The translations under genes were made by a program, and so were the position numbers. The notes under the pieces were generated by a model that was not told the origin of the DNA, searched no databases, and saw only the letters and a list, made by a program, of their open reading frames with translations. This document shows, piece by piece, positions 1 to 64,000 of a stretch of 64,000 nucleotides of DNA. This DNA comes from Streptomyces ferrugineus (GTDB taxonomy: Bacteria; Actinomycetota; Actinomycetes; Streptomycetales; Streptomycetaceae): contig NZ_CP063373.1 of assembly GCF_015160855.1 (NCBI RefSeq), positions 7,130,001-7,194,000 of the forward strand. The letters are read 5' to 3'. How positions within the stretch are numbered: position 1 is the first letter of the stretch; every line of letters starts with the position of its first letter.

Positions 1-822
1 ACCAGCGCGCTGCGCGGGCGGCGCGAGCGGGTGCTGGCCGCCGTCCGCTCGGTCGCCGAGGCCGCGCAGCACGCGCTGCTCCAACCCGTGCCGGCGACCG
101 TCGGCCCGTTCCAGGTGGCCGTCCGCTACAGCGCCGCCGCCGCGGAGGCCCGGATCGGCGGCGATCTGTACGCCCTGGTGTCCACGCCGTACGGCGTCCG
201 GCTGATCGTCGGCGATGTGCGCGGCAAGGGGCTGCCGGCCGTGGGGACGGCGGCGCTGGTGCTCGGTGTGTTCCGGGAGGCCGCCCATGACGAGCCCGAT
301 CTGCTCGACGTCGTCGCGCGGATCGAGCGCAGCCTGGCGCGCAACCTGGGCAGCGACGACTTCGTCACCGCCGTGGTCGCCGGGTATCCGCGGCGGGGGC
401 AGCTCGAGGTGGTCAACTGTGGTCACGCGCCGCCGCTGCTGGTGCGCGACTCCGTCGTCGTACCGGTGGAGCCGGACCGTCCGGCCCCGCCGCTCGGCCT
501 GCGCGCCCTGTCGGGCGAGACGCCCGAGCTGCATGTGCTGCCCTTCGACGACGAGGACCAGCTCCTGCTCTACACCGACGGCGTCACCGAGGCCCGCGAC
601 CACGACCGGGAGTTCTATCCGCTCGCCGAGGGCCTGGCCCGGCACACGTGCGACGACCCGGTGGCCACGGTCACCGCACTCCACGACGAACTGCTGACCC
701 ACGTGGGCGGCCGACTGCACGACGACGCGGCCCTGCTGCTGCTCCGCATGCCGCCGGCCACGCAAGCCCCCGCCACCTGTGACACGCCCGACGGCGGGCG
801 CGTCGAGTCCTGCTCACCGTAG
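1..822 (+). CDS. SpoIIE/PP2C-family protein phosphatase, C-terminal part (cut by window edge)
   Basis: The reading frame is open from base 1, so the gene starts outside the window; a GTG at 31 is only an internal codon. The visible part is a SpoIIE-type PP2C serine phosphatase domain: the metal-binding motifs IGGDLYAL and VGDVRGKG lie early, followed by NCGHAPPLL, LLLYTDGVTEARD and a final DDAALLLLR strand. Proteins of this family dephosphorylate anti-anti-sigma (STAS) proteins in partner-switching systems. Any sensor domain would be upstream and is not visible. The last 25 residues after the domain are low complexity. Family is clear; the partner is unknown. Confidence 0.82.
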   Translation, partial: TSALRGRRERVLAAVRSVAEAAQHALLQPVPATVGPFQVAVRYSAAAAEARIGGDLYALVSTPYGVRLIVGDVRGKGLPAVGTAALVLGVFREAAHDEPDLLDVVARIERSLARNLGSDDFVTAVVAGYPRRGQLEVVNCGHAPPLLVRDSVVVPVEPDRPAPPLGLRALSGETPELHVLPFDDEDQLLLYTDGVTEARDHDREFYPLAEGLARHTCDDPVATVTALHDELLTHVGGRLHDDAALLLLRMPPATQAPATCDTPDGGRVESCSP

Positions 823-824
823 AT

Positions 825-1037
825 CCCCGCCCGCCCAACGCGCAGCACCGCGAGGCCGACAACGCCCCCGCGAACTCCACCCACCCGCAGAGACCCGCCA
901 GCACATCCGTAACACCCGCAAGACGCCCAGCGGCAGGCGCCAGGCGGCACGCCCGGCCCTGCCCCCTTGGGTCCCCGCCGCCCAACGCACAGCACCACCG
1001 AGGCCGACACCGACCCCTGCAAGCTCCACCCACCCGC
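825..1037. repeat. Imperfect 64-65 bp direct repeat between convergent genes
   Basis: Bases 825-888 and 973-1037 are two copies of a C-rich element. Both contain the blocks GCCCAACGC, GAGGCCGAC and CTCCACCCACCCGC in the same order, with scattered substitutions and one or two indels. They lie about 148 bp apart in the gap between the phosphatase stop (822) and the convergent LysR stop (1054). I see no gene here. Confidence 0.6.
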
Positions 1038-1053
1038 CGAGCACCCGGCGCGG

Positions 1054-1992
1054 TCACCCCTCCCTCTGCGTCGCCGCGGGCCCGGAAGGGTGGCGTGGGC
1101 TCAGCATCGCCGCCAGCGACTGGGTGAACCGGGTGGCCGGCCACGGCAGTCGGCGGCCCGCGGCCGTCTGTACCTGGGCCTCGCGCTGCCGGAACACCGG
1201 GTGGTCGACGCGGACATGGGTCACGCCCTCGGCGCCGCCGTCCCCACCCAGGTCGCCGAGGTCCCCGACCAGGGCGAGTCCTCCTCCGGCGCGTACGAAC
1301 TCGTACCCCGGGGCGAGGGAGTCGCAGACCAGGGCGGGGCGTACGGTCAGGCCCTCCAGTTGTACGCCGATGTCGAAGAGTTCACGCTGGCTGGAGCCCG
1401 GTGGGGCCAGCGCCAGCGGATGCGCGCACAGTTCCGCGAGGCCGATCCGGTCGCGGCCGGCCAGCTCGTGGCCGAGCGGGACCACGGCGCACACCGGCAC
1501 CACGACGGCGCACTCCACACGGACGTCGTACTGTGGCCCCATCGCATAGGTGACGGCCACGTCGGCGATGCCCTCCACCACTCGGCGCGTGGCCTCCCGG
1601 CGGGGGACGACGTCGAGGCGGAACGACACATCGGGGTGCTCGCTCCGGAACCCGGCCATCGCCCGGGGTACGAGACGGCGCGCGAACCCCTCCGAGCAGG
1701 CCACGCGGACATCGCGTTCCTCGGCGCCGCGACCCGTGCGCAGCTCCTCGACCAGCGCGGCGGACTCGGTCTCGGTGCGGCGGGCGTGGGCCAGCAGCCG
1801 GGAGCCGGCGTCGGTCAGGGTCATGCCGCGCGGATGGCGGGCGAACAGGGCGATGCCGAGCCCCGACTCCAGCTTGGCGATCTGCCGGCTGACCGCCGAC
1901 GGCGCGACGCCGAGCACCTGCGCGGCCTCGGTCACCGATCCGGAACGGGCGACCTCCAGGAAGTACGTGAGGTTCACCGGAAGCAGCCGCAT
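1054..1992 (-). CDS. LysR-family transcriptional regulator
   Basis: A 312-residue LysR-type regulator. The N-terminus carries the winged HTH (LTYFLEVARSGSVTEAAQVLGVAPSAVSRQIAKLE in pieces), residues about 4-62, followed by a periplasmic-binding-like effector domain from about residue 90. I chose the ATG at 1992 because a GGAGG ribosome site lies 8 nt before it; an in-frame GTG-like start 8 codons upstream is less likely. It is transcribed divergently from the M20 peptidase at 2147, so the usual inference is that it controls that gene and itself from the 154 bp between them. The effector is unknown. Confidence 0.9.
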   Translation of the reverse strand: MRLLPVNLTYFLEVARSGSVTEAAQVLGVAPSAVSRQIAKLESGLGIALFARHPRGMTLTDAGSRLLAHARRTETESAALVEELRTGRGAEERDVRVACSEGFARRLVPRAMAGFRSEHPDVSFRLDVVPRREATRRVVEGIADVAVTYAMGPQYDVRVECAVVVPVCAVVPLGHELAGRDRIGLAELCAHPLALAPPGSSQRELFDIGVQLEGLTVRPALVCDSLAPGYEFVRAGGGLALVGDLGDLGGDGGAEGVTHVRVDHPVFRQREAQVQTAAGRRLPWPATRFTQSLAAMLSPRHPSGPAATQREG

Positions 1993-2146
1993 CGTCCGTC
2001 CTCCATGAACTCGCATGAACTCGCATGAAACCCGCCATCAGCATTGCCGAAAGTAGAACGCCGACCGGCACAGACGGCAATGGTCATGGACCGGGAGTCC
2101 GTCCTAGGCTGCGGGGACGATGCCGTAACCCCTGGAAGGTCTGTCC

Positions 2147-3544
2147 GTGGTTCCCGAGCAACTGGTGTGCAAGGCCGAGGAGTTCGTCGACTCGGGCGGC
2201 TTCTTCACGGAGCTGGCCTCGATGGTCGCGTACCCGACGGAGAGCGCCCGCCCGGAAGGCCGCGTTGCCCTGGACGCATACCTCGACGAGGTCCTGGCGC
2301 CCGCGCTCGCCGGGCTCGGCTGCCGGGTCACCCGGTACGAGAGCCCCGATGCCGCCGGTCCCTTCCTGCTGGGCAGCCGGATCGAGTCGCCGGAGCTGCC
2401 GACGGTGCTGTGCTATGGCCATGCCGACGTGGTGGAGGGGCAGGCCGGCCGGTGGCGCGAGGGGCGTGATCCGTGGACGCTGACCGCCGAGGGCGATCGC
2501 TGGTACGGGCGCGGTGCCGCCGACAACAAGGGGCAGCACCTGGTCAATCTCGCGGCGCTGCGGCTGCTGCTGGCCGAGCGGGGCGCGCTGGGCTTCAACC
2601 TGAAGTTCCTGTTCGAGTCGGGCGAGGAGATCGGCTCCCCCGGCCTCGCCGAGTTCGCCGCCGCGCATCGCGACGAGTTGCGGGCCGACGTGCTTCTCGC
2701 CTCGGACGGACCGCGCGTGGACGCGGCGACGCCGACCCTGTTCCTCGGCGCGCGCGGCGGCGTCCAGCTCCTCCTCGACGCGGATCTGCGGCCGGACTCC
2801 TACCACTCCGGCAACTGGGGCGGCGTGCTGCGCAACCCGGCCACCACCCTCGCGGGCGCGATAGCGACCCTGGTCGACGGCCACGGCCGTATCCGCGTAC
2901 CGGCGCTGCTGCCGCCCGCCGTCGCGGACGCGGTCCGCGAGGCGCTCACCGGCATCGCGGTCGCGGGCGGCGCCGGCGATCCGGTGCCGGACGAGGGCTG
3001 GGGCGAGCCCGGTCTGTCGGCCGCCGAGCGGCTGTACGCGTGGAACACCCTGGAGGTGCTCGGCCTCGGCGCGGGCGACGTCGACCACCCCGTCAACGCG
3101 ATCCCCGGCCGGGCCCGCGCGGTCCTTCAACTGCGGTACGTCGCCGGCACCGACGTCGGCGGGGCGGCGCGGGCCGTCGCCGAGCACCTCGCCGAGCACG
3201 GGTATCCGATGGTCGACGTCCGCCTCCTCGGCAGCTTCGCGGCGAGCCGTACGCCGCTCGACGACCCGTGGGCGCGCTGGGCCCGCACGGCGCTGGAGCG
3301 GGTCGCCGGGCGCCCGGTGGCGGTCCTGCCCAACATCGGCGGCTCCCTGCCGAACGCCGTCTTCACCGACGTCCTCGGGCTGCCGACCCTGTGGCTGCCG
3401 CACTCCTACCCCGGCTGCCTCCAGCACGCCCCCGACGAGCACCTGCTCGCCTCCGTCGCCCGCGAGGGCATGGCCCTGGCGACGGGCCTGTTCCACGCGC
3501 TGGGCCACCCTCCGGCCGGCCTCCCCCTGCCGGCCCGCGCCTGA
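2147..3544 (+). CDS. M20-family metallopeptidase (dipeptidase / amidohydrolase type)
   Basis: A 465-residue zinc peptidase of the M20 family, cytoplasmic since no signal peptide is present. The metal ligands sit in recognisable motifs: YGHADVV (about residue 90), GRGAADNKGQ (about 120) and the catalytic SGEEIGS (about 156). The dimerisation or lid domain follows, and a C-terminal LPHSYPGC segment carries the last ligand. Members hydrolyse dipeptides or N-acyl amino acids; the substrate cannot be read from sequence. Start GTG at 2147 has GGAAGG upstream. It is divergent from the LysR gene, its likely regulator. Confidence 0.9.
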   Translation: MVPEQLVCKAEEFVDSGGFFTELASMVAYPTESARPEGRVALDAYLDEVLAPALAGLGCRVTRYESPDAAGPFLLGSRIESPELPTVLCYGHADVVEGQAGRWREGRDPWTLTAEGDRWYGRGAADNKGQHLVNLAALRLLLAERGALGFNLKFLFESGEEIGSPGLAEFAAAHRDELRADVLLASDGPRVDAATPTLFLGARGGVQLLLDADLRPDSYHSGNWGGVLRNPATTLAGAIATLVDGHGRIRVPALLPPAVADAVREALTGIAVAGGAGDPVPDEGWGEPGLSAAERLYAWNTLEVLGLGAGDVDHPVNAIPGRARAVLQLRYVAGTDVGGAARAVAEHLAEHGYPMVDVRLLGSFAASRTPLDDPWARWARTALERVAGRPVAVLPNIGGSLPNAVFTDVLGLPTLWLPHSYPGCLQHAPDEHLLASVAREGMALATGLFHALGHPPAGLPLPARA

Positions 3545-3574
3545 GCTGTCGGCCCACCGCCAGGCACACGAACG

Positions 3575-3613
3575 GGGCGGCGCACTCCGACGGTCTGTCG
3601 GTGTGCGCCGCCC
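3575..3613. terminator. Strong bidirectional hairpin terminator
   Basis: Arms GGGCGGCGCAC (3575-3585) and GTGCGCCGCCC (3603-3613) pair perfectly. Inside them a second stem, CCGAC with GTCGG, closes a 5-nt loop. The hairpin sits between the convergent ends of the M20 peptidase (3544) and the ABC permease (3659), so it can stop both. Confidence 0.8.
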
Positions 3614-3658
3614 TCGGGTGGGACGGGTTGCGGGTGCCGGCCCGCGTGGCCATGGCGG

Positions 3659-4450
3659 TTACTTCGGGTCGTCGTTGAACTTCGAGGTCGACCAGAAGTA
3701 GCCGAGCACCGCCAGGCCCAGGCACCAGGCGACCGCGAGCCATCCGTCGTTGCCGATCCCGGTGCCGAGCAGCAGACCGCGCAGGGTCTCGATGGCGGGT
3801 GTGAAGGGCTGGTACTCGGCGATCGGCCGGAACCAGCCCGGCATCGTCTCCAGCGGGACGAAGGCGCTGGACAGCAGCGGCAGCAGGATCAGCGGCATGG
3901 CCTGGTTGCTGGCGGCCTCGGCGTTCGGGCTGACCAGGCCCATGCCCACCGCGATCCAGGTGAGCGCCGTGGCGAAGAGCACGACCAGTCCGAACGCCGC
4001 CAGCCACTCCAGGACGGTCGCGTCGGTGGAGCGGAAGCCGATGGCCACGGCGACGGCGCCGACGAGGACCACGCTCAGCACCGACTGCAGCACGCTGCCG
4101 ACGACGTGCCCGACGAGCACCGAAGGGCGGTGGATCGCCATCGTGCGGAAGCGGGCGATGATGCCCTCGGTCATGTCGTTGCAGACCGAGACCGCGGTGC
4201 CGATCGTGGTGCTGCCGATGGTCATCAGCAGCAGGCCCGGGACGATGTAGGCGATGTACGCGGAGCGGTCCGGGGCGCCGCCGCCGATGCCCGCGCTCAT
4301 GGTGTCGCCGAAGATGTAGACGAAGAGCAGCAACAGCATGATCGGCGTGAGCAGCAGGTTCAGCGTGAGGGACGGATAGCGCCGGGCGTGCAGGAGGTTG
4401 CGGCGCAGCATCGTGGAGGAGTCGCGCAGGGCGAGGGCGAGGTTGCTCAT
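3659..4450 (-). CDS. ABC-2 type transporter permease (DrrB-like)
   Basis: A 263-residue integral membrane protein with six predicted hydrophobic segments (for example around LTLNLLLTPIMLLLLFVYIF and ALTWIAVGMGLV). It matches the ABC-2 permeases that pair with daunorubicin-resistance DrrA ATPases and export lipophilic compounds. Its ATG overlaps the stop of the ATPase gene by 4 nt (ATGA), so translation is coupled and the two form one exporter. The substrate is not evident; no biosynthetic cluster surrounds it. It is part of a leftward operon starting with the DUF4097 gene. Confidence 0.9.
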   Translation of the reverse strand: MSNLALALRDSSTMLRRNLLHARRYPSLTLNLLLTPIMLLLLFVYIFGDTMSAGIGGGAPDRSAYIAYIVPGLLLMTIGSTTIGTAVSVCNDMTEGIIARFRTMAIHRPSVLVGHVVGSVLQSVLSVVLVGAVAVAIGFRSTDATVLEWLAAFGLVVLFATALTWIAVGMGLVSPNAEAASNQAMPLILLPLLSSAFVPLETMPGWFRPIAEYQPFTPAIETLRGLLLGTGIGNDGWLAVAWCLGLAVLGYFWSTSKFNDDPK

Positions 4451-5409
4451 CGGGCGGTCTCCTTGGGCTGGTGGGGGACGACGGCGCCGCCGGTCAGGGC
4501 GAAGAAGACGTCGTCGAGGTCGGGGGTGTGCACGGTCAGCTCGTCGGCCTCGACGCCGGCCGAGTCCAGCCGGTCGAGGATGGAGCGCAGCGCGCGCTGG
4601 CTGCCGTCGCTGGGGAGTTGCAGGGCGAGGGATTCGTCGTCCCGGGCGCCGTCGCCCAGTGCGGCGGCGGCGCTCCGGTAGGCGGCCGGGTCGGTGAAGC
4701 GGAGCCGGACGTGTCCGCCGGGGACGATCCGCTTCAGCTCCTCGGCGGTGCCCTGCGCGGCGATCTGGCCGTCGTTGAGCACGGCGATGCGGTCGGCGAG
4801 TTCGTCGGCCTCCTCCAGGTACTGGGTGGTGAGGAAGACGGTGACGCCGCCCGTGACCAGCTCACGGATGATCTGCCACATGGTGTGCCGGGAGCGTGGG
4901 TCGAGCCCGGTGGTCGGTTCGTCGAGGAAGATGATCCGCGGGTCGCCGACCAGGGTCATGGCGATGTCGAGGCGGCGCTTCATGCCGCCGGAGTAGGTGG
5001 AGGCGGGCTTCTTCGCTGCCTCGGTGAGGTCGAAGCGCTCCAGCAGTCCGGCGGTGACCCGCCGTCCCTCGCGCTGGGAGAGGTGGTGCAGGTCCGCCAT
5101 GAGGAGCATGTTCTCCTCGCCGGTGATCAGCCCGTCGACTGCGGAGAACTGTCCGGTGACGCCGATCGAGGCGCGCACCGCCTGGGGGTCGGCGGCCAGG
5201 TCGTGGCCGCCGATGTGGATGGCGCCGGTACCCGGGTCGGCGGAGACGAGCGTGGAGAGGATCTTGACGGCGGTGGTCTTTCCGGCGCCGTTCGGGCCGA
5301 GCAGGGCGAAGATCGTGCCTTCCGGGACGGCCAGGTCGACACCGTCGAGGACGGTCTTGTCGCCGTAGGACTTGCGCAGCCCGTTCGCCGCGATGGCCAG
5401 GTTGGTCAT
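4447..5409 (-). CDS. ABC transporter ATP-binding protein (DrrA-like, daunorubicin-resistance family)
   Basis: A 320-residue ATPase with Walker A GPNGAGKTT (about residue 39), signature YSGGMKRRL, Walker B IIFLDEPTTGLD and an H-loop region with TTQYLEEADELADR. The C-terminal 100 residues are the extra domain typical of the DrrA family (DUF4162-like, with DLDDVFFALTG). It powers the permease encoded just downstream, overlapping by 4 nt. It follows the DUF4097 gene by 19 nt, so all three are probably one transcript from the regulated promoter near 6140-6168. Confidence 0.93.
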   Translation of the reverse strand: MTNLAIAANGLRKSYGDKTVLDGVDLAVPEGTIFALLGPNGAGKTTAVKILSTLVSADPGTGAIHIGGHDLAADPQAVRASIGVTGQFSAVDGLITGEENMLLMADLHHLSQREGRRVTAGLLERFDLTEAAKKPASTYSGGMKRRLDIAMTLVGDPRIIFLDEPTTGLDPRSRHTMWQIIRELVTGGVTVFLTTQYLEEADELADRIAVLNDGQIAAQGTAEELKRIVPGGHVRLRFTDPAAYRSAAAALGDGARDDESLALQLPSDGSQRALRSILDRLDSAGVEADELTVHTPDLDDVFFALTGGAVVPHQPKETAR

Positions 5410-5428
5410 GGAGGGTGCTCCTTGTCGC

Positions 5429-6100
5429 TCAGAGGCTGCGGGCGGTGATGTCGCCGTAGGACGTGGTCGCGTGGATGGTCAGGCCGGCGGCGGCGCCGTC
5501 GGCGTTCTTGAGCGCGTTGTGGATCCGGCCGTAGCCGGTGCCGGCGTCGAGGGAGGCGGAGACTCCGCGGGCGGCGCCGACCGAGATCTCTCCCTTCTCG
5601 GTGCGCAGCGTGACGGTGCCGTGCACCGCCTCGGCGATCCGGATGTCGCCGCGCTGGGTGCTGATCTCCGCGGGGCCGCCCAGCCGGCCGACCGAGACGT
5701 CGCCGTCGAGGACGGTGAGGCGGGCGCCGGCGGTCTCGTCGAGCTTGACCGGGCCCTGAGCGACCTCGAAGGTGACGTCGCCGAGCCGCCCGACGCCGCG
5801 GAGTTCACCGCCGGCCGCCTTGCCCTCGATACGGGACCCGGCGGGCAGCTGGACCGTGACCTCGACGGATCCGGAGGGGCCGAAGTACTGGTTCTTCGCC
5901 GCCGGGGCCGTGATCCGCAGGACGCCGTCGGCGTAGCCGACCTCGGTCTGCTCCGCCGCCTTCACGTCGCGGCTCTTGGAGGCGTCCGCGGGCAGGACCT
6001 CGACGGTGGTGTCCGTGCGGTCGGCGGCGATGAACCGGATGAGACCGCCGGGGAGGTCGAGAACGGCGGAGATCGGGGCGGAGGTGTCGAACTGCTGCAT
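5429..6100 (-). CDS. DUF4097-family beta-repeat protein
   Basis: A 223-residue protein built of repeated short beta strands (GDVSVGRLGGPAEISTQRGDI-type segments with regularly spaced glycine-aspartate turns), the DUF4097 or adhesin-like right-handed beta-helix fold. No signal peptide or membrane segment, so it is predicted to be cytoplasmic. It is the first gene of the operon with the DrrAB-like exporter, preceded by an AGGAG ribosome site. Members often sit beside small exporters and HTH regulators; a biochemical role is not established. Confidence 0.85.
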   Translation of the reverse strand: MQQFDTSAPISAVLDLPGGLIRFIAADRTDTTVEVLPADASKSRDVKAAEQTEVGYADGVLRITAPAAKNQYFGPSGSVEVTVQLPAGSRIEGKAAGGELRGVGRLGDVTFEVAQGPVKLDETAGARLTVLDGDVSVGRLGGPAEISTQRGDIRIAEAVHGTVTLRTEKGEISVGAARGVSASLDAGTGYGRIHNALKNADGAAAGLTIHATTSYGDITARSL

Positions 6101-6139
6101 GGTGTGCTCCTGTGTTCGTCGTCGTTTCTGACATTGGAA

Positions 6140-6168
6140 AAGCTACGTTGCGTTCATGGATCCAGCAA
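6140..6168 (-). promoter_or_regulatory. Promoter of the DUF4097/ABC exporter operon
   Basis: On the minus strand a -35 TTGCTG (6163-6168) and a -10 TAGCTT (6140-6145) are separated by 17 nt. The -35 overlaps one arm of an inverted repeat (6165-6180), and a CGTTGC half-site (6146-6151) abuts the -10, so repressor binding would block polymerase. Confidence 0.6.
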
Positions 6169-6267
6169 CATGCTTGTTGCACCCCATCGCTATCTCTGCA
6201 GGTAGATGCTGATATTTCGTTGCAACGAGCCTGGGCTTTAACGCAACGAACCCAGTAAGTCCGTTGC
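6146..6267. promoter_or_regulatory. Cluster of seven CGTTGC/TGTTGC operator half-sites
   Basis: Within about 120 bp the hexamer CGTTGC or a one-base variant occurs seven times in both directions. Sites are 6146-6151; the inverted repeat GCAACA-TGCT-TGTTGC (6165-6180); the perfect palindrome CGTTGCAACG (6218-6227, two overlapping half-sites); GCAACG (6243-6248); and CGTTGC (6262-6267). The cluster touches both divergent promoters. The likely ligand is the adjacent MarR-like regulator; this is an inference from position. Confidence 0.65.
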
Positions 6268-6293
6268 AATGGATAGCAAGTGAAGGCTATGCT
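6264..6293 (+). promoter_or_regulatory. Promoter of the HTH/MarR-like regulator gene
   Basis: A -35 TTGCAA (6264-6269) and -10 TATGCT (6288-6293) with an 18-nt spacer. The -35 overlaps a CGTTGC half-site, which suggests autoregulation. Transcription would begin near 6300, before the chosen ATG at 6325. Confidence 0.6.
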
Positions 6294-6324
6294 GGAGGCA
6301 CCACGGAGCACGAAGGAGACCGCG

Positions 6325-7077
6325 ATGCCGGGAGGCAGGCTCACCCAGCAGGAACGCCAGCAGATCGCGCTGGGACTGGCCGACGGCCTCGCCTACGCGG
6401 AGATCGCCAGGCGCCTGGAGCGCCCGACCTCGACCATCACGCGCGAGGTCATGCGCAACGGCGGCCCCACCGCCTACCGCGCCGACCTGGCCCACCGCGC
6501 CACCGAACGCCGCGCGCACCGCCGCAAGCAGGCCGCGCCCCGGGGGCCGCAGGCGCCGCCGCAGGCCTACGGACGCGACGCGGAGGCGGTGCGCGAGTAC
6601 GAGGAGACGTTGACCACCGTCTTCATGCAGTCGGGCATGACCAAGATGACGGCCCGGGTGATGGCCGGCCTCACCATCAGCGACACCGGCAGCCTCACCG
6701 CGTCCGAACTCGTCCAGCGTCTCCAGGTCAGCCCGGCATCCATCTCCAAGGCGATCGCATTCCTCGAGAGCCAGGAGTTCGTCCGCCGGGAGCGCGACGA
6801 ACGCCGCCGCGAGCGCTACGTCGTCGACGACGACGTCATGTACCAGTCGATGATGGCCAGCGCCCGCGCCGTCGCCCAGGTCGCCGAGACCGCACGGCAG
6901 GGCGTCGGCGTCCTCGGTTCCGGCACCCCGGCCGCCACCCGTCTCGAGAGCATGGCCCGCTTCCTGGACTTCGTCGGCGAGAGCACCGCCCGCGCCGCGG
7001 AGCAGGCGCGGGCGGTGCTCTACACGAAACCCGAAACCCCCGCGGGCGGTGCCGCCGAGCCGGGCCCGGCCCGCTGA
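6325..7077 (+). CDS. Regulator with IS30-like HTH fused to a MarR/GbsR-like winged helix
   Basis: A 250-residue protein with two DNA-binding modules. Residues about 5-50 (LTQQERQQIALGLADGLAYA, then IARRLERPTSTITREVMRNGG) match the HTH of IS30-type transposases (HTH_38). Residues about 85-190 contain a MarR/GbsR-like winged helix (LTASELVQRLQVSPASISKA followed by a charged wing). No transposase catalytic domain is present. Start ATG at 6325 has GGAGA 7 nt upstream; an ATG 45 nt earlier lacks one. It is divergent from the DUF4097/ABC operon and lies beside the half-site cluster, so it probably represses that exporter and itself until a ligand binds. Confidence 0.87.
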   Translation: MPGGRLTQQERQQIALGLADGLAYAEIARRLERPTSTITREVMRNGGPTAYRADLAHRATERRAHRRKQAAPRGPQAPPQAYGRDAEAVREYEETLTTVFMQSGMTKMTARVMAGLTISDTGSLTASELVQRLQVSPASISKAIAFLESQEFVRRERDERRRERYVVDDDVMYQSMMASARAVAQVAETARQGVGVLGSGTPAATRLESMARFLDFVGESTARAAEQARAVLYTKPETPAGGAAEPGPAR

Positions 7078-7138
7078 CGCCGTCGCGGCCCTCGCCGCGC
7101 GGGTCTCCCCGCGGAGCACCCCGTGCTAGAAAAGAGGC

Positions 7139-9811
7139 ATGGCCGGAATCCTCGGCCGGCTGCGCTCCCTGTTGAGCGCACGCACCGTCGCCCGCCAGGT
7201 CTTCGTGCTGCAGGCCGCGATCGTCGTGCTCCTCGTCGTCGCCGCGGTGGTGGCCCTGGTGCTCCAGGTGCGCACCGACTCCAGGCGGGAGGCCGGCAAC
7301 CGCTCCCTCGCCGTGGCCGAGGCCTTCGCGAACGCGCCCGGTGTGGTCGACGCCCTGGCCGGCCCGGACCCCAGCGCGGAACTCCAGCCGCGGGCCGAGG
7401 CGGCGCGCGAGGCCACCGACGTGGACTTCATCGTGGTGATGACCAGGGACGGGATCCGCTACACCCACCCCAACCCCGAGCAGATCGGCAAGCACTTCGT
7501 CGGCACCATCGCCCCGGCCGCACAGGGCGGTGTCGTACGGGAGACGTACACCGGGACCCTGGGGCCGTCGGTGCGGGCCGTGGTCCCCGTGACCGACGGC
7601 GACGGCCGGATCGTCGGGCTGGTGGCCGCCGGGGTGACGCTGGCCAGCGTGGGCGGGATCGTCGACCACCAGCTGCCGGTGCTGCTCGGCACGGCGGCGG
7701 CCGCGCTCGTCCTCGCCACCGCCGGGACCGCGCTGGTCAGCCGGCGCCTGCTGCGGCAGACGCACGGGCTGGGGCCCGCCGAGATGACGCGGATGTACGA
7801 GCATCACGACGCCGTCCTGCACGCCGTACGGGAAGGCGTGCTGATCATGGACGGGCGGCACCGGCTGGCGCTGGCCAACGACGAGGCGCGCCGGCTGCTC
7901 GGGCTGTCGGCGCACGCGGAGGGGCTGCCCTGTATCGCCCTGGGCATCGGCAGTGACCTCGCGGGGCTGTTCGCCTCCGGGCGGGACGCCACCGACGAGG
8001 TGCACCTGGCACGGGGCCGGCTGCTGGCCGTCAGCCAGCGCTCGACCGACCGGGACGGCGGCCCGCCCGGCAGCGTGGTCACCCTGCGGGACACCACCGA
8101 GCTGCGCACCATGACCGGCAGGGCGGACGTGGCGCAGGAGCGGCTGAAGCTGCTGTACGACGCGGGGCTGGAGATCGGCACCGCCCTCGATGTCACACGC
8201 ACCTCACAGGAGCTGGCCGAGTTCGCGGTGCCCCGGTTCGCGGACTTCGTCTCCATCGATCTGGCGGATCCGGTGCTGCGCGGCGAGGAGCCCAAGGAGG
8301 GCCGTACGGACATGCGCCGGGTCGCCTTCCAGGGCGTACGGGAGGGCAGCCCGCTCTATCCGGTCGGCAAGCTGATCCACTTCGCCAAGGGCACCCCGCA
8401 GGCCTTCGGGTTCGGCACCGGAGAGTCCGTGCTGGAGGAGGACCTGCCCGCCTTCTCCGGCTGGCAGCGGCAGGATCCCGACAACGCCCGCAGAATCGTG
8501 GAGTTCGGGATCCACACGATGCTCACCGTGCCGCTGCGGGCCCGTGGCGTCATCATGGGCATGGCCACCTTCTGGCGCGCCGACCGGCCCGATCCGTTCG
8601 AGCCCGACGACATCTCCCTCGCCGAGGAGCTGGTGGCGCGCGCCGCCGTCAGCATCGACAACGCCCGCCGCTACACCCGTGAGCACACCCTGTCGGTCAC
8701 CCTCCAGCGCAGCCTGCTGCCCCGGGCGCTGCCGGAGCAGAGCGCGCTCGACGTCGCCTACCGCTATCTGCCCGCACAGGCGGCGCAGGGCGGGGTCGGC
8801 GGGGACTGGTTCGACGTCATCCCGCTGCCGGGTGCGCGGGTGGCACTGGTCGTGGGGGACGTCGTGGGACACGGACTGCACGCGGCGGCCACGATGGGAC
8901 GGCTGCGTACGGCGGTCCACAACTTCTCCACCCTGGACCTGCCGCCCGACGAACTCCTCGGCCATCTGGACGAGTTGGTGGCCCGCATCGACCAGGACGA
9001 GGGCGACGGCGAGATAGCGCCCATCACCGGAGCGACCTGTCTGTACGCCGTGTACGACCCGTCCTCCGGGAATTGCGCCCTCTCCCGCGCCGGCCACCTC
9101 GAACCGGCGCTCGTGCACCCCGACGGCGAGGTCGAGTTCCTGACTGTGCCCGGCGGGGCGCCGCTGGGCCTGGGCGGCAGCCTGCCCTTCGAGGCGACCG
9201 AACTGCGGCTGCCGGAGGGCAGCGGTCTTGTGCTGTACACGGACGGGCTGGTCGAGGACCAGGGGCGGGACATCGACGAGGGGCTGGAGCGGCTGCGCGG
9301 GGCGCTGGCCGCGGCGCCGCCGACCCGGGGCCGGACGCCGGAGGAGACGTGCAAGTCGGTGCTGGAGGAACTGCTGCCCGAGCGGCCGCGCGACGACGTC
9401 GCCCTCGTCGTGGCCCGGACCCGGCTGCTCCCCGCCGACCGCACGGCGAACTGGGACGTCCCGGACGACCCCGCCGCCGTGGCACGGGTGCGGGCGGCGG
9501 CCACCCGGACGCTGGACGAGTGGGGGCTGGCGGAGGAGGCGTTCACGACCGAGCTGATCCTCAGCGAGCTGGTCACCAACGCCCTGCGCCACGCCACCGG
9601 CCCCATCCGCGTCCGCCTCGTCCGCGACCGCGCCCTGATCTGCGAGGTCTCCGACGGCAGCAACACCGCCCCGCATCTGCGCAGCGCGGCCACCACGGAC
9701 GAGGGCGGCCGGGGACTGTTCCTGGTGGCGCAGTTCGCCGAGCGGTGGGGGACGCGCTACACGGCGCTCGGCAAGGTGATCTGGACGGAACAGCCCCTGC
9801 CGGGCTCGTGA
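7139..9811 (+). CDS. Membrane sensor SpoIIE phosphatase with PAS, GAF and anti-sigma-type ATPase domains
   Basis: An 890-residue multidomain signalling protein. Membrane segments at about 20-44 and 180-202 flank an extracellular single-Cache/CitA-like sensor domain. A PAS domain (about 220-320), a GAF domain (about 335-512), a SpoIIE PP2C phosphatase (about 530-745; motifs GGDWFDVI and GDVVGHG) and a C-terminal HATPase_c domain (about 755-888; LSELVTNALRHA and GGRGLFLV) follow. One chain thus holds both a phosphatase that would activate an anti-sigma antagonist and an RsbW-like kinase that would inactivate it. No STAS or sigma gene lies beside it, so its partners are encoded elsewhere. Its ATG is 61 nt after the regulator stop. 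Confidence 0.92.
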   Translation: MAGILGRLRSLLSARTVARQVFVLQAAIVVLLVVAAVVALVLQVRTDSRREAGNRSLAVAEAFANAPGVVDALAGPDPSAELQPRAEAAREATDVDFIVVMTRDGIRYTHPNPEQIGKHFVGTIAPAAQGGVVRETYTGTLGPSVRAVVPVTDGDGRIVGLVAAGVTLASVGGIVDHQLPVLLGTAAAALVLATAGTALVSRRLLRQTHGLGPAEMTRMYEHHDAVLHAVREGVLIMDGRHRLALANDEARRLLGLSAHAEGLPCIALGIGSDLAGLFASGRDATDEVHLARGRLLAVSQRSTDRDGGPPGSVVTLRDTTELRTMTGRADVAQERLKLLYDAGLEIGTALDVTRTSQELAEFAVPRFADFVSIDLADPVLRGEEPKEGRTDMRRVAFQGVREGSPLYPVGKLIHFAKGTPQAFGFGTGESVLEEDLPAFSGWQRQDPDNARRIVEFGIHTMLTVPLRARGVIMGMATFWRADRPDPFEPDDISLAEELVARAAVSIDNARRYTREHTLSVTLQRSLLPRALPEQSALDVAYRYLPAQAAQGGVGGDWFDVIPLPGARVALVVGDVVGHGLHAAATMGRLRTAVHNFSTLDLPPDELLGHLDELVARIDQDEGDGEIAPITGATCLYAVYDPSSGNCALSRAGHLEPALVHPDGEVEFLTVPGGAPLGLGGSLPFEATELRLPEGSGLVLYTDGLVEDQGRDIDEGLERLRGALAAAPPTRGRTPEETCKSVLEELLPERPRDDVALVVARTRLLPADRTANWDVPDDPAAVARVRAAATRTLDEWGLAEEAFTTELILSELVTNALRHATGPIRVRLVRDRALICEVSDGSNTAPHLRSAATTDEGGRGLFLVAQFAERWGTRYTALGKVIWTEQPLPGS

Positions 9812-9854
9812 CAGGGCCACGACGAAGCCATGTAAAGCGCGGATGACGAAACCG

Positions 9855-9883
9855 TTGACGGAAACATGACTCACTTTTATCTT
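9855..9883 (+). promoter_or_regulatory. Promoter of the GH43 arabinan-degradation genes
   Basis: A -35 TTGACG (9855-9860) and -10 TATCTT (9878-9883) separated by 17 nt, a good housekeeping-type match. Transcription would start near 9890. That rules out an in-frame ATG at 9866 as start codon. An inverted repeat GTTCG-n6-CGAAC (9915-9930) lies in the leader and could be an operator. Confidence 0.6.
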
Positions 9884-9952
9884 CTGTCCCATCACGATCG
9901 GAATCACGAACTGCGTTCGACATTCCGAACTTACGGACAGGGACGGTCTCGT

Positions 9953-11461
9953 ATGCCCCGGATGTCTCACCCCCCACTCAGGAGACGCCGCAGATCGCTG
10001 ATCCTCTGCGTGCTCGCGGCCCTCCTCACCCTGGTGGCCACCACTCAGCCGGCGTCCGCGGCGGACGGCCGCCCGTACACCAACCCGCTGAAGTCGTTCA
10101 AGGGCGCCGACCCGTGGCTCCAGTACCACGACGGCGACTACTACCTGATCACCACGACGTTCACCGGCATCCTCGGCATCCGCAAGTCGCCGACGCTCGC
10201 GGGTCTGGCCACCGCGCCCAACGTCCAGGTGTGGTCGGACACCACGTCGACCCGCAACACCAACTTCTGGGCGCCGGAGATGCATCTGTTCAACGGCCGC
10301 TGGTACGTGTACTACTCGGCCGGCCGGAGCGGCGTCGCCTGCTGCGACTCCCAGCGCACTCATGTGCTGGAGAGCGCCGGGACGGACCCGATGGGGCCGT
10401 ACACCTACAAGGGCTCGCTGACCGGGTCCAATCTCACGCCGGGCGGCTGGCTGATCGACGCGAGTGTGCTGCGGGCGAACAACAGGCTGTATCTGCTGGG
10501 CAGCGGGTTCGTCAACGGCAGTACGCAGAGCCTGGTCATCGCCCCGCTGAGCAACCCCTACACGCTGGCGAGCGACAACTTCACGATCATCTCCAGCCCG
10601 ACCCTGGACTGGGAGCGCTCCGGCAACCCGGTCAACGAGGGCCCCGAGCCGCTCTACCGGGGCGGCCGCACCTTCCTCACGTACTCGGCGAGTTCCTGCC
10701 AGACCGCCGACTACAAGCTCGGACAACTGGAGCTGACCGGCTCCGACCCGCTGGACCCGGCGTCCTGGACCAAGAAGCGGACCCCGGTCTTCCAGCGCAG
10801 TGACGCCAGCGGCGTCTACGGCCCGGGACACAACGGCTTCTTCACCTCCCCCGACGGCACCGAGAACTGGATCGTCTACCACGCCAACTCCGCCTCGAAC
10901 GGCGGCTGCGGCAACGGACGCACCACCCGGGCCCAGGAGTTCACCTGGAACGCCGACGGCACCCCGGACTTCGGCACACCGGCCGGCCTCGGCACCACCC
11001 TTCCCGGCCCGTCCGGCGAGACGGCCGCGACGCCGACGTCGTACACCCTCGTCAACCGGTCCAGCGGCAAGTGCCTGGACGTGAACGGCGGCAACACCGC
11101 CGACGGCACGAACATCTTCCAGTGGACCTGCAACGGCGGGGCCAACCAGAAGTGGAAGGTCGAGGACCTCGGCGACGACACCAACCGACTGGTCAACGTC
11201 GCCACCGGCAAGGTGATGGACACCGCCGAGTGCTCCGCCGCCGACGGCGCCGGGATCCGGCAGTGGTCCTGGCTCAACAACAAGTGCCAGCGCTACCGGC
11301 TCGTGTTCACCGCGAGCGGCGACCACGTCCGGATCGTCAACGAGTCCACCGGCAAGGTCGCCGACGTCGCCAACTGCTCCACCGCGAACGGCACCGACGT
11401 GCGCCAGTGGACCTGGCTGAACAACAACTGCCAGCAGTGGCGCCTCGTCCCCGCGACCTGA
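9953..11461 (+). CDS. Secreted GH43 arabinan endo-1,5-alpha-arabinosidase-like enzyme with ricin-type lectin domain
   Basis: A 502-residue secreted glycosidase. A basic Sec signal (LRRRRRSLILCVLAALLTLV, cleavage after ASA) leads into a five-bladed GH43 domain with the catalytic aspartate in GADPW, the FWAPEMH motif and the acid residue in NEGPE. From about residue 365 a ricin-B/CBM13 domain follows, with QW repeats (FQWTCNGGANQKW, RQWSWLNNKCQ, RQWTWLNNNCQ). It should cut alpha-1,5-arabinan in plant cell walls; the lectin domain likely holds it on polysaccharide. Start ATG at 9953 is chosen because the promoter at 9855-9883 excludes the earlier ATG. A second GH43 gene follows 29 nt later. Confidence 0.88.
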   Translation: MPRMSHPPLRRRRRSLILCVLAALLTLVATTQPASAADGRPYTNPLKSFKGADPWLQYHDGDYYLITTTFTGILGIRKSPTLAGLATAPNVQVWSDTTSTRNTNFWAPEMHLFNGRWYVYYSAGRSGVACCDSQRTHVLESAGTDPMGPYTYKGSLTGSNLTPGGWLIDASVLRANNRLYLLGSGFVNGSTQSLVIAPLSNPYTLASDNFTIISSPTLDWERSGNPVNEGPEPLYRGGRTFLTYSASSCQTADYKLGQLELTGSDPLDPASWTKKRTPVFQRSDASGVYGPGHNGFFTSPDGTENWIVYHANSASNGGCGNGRTTRAQEFTWNADGTPDFGTPAGLGTTLPGPSGETAATPTSYTLVNRSSGKCLDVNGGNTADGTNIFQWTCNGGANQKWKVEDLGDDTNRLVNVATGKVMDTAECSAADGAGIRQWSWLNNKCQRYRLVFTASGDHVRIVNESTGKVADVANCSTANGTDVRQWTWLNNNCQQWRLVPAT

Positions 11462-11490
11462 TCTTCCAACTCCCGCATTGGAGAAGCACC

Positions 11491-12939
11491 TTGAGACGCA
11501 ACGCCCTGCGGCTGCTCACGGCCGTCCTGATGGCCCTCGCGGCCTGCCTCGCCGGGCCGGGTCCCGCCGCCCAGGCCGCCGTGCCGGACTCCCCCGCCGT
11601 GACCTTCACCAACCCGATCGCTCTGCAGCGCGCCGATCCGCACATCTTCAAGCACACCGACGGCTTCTACTACTTCACGGCGACCGTTCCGGCGTACGAC
11701 AAGATCGTCATGCGCCGGGCCACCACTCTTCAGGGGCTCTCCACCGCCCCGGAGACCACGATCTGGACCAAGCACGCGAGCGGTGAGATGGGCGCCCACA
11801 TCTGGGCCCCGGAGATCCACTTCATCGACGGCAAGTGGTACGTCTACTTCACCGCCGGCTGGTCCAACGACAAGTGGCGGATCCGGCCATACGTCCTGGA
11901 GTCCAGCTCCGCCAACCCGCTCACCGGCACCTGGACCGAGAAGGGCCGCATCTCCCTGCCCCTGGACACCTTCTCGCTCGACGCCACGACGTTCGTGCAC
12001 AACGGCACCCGCTACCTCAGCTGGGCGCAGAACGACCCCGCCGTCGGCGCGGGCACCAACATCTACCTGGCCCGGATGTCCAGCCCATGGACCATCACCG
12101 GCAGCCCCGTGATGATCGCCCGGCCCACCCACGCCTGGGAGAAGGTCGGCGCGACCGTCAACGAGGGCCCGGCCTTCATCCAGCACGGCAGCAAGGTTTT
12201 CATGACCTTCTCCGCCAGCGCCACCGACGCCAACTACTGCCTCGGCCTGCTGACCGCCGATGCCACGGCCGACCTGATGAACCCGGCGTCCTGGACCAAG
12301 AATCCCTCGCCGGTCTTCAAGAGCAACGACGCCACCGGCCAGTACGGTCCCGGTCACAACAGTTTCACCGTCTCCGAGGACGGCAAGTCGGACATCCTCG
12401 TCTACCACGACCGCGACTACAAGAACATCAGCGGCGACCCGCTCAACGACCCCAACCGCCGCACCCGCTTCCAGAAGCTGTACTGGAAGGCCGACGGCAC
12501 CCCTGACTTCGGCATCCCGGTGGCCGACGGGGTCACGCCACAGCGCCTGTCGTCGTACAACTTCGCGGACCGGTTCATCCGGCACTGGGAGTACCGCGCC
12601 CGCATCGAAGCGAACGTCTCGCCGCTCGCGGACTCGCAGTTCCGCGTGGTCACCGGCCTGGCCGGCAGCGGCACCGTCTCCCTGGAGTCCACCAACTTCC
12701 CCGGCTACTACCTGCGGCACAAGAACTACGAGGTGAGGGTGGAGAAGAACGACGGCACGGCGACGTTCGCGTCCGACGCCAGCTTCCACCAGCGGGCCGG
12801 GCTGGCTGACTCGGCTGGGGTCTCCTACGAGTCGTACAACTACGCGGGCCGCTACATCAGGCACTACGAGTACCTGCTGTACATCCAGACGCCGAGCACG
12901 GCGACGGACCGGGCGGACGCCACGTTCTACGCCCAGTGA
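11491..12939 (+). CDS. Secreted GH43 alpha-L-arabinofuranosidase-like enzyme with CBM42
   Basis: A 482-residue secreted enzyme. The start is TTG at 11491, set by GGAGAAG about 4 nt upstream and by the signal peptide that begins there (LRRNALRLLTAVLMALAACL, cleavage near AQA). The GH43 domain shows RADPHIF, HIWAPEIHF and NEGPAF in the expected order. Residues about 345-482 form a CBM42/AbfB beta-trefoil, with three repeats of the type SYNFADRFIRHWEY, TNFPGYYLRHKNYE and SYNYAGRYIRHYEY. It probably removes arabinofuranosyl side chains and works with the preceding endo-acting GH43, with which it is almost certainly cotranscribed. Confidence 0.87.
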   Translation: MRRNALRLLTAVLMALAACLAGPGPAAQAAVPDSPAVTFTNPIALQRADPHIFKHTDGFYYFTATVPAYDKIVMRRATTLQGLSTAPETTIWTKHASGEMGAHIWAPEIHFIDGKWYVYFTAGWSNDKWRIRPYVLESSSANPLTGTWTEKGRISLPLDTFSLDATTFVHNGTRYLSWAQNDPAVGAGTNIYLARMSSPWTITGSPVMIARPTHAWEKVGATVNEGPAFIQHGSKVFMTFSASATDANYCLGLLTADATADLMNPASWTKNPSPVFKSNDATGQYGPGHNSFTVSEDGKSDILVYHDRDYKNISGDPLNDPNRRTRFQKLYWKADGTPDFGIPVADGVTPQRLSSYNFADRFIRHWEYRARIEANVSPLADSQFRVVTGLAGSGTVSLESTNFPGYYLRHKNYEVRVEKNDGTATFASDASFHQRAGLADSAGVSYESYNYAGRYIRHYEYLLYIQTPSTATDRADATFYAQ

Positions 12940-13015
12940 TCCGGTGAGGAACGGGATCCGGGCCGGTCGTCCGTGCGGCCCGGATCCCGCAGAACCGTTC
13001 CGTAAGATCACCTCC

Positions 13016-13456
13016 GTGGCGAACTTCCTCCTTCAGCGCACGGTCCCGCTCCCCCTCCCCGAGGCGTGGCGCCGCCTGACGGAGTGGTCCCGCCATGCCG
13101 ACGTCGCCCCGCTGACCCGCGTCCGCGTGACCACCCCCGGGCCGACCCACGAAGGCACCCGCTTCGTCGCCCGTTCCGGCATCGGCCCCCTCTCCTTCGA
13201 CGACCCGATGGAGGTGACGGTGTGGCGGCCGCCGGGCGACGACGCTCCGGGGCTGTGCCGGCTGGAGAAGCGGGGCCGGGTCATCACGGGCTGGGCCGAG
13301 ATCGAGGTGCGGCCCGGTCCGGGCGGGCGCGCACGGGTGCTGTGGCGGGAGGAGTTGCGGGTGCGGTTCGTGCCGGGGGCGTTCGACGGGGTGGTGGAGC
13401 GGACGGCTCGGGCGGTGTTCGGGCGGGCGGTGAATCGGTTGCTCAGACGGCCGTGA
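13016..13456 (+). CDS. SRPBCC-family (polyketide cyclase/START-like) protein
   Basis: A 146-residue small protein of the SRPBCC fold: an N-terminal helix-strand start (FLLQRTVPLPLPEAWRRLTEW), a central strand set, and a long C-terminal helix (FDGVVERTARAVFGRAVNRL). Such proteins bind hydrophobic ligands in a deep pocket. The GTG at 13016 is chosen because the family fold begins there; upstream sequence in frame is Arg/Pro-rich and not conserved-looking. The ribosome site is weak. No partner gene suggests a substrate. Confidence 0.75.
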   Translation: MANFLLQRTVPLPLPEAWRRLTEWSRHADVAPLTRVRVTTPGPTHEGTRFVARSGIGPLSFDDPMEVTVWRPPGDDAPGLCRLEKRGRVITGWAEIEVRPGPGGRARVLWREELRVRFVPGAFDGVVERTARAVFGRAVNRLLRRP

Positions 13457-13489
13457 GGCCCCGGTGGCGGCCGTGCCAGAGTGGGCGCC

Positions 13490-13950
13490 ATGGCCAAGAC
13501 CGAGGCAACGAGCGTGACGCCGGGCGAGGTTGAGGCGCCGACGGCGGACGGACTGCGGTGGTCGCCGGCCAGCGCCCGGGACACCGGGGACGACGGCGGG
13601 CTCGGTCGGCCGGCCCTCGGCGACCGCTGCCGGCACTCCGTCCCGCGCTCCGGTGTGCCGAACCGGCTGCGCCCCGGCTTCTGGGACAACAACGGCCAGC
13701 GCTGCGGCACGGCCGACGTGCTCGCGCCGGCCTGCGACCGGATCGCCGAGCAGGGCGACCCACCCGACCCACCCCACTGCGCCCACGCCCTCGTCACCGA
13801 CATCGCCCGCCACGCCACCCGCGACGCCGGCGGCGCCCGTTGGTCCAACGTCGAGCACCGGGCCGACCCGATCAGCCGGGGCGGTGACCCGGCCTACGCG
13901 TTCACCTGGCCCGATCAGCCGGCACCGCGGACCTGGGACGGGTGTCTCGC
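13490..13950 (+). pseudogene. Remnant of a LanC-like (lanthionine synthetase C-like) gene
   Basis: The frame starting at ATG 13490 encodes a stretch resembling the C-terminal half of Streptomyces LanC-like proteins. Recognisable pieces are RPGFWDNNGQRCGTADVLA, HALVTDIARHATRDAGGARWSNVEHRADP and GGDPAYAFTWPDQPAP. The N-terminal half with the rest of the alpha/alpha barrel is missing. In the motif where family members usually have Gly-Cys-Cys-Gly type zinc ligands, the first cysteine reads as arginine (QRCG). The frame then runs on over the antisense of the next gene without a stop of its own. I read it as a truncated, inactive gene. No lanthipeptide precursor is nearby. Confidence 0.6.
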
Positions 13951-15107
13951 TAGGCCACCGAACCGATCCGTCCCGCCGGGGACGACGTGGACGTCGTGTC
14001 GTGATGGATCGGTGTGTGCGCGCCGGTCAGTGAGGCGCCGCTGCCGCCACGCCGGGCCGCGACGATCTCCGACCCGATCGACAGGGCCGTCTCCTCGGGC
14101 GTACGGGCGCCCAGGTCCAGGCCGATCGGGGAGTGCAGCCGCGCCAACTCCAGTTCGGTGACGCCGACTTGGCGCAGCCGCTCGTTGCGGTCCAGATGCG
14201 TCCGCCGTGACCCCATCGCGCCGACGTAGGCGACCGGGAGGCGCAACGCCCGTTGCAGCAGGGGCACGTCGAACTTGGCGTCGTGGGTGAGTACGCACAG
14301 GACGGTTCGGCCGTCCACCTCCGTGGCCTCCAGGTATTTGTGGGGCCACTCGACGACGATCTCGTCGGCCTCGGGGAAGCGCGCCTTCGTCGCGAAGACG
14401 GGGCGCGCGTCGCACACGGTCACGTGGTAGTTCAGGAACTTGCCGATCCGCACCAGGGCCGAGGCGAAGTCGATCGCGCCGAAGACGATCATCCGGGGCG
14501 GCGGTACGGAGGACTCGATCAGCACCGTGAGCGGGGCGCCGCAGCGCGAGCCCTGTTCGCCGATCTCCAGGGTGCCCGTGCGGCCCGCGTCCAGGAACGC
14601 GGCCGTCTCCGCCGCGACCGTGCGGTCCAACTCGGGGTGGGCGCCGAAGCCGCCCTCGTGCGAGCCGTCCGGGCCGACCAGAAGGGCACGGCCCATCAGC
14701 TCCGCCGGCCCGGACACGATCCGTGCCACCGCCGCCGCCTCGCCACCCGCGGCCGCCCGCAGCGCGGACGCGAGCACCCGGCGGGCCGGGTCGGTGGAAC
14801 GTGCCGGCGTGACCAGGATGTCGATGATGCCCCCGCAGGTCAGACCGACCGCGAAGGCATCCTCGTCGCTGTAGCCGAAGCGCTCCAGAACCGTCTCGCC
14901 GTCCTGCAGCGCCTGTTGGCACAGCTCGTACACCGCGCCCTCCACACAGCCGCCGGAGACCGAGCCGATCGCCGTGCCGTCGGCGTCCACCGCGAGCGCG
15001 GCACCGGGCTGCCGGGGTGCGCTGCCGCCGACCGCCACCACGGTGGCGACGGCGAAGTCACGCCCCTGCTCGACCCACCGGTGCAACTCCTCGGCGATGT
15101 CCAGCAT
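13950..15107 (-). CDS. xdhC: XdhC-family molybdenum cofactor insertion protein
   Basis: A 385-residue XdhC/CoxI-family protein. The N-terminal XdhC_CoxI domain has GSAPRQPGAALAV and SVSGGCVEGAVYE. The C-terminal half is a Rossmann-like domain (PPRMIVFGAIDFASALVRIG, AYVGAMGSRRTH). The family binds molybdenum cofactor, helps its sulfuration and inserts it into xanthine dehydrogenase. It lies in a leftward group with a purine permease and xanthine dehydrogenase subunits, which fits that role. The last 35 residues are a low-complexity tail, and its 3' end adjoins the LanC-like remnant. Confidence 0.9.
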   Translation of the reverse strand: MLDIAEELHRWVEQGRDFAVATVVAVGGSAPRQPGAALAVDADGTAIGSVSGGCVEGAVYELCQQALQDGETVLERFGYSDEDAFAVGLTCGGIIDILVTPARSTDPARRVLASALRAAAGGEAAAVARIVSGPAELMGRALLVGPDGSHEGGFGAHPELDRTVAAETAAFLDAGRTGTLEIGEQGSRCGAPLTVLIESSVPPPRMIVFGAIDFASALVRIGKFLNYHVTVCDARPVFATKARFPEADEIVVEWPHKYLEATEVDGRTVLCVLTHDAKFDVPLLQRALRLPVAYVGAMGSRRTHLDRNERLRQVGVTELELARLHSPIGLDLGARTPEETALSIGSEIVAARRGGSGASLTGAHTPIHHDTTSTSSPAGRIGSVA

Positions 15108-15165
15108 CTGTCGGTCTCCTTAAAGCGGTTGTGTGGAGGGCGGTGCACACCCGCCGGCGCACCGG

Positions 15166-16623
15166 CTAGTGCACGCCCATCCAGCTCTCAATGGGATTGA
15201 GGGCGAAGAAGACCAGGAAGATGCCTGTCAGGGCCCACATGAATGCCCCGATCTCCCTCGCCTTGCCCTGAGCGATCTTGATGGCCACGTACGAGATGAC
15301 GCCGGCCGCGACACCGGCCGTGATCGAGTACGTGAACGGCATGATGACGACCGTCAGGAACACCGGGATCGCGGTGGCCCGGTCGGCCCAGTCCACATGC
15401 CGTGCGTTCATCATCATCATGGCGCCGATCACCACCAGGGCCGCCGCCGCGACCTCGCCCGGCACGATCGCCGTCAGCGGGGTGAAGAACAGGCAGGCCG
15501 CGAAGAACAGTCCGGTGACGACCGAGGACAGGCCCGTGCGGGCACCCTCGCCGACGCCGGTCGCCGACTCGACGAACACCGTCTGGCCGGACGCGCCGGA
15601 CACACCGCCGATCGCACCGCCCGCGCCGTCGATGAACAGCGCCTTGGACAGGCCCGGCATCCGGCCCTTGTCGTCGGCGAGCTTGGCCTCGGTGCCGACG
15701 CCGATGATCGTCGCCATCGCGTCGAAGAACCCGGCGAGCACCAGGGTGAACACGATCATGCCGACCGTCATGGCGCCGACCTCGCCCCAGCCGCCGAACT
15801 CGACATTGCCGAAGATCGAGAAGTCGGGCATGGACACCGCGCTGCCGTGCAGTTCGGGAGCGCCGCTGGCCCACTGCTTGGGGTCGATGACGTCGAGGGC
15901 GTTGAGGACGACGGCCAGTACGGTGCCGCCGATGATGCCGATCAGGATCGCGCCGGGGATGCCGCGCGCCTGGAGCATGAAGATCGCGAGCAGGGTGGCC
16001 GCGAAGAGCAGCACCGGCCAGCCGGCCAGTTCGCCGGCCGGGCCGAGGGTGACCGGGGTGGCCTCGCCCTGGTGCACGAAGCCGGCCTTGAAGAAGCCGA
16101 TCAGGGCGACGAACAGGCCGATGCCCATGGTGATGGCGTGCTTGAGCGCGAGCGGGATCGCGTTCATGATCATCTCGCGCAGGCCGGTGACGACCAGCAG
16201 CATGATGACGACGCCGTACATCACACACATGCCCATGGCCTGCGGCCAGGTCATCTGCGGGGCGACCTGTGAGGCGAGCACGCCGGAGACGGAGAGGCCG
16301 GCGGCGAGGGCGAGCGGCACCTTGCCGAAGAAGCCCATCAACAGCGTGGTGAGGGCCGCCGCGAACGCGGTCGCGGTGATCAGGGCCTTCTGGGCGAGGG
16401 TGTCCCCCGCCGCGTCCTTGCCGGACAGGATCAGCGGGTTGAGCAGGAGGATGTACGCCATCGCCATGAAGGTGGTGACGCCGCCGCGCACCTCGCGCGC
16501 GACCGAGGATCCTCTGTGGGATATGTGAAAGTACCGGTCGAGCCAGGACCTGCCGGCCGGGACGCGGGTGCCTTCTCCCGCGTCTTCGGCTGTGGTCCTG
16601 GGCTCCGTTGACTGCTGGGTCAT
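15166..16623 (-). CDS. NCS2-family AzgA-type purine permease
   Basis: A 485-residue membrane protein with about 12-14 hydrophobic segments. The N-terminal signature GGVTTFMAMAYILLLNPLIL and later GLFVALIGFFKAGFV and ATGVGEGARTGLSSVVTG are characteristic of the AzgA/PbuG branch of NCS2, which imports hypoxanthine, adenine or guanine with protons. It lies between xdhC and the xanthine dehydrogenase subunit genes, so it probably supplies the purine that they oxidise. A gap of 58 nt separates it from xdhC. Confidence 0.92.
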   Translation of the reverse strand: MTQQSTEPRTTAEDAGEGTRVPAGRSWLDRYFHISHRGSSVAREVRGGVTTFMAMAYILLLNPLILSGKDAAGDTLAQKALITATAFAAALTTLLMGFFGKVPLALAAGLSVSGVLASQVAPQMTWPQAMGMCVMYGVVIMLLVVTGLREMIMNAIPLALKHAITMGIGLFVALIGFFKAGFVHQGEATPVTLGPAGELAGWPVLLFAATLLAIFMLQARGIPGAILIGIIGGTVLAVVLNALDVIDPKQWASGAPELHGSAVSMPDFSIFGNVEFGGWGEVGAMTVGMIVFTLVLAGFFDAMATIIGVGTEAKLADDKGRMPGLSKALFIDGAGGAIGGVSGASGQTVFVESATGVGEGARTGLSSVVTGLFFAACLFFTPLTAIVPGEVAAAALVVIGAMMMMNARHVDWADRATAIPVFLTVVIMPFTYSITAGVAAGVISYVAIKIAQGKAREIGAFMWALTGIFLVFFALNPIESWMGVH

Positions 16624-16735
16624 GTGGGCCTACTCCCAAGGTTCATAGGGGCACCCGCGGATTGCCTTCGGCGATCGACGGGGTTTGGGGAGGTGCACGA
16701 CCCGGGGGACGGCCCGAGACGAACAATCGGGGGGT

Positions 16736-16760
16736 CCTGGGGGGACGAAGTCCCCCCAGG
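16736..16760. terminator. Hairpin terminator downstream of the xanthine dehydrogenase genes
   Basis: Perfect 11-bp arms CCTGGGGGGAC (16736-16746) and GTCCCCCCAGG (16750-16760) around a 3-nt loop. It lies 14 nt after the molybdopterin-subunit stop on the minus strand. The permease and xdhC therefore probably use a separate promoter. Confidence 0.75.
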
Positions 16761-16773
16761 AGAATTCACCGGT

Positions 16774-19170
16774 TCAACCCCCGGAGGGTTGCGTGCCCGT
16801 GAGGTGTTCGGGCCGTACCGGCGTTCGGTTGAGCTCCAGCCCGGTCGCGTTCCGGATCGCCGCGAGGACGGCCGGGGTCGACGACAGGGTGGGGGCCTCG
16901 CCGACGCCGCGCAGCCCGTACGGGGCGTGGTCGTCGGCGAGTTCGAGCACGTCGACCGGGATGATCGGCGTGTCGAGGATGGTCGGGAGCAGGTAGTCCG
17001 TGAAGGACGGGTTCCTGACCTTCGCGGTCTTGGGGTCGACGACGATCTCCTCCATCACCGCGATGCCCATGCCCTGGAGGGTGCCGCCCTGGATCTGGCC
17101 CAGGACGGACAGCGGGTTGAGCGCCTTGCCGACGTCCTGGGCGCAGGCCAGTTCGATGACCTTGACCAGGCCGAGCTCGGTGTCGACCTCGACGACGGCG
17201 CGGTGCGCGGCGAAGGAGTACTGGACGTGGCCGAAGCCCTGGCCGGTGCGCAGGTCGAAGGCCTCGGTCGGACGGTGCCGCCACTCGGCCTCGACCTCGA
17301 CGCTCTCGTCTTCGAGCACGTCGACCAGGTCGGCGAGCACTTCGCCGCCGTCGGTGACGACCTTGCCGCCCTCAAGGAGCAGCTCCGCCGTCGCCCAGGC
17401 CGGGTGGTAGGAGCCGAACTTGCGGCGCCCGATCTCCAGGACCTTCTCGCGGACGAGTTCGCAGGAGTTCTTCACGGCGCCGCCGGTGACGTACGTCTGC
17501 CGCGACGCGGACGTCGAGCCGGCGCTGCCGACCTGGGTGTCCGCCGGGTGGATGGTCACCTGGGTGACGCCCAGCTCGGTGCGGGCGATCTGCGCGTGGA
17601 CGGTGACTCCGCCCTGGCCGACTTCCGCCATGGCCGTGTGCACGGTGGCGACGGGCTCGCCGCCGATGACCTCCATGCGCACCTTGGCGGTGGAGTAGTC
17701 GTCGAAGCCCTCGGAGAAGCCGACGTTCTTGATGCCGACCGCGTAGCCGACCCCGCGGACGACGCCCTCGCCGTGCGTGGTGTTGGACAGACCGCCCGGC
17801 AGCTGCCGTACGTCCGACCCCTCGCTGGACTCCCACTGGCGCTCCGGCGGCATCGGCATCGCCTTGACGCGGCGCAGGAGTTCGGCGACCGGGGCCGGGG
17901 AGTCGACCGGCTGCCCGGTCGGCATGATGGTCCCCTGCTCCATGGCGTTGCGCCGGCGGAACTCCACCGGGTCCATGCCGAGTTGCTTCGCCACCTTGTC
18001 CATCTGCGCCTCGTAGGCGAAGCACGCCTGGACCGCGCCGAAGCCGCGCATGGCGCCGCAGGGCGGGTTGTTGGTGTAGAGGGCGATGGCCTCGATGTCG
18101 ACGTCGTCGACCACGTACGGGCCGATCGACAGCGAGGAGGCGTTGCCGACGACGGCCGGGGAGGCGGAGGCGTACGCGCCGCCGTCCAGCACGATCCGGC
18201 ACTTGACGTGGGTGAGCTTGCCGTCGCGCGTGGCCCCGTGCTCGTAGTACAGCTTGGCGGGGTGGCGGTGGACGTGTCCGAAGAAGGACTCGAAGCGGTT
18301 GTAGACGATCTTGACCGGCTTGCCCGTGCGCAGCGCCAGCAGACAGGCGTGGATCTGCATCGACAGGTCCTCGCGGCCGCCGAAGGCGCCGCCGACGCCG
18401 GACAGCGTCATGCGGACCTTGCTCTCGGGCAGGCCGAGGACGGGCGCGATCTGGCGCAGGTCGGAGTGCAGCCACTGGGTGGCGATGTAGAGGTGGACAC
18501 CGCCGTCCTCGTCGGGCACGGCGAGGCCGGACTCCGGGCCGAGGAAGGCCTGGTCCTGCATGCCGAAGGTGTACTCGCCCTTGACGATGACGTCGGCCCG
18601 CTTCGCCGCCTCGGCGGCGTCGCCGCGGAAGATCGGCTGGCGGTGCACGATGTTCGGGTGCGGGACGTGGCCGGAGTGGTGGTCGTCGCGGTTCTCGTGG
18701 ATGAGGATCGCGTCGGGGGCGGTCGCTGAGGCCTCGTCGGTGATGACGGGCAGTTCGCGGTAGTCGACCTTGATCTTCGCGGCGGCGCGGCGGGCGGTCT
18801 CCGGGTGGTCGGCGGCGACGATGGCGACCGGCTCACCGTGGTGCCGGACCCTGCCGTTGGCCAGGACGGGGGTGTCCTGGATCTCCAGGCCGTAGTTCTT
18901 CACGTCGGTCGGCAGGTCGTCGTACGTCATGACGGCGTACACGCCCGCCATGGCGAGCGCCTCGCTCGTGTCGATGGACACGATCTCGGCGTGTGCGACG
19001 GTGGATCGGAGGATCTGCCCCCAGAGCATGTCCTCGTGCCACATGTCGGACGAGTACGCGAACTCGCCGGTGACCTTGAGGGTGCCGTCCGGGCGGAGCG
19101 TGGACTCGCCGATGCCGCCCTTGGTCTGGGACCCCTGGGTGATCTTGGTGGGAGCGCCGTTGGTGGGCAT
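16774..19170 (-). CDS. Xanthine dehydrogenase, molybdopterin-binding subunit
   Basis: A 798-residue large subunit of the xanthine oxidase family. The aldehyde oxidase a/b hammerhead domain comes first (KVTGEFAYSSDM), then the molybdenum-binding domain with GGAFGGRE, PPCGAMRGFGA and, near the end, the catalytic glutamate segment YGLRGVGEAPT. The ATG at 19170 is chosen since conserved sequence begins there and a purine-rich site precedes it; the longer frame upstream overlaps the 2Fe-2S gene. It oxidises hypoxanthine to xanthine and urate with the two preceding subunits. It starts 5 nt after the stop of the 2Fe-2S subunit gene. Confidence 0.92.
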   Translation of the reverse strand: MPTNGAPTKITQGSQTKGGIGESTLRPDGTLKVTGEFAYSSDMWHEDMLWGQILRSTVAHAEIVSIDTSEALAMAGVYAVMTYDDLPTDVKNYGLEIQDTPVLANGRVRHHGEPVAIVAADHPETARRAAAKIKVDYRELPVITDEASATAPDAILIHENRDDHHSGHVPHPNIVHRQPIFRGDAAEAAKRADVIVKGEYTFGMQDQAFLGPESGLAVPDEDGGVHLYIATQWLHSDLRQIAPVLGLPESKVRMTLSGVGGAFGGREDLSMQIHACLLALRTGKPVKIVYNRFESFFGHVHRHPAKLYYEHGATRDGKLTHVKCRIVLDGGAYASASPAVVGNASSLSIGPYVVDDVDIEAIALYTNNPPCGAMRGFGAVQACFAYEAQMDKVAKQLGMDPVEFRRRNAMEQGTIMPTGQPVDSPAPVAELLRRVKAMPMPPERQWESSEGSDVRQLPGGLSNTTHGEGVVRGVGYAVGIKNVGFSEGFDDYSTAKVRMEVIGGEPVATVHTAMAEVGQGGVTVHAQIARTELGVTQVTIHPADTQVGSAGSTSASRQTYVTGGAVKNSCELVREKVLEIGRRKFGSYHPAWATAELLLEGGKVVTDGGEVLADLVDVLEDESVEVEAEWRHRPTEAFDLRTGQGFGHVQYSFAAHRAVVEVDTELGLVKVIELACAQDVGKALNPLSVLGQIQGGTLQGMGIAVMEEIVVDPKTAKVRNPSFTDYLLPTILDTPIIPVDVLELADDHAPYGLRGVGEAPTLSSTPAVLAAIRNATGLELNRTPVRPEHLTGTQPSGG

Positions 19171-19175
19171 GCTGC

Positions 19176-19760
19176 TCAGACCGCCTCTCCCTGCCGGGCG
19201 GCCGCGAGGCGGACCGCGTCCATGATCTTCTCGTAGCCGGTGCAGCGGCACAGGTTGCCCGAGAGCGCCTCGCGGATGTCCGCGTCGGTGGGGTTCGGGT
19301 TGCGCTCCAGCATCTCGTCGGCGGCGACCAGCAGACCCGGGGTGCAGAACCCGCACTGGACCGCGCCGGCGTCGATGAACGCCTGCTGGATCGGGGAGAG
19401 TTCGGTGCCCTCACCGGTCTGGGAGTCCTGGCCCTTGGCGGCCCACTGCTGGGCGTCGTTCAGCGAGGTGCCGCAGGCTCCGGTGGCACAACCGCCGCCC
19501 TCGGCACGCTGCTTGGCGAAGTCGGCCAGGCCCTCGACGGTGACGACCTCACGGCCCTCGACCTGCCCGGCGGCGACGAGGCACGAACACACCGGCACAC
19601 CATCCAGCCGGACCGTGCAGGACCCGCACTCGCCCTGCTCACAGGCGTTCTTGGACCCCGGCAGACCGAGCCGCTCGCGCAGCACGTACAGCAGGCTCTC
19701 GCCCTCCCACACGTCGTCGGCTTCCTGCGGACGTCCGTTGACAGTGAAGTTGACGCGCAT
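19176..19760 (-). CDS. Xanthine dehydrogenase, 2Fe-2S subunit
   Basis: A 194-residue iron-sulfur subunit. The N-terminal plant-type ferredoxin cluster ligands are in CEQGECGSC plus a downstream VPVCSC. The C-terminal helical domain holds the second cluster in QCGFCTPG and NLCRCTGYEKI. An insertion (about residues 85-120, GGGCATGACG onward) is longer than in typical family members and cysteine-containing. The start ATG overlaps the stop of the FAD subunit gene by 1 nt (TAATG). It passes electrons from the molybdenum site to FAD. Confidence 0.93.
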   Translation of the reverse strand: MRVNFTVNGRPQEADDVWEGESLLYVLRERLGLPGSKNACEQGECGSCTVRLDGVPVCSCLVAAGQVEGREVVTVEGLADFAKQRAEGGGCATGACGTSLNDAQQWAAKGQDSQTGEGTELSPIQQAFIDAGAVQCGFCTPGLLVAADEMLERNPNPTDADIREALSGNLCRCTGYEKIMDAVRLAAARQGEAV

Positions 19761-20650
19761 TACGCGGCTCCCTCCGTGAGGCGGCGCTCGCCGCGGTACG
19801 ACTCCCAGGTCCAGGTCAGCGTGCGGCGGGCCATGACGCCGACCGCGTGCCGGCGGTAGCTCGCCGTGCCCCGGACGTCGTCGATCGGGTTGCAGGCGCC
19901 CGAGCACAGCTCGGCGAACTGCTTGGCGACCGACGGGGTGATGATCTTGCCGTTGTCCCAGAAGCCGCCCTCTTCGAGCGCCGCGTTCAGGAACTCCTCG
20001 GCAGCCTCGGCCCGGATCGGCGTCGGGGCGGCCGAGCCGATGCCGGTGCGGACGGTCCGCGTCTCGGGGTGCAGCGCGAGCCCGAAGGCGCACACCGCGA
20101 TGACCATGGCGTTGCGGGTGCCGACCTTGGAGTACTGCTGCGGTCCGTCGGCCTTCTTGATGTGCACGGCCCGGATCAGCTCGTCGGCGGCGAGCGCGTT
20201 GCGCTTCACGCCGGTGTAGAACGCGTCGATCGGAATACGACGGGACCCGCGCACCGACTCGACCTCGACCTCGGCGCCTGCCGCCAGCAGGGCGGGGTGG
20301 GCGTCGCCGGCCGGGGAGGCGGTGCCGAGGTTGCCGCCGACGCCGCCGCGGTTGCGGATCTGCGGGGAGGCGACCGTGTGCGAGGCGAGGGCCAGGCCCG
20401 GCAGCTCGGCGCGCAGGTGCTCCATGATCTCGGTGTACGGCACGGAGGCCCCGAGCCGCACGCTCTCCTCGCCGGCCTCCCACTCGTAGAGGTCACCGAT
20501 GCGGTTCAGGTCGAGGAGGTACTCGGGCCGACGGTGGTCGAAGTTGATCTCGACCATCACATCGGTGCCACCCGCAATCGGCACAGCGGTGGGGTGCTCG
20601 GCCTTCGCGGCGAGCGCCTCCTCCCAACTGGCGGGGCGAAGGAAGTCCAT
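19760..20650 (-). CDS. Xanthine dehydrogenase, FAD-binding subunit
   Basis: A 296-residue FAD subunit of the CO dehydrogenase flavoprotein family. The FAD pyrophosphate loop appears as PIAGGTDVMVEI and the second motif as NRGGVGGNLGTASPAGD. It transfers electrons from the iron-sulfur subunit to NAD or another acceptor. It is first in the leftward three-subunit operon and lies divergent to pucR across a 376-bp gap that must carry the promoters. Confidence 0.92.
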   Translation of the reverse strand: MDFLRPASWEEALAAKAEHPTAVPIAGGTDVMVEINFDHRRPEYLLDLNRIGDLYEWEAGEESVRLGASVPYTEIMEHLRAELPGLALASHTVASPQIRNRGGVGGNLGTASPAGDAHPALLAAGAEVEVESVRGSRRIPIDAFYTGVKRNALAADELIRAVHIKKADGPQQYSKVGTRNAMVIAVCAFGLALHPETRTVRTGIGSAAPTPIRAEAAEEFLNAALEEGGFWDNGKIITPSVAKQFAELCSGACNPIDDVRGTASYRRHAVGVMARRTLTWTWESYRGERRLTEGAA

Positions 20651-21026
20651 GACCGGCTCTCTTCTTCGTCTCGTGGGTCGTACGGTTTGAGCCAGATCAG
20701 GTGCGGCGGGCCCGGCTCGTTCATGTGCTGTTAACGCGCATTGACGTCAGTACACAGCGCCCTGCTCCACCGGGGTCAGTCACGGAAACCATGAAGGAGT
20801 TGGCTGGCCAGGGAGGTCATCTTGTAGATTCGTATGAACGGAGGTCACCAGTAACCTCCACGTCTTTCTCCGGAAACATCGGGCACAGCCCTGTGACCTG
20901 GGACACCGTCCGAAAGACGACGAGCACCGCGCTCCGGCGCCGCTCATCGGGCCCGCCGATCGGGCCGCACCCACGGACCCCCAGGATTCATCGTAGATTT
21001 CGAGACAAGGAACGGCGGCGACGAGA
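20651..21026. promoter_or_regulatory. Divergent control region between xanthine dehydrogenase genes and pucR
   Basis: This 376-bp gap holds no convincing gene. It contains repeats of GGTCA: GGAGGTCA at 20812-20819 and again at 20840-20847 (28 bp apart), a GGGTCA near 20774, and the opposite-strand form TGACC near 20891. The second copy is part of an inverted repeat GGAGGT-n8-ACCTCC (20840-20859). These are candidate PucR sites by position only; I could not set clear -35/-10 boxes. Confidence 0.4.
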
Positions 21027-22700
21027 ATGCGGCTGCGCGCACTGCTGGAAACGGACGCGCTGGGCCTCAAGCTGCTCGGCGGCGAGGACGAGCTGGACCG
21101 CACCGTGCGCGGGGTGATGACCACCGACCTCCGGGACCCCAGCCGCTATCTGTCCGGCGGGGAGCTGGTGCTCACCGGGCTGGCCTGGCGTCGGAACGCC
21201 GCGGACTCGGACCCTTTCGTGCGGATCCTCGTACAGGCCGGGGTCGCGGCCCTCGCGGCCGGTGAGGCCGAGCTGGGCGACATCCCCGACGACCTGGTGG
21301 TGGCCTGCGCCCGGCACCGTCTGCCGCTGTTCGCGGTGCACGAGTCGGTGGCGTTCGCGACGGTCACCGAGCATGTCGTTCGGCAGGTGAGCGGCGAGCG
21401 CGCCGGGGACCTCGCGGCCGTCGTCGACCGGCACCGCCGGATGATGACCTCGGGCCCGGCGGGCGGCGGCCCGGACGTGGTCCTGGATCTGCTCGGCTCG
21501 GACCTGGACCTGCGGGCGTGGGTGATGTCGCCGACGGGCCGGCTCATCGCGGGCTCCAAGGTCGGGGGCCCGGCCCTGCCCGTCGAGGTGTGCGCGAGGC
21601 TGGCGGCGGAGCATCTGGCGGCCACCCGCACCGGCCGCCGCGGCCCGCACCGGTCGACCCTCGGCACCACCACGTACTCCCTCTTCCCGATCCGCAGCAG
21701 CGGCCGCACCCCGCAGGGCGCGCGGGATGTGCGCGAGACGCTGCTGTCGGACTGGCTGCTGGCCGTGGAGGCGGACGCGGGCGACTGGCCCGAGGAGCGG
21801 CTCGACCTCCTCCAGGGCGTCACCCAGCTCATCGCGGTCGAACGGGACCGCCGGGACGCGGCGCGCACGGTCCGCCGCCGCCTCGCCCAGGAGGTCCTGG
21901 AGCTGGTCCAGACGGGCGCGGCGCCCGCGGAGATCGCCGCGCGCCTGCGGGTCGCGGCACCGGTCCTGCTGCCCGGCCTCGGGGCGGCGCCGCACTGGCA
22001 GGTGGTGGTCGCGCGGGTCGAGTGGGAGGACGGCGACATCGAGGCGGGTCCGATCGCGCAGTCCCTCCTGGAGGAGATCCTGGTGGACCCGGTGGCGACG
22101 GGGCCCGAACCGTCCGACCGCATCGCCGTCGCCCACACGGGCGACGAGGCGATCGCCCTGGTGCCGCTCCCGGCGGTCTCGTCGGAGCACGACGGCTCGG
22201 AGGCCGGCATCCTCGCGGACGCCCTCCTCGACTCGGTGCGCGACCCGCTCGCCGCGGGCCTGGACGGCGACGGCCGGGTCACGCTCGGTGTCAGCGCGGC
22301 GGTGCACTCGGCGGAGGGCCTGCGCGGCGCCCTGGAGGAGGCCCGCCACGCCCGCCGGGTGGCGGCGGCGCGCCCGGGCCGGGTCTGCGCGGCGGGCCAC
22401 CAGGAGCTGGCCTCCCATGTGCTCCTGCTGCCGTTCGTCCCCGACGACGTGCGCAGGGCCTTCACGGCCCGCCTCCTCGACCCGCTGCGCGACTACGACC
22501 GCCGCCACCGGGCCGAGCTGATCCCCACCCTCGAGGCGTTCCTGGACTGCGACGGCTCCTGGACCCGCTGTGCGACCCGTCTCCACCTGCACGTCAACAC
22601 ACTGCGCTACCGCGTGGGCAGGATCGAGCAGTTGACGAGTCGGGACCTCTCCCGCCTGGAGGACAAGCTGGATTTCTTCTTGGCATTGCGGATGAGTTGA
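21027..22700 (+). CDS. pucR: PucR-family purine catabolism regulator
   Basis: A 557-residue regulator. The N-terminal PucR domain (LGLKLLGGEDELDRTVRGV through DLVVACARHRLPLFAVHES) spans about residues 5-120. A middle region of GGDEF/CdaR-like character follows. The C-terminal HTH_30 domain ends the protein (FLDCDGSWTRCATRLHLHVN and LRYRVGRIEQLT). Members control purine use, usually sensing an intermediate such as allantoin or urate. Position divergent from the xanthine dehydrogenase operon supports that target. ATG at 21027; the ribosome site GGAACGGCGG upstream is moderate. Confidence 0.9.
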   Translation: MRLRALLETDALGLKLLGGEDELDRTVRGVMTTDLRDPSRYLSGGELVLTGLAWRRNAADSDPFVRILVQAGVAALAAGEAELGDIPDDLVVACARHRLPLFAVHESVAFATVTEHVVRQVSGERAGDLAAVVDRHRRMMTSGPAGGGPDVVLDLLGSDLDLRAWVMSPTGRLIAGSKVGGPALPVEVCARLAAEHLAATRTGRRGPHRSTLGTTTYSLFPIRSSGRTPQGARDVRETLLSDWLLAVEADAGDWPEERLDLLQGVTQLIAVERDRRDAARTVRRRLAQEVLELVQTGAAPAEIAARLRVAAPVLLPGLGAAPHWQVVVARVEWEDGDIEAGPIAQSLLEEILVDPVATGPEPSDRIAVAHTGDEAIALVPLPAVSSEHDGSEAGILADALLDSVRDPLAAGLDGDGRVTLGVSAAVHSAEGLRGALEEARHARRVAAARPGRVCAAGHQELASHVLLLPFVPDDVRRAFTARLLDPLRDYDRRHRAELIPTLEAFLDCDGSWTRCATRLHLHVNTLRYRVGRIEQLTSRDLSRLEDKLDFFLALRMS

Positions 22701-22719
22701 CCTCACGCGGGACCTCGCG

Positions 22720-22754
22720 AACGGCGGCACGGAGTGGCACCAAGTGCCGCCGTT
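22720..22754. terminator. Hairpin terminator after pucR
   Basis: Perfect 11-bp arms AACGGCGGCAC (22720-22730) and GTGCCGCCGTT (22744-22754) with a 13-nt loop, 19 nt after the pucR stop. Confidence 0.75.
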
Positions 22755-22864
22755 GTCCCACGACTTTGTGAAATCCTTCACCCACCCTCTTGGCCGGGCC
22801 CGGAGATTCGTGCTGAGATGCCGCCACCACTCAACAGCTCGATGGCGTGCTCGGGGAGGGCAAG

Positions 22865-23653
22865 GTGGCGCATACCGCCATGTCTGGTAACGGAACGACC
22901 GCTGGCGACGATCCACTCCAGACCGCGGTATGGCGGCTGCGCTCACGCGCCTGCTGGGCGGACGCGGCGGCCCTGCTCCAGCCGGTGACCGCGCCGGCCG
23001 CGCTGCAGCGGGCATCGCTGCTGGTGGAGCGCTGCCTCTACACCGAGCAGGGCTGGCAGGAGGCCGAGGACGCGCTCCGAACGGCCGAAGCGCTCGCGCA
23101 CAGTGACGACGAACGGGGCGCGGCCGCTTGTGAACGCGGGCAACTTGCGTACGCGGCGACGCTGCACGGAGTGCGCGACCGGGCGGACGAGGCGCGGGCG
23201 GCGCTGGGCAGGGCGGCGGCGCTGATCCCTCCGGGGGCGGTGGGCAGGGCGCTGCTGGACTTCCGCCGGGGTCTGCTGGCGGAGAACCTGGCCCGCTCGC
23301 CGCAGGCCGCCCGCGCCGCATACCGGCGCGCGCACGCGGGTGCCACGGCCCACGCCGACCCGCTGCTGCTCTCCTTCACCTGGCGTCATCTGGCCGGACT
23401 GGCCCTGCGTGACGGCGAGTTGGCGGAGGCGCGGCACGGTTTCGCGGAGTCGCTGCGGATCCGGGAGGAGCTGGGGTATCTGGTGGGCACGGCCCCCGCC
23501 CTGGCGTCCCTGGCCGACGCGGAGGCCGAGCCGGAGGCGTCCCGGCTGCGTGAGGAGGCCCGCCGGCTGTTCCGCCTCCTGGGCGGCGTGCCGACCTGGC
23601 TCTCGCGGCAGCTGGCCCCGATTCCCCCGGCCGCGGGGGCGGCGACGGCGTAA
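22865..23653 (+). CDS. TPR-like helical repeat protein of unknown function
   Basis: A 262-residue alanine- and arginine-rich protein. From about residue 20 it is made of paired helices with a TPR-like pattern, for example QGWQEAEDALRTAEALAHS and DGELAEARHGFAESLRIREE. No signal peptide or membrane segment. The GTG at 22865 is chosen because GGGAGG lies 6 nt upstream; an ATG five codons later is an alternative. Such proteins scaffold protein contacts; no partner is indicated. It is followed by a repeat cluster. Confidence 0.7.
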   Translation: MAHTAMSGNGTTAGDDPLQTAVWRLRSRACWADAAALLQPVTAPAALQRASLLVERCLYTEQGWQEAEDALRTAEALAHSDDERGAAACERGQLAYAATLHGVRDRADEARAALGRAAALIPPGAVGRALLDFRRGLLAENLARSPQAARAAYRRAHAGATAHADPLLLSFTWRHLAGLALRDGELAEARHGFAESLRIREELGYLVGTAPALASLADAEAEPEASRLREEARRLFRLLGGVPTWLSRQLAPIPPAAGAATA

Positions 23654-24061
23654 CGAACGGCGTTTCCTCGCCCCCGCCGCCCCTACCCGTCCCATCCCCA
23701 GGGGCTCCGCCCCTTCGACCCCACTGGGGCTGCCGCCCCAGACCCCGCTCCGGCCCCTAAAGGGCCTTGTCCTCAAACGCCGGACGGGCTGGATTGCGCC
23801 GACCGGCGCTGAAAGGTGGCGCCCAGCGGGTGGGTGGGGGCTCGGGATGGGGAGAGCCAGCCCTCGGGCACCGGACAGGCCGGAGGACGCCGGCTGGCGT
23901 TGAAGGGTAGCGCCGGATGGAAAGAGTCCGTCCTCGGGCGCTGGGCGGGCCGGAGGATGCCGGCCGGCGTTGAAAAGTTGCGCCCAGCGGGTGGGTGAGG
24001 GCTCGGGGTGGCGAGAGTCCGTCCTCGGGCACCGGACGGGCTGGAAGGTGTCGGTCGGTGT
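23654..24061. repeat. Mosaic intergenic repeat cluster (four copies of a GC-rich unit)
   Basis: This 408-bp stretch holds no gene. Four copies of a unit starting C(G/A)C(C/T)GG(A/G)C(G/A)GG(C)(C/T)GGA begin at 23778, 23869, 23939 and 24030, so spacings are 91, 70 and 91 bp. Each of the first three copies goes on through a GGCG(T/C)TGAA block. The 91-bp units also carry GCGCCCAGCGGGTGGGTG, missing from the 70-bp unit, and most contain a (G)TCC(G)TCCTCGGGC junction. Similar CCTCAAACGCCGGACGGGC elements are common between Streptomyces genes. Part may be a terminator-derived repeat. Confidence 0.65.
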
Positions 24062-24904
24062 TCAGTGGGCGGTGGTGAAGTGCTCTCCCGCCAGTGACCG
24101 CACCACGTCCAGGTCCCTGGCGATCAGTGCGTCCAGCAGGGTGGTGTGCTCCGTCGCGTCCGCGATCAGGTCGGCGTTGCCCCGGCCCGGGGGCCTCACC
24201 AGGGGCCACTGGGCCCGCCGGTGGAGGTCGTCGGCGACCTGGACGAGCTGTTCGTTGCCGCAGAGCGACAGCACCGCGCGATGGAAGGTGCGGTCCGACT
24301 CCGCGTACGTCGCCCGGCAGCCCGTGGCCGCCGCTCGCACCGTCGCCTCCGCCAACGGCCGCAGCTCCGCCCACCGTTCGGCGGCGACCGTGCGCGCGAG
24401 CCGCAGCATCACCGGCACCTCGATCAGCGCCCGCACCTCGGCCAGTTCCGCCAGCTCCCGGGCCCCGCGCTCGACGACCCGGAACCCCCGATTGGGCACG
24501 ACCTCGACCGCGCCCTCCAGGGCGAGCTGCTGCATGGCCTCGCGCACCGGCGTCGCCGAGACCCCGAACCGCTCGCCGAGCGCGGGGGCCGAGTAGACCG
24601 CCCCGGGCGTCAGCTCACCGGTGACCAGCGCCGTACGCAGGGCGTCCAGGATCTGCCCGCGCACCGAGGCCCGCTGCACCAGCGGGCGCGGCATAGGCGG
24701 CCGCGGCATCGGCGGCTCACTGTGCGTGTGCTCACCACGAGCCGACACCGCCGGGTCACCCTGGGCCTGCCGCACCTCGGCGGCCCGTCCCTGCACCGGC
24801 ACCCGCGGCACATCCGTACGGCCCTCCGGATTCCCCGTCACCGCGGAGCCCTGCGCGCCCTGCCTCACGGGTCCTCCTCGGGACGTGTCAGTACTTGGGG
24901 TCAT
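24062..24904 (-). CDS. GntR-family (FadR subfamily) transcriptional regulator
   Basis: Up to 280 residues. The GntR winged HTH covers about residues 78-140 (RGQILDALRTALVTGELTPG, LGERFGVSATPVREAMQQLA). An all-helical FCD effector domain follows (EVRALIEVPVMLRLARTVAA; ligand histidines plausible in SDRTFHRAVL and HTTLLDALI). The first ~70 residues are low complexity, and the true start may be a later GTG or ATG. It is divergent from the FhuF-like gene, but that gene has its own iron box, so the GntR target is unclear. Confidence 0.82.
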   Translation of the reverse strand: MTPSTDTSRGGPVRQGAQGSAVTGNPEGRTDVPRVPVQGRAAEVRQAQGDPAVSARGEHTHSEPPMPRPPMPRPLVQRASVRGQILDALRTALVTGELTPGAVYSAPALGERFGVSATPVREAMQQLALEGAVEVVPNRGFRVVERGARELAELAEVRALIEVPVMLRLARTVAAERWAELRPLAEATVRAAATGCRATYAESDRTFHRAVLSLCGNEQLVQVADDLHRRAQWPLVRPPGRGNADLIADATEHTTLLDALIARDLDVVRSLAGEHFTTAH

Positions 24905-24956
24905 TACGGCGGGTTGTTACTCACCCGTCAAGCACCTTAGGCGCAGAACGCGACAG

Positions 24957-24997
24957 TTCAAACTGCGGCGATCTTGGGTAAGGTAAGGCTTACCTTC
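24957..24997 (+). promoter_or_regulatory. DtxR/DmdR-type iron box over the promoter of the FhuF-like gene
   Basis: Bases 24980-24996 (AAGGTAAGGCTTACCTT) form a palindrome perfect except for the unpaired centre. The 19-mer 24979-24997 matches the DtxR/IdeR consensus at 14 of 19 positions by eye. A putative -10 TAAGGT (24979-24984) lies inside it, with -35 TTCAAA (24957-24962) 16 nt upstream. Iron-loaded repressor would block transcription, so the gene should be on only under iron limitation. Confidence 0.75.
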
Positions 24998-25022
24998 AGA
25001 GCCTCCACGGATCGGCGGTCCC

Positions 25023-25874
25023 ATGCCCGTGCCCCCTTCGGCCCTCGCAGACGCCTACACCCGTCTCGCCGAGGTCTTCCCGGGGCTCGAGATCACCCAG
25101 CCGCCCGCCGGTCGGCCGGTGCCCCGGCACGGGGGCTGGGTCGCCGCGGCCGACCTCGCGGACGGCGCCACCGCCCTCGACGCCTTCCTGGCCTGGGACG
25201 ACACACAGATACGACGCGACTACGGACAGCCGGCCCGGCCCGATGTCGTCGCCGGCTTCGGACTGCATCGCTACGCCTGGCCCGTCTGTCTGCTGATCAC
25301 CGTGCCCTGGTTCCTGCTGCGCCGCGTCCCGCGCTTCCCCGTGACGCATGTCTCCTACGACCGCACGGCCCCCGGACTCCCGATGGGCCGCCTGGCGGCC
25401 CGCCCCACCACCTTCGCCTGCCTCCCCGACGACCCGGCCGCCATCCTGCCCGGCGCCAGGGTCGCCCCCGACGAGGAGGCTCTGCGCGCCGAGGTGCGCG
25501 CGGCCGTCGCCGAGCACCTCGAACCCGTCCTGGCCGGCTTCGGCCCGCGCATGCGGCGACGCGGCCGCGCACTGTGGGGCATGGCGACCGACGAGATCGT
25601 CGAGGGGCTGTGGTACGTCGCCCACCTCTTCGGCGACGGCGAGCAGGACCGGGCGCGGCGCGAGCTGGAGCTGCTGCTGCCGGGCGCGACGAAGCCGTAC
25701 GTCGGCTCGGCCGCCTTCCGCGAGCTGACCGGCCCGAACGGCGAGTCGCTGCCCACCCGCGACCGGGCGAGCTGCTGCATGTTCTACACACTGCGCCCCG
25801 AGGACACCTGCGCGACCTGCCCGCGCACCTGCGACGCGGACCGGATCACCAGGCTGGTGGCCGCCGCCGGTTGA
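25023..25874 (+). CDS. FhuF-like 2Fe-2S ferric siderophore reductase
   Basis: A 283-residue cytoplasmic protein. The C-terminus has the FhuF cysteine pattern CC-x10-C-x2-C (SCCMFYTLRPEDTCATCPRTC with the final cysteine just after), which binds a 2Fe-2S cluster in E. coli FhuF and relatives. Those proteins reduce iron(III) in imported hydroxamate siderophores and release it. The iron box overlapping its promoter supports that role. The ATG at 25023 begins the conserved region. No siderophore importer or synthesis gene is adjacent. Confidence 0.85.
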   Translation: MPVPPSALADAYTRLAEVFPGLEITQPPAGRPVPRHGGWVAAADLADGATALDAFLAWDDTQIRRDYGQPARPDVVAGFGLHRYAWPVCLLITVPWFLLRRVPRFPVTHVSYDRTAPGLPMGRLAARPTTFACLPDDPAAILPGARVAPDEEALRAEVRAAVAEHLEPVLAGFGPRMRRRGRALWGMATDEIVEGLWYVAHLFGDGEQDRARRELELLLPGATKPYVGSAAFRELTGPNGESLPTRDRASCCMFYTLRPEDTCATCPRTCDADRITRLVAAAG

Positions 25875-26178
25875 GGCACCCTCAGATATGGCCGTAACTC
25901 GTCGTGCCGTAAGATCACCCGCGAGCGCGACACCCGTTATGGTTACAGCCGTTTCACGATTTCCTCACTCCGCGCGGGAACTTTCCGTGGAACCACCCGC
26001 ACGGGTAGTGTTGTTCGAACTCAACTCCCGCCCCTCAAGCGGCAGTTCGAGCAGAACGCCGCCCTGGGCATCCCCTTGCACTTCCTTGGCGGCCTCTTGC
26101 CCCGAAACCCCCTGAGGGCCAGCGGGATTGGGCCACTATGGCGGGCGTTACGCCCTATCCCAATGCAAGGGACCCCAG
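25875..26178. promoter_or_regulatory. Gap upstream of the DUF2637 gene, with a stem-loop before the start
   Basis: No gene is seen in these 304 bp. Just before the ribosome site (AAGGGA at 26167) a two-part stem-loop can form at 26127-26164: ATTGGG pairs with CCCAAT, and inside it GGGCG pairs with CGCCC around TTA. It could affect translation of the DUF2637 gene. I see no confident promoter. Confidence 0.4.
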
Positions 26179-27222
26179 ATGAGATTGACCGACATATCGC
26201 TGAACTGGCTGCTTCCGGGCGCCGTCCTGCTCCTGGGCCTGCTGGCGGCGATAGCGGTGCTCCGGCGCGGAAAGACCGCGGGGAAGGACACGAGCGCGGA
26301 CGACTCGTGGGAGCGCAGCGAGGAGCGCCGTAGGCGCAAGGAGGCCATATACGGCACCGTCTCCTACGTCCTGCTGTTCTGCTGTGCGGCGGTGGCCGCG
26401 GCACTCTCCTTCCATGGCCTGGTCGGCTTCGGTGAGCAGAACCTCGGCCTCACCAACGGCTGGCAGTACCTCGTGCCGTTCGGCCTCGACGGCGCGGCCA
26501 TGTTCTGCTCCGTGCTCGCCGTGCGGGAGGCCAGCCACGGCGACGCGGCGCTCGGCTCCCGGATACTCGTGTGGACGTTCGCCTTCGCCGCGGCCTGGTT
26601 CAACTGGGTGCACGCGCCCAGGGGCATCGGCCACGACGGCGCCCCGCACTTCTTCGCGGGCATGTCCCTGTCCGCGGCGGTGCTGTTCGACCGGGCCCTG
26701 AAGCAGACCCGCCGGGCCGCCCTGCGCGAGCAGGGCCTGGTGCCGAGGCCGCTGCCGCAGATCCGGATCGTGCGCTGGCTGCGGGCGCCCCGCGAGACCT
26801 ACAAGGCCTGGTCGCTGATGCTCCTGGAGGGCGTGCGCAGCCTGGACGAGGCCGTCGACGAGGTCCGCGAGGACAAGCGGCAGAAGGACGAGAGCCGCCT
26901 GCGCCGGCGCGACCAGCAGCGCATGGAGCGTGCGCAGTTGAAGGCCATCAGCCGGGGCCACCGCGGCTTCATCGGCCGCGGCGCCGGACGACAGGTCGAG
27001 ACGCAGGCTCTGGAGCGCGCCGCCTCGGCCCAAGTCACCGCGGAGCCTGCCATATCCGCGCCGGAGCAGCTGCCCGTACGGTCGCGTCCCTCGCTGCAGC
27101 CCGTACGCACCGGTTCTGAGCCGGTCACCGTCGACCTCACTTCGGAGGACGACACAATGGCGCTGCCGCGCCTCGACTCGCTGGAGCGCAAGCTCAAGGA
27201 TCTTGAGCAGCAGTTCGGCTGA
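26179..27222 (+). CDS. DUF2637-family membrane protein
   Basis: A 347-residue protein. A first hydrophobic segment (LPGAVLLLGLLAAIAVL, residues about 10-26) and a short charged loop lead into the DUF2637 region, with hydrophobic segments around AIYGTVSYVLLFCCAAVAAA, WQYLVPFGLDGAAMFCSVL and ILVWTFAFAAAWFN. The C-terminal half is soluble and charged with coiled-coil potential (EDKRQKDESRLRRRDQQRME) and ends in LDSLERKLKDLEQQFG. DUF2637 is also found in Streptomyces plasmid-spread proteins, but no transfer genes are here. The ATG at 26179 has AAGGGA upstream. Function unknown. Confidence 0.82.
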   Translation: MRLTDISLNWLLPGAVLLLGLLAAIAVLRRGKTAGKDTSADDSWERSEERRRRKEAIYGTVSYVLLFCCAAVAAALSFHGLVGFGEQNLGLTNGWQYLVPFGLDGAAMFCSVLAVREASHGDAALGSRILVWTFAFAAAWFNWVHAPRGIGHDGAPHFFAGMSLSAAVLFDRALKQTRRAALREQGLVPRPLPQIRIVRWLRAPRETYKAWSLMLLEGVRSLDEAVDEVREDKRQKDESRLRRRDQQRMERAQLKAISRGHRGFIGRGAGRQVETQALERAASAQVTAEPAISAPEQLPVRSRPSLQPVRTGSEPVTVDLTSEDDTMALPRLDSLERKLKDLEQQFG

Positions 27223-27239
27223 GTACGCCGCTCATCGAC

Positions 27240-27278
27240 GGGAAGGGCGCGATCCGGAACTCGGGTCGCGCCCTTCCC
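27240..27278. terminator. Hairpin terminator between convergent genes
   Basis: Perfect 13-bp arms GGGAAGGGCGCGA (27240-27252) and TCGCGCCCTTCCC (27266-27278) around a 13-nt loop. It separates the DUF2637 gene from the convergent ATPase gene at 27326. Confidence 0.8.
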
Positions 27279-27316
27279 GTCTCCCGCGTCGGTCCCTTCC
27301 CGTCTCCCGCGTCGGT
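27271..27316. repeat. Exact 23-bp tandem duplication
   Basis: Bases 27271-27293 are repeated without change at 27294-27316 (unit begins CCCTTCCCGTCTCCC). The unit includes the distal part of the terminator's right arm, so the duplication arose next to the hairpin. Confidence 0.85.
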
Positions 27317-27325
27317 CCCGTGCCG

Positions 27326-27778
27326 TCACGCGGCGTCCGCGTCGAGTTCGAACCACACCGCCTTACCCACCCCGTGCGCGCGCACGCCCCAGGTGTCCGC
27401 GAGGGTCTGGACGAGGAGCAGGCCGCGGCCGTTGGTGGCGTCGTCGGCGTTCGTCGCGCGTGGTCTGGGCAGCCGGGCCATGAAGTCCCGCACCTCCACC
27501 CGGAGCCCGCCCGGTCCGACGGTCGCCGTCAGCACGGCGTCCCGGTCGGTGTGCACCAGGGCGTTGGTGACGAGCTCGCTGGTCAGCAGCTCGGCTATGT
27601 CCGATCGCCCGGGCCCGCCCCAGTGCCGTAGCAGCTCGCGCAGCGCCCTGCGCGCCTCCGGCACGGCCCTCAGGTCCGCCCGCCCGAGTCTGCGCCTGAG
27701 CTGAGGCGGCTGCGTGTGTCCCCCGGCGCTCGCGGCCCTGTCCTCCACTGTCTCCACCGAGGAGGCCCCGATCGCCAT
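27326..27778 (-). CDS. Anti-sigma-regulator-type ATP-binding protein (HATPase_c)
   Basis: A 150-residue single-domain ATPase of the RsbW/SpoIIAB type that is very common in Streptomyces. The N-box reads ELLTSELVTNALVHTD and the G-box NGRGLLLVQTLADTWG. Such proteins phosphorylate anti-sigma antagonists or bind sigma factors directly. The ATG at 27778 is chosen because GAGGAGG lies 7 nt upstream; an ATG ten codons earlier lacks one. No sigma or antagonist gene is adjacent. Confidence 0.85.
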   Translation of the reverse strand: MAIGASSVETVEDRAASAGGHTQPPQLRRRLGRADLRAVPEARRALRELLRHWGGPGRSDIAELLTSELVTNALVHTDRDAVLTATVGPGGLRVEVRDFMARLPRPRATNADDATNGRGLLLVQTLADTWGVRAHGVGKAVWFELDADAA

Positions 27779-28395
27779 GGGACCGCCTCCTCGCGCCTGC
27801 CTCTTCATGACCCCCGCCCGCGTGCCGATGTCGGTTCCCCTCCTGGCTCGAACACGTTCACGGGAACCATTTCCCGGCCGGACCCTCGGCAGTCATGTCG
27901 AATCGTCAACGACCAGGTGTTCGGCCATGGTTGGGGCGGCTCGGGCGGGGTGGATGAACTCCGGAACGTCATCCGTCGGCCGCCCGCAAGCCGCCGTACG
28001 CGGTGACCGGGCGTGTCGGCCACCGGCCACGGCCCGGTTTCCGGGTGCGCGACCCGCTCGTGGCGAGGTGAGGCGAGGCGGTGCATCCGGTGCCGGAGCC
28101 GGAGGGCCGATCAGTGCGGTCCCGCCCCGCATCGGGTCGACTCCCCACCGACGGCCCGACCGCAGCGGATCGGACCGTCTGCCGACTCCGCTCTGCCGTT
28201 CCGGCCGTATCCGACGAAGCCGTGGGGCGGTTGGGGTCGTACGCGCCGTGCACACCCACATGTCCCGCGGCGAGGCAACGACGCGCCTTTGGCCAGTTTC
28301 CCGCAAGCCGGGAAACTGGCCGGATCTCATGGGTGCGGGGCCGCCCGCCCGACCCCCGTCCGGGAGGGCGGCCCCGCTGGTGGGTGGCGTGTCGG
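27779..28395. other. 617-bp gap with two hairpins and no gene
   Basis: I find no coding pattern here. The right part has two perfect hairpins: GGCCAGTTTCCC (28291-28302) with GGGAAACTGGCC (28310-28321), and GCGGGGCCGCCC (28335-28346) with GGGCGGCCCCGC (28366-28377). The second is 19 nt past the stop of the leftward secreted-protein gene and should terminate it. The left part should hold the promoter of the ATPase gene; I cannot define it. Confidence 0.55.
28335..28377 (-). terminator. Hairpin terminator of the secreted hypothetical protein gene
   Basis: Perfect 12-bp arms with a 19-nt loop, directly downstream of the stop at 28396. A second hairpin with 12-bp arms at 28291-28321 follows and could act as backup. 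Confidence 0.75.
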
Positions 28396-29010
28396 TCAGT
28401 AGAGCTTGTGGACCGCCGTGGTGGTCGTCTTCTTGAAGGCCTTCACCGGCGCGTGAGTGAAGTCGCCCATCTGCCCCCATCGCACGACGGTGACGGTGCC
28501 GCCGTCCCGGCCGACGGAGACGAGGTGGATGTCCATGGCACCCCACGCGGCACGGGTCGCGAAGCCGTGGACGCGGGCGCCCTCCTCGACCGGCAGGCGG
28601 CCGTAGCCCCGGTAGTCGGCCTCGATCTCCGGGTCCGCGTCCATGCGCGTGACACAGCGCTTGACCTCCCTGTCGAGGCGGGCGGCGAGGGCCTTGGCCT
28701 TGGCGCTGTCGCCCACCACGACGGTGAGCTGCTCGGCACCGGTGTCGAGTTCGGTGCGGAAGGTGCGGTGGCGGGAGTCGTAGGCGAGCAGCGCTTCGCC
28801 GAAGCAGTACCGCATCTCGTCCGGGAGTCCGTCGGTGACCTTCCCGGCTGTCCAGCCGGAGGGGTGCGGCGGGAGTTCGGACGCCGCGAGGAACTTCGGC
28901 GCGGGCGCCTTGGTCGTGGCGCCGGCCGGCGCGGCGCACAGTGCGGTGCCCGCGGTGAGGCCGGCGACGGCGAGTGCGGTGAGCGTGCCGGCTCGGGTGC
29001 GCTTGGGCAT
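28396..29010 (-). CDS. Secreted protein of unknown function
   Basis: A 204-residue exported protein. The Sec signal peptide is clear (MPKRTRAGTLTALAVAGLTA, cleavage near AGA-TT). The mature part has no family I can name with confidence; two cysteines (in RYCFGEALL and VKRCVTRMD) could form a disulfide. A central segment, AEQLTVVVGDSAKAKALAAR, resembles the extracellular sensor-like domains of some actinobacterial lipoproteins, but this is weak. The ATG at 29010 has GGGGGGACC upstream and begins at the signal peptide; the longer frame is not supported. Divergent from the TTA-containing gene. Confidence 0.75.
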   Translation of the reverse strand: MPKRTRAGTLTALAVAGLTAGTALCAAPAGATTKAPAPKFLAASELPPHPSGWTAGKVTDGLPDEMRYCFGEALLAYDSRHRTFRTELDTGAEQLTVVVGDSAKAKALAARLDREVKRCVTRMDADPEIEADYRGYGRLPVEEGARVHGFATRAAWGAMDIHLVSVGRDGGTVTVVRWGQMGDFTHAPVKAFKKTTTTAVHKLY

Positions 29011-29247
29011 GGTGGTCCCCCCGTGGATGACAGGAAAATGCGTGAGACGTCGGAAGTGGCTCGGCACCGACGCCGGTTGGTCCGTCCGGCCTGGTCGGTG
29101 CCACACCAAGAGCATCAGCCGTCACAGCGGGCGGCGGCAAGCGCCGTCGCCCGATCCGCGACGGTGGAACCATCCCAGCCCTTCTGACGTGCAGGTATAT
29201 GGAGTGCCTGGGATGCCGTCCCGGGACGGGGAGGACACGGGAGAACA

Positions 29248-30534
29248 GTGTCGGAAGCACAGGACGACGACGTCCAGGAGTTCGCGGCGTTACTCAGGCG
29301 CCTGAAGGACCGCACCGACCGCAGCTACGGTCAGCTCGCCCGGCGCCTGAACATGAACACGTCCACGCTGCACCGTTACTGCGCCGGTGACGCGGTCCCC
29401 CTCGGCTTCGCCCCCGTGGAGCGCTTCGCCGCCCTGTGCGGGGCGGCCCCGGAGGAGCGGCTGGAGCTGCACCGCCGGTGGATCCTGGCGGTGGCGGCAC
29501 GACAGCGCTCGCGTACGGCGGCACCGGCCGCCGCTCCGCAGGCGGACGCCTCCCCCGCTGACCCCGAGGAGCCGACCGGGCAACCACCACAGCCGGAACC
29601 TCCCCGCCGCCCCTGGTACCGCCGCCGGCGCCTCCTCGTCTCCGTGGCCGTGGCGACCGCCCTCCTGGCCACCCTCGGCAGCCTCTCCGCCCTGCCGGAC
29701 GACGAACGTCCCCGGTCGAGCGACTCCGCCGAGGCCTCCCATCCGCCCCGTACGACGGCGCCGGGCACCCCGCGCCCGAAGTCGACCAGGTCCCCGAGCG
29801 CCTCCCCCACCACCCCCGCGCCCTCGCCCGACGCGTCGAGGAAGCCGTCGGCGAAGCCCACCGCCACCGCCGACGGGCAGTCCGGGGAAGCAGGCCCGCG
29901 GCAGTCCCCGGCCGGCCTGCCGCTCACCTGGAGCGCCGACTCCCATGTCTGGGAGGCCGGCTGCGGCCACGACTACGTCATCGCCAAGCCCTTGCGGCAG
30001 GTGCCGCCGCCCCCGGCCCCGCAGGACGCGGCGACCTGGGCGGCGACGCAGAACGCCGTGCACGGGCAGCAGACGATGGTGGAGATCACGGTGCAGGGCC
30101 GGACGTCCACGGCCGTCGTCCTGGAGGCGCTGCGCGTACGCGTCATCGGCCGCTCGACGCCCATGGAGGGCGCCAACTACGCCATGGACAACGGCTGCGG
30201 CGGAGCCCTGACGCCCCGCTACTTCGACGTCGACCTGGACAAGGACCGGCCCATCGCCCGCCCGGTCGACGGCAACGACACCGGTGTCACCATCCCGGCG
30301 ATGCGGCTGCCGTACCGCGTGTCCGCCGAGGACCCTGAGGTGCTGCTGGTCGACGCGCGGACGCAGACCTGCGACTGCCGCTGGTATCTGGAACTGGACT
30401 GGTCGTCCCAGGGCCGCACCGGCACGCTTCGCATCGACGACCACGGCCGCCCGTTCCGTACATCGAGCACCAAGGGGCTGCCGAACTACGCGTACGACAC
30501 CTCGGCCCGCGCCTGGGTGCCGTCGGAGGACTAG
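29248..30534 (+). CDS. XRE-like HTH membrane protein with an in-frame TTA codon
   Basis: A 428-residue single-pass protein. The cytoplasmic N-terminus is an HTH of the XRE type (YGQLARRLNMNTSTLHRYCA, about residues 27-46). One membrane segment follows at about 132-152 (LLVSVAVATALLATLGSLSA), then a Ser/Pro/Thr-rich linker and an extracellular domain of about 200 residues with paired cysteines (EAGCGHDYV, NGCGGAL, TCDCRWYLE). Start GTG at 29248 with GGGAG upstream. Codon 15 (29290-29292) is TTA, the rare leucine codon read by the bldA tRNA, so expression should depend on bldA. Ligand and DNA target unknown. Confidence 0.83.
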   Translation: MSEAQDDDVQEFAALLRRLKDRTDRSYGQLARRLNMNTSTLHRYCAGDAVPLGFAPVERFAALCGAAPEERLELHRRWILAVAARQRSRTAAPAAAPQADASPADPEEPTGQPPQPEPPRRPWYRRRRLLVSVAVATALLATLGSLSALPDDERPRSSDSAEASHPPRTTAPGTPRPKSTRSPSASPTTPAPSPDASRKPSAKPTATADGQSGEAGPRQSPAGLPLTWSADSHVWEAGCGHDYVIAKPLRQVPPPPAPQDAATWAATQNAVHGQQTMVEITVQGRTSTAVVLEALRVRVIGRSTPMEGANYAMDNGCGGALTPRYFDVDLDKDRPIARPVDGNDTGVTIPAMRLPYRVSAEDPEVLLVDARTQTCDCRWYLELDWSSQGRTGTLRIDDHGRPFRTSSTKGLPNYAYDTSARAWVPSED

Positions 30535-30549
30535 CGGCACGGGCCGCCG

Positions 30550-31860
30550 CTAGCTCTCCCACACCGCGGCGGCCGTACGGTCGTCGGCGTACCCCTTCAC
30601 GCGGACCTGGGTGTCGAGGAGGAACTCCGCGAGGCCGGGCGGTTCGGAGCCGGACCAGCGGCCCGTCAGGTGGGCGGCGAGTGCGGGTTCGCCGCGCAGG
30701 GGGTCGGCCAGGCCGCCCGTGCACATCAGGAGGGTGTCGCCGGGGCGGGCCACGGAGGCGCGGAAGCGGAAGGGTTCGCGGGGCGGCTCGGGGGCCGGGT
30801 CGTAGGGGCTCGGCGGTGTGGTGATGCCGAGGTCCATGGTGAGGCGGTCGCCGTCGGGGGTCTCGGCGGGGAGCGAGCCGAAGCCGACGACGGGTTCACC
30901 GGTGACGTCGGTGACGAGGGGTTCGATGTCCTGCATCTCGCCGTCGCGCAGCCGGAACAGCCCGCCCTCGCCGACGCCGAAGAAGACGCGCGTACGGCAT
31001 TCGGGGTCGGCGGGGAGCAGCAGGCAGCGCAGGGTCGCCGCGTACTCCTCGGGGTCGATGCCCTGTTCGGCGGCGCTGGCGCGGAGTTTGCCGAGGCTGC
31101 GGTCGGTCAGCCGGTGCAGCCCGGACTTGAGGTCGCCGCGCCGGGCTGCCCTGATGTCCTCCGAGAGCCTGGCATGACTGCGGCCGACGGCCCGGCCGAT
31201 CCAGTGGCAGGCCTCGGCGGCGGCGCGGTGCGCGCCCGGGGTGGCCCGGGCGCCGGTGGCCATCGCGACGAGGAGGAGCGCGTGGTCACCGGTGCCGAAG
31301 CGGGCGGTGAGGAGGGAGTCGCGGCGGGGTTCGCCCCGGTAGCGGGCGGAGTCTCCGCGCAGGGAGACGGCGCGCAGGGTGCAGGCGCCGTAGTGGGCGC
31401 CGTCGAGGACGGTGTCGGCGACCAGGTCGTCGAGGTCGTCCGGGTCGGCGGGCGGGAGGGCGGTGGGTTCGGCGGCGTAGGTGGGAGGGCCGTCGCCCAC
31501 GTAGTCGAGGGGGCGGGATGAGGGGGTGGGTGCGGGCTCTTCCGGGGCCGGCCGCTCGGGGGCGTCGGCCGGGGACGGCGGTTCGTCGTCGGCCGGCGGT
31601 GTCTCCACGGTGAATCCCGGCGGCTTCGGCAGACCGGGCGGAAACGCCGGCGGAGCCGGCGCGGCATCCGGCTCGGCCCGGGGTGACGGTACGGCCGCGC
31701 CCGTCCCCGACCGCTGGTTCACCGCCCCCGCCGCCGAGGCGAACCGGTCGTCCAGTGAGTCGGGGGCCGTGGTCGGGCCCGTGTCGTCGGTGACGTCACC
31801 GTACAGCTGCCCCCACCAGTCGTCCTCGCGACCACTGGACCTACCCCCCTGCTGGTTCAT
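30550..31860 (-). CDS. PP2C-family serine/threonine phosphatase domain protein
   Basis: A 436-residue protein. The first ~165 residues are Pro/Asp/Glu-rich and disordered. The PP2C-like domain occupies about 180-436; recognisable parts are ARYRGEPRRDSLLTARFG, HALLLVAMATGA, RPGDTLLMCTGGLADPL and a final KGYADDRTAAAVWES. The metal-binding aspartates are less standard than in classical PP2C, so activity is likely but not certain. The ATG at 31860 is chosen because GGGGG and a clean conserved start (MNQQGGRSSGREDDWW) lie there. It converges on the TTA-containing gene, 15 nt apart. Confidence 0.8.
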   Translation of the reverse strand: MNQQGGRSSGREDDWWGQLYGDVTDDTGPTTAPDSLDDRFASAAGAVNQRSGTGAAVPSPRAEPDAAPAPPAFPPGLPKPPGFTVETPPADDEPPSPADAPERPAPEEPAPTPSSRPLDYVGDGPPTYAAEPTALPPADPDDLDDLVADTVLDGAHYGACTLRAVSLRGDSARYRGEPRRDSLLTARFGTGDHALLLVAMATGARATPGAHRAAAEACHWIGRAVGRSHARLSEDIRAARRGDLKSGLHRLTDRSLGKLRASAAEQGIDPEEYAATLRCLLLPADPECRTRVFFGVGEGGLFRLRDGEMQDIEPLVTDVTGEPVVGFGSLPAETPDGDRLTMDLGITTPPSPYDPAPEPPREPFRFRASVARPGDTLLMCTGGLADPLRGEPALAAHLTGRWSGSEPPGLAEFLLDTQVRVKGYADDRTAAAVWES

Positions 31861-32069
31861 GCCCCCAATTGTCCACCGCGCGGCCCGGATGAAAACGGGG
31901 CATCGGGAAAATCCGGCCCCGCGAAGCCGCCGTGAACGGCACGGCGGGTGAAGCCCGGAACAGTCTTGCGAAACCACGGACGACACACGTCGCCGGGCGG
32001 CCCCACCCCCCACGGGAGAACCGCCCGGCGACTGCCGGGTGACCCGGGCCCCGATCCCCTTCGCGCGCC

Positions 32070-32785
32070 TCAGCGCACGTCGTAGGCCCGGATCACGATC
32101 TGGGTGACCAAGGCGCCGTCCACGCCTCGGCCCAGCTCTCGCCCTCGTCGTAGGCATACGCGAACTCGACCCGGGTCAACTCACCGGGCTCGTGACCCGC
32201 GTGGCCCGTCGCCGTGAGCGTGATGCTCTGTCCGTCCTCGGCGGGGAGCGTCTTCAGCCCGTCCTCCGGCAGCGTGTACCGCGGAAACAGCAGAGGTATG
32301 CCCTGGGAGTACGCGTCCTCGTCCCGTGCGGAGCGGAACGTCCAGGTCGTGGTGGTGTTCGTGGACCGGTTCCAGGCCCGGGCCGAAGGGGTACGGGCTT
32401 TCGCCGATGGTCTCGCCGTCCCGCCGCAGCGTCATGCCGCCGATGTCGCCGAAGCTCCCCGCACGCCCAGGTGTTGGCGGTCGCCCCAGAGGCCGGGTGC
32501 CACCCCGATCAGGTCGCCCTGCCGCTCGGCGGCGAGGGCCTCGGTCGCGCCCTCGGCGTAGCCGTACAGGTCGTCGCCGGAGCGGTGGGTCTGGGTGAAG
32601 GGGGTCGTGCCGTCGGCGCGAGGCAGGGCGACGGCTCCGTCCCGGGTGACGAGGACCCGGTCGCCGGTGACCAGGGTGACGACGGAGCCGGAGCCGGAGC
32701 CGGTGCCGGGGGTGACCGGTGGTCTCGGGCCGGCGGTGGCCGCGCCCAGAACCGTATGCGCCATCCCTCTCCCCAAGATCGCCAT
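32070..32785 (-). pseudogene. Decayed S8 (subtilisin-like) serine peptidase gene
   Basis: Read leftward, one frame from ATG 32785 gives a signal-like start and the propeptide motif VVTLVTGDRVLVTRDG then GDDLYGYAEGATEALAA. It passes straight into C-terminal-domain sequence, so the whole catalytic domain with the Asp/His/Ser triad is gone. A frameshift near 32460 is needed to continue into SFGDIGGMTLRRDGETIGE. Another near 32355 leads into TTTTWTFRSARDEDAYSQGI, PLLFPRYTLPEDGLKTLPA and later FAYAYDEGESWAEAW. A third, near 32120, gives the family-like ending TQIVIRAYDVR and a TGA at 32070. The gene is dead by several deletions and shifts. Confidence 0.72.
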
Positions 32786-32993
32786 CTTCCTGTCCGCCGC
32801 CTGCCCGCGGACGCGAAAGCGCAGGCCAAGAAGGCCCAAGTCGGGCAAAGCGGGCGGTGGTTGATGCTGCGGTGGCGACACCTTGGCAGAGTGACGGGTG
32901 GTGCGGCGATGATGTGCTGAGGCGGTTTTACGCCGTGGCCGTTTTCCGCCACGGACCGGACGCGGGTGTTCGCTTGGGGAAGGGCGCAGCCAC

Positions 32994-33983
32994 ATGCTGG
33001 GAGCGATTGGTCTCGACGAGACGCACGAGTCGGCCTACCGGGCCCTGGTGTCCGTGGGCGCGGCAGACGTGCCGGATCTCGCGCGGCGGCTGACGCTCGG
33101 CGAGCTCGACACCGAACGCGCCCTGCGCCGGCTGGAGCGGCGCGGGCTGGCCGCGCAGTCCTCGGCCCGGCCCGGCCGCTGGGTCGCCGCGCCGCCCGGG
33201 GTGGCGCTCGGCGCGCTGCTCACCCAGCAGCGGCACGAGCTGGAGAAGGCGGAGCTGGCGGCCGCGATGCTCGCCGAGGAGTACCGGGCGGGGGCCACCG
33301 AGCCCGCCGTGCACGACATGGTCGAGGTGGTGATCGGCGCGGCCGCTGTCTCGCAGCGCTTCCTGCAGCTCCAGCTCGGCGCGGGCGACGAGGTGTGTGC
33401 GCTGGTCACCGGCACCCCGGTCGCCGTCACCGGCACGGAGAACGAGGCGGAGGAGCAGGCCGCCGACCGGGGCGTGCGCTACCGGGTGGTCCTGGAGCGC
33501 TCGGTCCTCGACCAGCCGCACGGCGTCACCGAGCTGTCCGCCGCACTCGGCCGCGACGAGCAGATCCGGGTCGTGGACCAGGTTCCGACCAAGCTGGTGA
33601 TCGCCGACCGGACCCTCGCCCTGGTGCCGCTCATCTCGCACACCGCGGAGCCGGCCGCGCTGGTCGTCCATGCGAGCGGGCTGCTGGAGCTGCTCTGCGG
33701 GCTGTTCGAGTCGGTGTGGCGGGACGCGCTGCCGGTCCGCCTCGGCGCCTCCGGCGTCACCGAGCAGCAGCCGGACGGTCCCGACGAGACCGATCTGGAG
33801 GTGCTCTCGCTGCTGCTGGCCGGTCTGACCGACGCGAGTGTGGCCAAGCAGCTCGACCTGGGCCTGCGGACCGTGCAGCGCCGGGTGAAGCGGCTCATGG
33901 AGCTGACCGGGGTGACGACCCGGTTGCAGCTCGGATGGCACGCCTACGAGCGGGGATGGGTGGCCCGGGAGCGGCAGGGGTGA
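32994..33983 (+). CDS. LuxR-type regulator with TrmB-like N-terminus
   Basis: A 329-residue regulator. The N-terminal ~65 residues look like a TrmB-type winged helix (AYRALVSVGAADVPDLARRL). A middle domain of unknown ligand follows. The C-terminus is a LuxR/GerE HTH (LLLAGLTDASVAKQLDLGLR and TVQRRVKRLMELTG). The ATG at 32994 has GGGAAGG upstream. It is divergent from the decayed S8 protease gene; from memory, regulators of this shape often stand next to such proteases in Streptomyces, so it may have lost its neighbouring target. The frame itself is intact. Confidence 0.84.
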   Translation: MLGAIGLDETHESAYRALVSVGAADVPDLARRLTLGELDTERALRRLERRGLAAQSSARPGRWVAAPPGVALGALLTQQRHELEKAELAAAMLAEEYRAGATEPAVHDMVEVVIGAAAVSQRFLQLQLGAGDEVCALVTGTPVAVTGTENEAEEQAADRGVRYRVVLERSVLDQPHGVTELSAALGRDEQIRVVDQVPTKLVIADRTLALVPLISHTAEPAALVVHASGLLELLCGLFESVWRDALPVRLGASGVTEQQPDGPDETDLEVLSLLLAGLTDASVAKQLDLGLRTVQRRVKRLMELTGVTTRLQLGWHAYERGWVARERQG

Positions 33984-34048
33984 CGGTGGTGCGCCCGCGG
34001 AGCGCGCGCTGATCTGCGCACTCCCGCCAGCTCCGGCACTCTGGTCAG

Positions 34049-34531
34049 ATGGGAGTGTGGGACCTCCTGCTGGTCGGTCTGGTCCTCCTGCTCGGCCTGT
34101 GCGGAGTACTGGTGCCCGGGGTGCCGGGGTCGTGGCTGGTGTGGGCCGCGGTCATGTGGTGGGCGCTGAAGGATCCCCAGCCGGTCGCGTGGTGGGTGCT
34201 CGTGGGGGCCACCGTCGTGCTGTTCCTCTCCCAGGTGGTGCGCTGGGCGCTCCCGCCCCGCCGACTGCGCCCGAACTGGGCCGGCCGCCGGATGACGGTG
34301 TACGCGGGGGCGGGGTCGTTCCTGGGCTTCTTCCTGATCCCCGTGCTCGGTTCGATCCCCGGCTTCGTGGCCGGCGTCTATCTGGAGGAGCGGCTCCGCC
34401 TGGGCCGACGGGGCGAGGCGCGGGCCGCGACGCGGTCGGCGCTGCGGTCGGGCGGGGGGAGCGTGCTGGCGGAGCTGTTCACGTGCCAGCTGATCGCGGG
34501 GGCGTGGCTGGGTGCCGTGATCTGGGGCTGA
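34049..34531 (+). CDS. DUF456-family small membrane protein
   Basis: A 160-residue membrane protein with four hydrophobic segments (LLLVGLVLLLGLCGVLV, SWLVWAAVMWWAL, WWVLVGATVVLFL, FLGFFLIPVLGSIPGFVAGV). The glycine-rich GVLVPGVPGSW and IPGFVAGVYLEE pattern identifies DUF456. No function is established for the family. It begins 65 nt after the LuxR-type regulator. Confidence 0.85.
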   Translation: MGVWDLLLVGLVLLLGLCGVLVPGVPGSWLVWAAVMWWALKDPQPVAWWVLVGATVVLFLSQVVRWALPPRRLRPNWAGRRMTVYAGAGSFLGFFLIPVLGSIPGFVAGVYLEERLRLGRRGEARAATRSALRSGGGSVLAELFTCQLIAGAWLGAVIWG

Positions 34532-34554
34532 TACATCGGGTCTCTCCCGTCATA

Positions 34555-34583
34555 TTGACGACCATGCACCTCTTCTCTACGTT
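34555..34583 (+). promoter_or_regulatory. Promoter of the GH95-like glycosidase gene
   Basis: A -35 TTGACG (34555-34560) and -10 TACGTT (34578-34583) with a 17-nt spacer. Downstream, ATAGCTCC occurs twice 13 bp apart in the leader (about 34594 and 34607) and may be an operator. Confidence 0.6.
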
Positions 34584-34628
34584 GCATGCCGGGATAGCTC
34601 CGATGAATAGCTCCTAGCGGGAGGCGCC

Positions 34629-36935
34629 ATGCCCAGCCCGTCCAGACGTACCGTGCTCGCCACCGGATCCGCGCTCGGCGGGACCCTCCTCACCGGCGGA
34701 CCGCCCGCCCCGGCGAGCGCGGCCTCGAACACCGCCCCCTCCGACCCCTGGCGCACCGTCCTCGACGACGCCGACCTCGTGTGGCGACGCATGCCGACGG
34801 CCTGGTACGAGGGCCCCTTCCTCGGCAACGGCTTCCTCGGCTCCGGCGTCTACGCCGAGCCGGGCGCCGAAACCAGCGCCGTGCGCTTCAACGTCCAGCA
34901 CTCCGAGGTCCAGGACCACCGCCCCGAGTTCGGCTCCCTCTTCGGGCTGGCCCGCCTCCCCATCGGCCACTTCACGCTGGAGCCGGCGGGCACGATCACC
35001 GGCCTGGACTGGCGGCTGGGCCTGCGCGACGCCGAGCTGACCGGCACGCTCACCACGGACCGGGGCACGCTCACGCTGCGCGCCCTGGTGCACACCGACC
35101 GCTCGGTGCTGGCGGTCGAGGTCACCCCCAGCCCGGGCGAGCGCGGCTTCCGGTGGGTGTTCCACCCGGCGGAGGCAATCAGTCCCCGGGCGGCCTTCAA
35201 GCCGCTCCCCGACGGCTACCGCGGCAACCCGCCCGCCGAGGTCGCCGAGCACGACGGCGTCTTCGCGGCCGTACAGCCGCTGCTGGCGGGCGGACAGCAC
35301 GTGACGGCGTGGCGGGAGCGGAGCAGGGGCGGGACGCGGACGCTGTACGTCCATGTCGCGCACTCGTTCCCGGGGACGACGGCGCTGGGCCGGGCGCTGC
35401 GGGCCGTACGCCGCGCCGCCCCGCTCCCGTACGCCGCGCTGGCGGTGTCGCACCGGGCCTGGTGGCGCGCCTACTACCGCAAGAGCTTCCTCTCCCTCCC
35501 CGACGCCCGGATGCAGCGCTTCTACTGGATCCAGCTCTACAAGACCGCCTCCGCCGCCCGCCGCGACGCCCCCGTGATGGCGACGAGCGGCCCCTGGCTG
35601 GAACCCACCCCGTGGCCCAACACCTGGTGGAACCTCAACGCACAGCTCGAGTACTGGCTGATCCACGGCTCCAACCACCTCGAACTCGACGCGATCACCA
35701 GGGCGTTGAGCGAGTTCCGGGACAACCTGGCCGAGCAGACGCCGGCCCCGTACCGCACCGACTCCCTCGGCATCCCCCGCACCACGGACCCCCATCTGAT
35801 CAACGGTGCCACCAGCGCCCTCATGGGCTACGGCGTCGGCGTCCCCGGCCAGGACCCGCCCACCCCCGAGGTCGGCAACCTCACCTGGGCGCTGCACAAC
35901 GTCTGGCTCAGCTACCGCCACACGATGGACGAGTCGATCCTCAGGGACGTGCTCTTCCCCCTGCTGCGCAAGGCGGTCGCCTACTACCTGCACTTCCTGG
36001 AGCCGGGCCCGGACGGCAAGCTGCATCTGCCCGCCACCTTCTCCCCGGAGTACGGCGGCAACTCACGGGACTGCAACTACGACCTGATGCTGCTGACGTG
36101 GGGCTGCCGCACACTGCTGGACTCAGCCGGACTCCTCGGCATCGACGACCCGCTGGCGCCGCGCTGGCGCGAGGTCCTGGCCAGACGAGCCCCGTACCCG
36201 ACCGACGAGAACGGCTTCATGATCGGCGCGGACATCCCGTTCGCGAAGTCCCACCGCCACTACTCGCATCTGCTCGCGGTGTACCCGCTGTACGAGCTGA
36301 CCGGCCGGACGCCCGGCGAACGGGCCCTGATCGAGCGGTCGTTGGCGCACTGGGTGGGCTTCGAGGGTGCCCTGCAGGGCTACACCTTCACCGGTGCCGC
36401 GTCGATGTCCGCGCTGCTCGGCAAGGGCGAGGACGCGCTGCGCTACCTGGGCGAGCTGATGTCCCGCTTCGTCCGGCCCAACACCATGTACCAGGAGTCG
36501 GGCCCGGTCATCGAGACACCGCTGTCGGCGGCCCAGTCCCTGCACGACATGGTCTGCCAGTCCTGGGGCGACACGATCCGCGTCTTCCCCGCCGTCCCGG
36601 CCGACTGGGCGGACGTGACGGTGCACGGCTTCCGCACGCAGGGCGCGTTCCTGCTGTCGGCGGTGCGCGAGGGCGGGGCCACCCGCTGGGTGCGGCTGAC
36701 CAGCGAGGCGGGCGCGCCCTGCGTCGTACGGCACGGCATCGCTGGCCCGGTGGAGGTGCGCGATGGCCGGGGCCGGCCGCTGCGGTACTCCGAGGCCGGC
36801 GACGGGGCGATCCGCATCGCCCTGCCGAAGGGCGACTCGGCCCTGATCACCGCCCGGGGCGACCGGCCGGACCTGACGATCGGCCCGGTCCGGCCGAACG
36901 GGGCGGCACCGCGCTGGGGACTGGAGGACGCCTAG
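34629..36935 (+). CDS. Tat-exported GH95-like glycosidase (alpha-L-fucosidase family)
   Basis: A 768-residue exported enzyme. The twin-arginine signal SRRTVLATGSALGGTLL lies at residues 5-21, with cleavage near ASA. The N-terminal beta-sandwich has LVWRRMPTAWYEGPFLGNGF with the GNG motif of GH95. An (alpha/alpha)6 barrel follows, with WPNTWWNLNAQLEYW, LPATFSPEYGG and HRHYSHLLAVYPL. GH95 enzymes hydrolyse alpha-1,2-fucosides or alpha-galactosides; exact specificity needs assay. AGCGGGAGG precedes the ATG. The 3' end overlaps the convergent ogt gene by 4 nt. Confidence 0.83.
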   Translation: MPSPSRRTVLATGSALGGTLLTGGPPAPASAASNTAPSDPWRTVLDDADLVWRRMPTAWYEGPFLGNGFLGSGVYAEPGAETSAVRFNVQHSEVQDHRPEFGSLFGLARLPIGHFTLEPAGTITGLDWRLGLRDAELTGTLTTDRGTLTLRALVHTDRSVLAVEVTPSPGERGFRWVFHPAEAISPRAAFKPLPDGYRGNPPAEVAEHDGVFAAVQPLLAGGQHVTAWRERSRGGTRTLYVHVAHSFPGTTALGRALRAVRRAAPLPYAALAVSHRAWWRAYYRKSFLSLPDARMQRFYWIQLYKTASAARRDAPVMATSGPWLEPTPWPNTWWNLNAQLEYWLIHGSNHLELDAITRALSEFRDNLAEQTPAPYRTDSLGIPRTTDPHLINGATSALMGYGVGVPGQDPPTPEVGNLTWALHNVWLSYRHTMDESILRDVLFPLLRKAVAYYLHFLEPGPDGKLHLPATFSPEYGGNSRDCNYDLMLLTWGCRTLLDSAGLLGIDDPLAPRWREVLARRAPYPTDENGFMIGADIPFAKSHRHYSHLLAVYPLYELTGRTPGERALIERSLAHWVGFEGALQGYTFTGAASMSALLGKGEDALRYLGELMSRFVRPNTMYQESGPVIETPLSAAQSLHDMVCQSWGDTIRVFPAVPADWADVTVHGFRTQGAFLLSAVREGGATRWVRLTSEAGAPCVVRHGIAGPVEVRDGRGRPLRYSEAGDGAIRIALPKGDSALITARGDRPDLTIGPVRPNGAAPRWGLEDA

Positions 36936-37429
36936 AGCGAGCCCTCCAGGGTCAGCAGCCGCGTCTTGCGTTCCAGGCCGCCCGCATAGCCGGTCAGCGA
37001 TCCGTCGGCCCCGATCACCCGGTGGCAGGGGCGGACGATCAGCAGCGGGTTGGCGCCGATCGCGCCGCCGACGGCCCGTACGGCGGCGCGGGAGGCACCG
37101 ATCCGGGCGGCGATCTCGCCGTACGTCGTCGTGGCCCCGTACGGAACGTGGTCGAGGGCGGCCCAGACCCGCTCCCGGAACTCACTGCCGTCCGTGCTCA
37201 ACTCCAGCCGGAACTCCTTGAGTTCACCGGCGAAGTAGGCGGCGAGCTGCTCCTCGGCCGCGCGGAAGGGCGCCAGATCGCGCCGCCACCCCTCCCGCAC
37301 GGTCCGGCCGCCCTTCTGCCCCGGCACGGAGAGCGAGGTCAGGGCGCCGGTGGCGGGATCGGCGGTGAGGAGAAGGGGGCCGACGGGGCTGTCGAGCTCG
37401 GTCCAGCGGGTGGCGTTCGTGAACAGCAT
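36932..37429 (-). CDS. ogt: Methylated-DNA-protein cysteine methyltransferase
   Basis: A 165-residue suicide repair protein. The acceptor motif is IVRPCHRVIGADGSLTGYAG with the cysteine at about 134. The HTH (YGEIAARIGASRAAVRAVGG) precedes it. It removes O6-methylguanine from DNA by transferring the methyl to that cysteine. It starts 2 nt after the stop of the Ada/AlkA gene, so the two make one alkylation-repair operon. Confidence 0.95.
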   Translation of the reverse strand: MLFTNATRWTELDSPVGPLLLTADPATGALTSLSVPGQKGGRTVREGWRRDLAPFRAAEEQLAAYFAGELKEFRLELSTDGSEFRERVWAALDHVPYGATTTYGEIAARIGASRAAVRAVGGAIGANPLLIVRPCHRVIGADGSLTGYAGGLERKTRLLTLEGSL

Positions 37430-37431
37430 GA

Positions 37432-38835
37432 CTACTCCAACTCCCCTGCTGCACGCAGGTGTCGCACGGCGTAAGAGCGCCAGGGGCGCCAGCTTTCGGG
37501 GGCGTCCACGCCGGGCGGCGCGACGTCCGGATCGCCCAGGGCGCGGGTGCGGATGACGGCGACGGTACGGGCGTCCAGCCCGGGCAGCCGCAGCAGCGCG
37601 TCCCGCGCCTCGTCCCGGTCGGCGCCCGGGTCGAGCCGTACGGCACCGTCGGCGAGGGCGGCGGTGAGCGCGCCGAGGGGGCTGTCCGGGCCGGGCTCGG
37701 CCTCGGCGAGGACGGCAGGTTCGGGGAACAGATGGGTGAGGCTGCCGCAGGGCGCGTCCAGCGCCTTCCCGTACCGCCGTACCAGCCGCTCGGCCGCCAC
37801 CGGCCCCACCAGCGCCCGCACGGCCAGCTCCCCCGCATCGGCGGTCCCGGGCGACCGCAGCCCCGGCCGGGCGGCGACGAGCGGACCGAGCCGGGCGTCG
37901 GCGCCGAGCCGCTCGTCGACGGCGTACGGATCGGAGTCGAGGTCGAACAGCCGCCGCAGCCGCTGCACGGCGGTGGTCAGATCACGCGGATCGGTCAGAT
38001 GGAGCCGGGCGTCGAGCCAGCCGCCGGGATGGGTGGCCGAGGCGGCCGCGGCACCGCCGGGCAGCTCCTCCACCGCGACGACGGCGGTGCCGTGCGGCAG
38101 CCGCAGGGTGCGGCGGTAGGTGCGGTGGCCGGTCGGGCCGCCGACCGTCTCGATTCCGGGTACGGCCTCCTGGGCGAGCAGGTCGAAGACGGCACCGGCC
38201 TGGTACGGGCCCCGGTGGGCCAGCCGCAGCGGGATCCCGGCCGAGGGGGTGGCCGTGCGCCGGGCGGAGCGGCCGCCCCGGGGCGCGGCGGCGCGCAGCT
38301 CGCTCGGTGTCGAGGTGTACACCGCCCGGACGGTGTCGTTGAACTGCCGCACACTGGCGAACCCGGCCGCGAACGCGATCTCCGTGATCGGCAGCTCCGT
38401 GGTCTGGAGCAGCACGCGCGCCGTGTGCGCCCGCTGGGCCCGCGCGAGTGCGACCGGTCCGGCGCCCAGCTCCGCGGTGAGCTGCCGCTGCACCTGCCGG
38501 GCGCTGTAGCCGAGCCGTGCGGCGAGCCCGGCGACGCCCTCCCGGTCGACGATCCCGTCGCCGATCAGCCGCACGGCGCGGCCGACGACATCGGCTCGCA
38601 CGTTCCACGCGGCCGACCCCGGCACGGCGTCCGGGCGGCACCGCCGGCAGGCCCGGAATCCCGAGCCCTGCGCGGCGGCGGCCGTCGGGAAGAACCGCAC
38701 GTTGCGCCGCTTCGGAGTGACCGCCGGGCAGCTCGGGCGGCAGTAGACGCCGGTCGTCTCGACGGCGAAGAAGTACTCGCCGTCGAAACGGGCGTCACGG
38801 CTGCGGACCGCCTCGTACCTGGTGTCTTCGTCCAT
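37432..38835 (-). CDS. Ada-type regulator fused to AlkA DNA-3-methyladenine glycosylase
   Basis: A 467-residue fusion. The N-terminal Ada zinc domain (TTGVYCRPSCPAVTPKRRN and FRACRRCRPD) senses methyl phosphotriesters through one cysteine. An AraC-type HTH follows (about 85-180; VAGLAARLGYSARQVQRQLT and ITEIAFAAGFASVRQFND). Then come an AlkA_N domain and a HhH-GPD glycosylase domain (LLRLPGLDARTVAVIRTRAL) with a conserved aspartate region near the end. It both activates the response and excises alkylated bases. The O6-methyltransferase step is done by the separate ogt gene. ATG at 38835; no strong ribosome site. Confidence 0.92.
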   Translation of the reverse strand: MDEDTRYEAVRSRDARFDGEYFFAVETTGVYCRPSCPAVTPKRRNVRFFPTAAAAQGSGFRACRRCRPDAVPGSAAWNVRADVVGRAVRLIGDGIVDREGVAGLAARLGYSARQVQRQLTAELGAGPVALARAQRAHTARVLLQTTELPITEIAFAAGFASVRQFNDTVRAVYTSTPSELRAAAPRGGRSARRTATPSAGIPLRLAHRGPYQAGAVFDLLAQEAVPGIETVGGPTGHRTYRRTLRLPHGTAVVAVEELPGGAAAASATHPGGWLDARLHLTDPRDLTTAVQRLRRLFDLDSDPYAVDERLGADARLGPLVAARPGLRSPGTADAGELAVRALVGPVAAERLVRRYGKALDAPCGSLTHLFPEPAVLAEAEPGPDSPLGALTAALADGAVRLDPGADRDEARDALLRLPGLDARTVAVIRTRALGDPDVAPPGVDAPESWRPWRSYAVRHLRAAGELE

Positions 38836-38956
38836 CACAAGGTCCAGTGTGGGCGAGGTACGAAGGCGCTGCTGGCGGAAATCGGACAGGGCGCTGGAGG
38901 CGGTTGCCTCGCCTGCGGGGTGCCGCCGGCACCGCCAGGGGGTGTTTTGAAAGCCC

Positions 38957-40048
38957 CTAGTGCCAACGCCCCCGCTTCGCCTCCATCGCCGCCCTCCCCT
39001 CGGCGCCCTTGCGCTTCCAGTCCCGCCTGAGCTCCGCACGGAGCCGCGCGTCCGTCTTGGCCACGATCCACTGGTTCTCCCGCTTCAGCTTGCGGTAGCT
39101 CTCCAGTCGCCGTACCGGCAGCTCACCGGCGTCGATCGCGGCCAGCACCGCGCACCCGGGCTCGCTCTCGTGCGCGCAGTCGTGGAAGCGGCATCGCTCG
39201 GCCAGCTCCTCGATCTCCGAGAAGACCTGGCCGACGCCCGTCTCGGCGTCCCAGAGGCCGACGCCGCGCAGCCCCGGTGTGTCGATGAGGACACCGCCGC
39301 CCGGCAGGGCGAGGAGGTTGCGGGTGGTGGTGGTGTGGCGGCCCTTGCCGTCGATGTCGCGCGCGGCCTGGACCTCCATCACGTCCTCGCCGAGCAGCGC
39401 GTTCGCGAGCGTGGACTTGCCCGCGCCGGACTGCCCGAGCAGCACGGTCGTACCGCCGCCGACCATCGCGGTGAGGACCTCGAGCCCCTCCCCCAGCGTG
39501 GCGCTGACACTCAGCACCGGCACACCGGGCGCGGTGTTCTCCACGTCCTGCACGAGATGCGCGAGCGTCACCGCGTCCGGCACGAGGTCGGCCTTGGTGA
39601 GGACCACGACCGGCTGCGCGCCCGACTCCCACGCCAGGGCGAGGAAGCGCTCGACGCGTCCGAGGTCGAGGTCGACGGCCAGCGACACGGCGACGATGGC
39701 GTGGTCGACGTTGGCGGCGAGGATCTGCCCCTCGGACCGCTTGGAGGAGGTGGAGCGCACGAAGGCGGTACGGCGCGGCAGATACGTCCGTACGTAGCGC
39801 GGACTGCCCGCGGGTTCGACGGCGACCCAGTCACCGGTGCACACGACCCGCATCGGGTCGTGCGGGGTGACGAACGCCGTGTCGGCGCGTACGAGGCCGT
39901 CGGCGGTGACGACGTCGCACTGCCCGCGGTCGACCCGCACGACCCGCCCGGGCAGCAGCCCTTCGGCGTCGTACGGGGTGAACGCGTCGGCCCAGGCGGA
40001 GTCCCAGCCGTAAGGAGCCAACGCGGGAAGAACAGAGGGGGAAGTCAA
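38957..40048 (-). CDS. rsgA: Ribosome small-subunit-dependent GTPase A
   Basis: A 363-residue circularly permuted GTPase. An OB-fold comes first, then G4 (LTKADLV), G5 (SVSATLGEG), G1 (LGQSGAGKSTLAN) and G3 (DTPGLRG). A C-terminal zinc site follows (RCRFHDCAHESEPGCAV). It acts in late 30S ribosome maturation. Start is TTG at 40048 with AAGGG upstream; a stop lies just before in frame, so no longer start exists. A short reading frame and a hairpin lie immediately upstream. Confidence 0.93.
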   Translation of the reverse strand: MTSPSVLPALAPYGWDSAWADAFTPYDAEGLLPGRVVRVDRGQCDVVTADGLVRADTAFVTPHDPMRVVCTGDWVAVEPAGSPRYVRTYLPRRTAFVRSTSSKRSEGQILAANVDHAIVAVSLAVDLDLGRVERFLALAWESGAQPVVVLTKADLVPDAVTLAHLVQDVENTAPGVPVLSVSATLGEGLEVLTAMVGGGTTVLLGQSGAGKSTLANALLGEDVMEVQAARDIDGKGRHTTTTRNLLALPGGGVLIDTPGLRGVGLWDAETGVGQVFSEIEELAERCRFHDCAHESEPGCAVLAAIDAGELPVRRLESYRKLKRENQWIVAKTDARLRAELRRDWKRKGAEGRAAMEAKRGRWH

Positions 40049-40080
40049 CGGGGTGACCCTTCACGAGAGGGCCCCGGCCG

Positions 40081-40099
40081 CCGCGTGCACAGCACGCGG
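40081..40099 (-). promoter_or_regulatory. Hairpin between the short leader ORF and rsgA
   Basis: CCGCGTGC (40081-40088) and GCACGCGG (40092-40099) form a perfect 8-bp stem with a 3-nt loop. It lies 15 nt after the leader ORF stop and 32 nt before the rsgA start. Its place suits an attenuation or ribosome-coupling role, though there is no clear T tract. Confidence 0.5.
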
Positions 40100-40114
40100 A
40101 GAGATCAGATGAGG

Positions 40115-40183
40115 TCAGCCGGCGGCCACGGAGGTGGACGTGATGATCTGGATGCGGGCAGCGCCCATCGCAAAGACAGCCAT
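40115..40183 (-). CDS. Short leader ORF (22 codons) upstream of rsgA
   Basis: An ATG at 40183 follows a near-perfect ribosome site (GAGGAGGT, 8 nt upstream). The frame encodes MAVFAMGAARIQIITSTSVA plus AG and a TGA at 40115. The site is stronger than that of rsgA itself, so it is probably translated. No regulatory residue run is evident. Could be a leader peptide controlling rsgA, or a free small protein. Confidence 0.55.
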   Translation of the reverse strand: MAVFAMGAARIQIITSTSVAAG

Positions 40184-40289
40184 CGGTCGACACCTCCTCA
40201 CTCATGTCCGCTCGACGGCGGCGGCCGTTCGGCCACCGCTCTGAACCGCTGTCACTCTAGCCCGGCCCCGCGAAGGCCCGTCAACCGAT

Positions 40290-41771
40290 TTATGACGTGC
40301 AGTCGTGGCCGTTCAGCGTGAAGTCGACGCCCGCCGAGTTCTCGCCCTCCCACGACGCCAGGAACCCGAAGGCCAGCTCGCCGCCCGCGGTGACGGTCTT
40401 GTTGTAGTCGGCGGCGGTGGCGGTGACCCGGGAGCCGTTCTGGGCGAAGCTCGCGTCCCACATCTGGCCGACCTGCTGGCCGTCGCGGAAGGACCAGGCG
40501 ACGCGCCAGTCGTCCAGGGCGCGTTCGGTGGTGACCTTGATGGTGGCCTGGAAGCCGTCGGGCCATTCGTTGACGAGTTCGTAGTCGACCGTGCAGTCCG
40601 CCGATGCGCTCGCGGACGGGTCAGGGTCGTCCTCGCGGGCCGTGGACGACTTGGTGCCCTGGGGCTCGGGGTCGGGGTTCTTCGGCTCGGGCGAGTCGTC
40701 GCCCGAGCCGGAGTCCGAGGGGGCCGGGGAGTCCGCGGAGGGCCGGGCGGCGGAGGCGGTCGGCAGCGTGAAGCCGGGGTCGGCGACCGGCTGGCGGTCG
40801 GAGGGGCCGTCGCCCGCCGTGGCGCCGTCGCCGGTGGAACCGCCCGGCATCATCGAGACCGCCAGGGCGAGTGCGGAGACGAGGACCGCGGCGACGAGGA
40901 GCCCGCTGCGCACGACGCGGGCCTTGTGCGCACCGGGGTTGGGCGGGTCCGCGTCCGTGTCCGCCGGGTCGGGGCGCCCGCCGAGGCGCACCTCGGTGGC
41001 CCGGCGGCGGCGCTCCAGGTAGGCGAGGCCGCCCCAGCCGATCACCCCGCCGGCCAGCGCCCCGGGCAGTCCGCCGCCGTGCAGCCGCAGACAGGCGGCG
41101 GCCTCGGCGCACTGCACACAGGTGGCGAGGTGGCGGGAGAGGTCGCCCGGGGTGTCGGCGCCGGTCGAGCGGGTGACGGCGTCGAGGAGGCGGGCGTAGC
41201 TGCGGCACTGCGCTTCCATCGGCGTGTCGAGGTGGTTGCGCTGGCAGCGGTCCCGGAACAGGCCGCGGACCTGGGCGAGTTCGTCGGCGACGGTGGCCGG
41301 GTCGAGGCCGAGCCGGCGGGCCACCACGGTCTGCGGCAGCGCCTCGACTTCGGCCAGCCACAGCAGGGCCGCGTCGGGTTCCTGCAGGTCGCGCAGTCCG
41401 CGCAGCGCGAGCGGGCGCCGCAGCGGGGGGCCGCTGTAGCGGGCGGCCTTGTCGGAGTTGAGCCACAGGCGCAGATCGGGGTCGAGGTCGTGGCCCCGGC
41501 CGTTCTCCTCCCAGGTGGCCGCCGTGGTGCGTACGGCGGTCAGGAGGAGGGGGATCCGGGGCAGCCGGGCCGGGCGGCGGCCCGCACTGCGGAAGGTCCC
41601 GGTCTCGGCCTCGCGGGCCTCACGTATGCCGGCGGAAAACGCCTCCGCGGCGAGCTGGTTGGCGGCCGAGGAGCCGGCCGTGCACAGATCGGCGTACGAC
41701 AGCACGGCGTCCCAGCACTCGGAGAACAGCGCTGCCTCGGTGGCGTCCTGGGGAGTCGGCAGGTCGGGCAT
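40290..41771 (-). CDS. Sigma-factor-like membrane protein with external CBM2 cellulose-binding domain
   Basis: A 493-residue protein joining three parts. Residues about 10-180 are helical and resemble an ECF sigma factor; 137-180 (LWLAEVEALPQTVVARRLGLD and following) look like region 4. A zinc-finger-like HLATCVQC (H214, C218, C221) follows, as in anti-sigma factors. One membrane segment (289-308) and an ~80-residue Pro/Ser/Asp linker lead to a CBM2 domain (393-493) bracketed by C393 and C491, with tryptophans at 403, 422, 426, 438 and 474. Inside-out topology suggests a polysaccharide sensor. The ATG at 41771 is chosen over an upstream extension. Whether the sigma-like part binds polymerase is unknown. 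Confidence 0.82.
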   Translation of the reverse strand: MPDLPTPQDATEAALFSECWDAVLSYADLCTAGSSAANQLAAEAFSAGIREAREAETGTFRSAGRRPARLPRIPLLLTAVRTTAATWEENGRGHDLDPDLRLWLNSDKAARYSGPPLRRPLALRGLRDLQEPDAALLWLAEVEALPQTVVARRLGLDPATVADELAQVRGLFRDRCQRNHLDTPMEAQCRSYARLLDAVTRSTGADTPGDLSRHLATCVQCAEAAACLRLHGGGLPGALAGGVIGWGGLAYLERRRRATEVRLGGRPDPADTDADPPNPGAHKARVVRSGLLVAAVLVSALALAVSMMPGGSTGDGATAGDGPSDRQPVADPGFTLPTASAARPSADSPAPSDSGSGDDSPEPKNPDPEPQGTKSSTAREDDPDPSASASADCTVDYELVNEWPDGFQATIKVTTERALDDWRVAWSFRDGQQVGQMWDASFAQNGSRVTATAADYNKTVTAGGELAFGFLASWEGENSAGVDFTLNGHDCTS

Positions 41772-41961
41772 GGGTCTCCTGCATCCACATGCGAGGTCAA
41801 CTCGCCATATTGGCAGTGGAGTTGGGGGGAACCTCGCGGCAGGACATGAGCCTTTCACGTGAAGAACACAACTGACAAGCGCCGTGTTCACATGTCATGA
41901 CAGGCCGTCGCGTCCCTGCAACTCCAGCCACTTGTACGGACGCGAGCCCCGTTCGTCTCAA
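41772..41961. other. Gap with nested inverted repeats between the CBM2 protein and radical SAM genes
   Basis: This 190-bp gap holds the start region of the CBM2 protein gene and the end of the radical SAM gene, both leftward. It contains the perfect palindrome TTCACGTGAA (41854-41863) and directly beside it GAACAC (41864-41869) paired with GTGTTC (41884-41889). These could be an operator or a weak terminator. No promoter boxes are convincing. Confidence 0.4.
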
Positions 41962-43281
41962 CTACACCGTCACCTTCTCCTCGGCCGGGAGGCTGTCCAT
42001 GAAGGAGCTCACCGAGAACACCGCGCGGCCGGGGCCGGGCGGGCCGTAGCCGGGGGGCGAGGACAGGCCGAAGTCCTCCATCGTCTGGCGATAGGCCTGC
42101 AGCAGCCGGATGTGGTACTCCAGCGGGGCGCCCTGCGGGTTGGCCTTGCCGAGCGGGGTGGTCGGCTCGGGGCACCAGGTGGTGAAGCGGGGCGTGATGC
42201 CCTGGGACATGAAGAAGCGCAGGCCCTCGGTGGTGGACGCGATGGCCTCGTCGACCGTCTTGAAGCCGAAGGGCTCCGCCATCTCCACGCCCGCGACGAA
42301 GTTGGGGATGACGTTGCGGGCACCGAAGACGTCGGCCGAGTCGAGGATGCGCCTGTGCCACTCGTCGCGGCCGACGTAGCGCTCCTTGCCCGGGCAGTAC
42401 ATCTTGAAGAGGTACTCGTCCCACACCTCGTAGTTGGGGTGGTAGATCTGCACGCCGTAGTCCTTGAACCGCTGCACGTCGTCCTTGGGCAGCGCCTGTG
42501 CGACGACCTTGCCGATCCAGCGGCCGGGGAAGCGCTCCTCGATGGCCTTGGCGTAGTGGCCGTAGAAGTCGGCCTCGTCGCGGCCGGAGACCGTCTTGGT
42601 GATGGCGCCGCCGGTGAGGGTGTAGGCGGTGGAGGCCTTGGCGGTGTCGTACCGGTCGATGATCTCGAGGGCCTCCAGGACCTCCTCGACGTCCTTCACC
42701 CCGGTGTACGGGCGGCCGGCCGCCTTGTGCTGGCGCCAGTTGTGGTTGATGTCGCAGTACTGGCACTCCTCCTTGGCGCCGAAGTACTGGCAGACCCGGA
42801 AGACGGTGAGGTAGATCAGGTAGCCCCACTGGATGGTCGGGGCGACCTCCATCACCGACTTCCCGTTGGCGAGGGTGTGCCGGTAGTACTCCGGCATCGG
42901 CGGCACTCCGACGTCGGCGATCCGCTTGCCGTCGAGGTAGAGGCCGAGCACGCCGTCGTCGCCGGCGGCCACGCGGTACGGCGACGTCGGGTTCACGCGC
43001 ACCGAGACGACGGTGCGGCGCAGGTCGTACGGGCCGCCGGTGAGGATGATCTCCTCCGGCGGGCGGCGCAGCGCGGCCTCGCCGAGCTCGGGCAGGGTGC
43101 CGTGGTCGAAGGAGAAGATGAAGTACGACTTCGGCTTGACCTCACCGCCCTCGTTGTCGCTGAGGGCCGACGGGTCGAAGGCCACTCCGCCCCGGAGCAG
43201 ATCCTCCTTGAAGACGGCTTCACGCGGAACGTGCGGGAACCTCTCCATCAGATCCTCGACCAGTGCGGTGCGGCTGCCCAT
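41962..43281 (-). CDS. Radical SAM protein with noncanonical C-x8-C-x2-C cluster motif
   Basis: A 439-residue enzyme. The likely [4Fe-4S] ligands are C164, C173 and C176 in VCQYFGAKEECQYCDINHNW, a C-x8-C-x2-C spacing instead of the usual C-x3-C-x2-C. Downstream features fit a radical SAM barrel: YTLTGGAITKTV as SAM-binding GGE-like region, and HPNYEVWDEYLFKMYCPGKE. A preceding domain of ~150 residues (RVNPTSPYRVAAGDDGVLGL) is family-specific. I cannot name the reaction. It stands alone, with no precursor peptide or cofactor pathway gene beside it, and is divergent from the TetR gene. Confidence 0.8.
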   Translation of the reverse strand: MGSRTALVEDLMERFPHVPREAVFKEDLLRGGVAFDPSALSDNEGGEVKPKSYFIFSFDHGTLPELGEAALRRPPEEIILTGGPYDLRRTVVSVRVNPTSPYRVAAGDDGVLGLYLDGKRIADVGVPPMPEYYRHTLANGKSVMEVAPTIQWGYLIYLTVFRVCQYFGAKEECQYCDINHNWRQHKAAGRPYTGVKDVEEVLEALEIIDRYDTAKASTAYTLTGGAITKTVSGRDEADFYGHYAKAIEERFPGRWIGKVVAQALPKDDVQRFKDYGVQIYHPNYEVWDEYLFKMYCPGKERYVGRDEWHRRILDSADVFGARNVIPNFVAGVEMAEPFGFKTVDEAIASTTEGLRFFMSQGITPRFTTWCPEPTTPLGKANPQGAPLEYHIRLLQAYRQTMEDFGLSSPPGYGPPGPGRAVFSVSSFMDSLPAEEKVTV

Positions 43282-43466
43282 CGTGTCTCTCCATCTGGAT
43301 CGGATGTACGACTCCTCACGGTATCCGTTGCTTGAGAGCCGTCTTGGACTCGGCCCCTCTCACATGTCCGGCCTTTCTGCCGAAAAGCTTCGTGCCGGTG
43401 CCACCAAAGCAGACCAGGCGGGCCTTGGGCATCGACTTCGCGCTGCCCCCATGAGGCGGAGGCGAA

Positions 43467-43515
43467 CGGAGTGAGTACTTACTCATTGACGGAGTGAGTA
43501 CTCACTCCGTACTCT
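43467..43515 (+). promoter_or_regulatory. TetR promoter with 20-bp palindromic operator, predicted leaderless
   Basis: The perfect palindrome CGGAGTGAGTACTCACTCCG spans 43490-43509. A second imperfect copy is at 43467-43486, 23 bp centre to centre. A -35 TTGACG (43486-43491) and -10 TACTCT (43510-43515) flank the palindrome with an 18-nt spacer. Transcription would then start about 7 nt on, at the ATG (43523), and there is no ribosome site, so the mRNA is predicted to be leaderless. Confidence 0.75.
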
Positions 43516-43522
43516 CGCGGGC

Positions 43523-44134
43523 ATGACCGCACCCGAGGAGAACCAGACCACCCGACGTCGCGCCCCCGCCATGTCGCCGGCGCAGCGCCGTGAAATGATC
43601 ATCCAGACCGCGATCCCGCTGATCACCGAGTACGGCGCCGCCGTGACCACCGCGAAGATCGCCCGCGCCGCAGGCATCGGCGAGGGCACGATCTTCCGCG
43701 TCTTCACCGACAAGGACGAGCTGCTGCAGGCATGCATGGCCGAGGCGCTCTCCCCCGAGCACGCGATCCGCGAGCTCGACGCGATCGACGTGTCCCAGCC
43801 GCTGCCCGACCGGCTCGCGGAGGCGGCCGAGGCGCTGCAGGCGCACATGGACAGGATGGGCGCGATCCTCGGTTCGCTGGGGCATCGTGGCGGCAAGCAC
43901 CCCGGCACGGTGCGCGGCGCGGGCCGCGACGAGTCGATGACCCGTGTCCGTGCGGCCCTCGCGGAGCTGCTGGAGCCCGACAAGGCCGCCCTGCGCCGGC
44001 CGCCGGAGCAGATCGCCGCCCTCTTCTTCGGGCTGCTCTTCACCCAGCCGCGCACAGAGGACGAGCCCGACCTGACCCCGCAGGAGCTGGTGGAGGTCTT
44101 CCTGCACGGGGCGCTCTCGGGGGCCGTCAAGTGA
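43523..44134 (+). CDS. TetR-family transcriptional regulator
   Basis: A 203-residue repressor. The TetR HTH is at about residues 22-68 (IIQTAIPLITEYGAAVTTAK, IARAAGIGEGTIFRVFTDKD). A helical ligand domain follows. Palindromic operators cover its own promoter, indicating autorepression. The stop overlaps the GTG of the membrane protein gene (GTGA), so both are one regulated unit. The divergent radical SAM gene may share the operator. Ligand unknown. Confidence 0.92.
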   Translation: MTAPEENQTTRRRAPAMSPAQRREMIIQTAIPLITEYGAAVTTAKIARAAGIGEGTIFRVFTDKDELLQACMAEALSPEHAIRELDAIDVSQPLPDRLAEAAEALQAHMDRMGAILGSLGHRGGKHPGTVRGAGRDESMTRVRAALAELLEPDKAALRRPPEQIAALFFGLLFTQPRTEDEPDLTPQELVEVFLHGALSGAVK

Positions 44135-44544
44135 GCGCGCGGAGAAGACGCCTGTGGGTGACGGCCCTGGCCGTCCTGGCCCCGGTCCTGGTGTGGCTGG
44201 TCGCGACCCCAGTGCTGGGGCACCGGCTGCGGATCGCCGACGGCGAGCAGACGCTCGACATCGGCGCCGTGCCCGTGGCGGTCGTCGCACTGCTCGCGTC
44301 ACTCTCCGGCTGGGGGCTGCTGGCCGCCCTGGAGCGGTTCGGGGCGCGGCGCGCCCGCGCCATCTGGACCGGGGTGGCCGGCGCCGTACTCGCTGTGTCC
44401 TTCCTGCCGTTGATCGGCGACGGCATGGACGGCGGCACCCGGTTCTTCCTCGCTCTGATGCACCTGGTGGTGGCGGCGGTGCTGATCCCGGGGCTGGGCG
44501 GCAGGCCCCCGGGGCGGGAGCCGGTGTCGCCAGGGCCTGTGTGA
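44131..44544 (+). CDS. DUF6069-like four-helix membrane protein
   Basis: A 137-residue membrane protein with four hydrophobic segments (LWVTALAVLAPVLVWLVATP, VPVAVVALLASLSGWGLLAA, AIWTGVAGAVLAVSFLPL, FFLALMHLVVAAVLIPGL). The arrangement matches DUF6069 proteins, often coupled to TetR genes. GTG at 44131 overlaps the TetR stop. Function unknown; an efflux or stress role is only a guess. Confidence 0.78.
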   Translation: MSARRRRLWVTALAVLAPVLVWLVATPVLGHRLRIADGEQTLDIGAVPVAVVALLASLSGWGLLAALERFGARRARAIWTGVAGAVLAVSFLPLIGDGMDGGTRFFLALMHLVVAAVLIPGLGGRPPGREPVSPGPV

Positions 44545-44606
44545 CGTCGTGATCAGTCTCGCCGATCCGGATCCGTCTGGAAGGCGGATCCGGCAGGAAG
44601 ACGATC

Positions 44607-44730
44607 GTGACGCGCAGGCAACTCACCGACAGGCATGGGAAGTGGAGCGTCATCTTGGCTGCGACGGGACTGACCGCCTTGACCGCCACACCGGCCACCG
44701 CCGCGGTGCCAGCCTGGTCCTCCTCAGGCC
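44607..44730 (+). pseudogene. Signal-peptide stub of a truncated secreted protein
   Basis: From GTG 44607, with AGGAAG upstream, a typical Sec signal is encoded (RHGKWSVILAATGLTALTAT, cleavage near ATA-AV), followed by PAWSSSGLPLQ. The frame then runs antisense into the 3' end of the dehydrogenase gene (stop at 44724) and loses any coding character. It appears to be the 5' end of a lost secreted-protein gene. A genuine ~68-residue secreted peptide cannot be excluded. Confidence 0.4.
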
Positions 44731-45731
44731 TCCCGCTCCAGCACCCCCGGATCCACCGGATACGCCAACTCCCCTCCCGACCACAGCCGTTCCGCCTCCT
44801 GCGCGACCGCTAGCCCCAGCCGGGCCACCTCGTTCCCCTGTGAACCGGCCAGATGCGGGGTGATGAAGGCGTTCGGCAGGTCGTACAGGGGTGAGTCGGT
44901 GGGCAGCGGCTCGGGGTCGGTGACGTCGAGGATCGCGGTGAGGCGGCCGGTGCGCAGCTCGGTGATCAGGGCGTCGTGGTCGAGCAGGCCGCCGCGCGCG
45001 GTGTTGATCAGGACCGCTCCGTCGCGCATCAGGGCCAGCTCGCGGGCGCCGACGAGGTGGTGGGTCTCCGGGGTCTCGGGGGCGTGGACGGTCACGATGT
45101 CCGAGGTGCGCAGGAGGTCGTCCAGGGGAAGGAGGGGGACGCCGAGGGCGGCGGCGCCCTCCTCGTCGACGTACCGGTCGGTGAGGCCGACGGCCAGGTC
45201 GAAGGGGCGCAGCAGGTCGATCACCTTGCGGCCGATACGGGAGGCCCCGATGACGCCGACCCGGCGGCCGTGGTTGCCGATGCCGGGGACCAGCCCCCAG
45301 CCGGGGAAGGCGCGCTCGGTGCGCAGACGGTCGCGGGCGGCGAAGAGGTCCTTGCCGGCGAGCAGGATCATGGCCAGCGTGTACTCGGCGACCGGCACGG
45401 CGTTGGCCGCCGCCGCCGAGCTCACCGCGATGTCCCGCCGCCACAGCTCGGGCGTGGCGAGGCCCTTGACCGAGCCGGCCGAGTGCAGCACGGCGCGCAG
45501 CTCGGGGGCGGCGTCGAGCACGGCCGCGTCGAGGCGGGGGCAGCCCCAGCCGGTGACCAGGATCTCGGTGCGGGCGAGCGCCTCGGCGACGCCGGGGTCC
45601 GTGAAGTCCTCGGCGACCAGCGCGGGATCGATGTCCACGAACTCCCGCAGCCGTGCCAGCACCGGGGGCGGAAAGACGAGCGGCACGTTCTCGGCGGTCA
45701 TGGCGAACAGAGCCTGGGGACGCTCGGGCAA
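44724..45731 (-). CDS. D-2-hydroxyacid dehydrogenase (NAD-dependent)
   Basis: A 335-residue oxidoreductase. The NAD-binding Rossmann motif is GNHGRRVGVIGASRIGRKVI (about residues 153-172), where the usual GxGxxG reads GASRIG. Catalytic residues are in NTARGG (Arg), DVTDPEPLP (Glu) and ITPHLAGSQ (His). The family reduces 2-oxo acids such as glyoxylate or hydroxypyruvate. TTG at 45731 is chosen because GGAAGG lies 7 nt upstream; ATG ten codons later is an alternative. It is divergent from aldO, with an inverted repeat between them. Confidence 0.88.
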   Translation of the reverse strand: MPERPQALFAMTAENVPLVFPPPVLARLREFVDIDPALVAEDFTDPGVAEALARTEILVTGWGCPRLDAAVLDAAPELRAVLHSAGSVKGLATPELWRRDIAVSSAAAANAVPVAEYTLAMILLAGKDLFAARDRLRTERAFPGWGLVPGIGNHGRRVGVIGASRIGRKVIDLLRPFDLAVGLTDRYVDEEGAAALGVPLLPLDDLLRTSDIVTVHAPETPETHHLVGARELALMRDGAVLINTARGGLLDHDALITELRTGRLTAILDVTDPEPLPTDSPLYDLPNAFITPHLAGSQGNEVARLGLAVAQEAERLWSGGELAYPVDPGVLEREA

Positions 45732-45773
45732 CGAAGTACCTTCCCACTGGGCCGCCCCACCGGGCTGCGGAAA

Positions 45774-47109
<1,336 letters not shown>

Positions 47110-47140
47110 TCCTGGGAGGACTTCGTAAACCCCCTTTCCT

Positions 47141-47175
47141 AACCCCTTGTCGAAAGTTCCCGCACGCCATAGCCT
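47141..47175 (+). promoter_or_regulatory. Promoter of the ROK regulator gene with shared element
   Basis: A -35 TTGTCG (47147-47152) and -10 TAGCCT (47170-47175) have a 17-nt spacer. The -35 lies in AACCCCTTGTCGAAA (47141-47155), repeated almost exactly at the sugar ABC operon promoter (48888-48902). GACTTCGT lies upstream at 47119-47126. Confidence 0.65.
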
Positions 47176-47226
47176 TGCGCCGCGCCGGTGCCGACGACGA
47201 CCCGGCATGACGTGAAGGGACGGGGC

Positions 47227-48528
47227 ATGGCCAGCCCGGCGAAGCGCACATCACGCGACATCCGCACCGCGAACCGCTACGAGGTGCTGCGCCAGATCAT
47301 CGCCGCGTCGCCGACCTCCCGGCAGGAGCTGGCGGCGGCCACCGGGCTGAGCCTGGCCACCGTGGCCACGCTCGTGGGCGAGCTGCTCGACCTCCATATG
47401 ATCACCGAGGTCGGGTTCGAGGACTCGGCCGGGGGCCGCCCGCGGGGGCTCGTGGCGGTCAACGCCTCGGGCGGCGCGTTGATCGGCGTCGACATCGCGG
47501 AGACCTACGTCCATGTCGAGCTGTTCGACCTCGCGTTGAACGTGCTGGCCCGCGCCGAGGAGGACGTCCGCCCCGGCGAGAACCTCCCCGCGCAGATGGT
47601 CGGCCATGTGGCCGCCGCCGTCGGCTCGGTGGTGGCACAGGCCGGCGTCGAGGGCGCTCGGGTGCTCGGCGTGGGCGTGAGCGTGCCGGGGCAGGTGGAC
47701 CGGGCCACCGGCATGTCCGAGTACGCGCCCAACTGGGACTGGCACGACGTGCCGCTGCTCGACCTGCTCACCGAGCACATCGCCTACCCGCTCTACCTGG
47801 ACAACCCGCTGCGCGCCGTCGCGGTGGCCGAGCTGTGGTTCGGGGCCGCGCGCGGGCACGGGGACGCCGTGGTGGTCAACCTCGGGACCGGCGTGGGCGC
47901 CGGGCTCGTCCTGGGCGGTGGGCTGCACCGGGGCGTGAGCAACAGCGCCGGCGAGTGGGGCCACACCACGATCGTGCTGGACGGCCGGCTGTGCCGCTGC
48001 GGCAAGCACGGCTGCGTGGAGGCGTACGTCGGCGCGTCCGGAATCATGCTGAACCTGCGGGAGTTGAGCCCCGACAGCGCGCTGCTGCACCCCGAGGACC
48101 AGACGGCCACCATCGCCGCGCTGGCCGAGGGTCTGCGGGCGCAGGACCCGGTGGCGCTCAAGACGGTCCGGGACACCGCCCGTTACTTGGGCGTCGGCAT
48201 CGCCGACCTGGTCAACCTGCTCAACCCCGAGGTGGTCGTGCTCAGCAGCTGGGTCGCCGCCGCCCTCGGCGAGCCCCTGGTCGCCGAGGTCCGCGAGGCC
48301 GTCGCCCGGCACGCGCTGCCGCGCCCGATGTCCTCCACCGAGATCGTCCTCTCCCCGATCCCCACCGACCCGGCGTGCCTGGGCGCGGCGACGTTCGCGC
48401 TGGAGGGGGCGCTGCAGTCGGTCGGGCAGAAGACCTCGCCGGCCGGCCAGAAGGGCTCGTCGGTGAGGCAGAAGGCGGACAAGCGAACCACCCCGGCGAG
48501 GGGCCGTACCGGACCGCTCTCGGGATGA
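47227..48528 (+). CDS. ROK-family transcriptional regulator
   Basis: A 433-residue regulator. A winged HTH leads (YEVLRQIIAASPTSRQELAA, TGLSLATVATLVGELLDL), then an actin-like ROK domain. The ATP loop reads IGVDIAETYVHVELF. The zinc site is CRCGKHGCVEAY, and GVGAGLVLGGGLHRGVSNSA carries the ROK signature. The EWGH motif lies between them. Catalytic sugar kinase residues are present, though such regulators usually bind sugars without phosphorylating them. It stands upstream of the sugar ABC operon and shares a promoter element with it. ATG 47227 with AAGGGACGG upstream. The last ~45 residues are a lysine-rich tail. Confidence 0.92.
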   Translation: MASPAKRTSRDIRTANRYEVLRQIIAASPTSRQELAAATGLSLATVATLVGELLDLHMITEVGFEDSAGGRPRGLVAVNASGGALIGVDIAETYVHVELFDLALNVLARAEEDVRPGENLPAQMVGHVAAAVGSVVAQAGVEGARVLGVGVSVPGQVDRATGMSEYAPNWDWHDVPLLDLLTEHIAYPLYLDNPLRAVAVAELWFGAARGHGDAVVVNLGTGVGAGLVLGGGLHRGVSNSAGEWGHTTIVLDGRLCRCGKHGCVEAYVGASGIMLNLRELSPDSALLHPEDQTATIAALAEGLRAQDPVALKTVRDTARYLGVGIADLVNLLNPEVVVLSSWVAAALGEPLVAEVREAVARHALPRPMSSTEIVLSPIPTDPACLGAATFALEGALQSVGQKTSPAGQKGSSVRQKADKRTTPARGRTGPLSG

Positions 48529-49014
48529 GGCGGGTCGTGGCGATCGCTGGTGGTCGCGATCTCCCGTACACCCCGGTCGAGGCCGATGGCGCGGCCGGTG
48601 GTGTCCGGCGACTGGACCACGCCCGGCACGATCCCGCCCGCCGGGTGACCTGCCAGGTGCTTCCCCTTGCGCCGAGGCATCCGGCCCGCTGCCGCACCGG
48701 CACCCGGCTCTTGATGTCCGTGATCACCCGCGCACCGCGCCCCGATCGCACGCCGTCGCCCCAACCGCAGAACACGGGTGCGCATGTCCGCGTTTCCGGC
48801 TCCACCGGGCGGCCGCACGCGCACCGGACTGACCCCGTCACGTCCGGTATCCCGAACGTTGCACAACGCTTCGTGCAGACTTCGTCCAACCCCTTGCCGA
48901 AGCCTTAGCCGAAGGTTAACGTCCCGCACCGCAACCCCATTTGAGCCATCTGGCGCTGAGCCGCACCAGCAATGGGCACAGGGCCGCAGCCGCACTCGAG
49001 ACAAGGACGTCAGC
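48529..49014. other. 486-bp gap upstream of the sugar importer operon
   Basis: No gene is apparent; long open frames here look like shadow frames. The right end holds the importer promoter at 48888-48922 and a small inverted repeat CGTTG-CA-CAACG at 48857-48868. I see nothing specific in 48530-48850. Confidence 0.5.
48878..48922 (+). promoter_or_regulatory. Promoter of the sugar ABC importer / beta-galactosidase operon
   Basis: A -35 TTGCCG (48894-48899) and -10 TAACGT (48917-48922) have a 17-nt spacer. The -35 sits in AACCCCTTGCCGAAG (48888-48902), 13 of 15 bases identical to the element at the ROK promoter. GACTTCGT (48878-48885) also recurs, but 2 rather than 14 nt upstream of the shared element. 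Two CCTT(A)GCCGAAG repeats follow in tandem. The ROK protein is the likely binder. Confidence 0.65.
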
Positions 49015-50271
49015 ATGTCGGCATCGAGCAACACCAACTGGGACCGCCGAACCGTTCTGCGGGCCGCGATGGGCCTGGCCGCCGCCGGCGGTCTGGCCGC
49101 GTGCGGCGGCAACACCGGCCGGAGCAGCTCCGGCGACACCCTCGTGCAGATGTTCCACGCGTATGGCGAGGCGGGCACCGAGCAGGCCATCAAGCGGTAC
49201 GCGAAGGCGTACAAGGAAGCCAACGTGACCACGCAGTGGATCACCAGCGCGGACTTCGAGAGCAAGCTGTTCTCGTCCCTGCTCACCGACAACGCGCCGG
49301 ATCTCTTCGAGTTCCACCCGCAGATCCAGATGGTCAAGAGCGGCCAGGTGGCGGACCTGACCGACATCATCGACCCGGTCAAGGACGACTTCAATCCGGC
49401 CGACATCAAGTCGCACACGGTCGACGGGAAGATATACGGCGTCCGGATGATCGACGACCCGCAGTTCTTCTTCTACCGCAAGTCGATGCTGGAGAAGGCC
49501 AAGGTCGAGGTGCCCACCACGCTCGACGAGCTGATGGAGGCCGCCGCCAAGCTCACCACCGGCAAGGTCAAGGGCCTGTACATGGGCAACGACCTGCACA
49601 GCGTCAACGACACGTTGATCTGGTCGGCCGGCGCCCAGCACCTCGACGAGAAGAACCAGATCGCCTACCACACGGACGGCGTCGTCGAGGGCCTGAAGAA
49701 GATGCGCCAGCTGTTCACCAGCGGCGACCTTCTCCTCGGCGCCCCGACCGAGTCCTGGGACCCGTCCTCGTTCAACCAGGGCCTGTGCGCCATCCAGTTC
49801 TGCGGCATGTGGGCGATGCCGGCGATCCAGGACGCGCTCGGCGACGACTGGGGGGTCTTCCCCTTCCCGAAGGTCACGGACTCCGGCAAGCAGTCGGTCT
49901 ACAACGGCGGCTGGTCGATGTTCGTCAACGCCAAGGGCAAGAACGTCGACGCGGCCAAGGAGTACGTCAAGTGGCTGTGGATCGACCAGAAGGAGTACCA
50001 GGAGGACTGGGCCACCTCCTACGGCTTCCACATCCCGCCGCGCGCCTCGCTCGCGGAGTCGGCCACCAAGCTCAAGTCGGGCAACGCCGCTGAGGGCGTC
50101 AGGCTCTTCAACGAGTTCGGGCACTTCGACAACATCGGCTGGACCCAGGCCATGCGCACCGCCTTCGAGGATGTCTTCGCCAACTGCGTCCGCAAGAACA
50201 TGGACCCGGAGAAGGCTCTCGACAGGTGCGACACGGCCGTCAACCGCGAGCTGAAGAAGCTGTTCGGTTAG
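49015..50271 (+). CDS. Sugar ABC transporter substrate-binding lipoprotein
   Basis: A 418-residue exported binding protein. The N-terminus has a twin arginine (DRRTVLRAAMG) and a lipobox LAAC at about residue 27, so it is a Tat lipoprotein held on the outer face of the membrane. The rest is the extracellular solute-binding protein family 1 fold of malto- and galacto-oligosaccharide importers (APDLFEFHPQIQMVKSGQVA, GLCAIQFCGMWAMPAI, YNGGWSMFVNAKGKN). With beta-galactosidase last in the operon, beta-galactosides are the likely cargo. ATG at 49015; ribosome site AAGGACG. Confidence 0.92.
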   Translation: MSASSNTNWDRRTVLRAAMGLAAAGGLAACGGNTGRSSSGDTLVQMFHAYGEAGTEQAIKRYAKAYKEANVTTQWITSADFESKLFSSLLTDNAPDLFEFHPQIQMVKSGQVADLTDIIDPVKDDFNPADIKSHTVDGKIYGVRMIDDPQFFFYRKSMLEKAKVEVPTTLDELMEAAAKLTTGKVKGLYMGNDLHSVNDTLIWSAGAQHLDEKNQIAYHTDGVVEGLKKMRQLFTSGDLLLGAPTESWDPSSFNQGLCAIQFCGMWAMPAIQDALGDDWGVFPFPKVTDSGKQSVYNGGWSMFVNAKGKNVDAAKEYVKWLWIDQKEYQEDWATSYGFHIPPRASLAESATKLKSGNAAEGVRLFNEFGHFDNIGWTQAMRTAFEDVFANCVRKNMDPEKALDRCDTAVNRELKKLFG

Positions 50272-50291
50272 GCCGTAGGACGGACCACGCC

Positions 50292-51257
50292 ATGTCGACG
50301 ACCACACCGCGCGACCTCGCGCGCCCCGCCTCGGCGAAGGCCTCACCGGCCAAGCCGCGGCGGGGGCTGCGGGGCAGCTCCACCTTCAACTTCTGGCTGT
50401 TCACCGGGCCGTTCCTGATCGGTCTGGCGATCTTCGTCTACGCGCCGATCCTGTGGAGCCTCTGGCTCAGCTTCTTCGAGGCCCGCTTCACCGTCACACC
50501 CGACAAGTTCATCGGGTTCGACAACTACACGTACATGCTGACGAACGACGACTTCGTCGGCTCGCTCGGCACCTTCACCGTCTTCGCCGCGTTCATCGTG
50601 CCCACCACCTGGGCACTCTCGCTGGGCCTGGCCCTGCTGGTGAACCGGATGCGCTTCATGCGGGCGTTCTTCCGCTCGGTGTTCTTCCTGCCCACCGCCG
50701 TCAGCTATGTCGCCGCCTCGCTGATCTGGAAGATGTCCATCTTCAGCGGAGTCCGCTTCGGCCTGATGAACACCGTCCTCGGCTGGTTCGGGATCGACAA
50801 CATCGCCTGGCTGATCGACCCCAACCCGCCCTGGTACTGGCTGGTCATCGTGACCGCCCGGCTGTGGCTGCAGGCCGGCTTCTTCATGATCCTGTTCATC
50901 GCGGCGCTGCAGAACATCCCGGACGAGCTGTACGAGGCCGCCGCCATCGACGGCGCCAAGCCGGGCTGGCAGACCTTCCGGTACATCACCCTGCCCCAGC
51001 TGCGTGCCACGTCCACCGCGGTGATCCTGCTGCTGCTCATCGCCGCCTACCAGGCCTTCGACGAGTTCTACAACCTGCTGTCGAAGACCACCTGGGGCCG
51101 CCCGCCCCTCGTCGAGCTGTACTACAAAGCCCTGGGCGAGAGCCAGGACTACGGCGCCGGCAGCGCGGGAGCGCTCATCCTGACCGTGCTGATCTGTGCC
51201 GTGACCCTGCTCCAGGGCAAGATCATGGGCTTTGGAAGGGGGGACGAGTCCAAGTGA
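50292..51257 (+). CDS. Sugar ABC transporter permease (MalF type)
   Basis: A 321-residue permease with six membrane segments. The EAA loop that contacts the ATPase reads YEAAAIDGAKPGWQTFRYIT. It starts 20 nt after the binding protein gene, and its stop overlaps the GTG of the next permease (GTGA). As in many Streptomyces sugar importers, no ATPase gene is in the operon; a shared MsiK-type ATPase encoded elsewhere probably serves it. Confidence 0.92.
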   Translation: MSTTTPRDLARPASAKASPAKPRRGLRGSSTFNFWLFTGPFLIGLAIFVYAPILWSLWLSFFEARFTVTPDKFIGFDNYTYMLTNDDFVGSLGTFTVFAAFIVPTTWALSLGLALLVNRMRFMRAFFRSVFFLPTAVSYVAASLIWKMSIFSGVRFGLMNTVLGWFGIDNIAWLIDPNPPWYWLVIVTARLWLQAGFFMILFIAALQNIPDELYEAAAIDGAKPGWQTFRYITLPQLRATSTAVILLLLIAAYQAFDEFYNLLSKTTWGRPPLVELYYKALGESQDYGAGSAGALILTVLICAVTLLQGKIMGFGRGDESK

Positions 51258-52150
51258 CCACCACCATGCCCGACGTCCAGAAGACCGCGCCGCCGGCCGA
51301 CAAGCCCCGCCGCGTCCGGCGCGGTGGCGGCGTGATGAGCTCCACCGGCCTCTACATCGCCACCGGCGTCGCCGCCTTCCTCTTCCTGATCCCCTTCTAC
51401 ATCATCGTCCGCAACGCCCTCTCCACCGACGCCGAGATCACCGGAGAGAACTGGAAGATCTTCCCCACGGACCTCCAGTGGGGCAACATCAGCGAGCTCT
51501 TCACGGACGAGACGGTCCCCTTCGCCCAGTCCCTGTGGAACTCGACGGTCGTGGCCACCCTGCACACCGTCGGCGTCCTGCTGGTGTGCTCCCTCGCGGG
51601 CTACGGTCTGGCCCGCATCCCGTACAAGCACGCCAACAAGGTCTTCTACGCCGTCCTGGGGACCCTGATGGTCCCGACCGCGGTCACCTTCGTCCCCAGC
51701 TTCGTGCTGGTCTCCTCGCTCGGCTGGGTGGACACCTACCGCGGTCTCATCATTCCGGGGCTGTTCAGTGGTTTCACCTGCTTCCTGTTCCGGCAGTACT
51801 TCTTGGGGTTCCCCAAGGAGCTGGAGGAGGCGGCGCGCATGGACGGACTGGGCTACTGGGGCGCGTACTGGCGCGTCGTGGTGCCCAACTCGCTGAACTT
51901 CTTCGCCGCGATGGCGACGATCACCTTCATCAACGGCTGGAACGCCTTCCTGTGGCCGCTGGTCATCGGCCAGGACCCCAGTTCCTGGACCGTCCAGGTC
52001 GCGCTCTCCAGTTACATGACCAACCAGGTCGTCGTCTTCCACATGATCTTCATGGCCACGGCCGTTTCCATCCTGCCCCTGGTGTTCGTGTTCCTGTTCC
52101 TGCAGCGCTGGCTGGTGCAGGGGATCGCACAGACCGGCATCAAGGGCTGA
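51254..52150 (+). CDS. Sugar ABC transporter permease (MalG type)
   Basis: A 298-residue permease with six membrane segments. The EAA loop reads LEEAARMDGLGYWGAYWRVV. GTG at 51254 overlaps the previous stop by 3 nt of frame (GTGA), so translation is coupled. The beta-galactosidase gene follows 27 nt later. It forms the channel with the MalF-type permease. Confidence 0.92.
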   Translation: MTTTMPDVQKTAPPADKPRRVRRGGGVMSSTGLYIATGVAAFLFLIPFYIIVRNALSTDAEITGENWKIFPTDLQWGNISELFTDETVPFAQSLWNSTVVATLHTVGVLLVCSLAGYGLARIPYKHANKVFYAVLGTLMVPTAVTFVPSFVLVSSLGWVDTYRGLIIPGLFSGFTCFLFRQYFLGFPKELEEAARMDGLGYWGAYWRVVVPNSLNFFAAMATITFINGWNAFLWPLVIGQDPSSWTVQVALSSYMTNQVVVFHMIFMATAVSILPLVFVFLFLQRWLVQGIAQTGIKG

Positions 52151-55048
<2,898 letters not shown>

Positions 55049-55121
55049 GAACACCAAGTGAGAGAACCGTAAATCGATTGACCGATTGATCGACTTTCCG
55101 ACACCGTCAGAGAGGTCAGTT

Positions 55122-55154
55122 GCGGCCGGTCGGCGGACAACGCCGACCGGCCGC
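55122..55154. terminator. Strong hairpin terminator after the beta-galactosidase gene
   Basis: Perfect 14-bp arms GCGGCCGGTCGGCG (55122-55135) and CGCCGACCGGCCGC (55141-55154) with a 5-nt loop. It ends the importer/beta-galactosidase operon 73 nt past the stop. Confidence 0.85.
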
Positions 55155-55187
55155 GACTTGTGTTCAGAGCAAGGGAGTTGATGCCAC

Positions 55188-56195
55188 TTGGATGGCAGTA
55201 TCGAGGTTCGCGGACTGTCCCGAACCTTCCACACCACCGTCCGCCGCCCCGGCTTCGCGGGCGCGCTGCGCTCACTGGTCGACCCGGAGAAGGTCGCCAA
55301 ACACGCCGTCTGCGACGTGACGTTCTCCGTCGCCCCCGGCGAACTCCTCGCCCTGCTCGGCCCGAACGGCGCCGGCAAGTCCACCACCATCAAGATGCTC
55401 ACCGGCATCCTCACGCCGACCGCCGGCGAGGCCAGGGTCGCGGGCGTGGTGCCGTACGAGGAGCGCGAGCGCAACGCCCGTAACATCGGCACCGTCTTCG
55501 GGCAGCGCACCCAACTGTGGTGGGACCTCCCGGTGCGCGAGTCGTTCGCGATCCTGCGCGACATCTACGAGGTGCCGAAGGCGGAACACGCCGCCCGGCT
55601 GAAGGAGTTCGACGACCTCCTCGACCTCTCCTCCTTCTGGGACACCCGGGTCCGCCATCTCTCCCTCGGCCAGCGCGTCCGCTCCGACCTGGCCGCCGCC
55701 CTGCTGCACGACCCGCCGGTGGTCTTCCTCGACGAGCCGACCATCGGCATGGACGTGGTGGTGAAGGAGCAGGTGCGGGAGTTCCTGCGGCACCAGGTGG
55801 CGGAGCGCGGCCGTACGGTCCTGCTCACCACCCACGACATGACGGAGGTCGAGCGCCTCGCCGAGCGCGTGGTACTGATCAACCACGGGCGGCTCGTGCT
55901 GGACGGCACGCTCGACGAGATCCGCCGGGAGTTCGGCTCGACCTGGCAGGTGCGGGTGACGCTGGCCGACCCGCACACCGAGGCCAGCTCGCTGCCGGGC
56001 ATCGCGCTGCTGCGCCGCGAGGGACCGCAGGCCGTCTTCGGCCCGGACGGCCCAGGCGCGCCGACCGTGCACCAGGCGCTGAAGCAGGTCATCGAGCGGT
56101 ACGAGGTGACGGACCTCGCCCTCGACGAGGCGGACCTGGAGGACGTGATGCGGGCCGCGTACGTCCATGCCGAGTCCGCGGCGGGGGGAGCCTGA
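55188..56195 (+). CDS. ABC exporter ATP-binding protein (COG4586 type)
   Basis: A 335-residue ATPase. Walker A is GPNGAGKST, the signature is LSLGQRVRSDL, Walker B VVFLDEPTIGMD, and the H-loop is in LLTTHDMTEVERLAER. An N-terminal extension (HTTVRRPGFAGALRSLVDPE) before the ATPase core is typical of the COG4586 group, which pairs with COG4587 and COG3694 permeases. Start is TTG at 55188: a TGA lies three codons upstream in frame, and AGGGAG is 10 nt before. Two permease genes follow at 1-nt gaps. Substrate unknown. Confidence 0.9.
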   Translation: MDGSIEVRGLSRTFHTTVRRPGFAGALRSLVDPEKVAKHAVCDVTFSVAPGELLALLGPNGAGKSTTIKMLTGILTPTAGEARVAGVVPYEERERNARNIGTVFGQRTQLWWDLPVRESFAILRDIYEVPKAEHAARLKEFDDLLDLSSFWDTRVRHLSLGQRVRSDLAAALLHDPPVVFLDEPTIGMDVVVKEQVREFLRHQVAERGRTVLLTTHDMTEVERLAERVVLINHGRLVLDGTLDEIRREFGSTWQVRVTLADPHTEASSLPGIALLRREGPQAVFGPDGPGAPTVHQALKQVIERYEVTDLALDEADLEDVMRAAYVHAESAAGGA

Positions 56196-56196
56196 G

Positions 56197-57003
56197 ATGG
56201 CCGCCCTGCTGCACGGCTGGCGCGCCGCGCGCGTCACGCCGCTCGGTGAGCTGCACACGCCGGCCCGGATGACGGCCGTCCTGCTCCGGCTGACGGTGCA
56301 GGTGGTCCTGGTGGCGTCGCTGTGGCGCGGCCTGTACTCCCACACCGGCACCACCGCCGGACTGACCCGCGACCAGGCGGTCACGTACGCCGTCCTGGCC
56401 GTACTCGCCTCCCGACTGCGGGAGTTGGACCAGTACGCGGGCCGGGACACGGTGCTGCAGCACATGCACTTCGGCACGATCGTCTACTGGTATCTGCGCC
56501 CGCTGCCGCCCCAGCGCTACTACGCGCTGCGCGCCCTCGGCGAGCAGCTCTACGGGCTGGCGTGGGCGCTCGGCGCGTATGTGGTCTGTCTCGCGGCGGG
56601 GGTGGTGAAGCCGCCCGGGTCGGCGGCGGTGGCAGGGGTGTTCGCGGTGAGCATGCTGCTGGGCCAGTGGGTCCTGTACTACGTCATGCTCCTGCTCGAC
56701 CAGCTCTGCTTCTTCACCATCCGCAACAACTCCGCGATGCTGATCCTGATCTTCGCGCAGAACCTGCTGTCCGGGGTGTACGCGCCGCTGTGGTTCTTCC
56801 CGGACTGGTTCATCACGCTGAGCGGGTTCCTGCCCTTCCAGGCGACGCTGAGCGTGCCGCTGTCGATCTATGTCGGCCGGATCGAACTGTCCGACGCGGG
56901 CGTTCAGTTGGCCGTTCAGGCGGCCTGGGTGGTGGCGCTGGCGCTGTTCACCCGATGGGTGTGGCGGCGGGCCGCGCGGCGCGTGATCTCGCAGGGAGGC
57001 TGA
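56197..57003 (+). CDS. ABC-2 exporter permease (COG4587-like)
   Basis: A 268-residue membrane protein with six hydrophobic segments. The conserved stretch FFTIRNNSAMLILIFAQNLL and GVYAPLWFFPDWF fits the DUF990-type exporter permeases. It starts 1 nt after the ATPase stop with GGGGGGAG as ribosome site and pairs with the next permease. The cargo is unknown. Confidence 0.87.
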   Translation: MAALLHGWRAARVTPLGELHTPARMTAVLLRLTVQVVLVASLWRGLYSHTGTTAGLTRDQAVTYAVLAVLASRLRELDQYAGRDTVLQHMHFGTIVYWYLRPLPPQRYYALRALGEQLYGLAWALGAYVVCLAAGVVKPPGSAAVAGVFAVSMLLGQWVLYYVMLLLDQLCFFTIRNNSAMLILIFAQNLLSGVYAPLWFFPDWFITLSGFLPFQATLSVPLSIYVGRIELSDAGVQLAVQAAWVVALALFTRWVWRRAARRVISQGG

Positions 57004-57004
57004 G

Positions 57005-57814
57005 GTGTCGTCGAAAGCCGTGAAATCCGTGCGCATCGTGTGGCGCATCTCGCTGCTCAACATCCGTGCCGCGATGGAGTACCGCACCGAGTTCCTGCTG
57101 AACATCGCGATCGGTGCGATCTGGCAGATGTCGGTGATCGTGTTCGCGACGGTGCTGCTGGCCCGGTTCACCGGAATGGGCGGCTGGGAGAGCTCGGACG
57201 TCCTGCTGATCCCGGCGATCCGGATGCTCGCGCACGGTCTGTTCGTACTGCTCCTCGGCCGTATGCACTTCATCGGCCGGCAGATCCAGGAGGGACGGAT
57301 CGACATCTACCTCCTGCGTCCGATGCCGGTGCACCGCCAGGTCCAGCTCGACTACTTCCCGACCAACGCGATCGGCGACCTGACGGTCGCGGCGGGTCTG
57401 ATGGTGGGCGCGCTCGGCCGCAGCGGGCTGGACTGGACGGCGGGCCGCGTCGGGTATCTGACCGCCGCGGTCATCGGCGGCATGCTGCTTGAGGCGGCCC
57501 TGTTCACGGCCGTGGCCTCCGCGTGCCTGCGCTATCCCGCCGCCGACTACTGGGGCCGCTGGCTGGAGGAACTCCTCGGCACCTTCGGCAGCTACCCCCT
57601 GAACGTCCTGCCGAAGGCGGTGGGCGGCTTCCTCACCTTCGCCCTCCCGCTGGCGTTCGTCGCGTACTTCCCGGCCGCGGTCCTCACGGGCCACGACACC
57701 GCCGTCCCGTACTGGCTGGCGGCGGCGTCGCCCCTGCTGGGGCTGGTGGCGTATGTGGGGGCGCGGTGGCTGTGGCGGTGGGCGCTGGGCCACTACGCGG
57801 GCGTGAACGGATGA
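57005..57814 (+). CDS. ABC-2 exporter permease (COG3694-like)
   Basis: A 269-residue membrane protein with six hydrophobic segments. It starts with GTG at 57005, 1 nt past the previous stop. Features such as RTEFLLNIAIGAIWQMSVIV and HFIGRQIQEGRIDIYLLRPM are typical of the DUF990 exporter permeases. With the two preceding genes it makes a complete heteromeric exporter. It converges on the 170-residue protein gene 10 nt away. Confidence 0.87.
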   Translation: MSSKAVKSVRIVWRISLLNIRAAMEYRTEFLLNIAIGAIWQMSVIVFATVLLARFTGMGGWESSDVLLIPAIRMLAHGLFVLLLGRMHFIGRQIQEGRIDIYLLRPMPVHRQVQLDYFPTNAIGDLTVAAGLMVGALGRSGLDWTAGRVGYLTAAVIGGMLLEAALFTAVASACLRYPAADYWGRWLEELLGTFGSYPLNVLPKAVGGFLTFALPLAFVAYFPAAVLTGHDTAVPYWLAAASPLLGLVAYVGARWLWRWALGHYAGVNG

Positions 57815-57824
57815 CGGTGCCCCC

Positions 57825-58337
57825 TCAGTGATCCGCGCAGCAAGGCGTCGGATCCGCCACCTCGAACGGCACGAGCGTTCCGCCCACCGCCGGCATGGCG
57901 GTCAGGACGAGTTCGCCGTCCTGCCACTGGGGGCGGACGTGGCCCCCGGTCACCAGGCGGTCGTCGGGGGCGGGTCGGCCGGGGGTGCCGAGGATCGTCA
58001 CGCGGTCGATCGCCGAGCGGGACAGGACGTCGGCGATGGTCAGGGTGCCGGTCAGGGACGTGACGCCCGGGTAGACCACCGCACGGCCGTTCGCGTCCGG
58101 TGTCCCGGGTGTCACCTCGTGGCCCCCGGCCGTGAGCCGCTCCTGGGCGGTACGCAGGAGCGGCTCGGTCGGGAGGGTGAGGGAGACGGCCACCCGCGGC
58201 CGGTCTCCCCGCACCAGGTGGGTGCAGCCGAACGCGCTCTCGGGAAGGGCGAGTTCGGCCGCCAGCGTGTGCAGCAGGTGGTCGGCCGCGCGCAGGTCTC
58301 TGACACCCGCGTCCACCGTCAGGGCGTACGGCGTCAC
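57825..58337 (-). CDS. Protein of unknown function coupled to the PHP phosphoesterase
   Basis: A 170-residue protein without signal or membrane segment. GTG at 58335-58337 overlaps the stop of the PHP gene by 4 nt (GTGA), so it is translationally coupled. I do not recognise the family. It has a repeated structure of two alpha/beta halves (DAGVRDLRAADHLLHTLAAE; DVLSRSAIDRVTILGT) and ends in TPCCADH, a Cys-Cys-x2-His tail that could bind metal. Its stop is 10 nt from the convergent ABC permease. Confidence 0.68.
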   Translation of the reverse strand: MTPYALTVDAGVRDLRAADHLLHTLAAELALPESAFGCTHLVRGDRPRVAVSLTLPTEPLLRTAQERLTAGGHEVTPGTPDANGRAVVYPGVTSLTGTLTIADVLSRSAIDRVTILGTPGRPAPDDRLVTGGHVRPQWQDGELVLTAMPAVGGTLVPFEVADPTPCCADH

Positions 58338-60043
58338 GAGGGCAGGACCCACACCGGGTTGGAGTAGAACCACAGGTCGCGCCACGGGTCGGCGTCGCCG
58401 ACGACGTCGATCGCCGGGCCCGCGGGGTCGACGGCGGCGCCCATCGGGCCGACGGCGCTGCGGTTGCCGTCGGTGCCGCGCAGGCGGACGTAGACGGGGC
58501 GGTCGACCCTGCCGAGGTCGTAGGTGAGGCGGACCGTGCCGGACGGCTTGTTCACCTCGTACGACTTCACCACCTTGGCCGTCGGCGCGGTGAAGGTGTC
58601 CCGGTCCGCGGCCGGGCCGGTCACATCGCCCTGGATGACGTCGACGCGGGCGAGCTTCGGCACGAAGCCGGCCCAGTTGGCGCCGCCGGCCATGGCCACG
58701 TCGACCGTCAGCGTGACGCTGGTGCCCTTGCGGACGTGCAGGGCGCCGCCCAGCGTGGCCCAGCGGTAGCCGCCCCGCACGCGGACGTCGAGGCCGCTGA
58801 TGAGCTGTCCGTGGTCGACCCAGACGCGGCCGGCACGGATGCCGTTCATGACGGCGGCGTACGAGAAGCCGTCCGCGCCGACGTGCGTACGGCTGTACTG
58901 GCCGGGCCAGTAGTCGCCCTCGGTGAGGTCGATCGTGCCGCTGTAGACGGGGTCGGTGTGCTTGCCGTTGGCGAGGTAGTCGCTGTCCGGGCCGCCGCGC
59001 TCGGCGGTGTCCGTGTAGACGTTGTGGGAGTCGGAGTTGGCGGTGATCCACCAGGGCTTGCCCTCGGCGAGGAGGCTGTCCCACAGACCGCCGACGGTGG
59101 CGGTCATCCAGTCGAAGCCGCCCCAGGTGCGGTAGCTCTCCAGCGGGTAGCCTGCGAAGGAGTTGGCGCCGGGGCTGTTGTCGTAGATGCCACGGGCCCG
59201 GCCCATCCCGAGCGGCTTGGCGATACCGCCGGCCTGGTGGCCCGGCGCGCCCTCCATGCCGACCGCGATCTGATGACGCGCGGACGTGGCGTCGCGCCAG
59301 GCGCGTATCTCGTGCGGGGAGTCGATGCCCTTGCGCGCCGGGTGGTTGGCGAGCATCAGGATGTCCTTGACCTTGCGTCGCTGGACCTGCCGGGCAAGGA
59401 AGTTGAGGCCGGCGATGGCGAGGGCCTCGTTGGCGGGGGTGGAGTCGGAGGCGCCGTTGACCGAGCCGTCGTAGTCGGTTTCGAACTGCTTCAGTACCGA
59501 GACCTCGTTCCTGCCCGGGTGCACGAAAACGGTTCCGTGCTCGGCGCCCGGGATGTTCCACTCCAGGCCCTGGAAGACAAGGGTGTCCTCGTAGGCGTCA
59601 CGCGCGTCACGGATGTCCGGGTTGACCTTCTCCACACCGATCTTGGAGTGGGTGACATTGCCGTGGTCGGTGATGACCAGCCAGTCCATGCCGTGCTTGG
59701 CGCCCTGGCGGACCTGGTCGACGACGCGGTACTTGCCGTCGTTGCTGTACTGGGTGTGGATGTGGTGGTCACCGGCCAGCCACAGGAAGCCGTGACCGCG
59801 GCGGCCTGCGGAGGCCGGCGTGGCGGCGGCCGCGGTCGGGGCCACGACGCTCGCGGCGGCCAGGCCGGCGCCCAGCAGGCCCGCCCGGCGCAGCAGGGTG
59901 CGGCGTGACTGCTGCTCGGGGGTCAGGGCCTCGTCGGGCACGGCGGGGTCGAAGGCGGCGGGGAGCGCGGACGCCGCCGCGTCGGACGAGTGATCGTGGT
60001 CATGTCCGTGGTGATGATGACCGTGCGCGTGCCCGTGTCCCAT
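58334..60043 (-). CDS. Exported PHP-domain metallophosphoesterase with His-rich leader
   Basis: A 569-residue protein. The first 18 residues carry ten histidines (HGHAHGHHHHGHDHDH). A twin-arginine signal follows at residues 46-79 (SRRTLLRRAGLLGAGLAAAS to ASA), so it is exported by Tat, probably already metal-loaded. The PHP domain begins with DHHIHTQYSND and has further ligands in ITDHGNVTHS, GLEWNIPGAEHG, LANHPARKG and NSDSHNVYTD. A C-terminal beta-sandwich follows. Substrate probably a phosphodiester or phosphate ester outside the cell. GGGAGG precedes the ATG. Divergent from the EEP phosphodiesterase gene. Confidence 0.87.
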   Translation of the reverse strand: MGHGHAHGHHHHGHDHDHSSDAAASALPAAFDPAVPDEALTPEQQSRRTLLRRAGLLGAGLAAASVVAPTAAAATPASAGRRGHGFLWLAGDHHIHTQYSNDGKYRVVDQVRQGAKHGMDWLVITDHGNVTHSKIGVEKVNPDIRDARDAYEDTLVFQGLEWNIPGAEHGTVFVHPGRNEVSVLKQFETDYDGSVNGASDSTPANEALAIAGLNFLARQVQRRKVKDILMLANHPARKGIDSPHEIRAWRDATSARHQIAVGMEGAPGHQAGGIAKPLGMGRARGIYDNSPGANSFAGYPLESYRTWGGFDWMTATVGGLWDSLLAEGKPWWITANSDSHNVYTDTAERGGPDSDYLANGKHTDPVYSGTIDLTEGDYWPGQYSRTHVGADGFSYAAVMNGIRAGRVWVDHGQLISGLDVRVRGGYRWATLGGALHVRKGTSVTLTVDVAMAGGANWAGFVPKLARVDVIQGDVTGPAADRDTFTAPTAKVVKSYEVNKPSGTVRLTYDLGRVDRPVYVRLRGTDGNRSAVGPMGAAVDPAGPAIDVVGDADPWRDLWFYSNPVWVLPS

Positions 60044-60300
60044 GAAACGCCTCCCGGGTTGCCACTGCCTTGCAGCGGCTGCCTTCTACGGCGCTGTTGC
60101 GCCGTCTGTGGAGGATCAAGGCGAAACATGAACATTGAACGAGCGACGCATGGCCGTCGGGTGCCACCGACGCGGCAGAACTCCCCGTCCCTCACTGTTT
60201 CCCCAACGGCCCTTGTACGTCACCCTGGTTGACATCGAACCTGAGCAACGCTCACCTTCAGCGTTCACCCTCTTCGTCATCCATCGGAGACTCCCCCACC
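60044..60300. promoter_or_regulatory. Divergent gap between the two secreted phosphoesterase genes
   Basis: A TTGACA (60229-60234) is a good -35 for the rightward gene, but the TCACCT 17 nt on is a poor -10. Three heptamers GCTCACC (60250), GTTCACC (60263) and GTCATCC (60276) recur every 13 bp. They recall PHO-box heptamers, but those are spaced 11 bp. Confidence 0.35.
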
Positions 60301-61620
60301 ATGAGAAGACTCATCGGCACGCTCGCGGCGGCCGCGCTGGCCGTCACCGGCCTCACCGCCACCGCGGCCACGCCCGCGACGGCCGCCACCTCCGGGTCCT
60401 TCAACGTCCTGACGTACAACATCGCGGGCCTCCCGCTCGGCCTCGGCGACAGCGACCCCGAGACGAACACGCCGCTCATCGGACAGCGGCTGGCCCCGTA
60501 CGACATCGTCAACGTCCAGGAGGACTTCAACTACCACGCCTCGCTGTACGCCAACGACACCCACCCGCACCGCACGGCGACGAGCGGCGGCGCGGCCTTC
60601 GGTGACGGTCTGAACACCCTCTCCGACCACTCCTTCGAGGACTTCCAGCGGGTGAAGTGGAACCAGTGCACCGGCACGAACTGCCTCACCCCGAAGGGCT
60701 TCTCGCTGGCCCGGGTCCGCCTCGCCGAGGGCGTCTTCGTGGACCTCTACAACGTGCACACCAACGCGGACTCCGACGACGCCGCGCTCGCCGCCCGCCG
60801 CGCCAACATCGAGCAGCTGTCGGACTTCATCCAGGCGAACTCCGCCGGCAACGCGGTGATCGTCATGGGCGACACGAACACGCGGTACACGCGCGCCGGC
60901 GACAACATCCGCACGCTCGTTTCCGACAACGGTCTCAAAGACCCGTGGGTCGACCTGGTCAAGGGCGGCACCCCGCCCGCGCAGGGCAGCGACCCCGTGC
61001 TCTGCGACAACGCCGCCCCGGCGAACGACTGCGAGGTCGTCGACAAGGTCCTCTACCGCGGCAGCAACCTCGTCTCCCTGAACGCCACCCGCTACAACAA
61101 CGACTGGAAGTCGTTCCTCCGCTCCGACGGCAAGCACCTCTCCGACCACTTCCCGCACGCGGTCGACTTCTCGTACACCGTCAACTCCGCCCTCAAGGCG
61201 AGCGACTTCTGGGGCGGCCCACACGGCACGGCGTTCAACGACGCCGACGATCTGCCGGGAACCGTCTCCCCCCGCACGCTGACGCTGCGCGGCGCCTCCC
61301 GCCTGGACGCGGTCTCCCTGACCCACGACGGCGGTACGACGCTCAGCCACGGCGGCACGGGCGGCACGGCCACGTCCCTGACCCTCGCCTCCGGCGAGCA
61401 CCTCACGTCCGTCAAGCTGACGCAGGGTCAGAAGGACGGCCGCACAAGGATCTTCTCGGCCGCCTTCACCACGGACAAGGGCCGCACCCTGACCTCCGGC
61501 ACGGCAACGTCCGCCACGAAGACCTTCACAGCCCCGTCCGGCTGGCAGATCGTCGGCTTCACGGGACGGTCCGGCGACGAGATCGACAAGCTGGGCGTGC
61601 TGTACGCGCCGATCCGCTGA
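60301..61620 (+). CDS. Secreted EEP-family phosphodiesterase (sphingomyelinase-like) with jacalin-like domain
   Basis: A 439-residue secreted protein. The Sec signal is RRLIGTLAAAALAVTGLTAT with cleavage near ATA-AT. The endonuclease/exonuclease/phosphatase domain follows with VLTYNIAGLP, VQEDFNYH, DLYNVHTNAD, VMGDTNTRYT and LSDHFPHA, the metal and catalytic residues of the DNase I-like fold. From about residue 300 a jacalin-like beta-prism domain (WGGPHGTAFNDADDLPG, RIFSAAFTTDKGR, GWQIVGFTGRSGDEIDKLGV) should bind carbohydrate or membrane. Bacterial sphingomyelinase or phospholipase activity is likely; a nuclease is the alternative. ATG at 60301. Confidence 0.86.
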   Translation: MRRLIGTLAAAALAVTGLTATAATPATAATSGSFNVLTYNIAGLPLGLGDSDPETNTPLIGQRLAPYDIVNVQEDFNYHASLYANDTHPHRTATSGGAAFGDGLNTLSDHSFEDFQRVKWNQCTGTNCLTPKGFSLARVRLAEGVFVDLYNVHTNADSDDAALAARRANIEQLSDFIQANSAGNAVIVMGDTNTRYTRAGDNIRTLVSDNGLKDPWVDLVKGGTPPAQGSDPVLCDNAAPANDCEVVDKVLYRGSNLVSLNATRYNNDWKSFLRSDGKHLSDHFPHAVDFSYTVNSALKASDFWGGPHGTAFNDADDLPGTVSPRTLTLRGASRLDAVSLTHDGGTTLSHGGTGGTATSLTLASGEHLTSVKLTQGQKDGRTRIFSAAFTTDKGRTLTSGTATSATKTFTAPSGWQIVGFTGRSGDEIDKLGVLYAPIR

Positions 61621-61648
61621 TCGCGGCACGCGGGGACACCGGCGTTCG

Positions 61649-62521
61649 TCACGGCTCCCGGGCGAGCAGCCGCTCCAGTGCCACGGTGACGTGGGCCGGG
61701 CACTGGTCCATCACCCAGTGGCCCGCGTCGTCGAACATCGTCAGTTCGGCGTGCGGAACGCGCTCGGCGAGTTCGACGGCGATCGACGAGCTGAGGTAGG
61801 TGTCCCCGCGGCCCCACACGATCGCGGTGGGGCATCGGATGTCGCCGAGCCGCCGACGCAGCTCGGGCCGGGCCGGCACGCGGTAGTCGCCGAAGAAGTG
61901 GACCAGCCAGCGCCGGCCCTCGGGCGTGTCCATCCAGTCGACATGGCTGTCCAGGAGCTCTTCGTCGAAGTGGCCGCCGCGTACCAGCACCCCGAGCGAA
62001 CGGCGGTGCAGACCGGCGAGGGGGAGCCGTGCCGCCAGCGCCCGGAGCCCGGGGGTGCGCCCGGCCAGGGTGAGCAGGCCGAAGACGGCGTACCAGCGGG
62101 GCACGAAGGAGGACTGGGCGCGGCTGTTGAGGATGGCCAGCCGTCGTACCCGGTCGGGGTGGGCCTGGGTGAGGCCGAGCGCTAGGAAACCGCCGTAGTC
62201 GTGCCCGAACAGGTTCACGGCGTCGATGCCGAGGGCGTCGAGCAGCCGGCCGACGCGGGCGACCTCGGTGTCGTAGTCGAACCGCAGGTGCAGCGGTCGT
62301 TCGGACTCTCCCCAGCCGAGGAGGTCCGGCGCGATCACCCGGTACCGGCGCGCCAGTGCCGGGATCTGATGGCGCCAGCAGCGGTGGTCGGCCGGGTAGC
62401 CGTGCAGGAGCAGCACCGGCTCGCCGTCGGCGGGCCCCGATTCCCAGCACGCCATGCGGGCACCGTCCACCACGACCGACCGAGCCCGGATCATCTGTGC
62501 ACCGGGGCCTTTCGCACTCAT
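61649..62521 (-). CDS. Alpha/beta-fold hydrolase (epoxide hydrolase / dehalogenase-like)
   Basis: A 290-residue hydrolase. The nucleophile elbow LFGHDYGGFLAL has an aspartate, as in haloalkane dehalogenases and epoxide hydrolases. The oxyanion segment is LLLHGYPADHRCW and the catalytic histidine is in DDAGHWVMDQCP. A helical cap lies between. No signal peptide. The ATG at 62521 is chosen because AGGAGAGGCG lies just upstream; the longer frame is not supported. Substrate unknown; no pathway neighbours. Confidence 0.85.
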   Translation of the reverse strand: MSAKGPGAQMIRARSVVVDGARMACWESGPADGEPVLLLHGYPADHRCWRHQIPALARRYRVIAPDLLGWGESERPLHLRFDYDTEVARVGRLLDALGIDAVNLFGHDYGGFLALGLTQAHPDRVRRLAILNSRAQSSFVPRWYAVFGLLTLAGRTPGLRALAARLPLAGLHRRSLGVLVRGGHFDEELLDSHVDWMDTPEGRRWLVHFFGDYRVPARPELRRRLGDIRCPTAIVWGRGDTYLSSSIAVELAERVPHAELTMFDDAGHWVMDQCPAHVTVALERLLAREP

Positions 62522-62635
62522 CGCCTCTCCTACCGTTCGCTCGAACTCCGCACGCGATGACGTACCCACAGGGGTGACACCCGCGAACCGACCGCGCATC
62601 CGACTCACCAAAAGGGGGCTCACCCGCTCGCCCGC

Positions 62636-64000
62636 TCACTCGCTCCGCAACACCTCCGCGATCGTCAGCCGCCCCGCCCTGCGCGCCGGTACGAACGCCC
62701 CGAGCACCGCGATGGCCAGCCCCGCGAGGGCGAGCCCGGCCAGGGCGGGGGCCCGCCACACGTCCGTCATGTACGGCGGCAGGGAGATGTCCACGGCGCC
62801 CGCCATGCGCGGCATCACCAGCTCGTAGCCGGCCACGCCCAGCGGGATGCCGAGCAGGGAACCGATCGCGCCGAGCACGGCCATCGACGTCACCGTCATC
62901 GCCGTGACCTGGCGCGGCGTCATGCCGATCGACTTCAGCATGCCCAGGTCCCGCCTGCGGTCACGGGTGTTGAGGACGACCGTGTTGAAGACGCCGAGGG
63001 AGGCGACCGCGGCGAGCATCAGGGTGAGGGCGGAGGCCGATCCGACGATGGTCTGCGTGATGGTGTTGGCGCCCCGCACATCCGGTGTGATCCCCGCGTC
63101 GGCGGCGCGGGCCGCGCGGGCGTAGGCGGCCGGGTCGGTGCCGGCGCGCAGTGCGACGTGGTAGGCGATGGGCTTCTCGTCCGGCGCCAGCGCCGTCAGC
63201 GTCGGCCAGTCGGCGGCCACGACCCGGGCGTTGCTCTCCATGAACTCCCCCACGACCAGGACCCGTTCGGAGCGCCCGCCCTTCTCCAGGCGCACCCGGT
63301 CGCCGACCCGTACGCCGTTCTGTCGCAGGAAGGCCGAACCTGCCACGATCTCGCCGCTCGCGCGCATCCACCGGCCGTCGGTGAGCACACCGCCCAGACC
63401 GAGCCGGTCGCCGCGGCGGCCCTCCAGGATCACCGGATGCGCGGAGCCCGCCAGGCGTACGTCGACCGAAGCCCGGGCCGTGATCGCCCTCGCACCCGGC
63501 AACCGCCCCAGCAGCGACTGGAGTTCGGGGTCGTCGTGCTCCGGCTGGATCTCCTTGCCGTTCTTGAAGTGGGAGGCGTACACGGTCACCTGGTAGGCGT
63601 CGCGGCCGGCGTTGCCGAAGCGGTTCATGGTCGTCGCCAGGCCGGTCGCGAACGTCACCGTGGTCACGCCGAGAACCACGGCGGCCAGCGTCAGCGCGCT
63701 GCGTCCGGGCCGGGCGAACGGCAGGCCCATACCGAGGCTCACCGAGCGCGGCAGCCTGCTGCCGGCCAGCCGGCGCTGGATGCCCAGGGCGCGGCCGGCG
63801 CGTGGGGCGCTGCCCGCGCTGATCGCCCGTGCCGCCGACATCCGGTGGGCGCGCAGTGCGGGGGCGAGCGCGGCGAGGAGGCAGACAGCGGGCATGCCGA
63901 GCAGGGTGACGGCGTTCACCCACGCGGCGACGGAGACACTGTCGTGCAGCACTCCGGCGTCGGGCCCCATGAACACGAACTCGAAGAAGGGGCGCGCGAT
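62636..64000 (-). CDS. FtsX-like ABC transporter permease, C-terminal part (cut by window edge)
   Basis: The frame is open through base 64000, so the N-terminus lies outside. The ~455 visible residues include membrane segments at the first visible end and at the C-terminus (AVASLGVFNTVVLNTRDRRR, LGMLKSIGMTPRQVTAMTVT, ALAGLALAGLAIAVLGAFVP). Between them is a MacB/FtsX periplasmic-type domain (YQVTVYASHFKNGKEIQPEH, GDRVRLEKGGRSERVLVVG). Two FtsX modules are suggested, as in large actinobacterial permeases that work with a separate ATPase. Cargo unknown. Confidence 0.88.
   Translation of the reverse strand: MARPFFEFVFMGPDAGVLHDSVSVAAWVNAVTLLGMPAVCLLAALAPALRAHRMSAARAISAGSAPRAGRALGIQRRLAGSRLPRSVSLGMGLPFARPGRSALTLAAVVLGVTTVTFATGLATTMNRFGNAGRDAYQVTVYASHFKNGKEIQPEHDDPELQSLLGRLPGARAITARASVDVRLAGSAHPVILEGRRGDRLGLGGVLTDGRWMRASGEIVAGSAFLRQNGVRVGDRVRLEKGGRSERVLVVGEFMESNARVVAADWPTLTALAPDEKPIAYHVALRAGTDPAAYARAARAADAGITPDVRGANTITQTIVGSASALTLMLAAVASLGVFNTVVLNTRDRRRDLGMLKSIGMTPRQVTAMTVTSMAVLGAIGSLLGIPLGVAGYELVMPRMAGAVDISLPPYMTDVWRAPALAGLALAGLAIAVLGAFVPARRAGRLTIAEVLRSE

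Follow-up and report, generated by a model that had tools for sequence, protein, structure and literature searches.

The window analysed here, 64,000 nucleotides of the 9.96 Mb Streptomyces ferrugineus chromosome, carries an open reading frame at 40290-41771 (G000:C1:7170290-7171771). A first-pass annotation had given these coordinates correctly; we add that the gene lies on the minus strand and encodes a product of 493 amino acids. Its likely start codon is the ATG at 41771: in 120 homologues, conservation is no lower than 90% at any of the seven opening residues (MPDLPTP), and the DNA directly preceding this codon is conserved as well. From the N-terminus, the product is made up of a helical head (residues 10-262), a membrane helix, a disordered linker and a CBM2 (Table 1).

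Table 1. Features of the CBM2 gene, its upstream region and nearby polysaccharide-related genes (window positions).
Feature	Position	Strand	Remarks
Bipartite promoter-like element CTTGTY-N14-YGTGMRAR; here CTTGTC..CGTGAAAG	41852..41879	-	Starts 108 bp ahead of the ATG
Whole gene, 493 aa	40290..41771	-	ATG at 41771, stop 40290-40292
Sigma region-2-like domain, residues 10-95	41487..41744	-	Region 2.2 acidic pair lost
Sigma region-4-like HTH domain, residues 119-182	41226..41417	-	
Zinc anti-sigma (ZAS, class I) domain, residues 187-228	41088..41213	-	Presumed ligands C189, H214, C218, C221
Helix pair 234-244/248-262 with W246-G-G-x-x-Y251	40986..41072	-	Taken as the anti-sigma helix-4 position
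Single transmembrane helix, residues 288-308	40848..40910	-	N-terminus presumably inside
Disordered extracytoplasmic linker, residues 309-391	40599..40847	-	
CBM2, residues 392-493	40293..40598	-	Face residues W403, W438, Y456
GH43 with ricin lectin	9866-11461	+	
GH95	34629-36935	+	
GH2 beta-galactosidase	52178-55048	+	
ROK gene, solute-binding protein, permease	47188-51257		

This anatomy confirms the earlier description of a sensor-like domain, a membrane anchor and a sigma-like module in a single chain. The one membrane segment was recovered at residues 290-308, where mean hydropathy is 2.45 and all six top windows fall, compared with at most 1.19 in the W-G-G-x-x-Y region. The disordered linker, put at about 80 residues before, is 83 amino acids long, consists to 89% of P, S, T, G, A, D, E and K, and has pLDDT mostly below 50; with 15 prolines it is, by eye, less proline-rich than that of the ECF52 protein of the same genome (L077). 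The C-terminal CBM2 matches Pfam PF00553 (E 1.4e-26, residues 393-491) and shows the fold, bracketing cysteines and aromatic face of family 2. Cys393 and Cys491 as well as W403, W438 and Y456, the three residues that we take to be the binding face, are found in 120 of 120 homologues, and in an alignment with 1exg the third face aromatic is tryptophan in 1exg and tyrosine here. The H-x3-C-x2-C motif noted earlier is formed by H214, C218 and C221, and each of these, together with a presumed fourth zinc ligand (C189), is present in all 120 homologues. The zf-HC2 Pfam model does not match the protein. A receiver domain was likewise not matched by Pfam, and an RsgI-type domain is absent among the three Pfam families listed up to E 10.

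The N-terminal part had been read as sigma-like. With Pfam on the single sequence, the region-4 match is sub-threshold (12.2 bits, cut-off 25.7) and scores below a MarR_2 match that is itself sub-threshold (15.8), and for sigma region 2 neither of the curated models Sigma70_r2 and TIGR02937 matches the protein. Profile-profile comparison with ECF52 aligned residues 8-250 over 233 columns at 28% identity (Prob 98.2, E 3.2e-14), and a profile built from the degenerate family only (49 rows) matched ECF SigE structures over about 190 positions (E 3e-4). Because CBM matches filled the full-length structure search, the cytoplasmic part was then modelled and searched alone. The predicted model of residues 1-262 has a pLDDT of 89.9 and a pTM of 0.88, the first 29 Foldseek rows that it returned are all sigma factors or PhyR, and region-4 structures are among its structural neighbours. 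A chance likeness to sigma factors is ruled out by the profile-profile comparison, the trees, the family profile and the structure search. Profile, tree and predicted fold all identify the cytoplasmic half as homologous to ECF52, and structure prediction packs its sigma2-like, sigma4-like and zinc anti-sigma domains into one compact unit. The earlier reading was thus right about sigma ancestry, and incomplete in that the head also contains a ZAS domain and its sigma half is degenerate.

Loss of sigma signatures and retention of the zinc site are both evident within the head. Region 2.2 reads D/E-D-L-x-x-E in the eight rows that make up the ECF52 block of the alignment. Position 39 is acidic in all eight and in 20 of 20 compared ECF-type sequences of the same genome, which were taken from the best 30 of 70 sigma-region-2 matches after ten group 1-4-like sequences had been dropped by eye. 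Among the degenerate rows just 1 of 34 has an acidic residue at this position, as do 8 of 120 close homologues, and both acidic residues of region 2.2 occur together in none of either set (0/34 and 0/120). TIGR02937 (cut-off 42.9) accepts L077 at 64.7 and the intact sister protein L099 at 77.5, while no sigma model matches L002 or the CBM2 protein. By comparison, the four zinc ligands are invariant in 34 of 34 degenerate rows; the sigma half is degenerate and the zinc site of the anti-sigma half is intact.

Across 303 of 3240 pairs, those at 80-95% identity, dN/dS was 0.21 for the sigma2-like, 0.26 for the sigma4-like and 0.21 for the ZAS domain (0.17-0.26 for the sigma and ZAS parts overall). 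It was lowest (0.055) in the helix-4 region with W246-G-G-x-x-Y251, and outside the head it reached 0.74 in the linker and 0.46 in the CBM2. As the sigma2-like, sigma4-like, ZAS and helix-4 parts are all under constraint, the head is not in decay and has a function, but its sequence argues against polymerase binding. According to PMC7406223, regions 2.1/2.2 of sigma factors bind the beta' clamp helices, and in class I anti-sigma factors helix 4 docks on this 2.1/2.2 site and helix 1 on sigma4. We infer that the helix pair with W246-G-G-x-x-Y251 corresponds to anti-sigma helix 4, the presumed docking helix. The acidic pair is gone throughout the sampled clade, so the head most likely forms no holoenzyme, and these degenerate signatures agree with the original suspicion of a decoy or scaffold.

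The 34 degenerate rows form one clade, with support of 96/99 in trees of 45 and 59 rows, the larger of which included 14 proteins hand-picked from 120 intact sigma-lectin proteins. The fork uniting this clade with the intact sigma-lectin proteins has a support of 90/96, and both are nested among ECF52 rows, with an ECF53-like outgroup on a very long branch. Ectodomains in the degenerate clade are either CBM2 or ricin-type, the latter tested with Pfam in four paralogues and judged by eye in the other rows. The CBM2-bearing rows are one subgroup (99/99); the ricin-type rows are not a single group in the tree. The simplest story would be that the sigma signature was lost once and that paralogues with different lectins spread afterwards.

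A CBM2 member is present in about 61 of 150 genomes of the genus by our own reading of the listing (best match E at most 3.0e-57), counting one genome whose match is just 37% identical (G099) and one whose copy is cut at a contig end (G129). Carriers of the gene include S. coeruleorubidus ATCC 13740 and S. viridochromogenes DSM 40736 (loci L204 and L234). In a scan of the phylum at E 1e-6, 8 of 296 genomes matched; seven belong to the same genus and one carries an intact ECF52-like protein (L113), and no degenerate member was found outside the genus in these genomes at that threshold. Within Streptomycetaceae, 82 of 121 genomes matched at E 1e-8, many of them weakly and at ECF52 strength, and other genera of the family also have head homologues, those in genus g204 at 44-48% identity. 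In the sampled genomes, the degenerate clade was seen solely in Streptomycetaceae.

The conserved element ahead of the gene could act as a promoter or as an operator. CTTGTY-N14-YGTGMRAR is exact at 79 of 80 named Streptomyces loci, a part of 224 relatives of which some lack full flanks, and at the remaining locus its spacer is one base shorter; it starts 106-132 bp ahead of the start codon. The longer form GCTTGTCAGTTGTG-N7-Y-GTGAAA was seen at 79 of the 80, one of them differing at one position of the first block. Ricin paralogues have a related form upstream (CTTGTT-N14-YGTGCRAR), and distant CBM2 members keep CTTGTCAG and CGTGAAAG without TTGTG between. The element was not found at four L008-type loci with up to 3 mismatches allowed, upstream of the intact sister L099 with up to 2, or upstream of L077.

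Few copies of this element lie elsewhere. The host genome contains five exact matches, four ahead of family genes; the fifth sits within the beginning of a predicted gene, by eye one for a sugar ABC ATPase, and was rejected as a regulon member. A narrower first pattern had matched this site and one other alone. Exact matches number 55 across 14 genomes that have the family, and 47 of these stand 80-347 bp before an aligned family head on the same strand (28 of 35 matches precede family genes in eight of these genomes), and 47 of 66 family genes have the element; a family gene in G086 has it with one mismatch. Against exclusivity, eight of the 55 matches are not followed by a family gene, and an exact match is missing ahead of 19 of the 66 family genes, not L008-types alone. 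The reversed pattern occurs 29 times in these 14 genomes, so the eight unplaced matches are no more than chance expectation. Eight other genomes lack the family, their head matches being no better than 1.3e-9; together they have three matches to the element and nine to its reverse. Since the element was built from family upstream DNA, including loci of some genomes scanned later, finding it there is in part a product of how it was made, which does not apply to its rarity elsewhere. Independent of this are 18 matches ahead of paralogues in seven genomes (G103, G139, G140, G108, G109, G100, G048), as these paralogues were unused in building the element.

The palindrome TTCACGTGAA was also considered as a conserved promoter signal and rejected, since its core TCACGTGA occurs in none of the other 27 among the 28 upstream regions compared. 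One copy lies upstream of the CBM2 gene at 41854-41863 of the window and is not shared by the 27 related regions. Of 20 copies in the genome, 18 are found at 142-316 kb (G000:C1:142216-315849), near one chromosome end, where they look like the operator of a local gene cluster.

The surroundings had been described as rich in plant-polysaccharide genes. Among 20 window genes scanned, four encode a GH43, a GH95, a GH2 or a solute-binding protein, in addition to a ROK gene and a permease, but this is weak evidence, since the genes directly flanking ours are rsgA and a variant radical-SAM gene, and GH95 is present in just 6 of 80 related loci. The radical-SAM gene (41962-43281, minus strand; NF045502, 168 bits; no Pfam match up to 1e-5) lies upstream in 80 of 80 loci at a median identity of 95%, and rsgA is a neighbour in 58 of 80. 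Gene order around the locus therefore gives no pointer to cellulose. Co-occurrence with GH48 is the better link: of the genomes that carry the gene, 53 of 61 hold GH48, versus 39 of 89 without it (Fisher p 6.7e-8, not corrected for phylogeny).

Sigma genes do not regularly adjoin the gene: when 30 sigma fragments were used in tblastn, the available DNA of 2 of 80 loci gave a match, and the window contains no match to PF04542 and, by ARAGORN, no tRNA. PF04542 genes near the paralogues L005 and L008 were judged by eye to be a SnoaL-type ECF and a SigB-type sigma, and were rejected as cognates because they are not a shared feature. Other fusions were seen along the way. The gene at 60229-61620 (plus strand) joins a Jacalin-like lectin to an endonuclease/exonuclease/phosphatase domain, in L076 (G000 5976000-5980500) a hydrophobic segment links an ECF sigma to a CAP domain, and L075 and L074 look like more sigma-membrane-ectodomain fusions.

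The computed ancestry, domain anatomy, sigma-signature loss, zinc site, purifying selection and shared upstream element are best explained, in our estimate with even chances, by a receptor in the membrane for cellulose or some similar polysaccharide, which arose from an ECF52-type fusion, has a pseudo-sigma head and acts by contact. Given the presumed topology, the CBM2 would bind polysaccharide outside the cell on its 80-residue tether. Such binding, or cleavage of the tether or membrane helix, would change or free the head, which would have no sigma activity of its own and would signal by competing for partners that true ECF52-type sigma/anti-sigma pairs use in that cell. A broader and rather doubtful proposal is that of a set of Streptomycetaceae-specific transmembrane lectin receptors, in which a former ECF sigma factor, now a pseudo-sigma that has lost its transcription function but retains its anti-sigma partner in cis, would rewire true sigma/anti-sigma pairs by mimicry once polysaccharide is bound, while a dedicated regulator would drive much of the family from a promoter element of its own.

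The tight association of element and family (47/55 exact matches in 14 genomes) and the purifying selection on the sigma-like domains would also fit a divergent ECF sigma that still works, is cleaved free, reads CTTGTY-N14-YGTGMRAR and drives its own gene and paralogues as a closed, self-regulating set. Group-specific promoters are described for many ECF groups in PMC7406223. We consider such a sigma unlikely, because the region 2.2 acidic pair is lost in the sampled clade, curated sigma models fail, and the element is missing from the four L008-type loci within 3 mismatches and from L099 within 2. Lost sigma signatures would in turn suit a surface adhesin or anchor, whose CBM2 holds hyphae on cellulose and whose sigma/anti-sigma remnant is only a folded cytoplasmic plug; the conserved face residues on a long disordered tether and the GH48 co-occurrence are consistent with this. 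However, the head is more constrained than the CBM2 (about 0.2 and 0.055 versus 0.46), which is odd for a plug, and lectin paralogues have the same head and often the same upstream element, making an adhesin improbable in our view.

That the zinc ligands are invariant, that the helix-4 region is the most constrained and that an intact ECF52 exists in the same genome could instead indicate an anti-sigma acting in trans, its zinc half capturing another sigma (e.g., L077) with the pseudo-sigma as a displaceable cap. This seems very unlikely, as there is no regular sigma neighbour (2/80 loci; no PF04542 in the window) and the sigma-like domain in cis would compete.

If the receptor reading is true, a sigma factor has been domesticated into a non-transcriptional signalling part, and as an intact ECF52 and an intact sister exist in the same genus, the loss of sigma function and the gain of a new one would be traceable. 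The parts with which a sigma switches genes on have seemingly been lost, so plant material may be sensed or held by an undescribed route, and such a receptor may be the means by which some Streptomyces detect cellulose in solid form. The upstream element offers a directly testable small regulatory set and a handle on its regulator. Proteins labelled merely as 'cellulose-binding domain-containing protein' conceal a regulatory-type head.

The closest kind proposed at first was clostridial RsgI/SigI, in which a membrane-bound anti-sigma factor bears an external carbohydrate-binding module and the sigma is a separate protein. The external module on a membrane-bound anti-sigma system is shared, but there are two proteins there and one chain here, the RsgI domain was not found in our protein, and no partner sigma gene adjoins; ECF52 (SCO4117) is nearer. 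PhyR, which acts with NepR, is a sigma mimic that works through protein contact, as the sigma-like domain described here would do in place of serving as a sigma. Unlike PhyR, our protein has no receiver domain, is membrane-bound and is fused to its own anti-sigma domain.

The ECF52 and ECF53 groups are reportedly covered by Pinto 2019 and Huang 2015. Our comparison draws on PMC5826349, PMC8999054, PMC10766802, PMC7406223 and PMC11256431. As described in PMC5826349 and PMC8999054, the ECF52 type SCO4117 of S. coelicolor consists of a sigma factor, a zinc finger, a membrane helix, an extended linker and a carbohydrate-binding domain, and activation by proteolytic cleavage has been proposed for the group. 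The CBM2 protein resembles ECF52 in its one-chain plan, its homology across the whole cytoplasmic part and its occurrence in Actinobacteria; it has the ZAS domain, a transmembrane helix after the zinc finger, an external carbohydrate-binding domain and the expected placement in the tree, but its region 2 is not recognised by sigma models. L077 and 120 listed relatives have Sigma70_r2 and NPCBM, whereas here the sigma signatures are lost and the ectodomain is a CBM2.

The intact sigma-lectin proteins (such as L099 and P0241) are the sister group, with support of their own of just 80/54, and the 14 compared share the head plan, the zinc ligands and the W/F...Y motif positions. They differ in that 108 of 120 keep the acidic pair (by a loose regex) and many are named as sigma-70 family. 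These proteins (L099, P0241-P0360) are ECF52-like sigmas with ricin-type lectin ectodomains and are common in Streptomyces. No earlier description of the degenerate clade or of its upstream element was found in the open-licence papers searched. The one-chain architecture is itself already known and matches that of actinobacterial ECF52 proteins; what is new is the degenerate sigma clade and its largely private upstream element.
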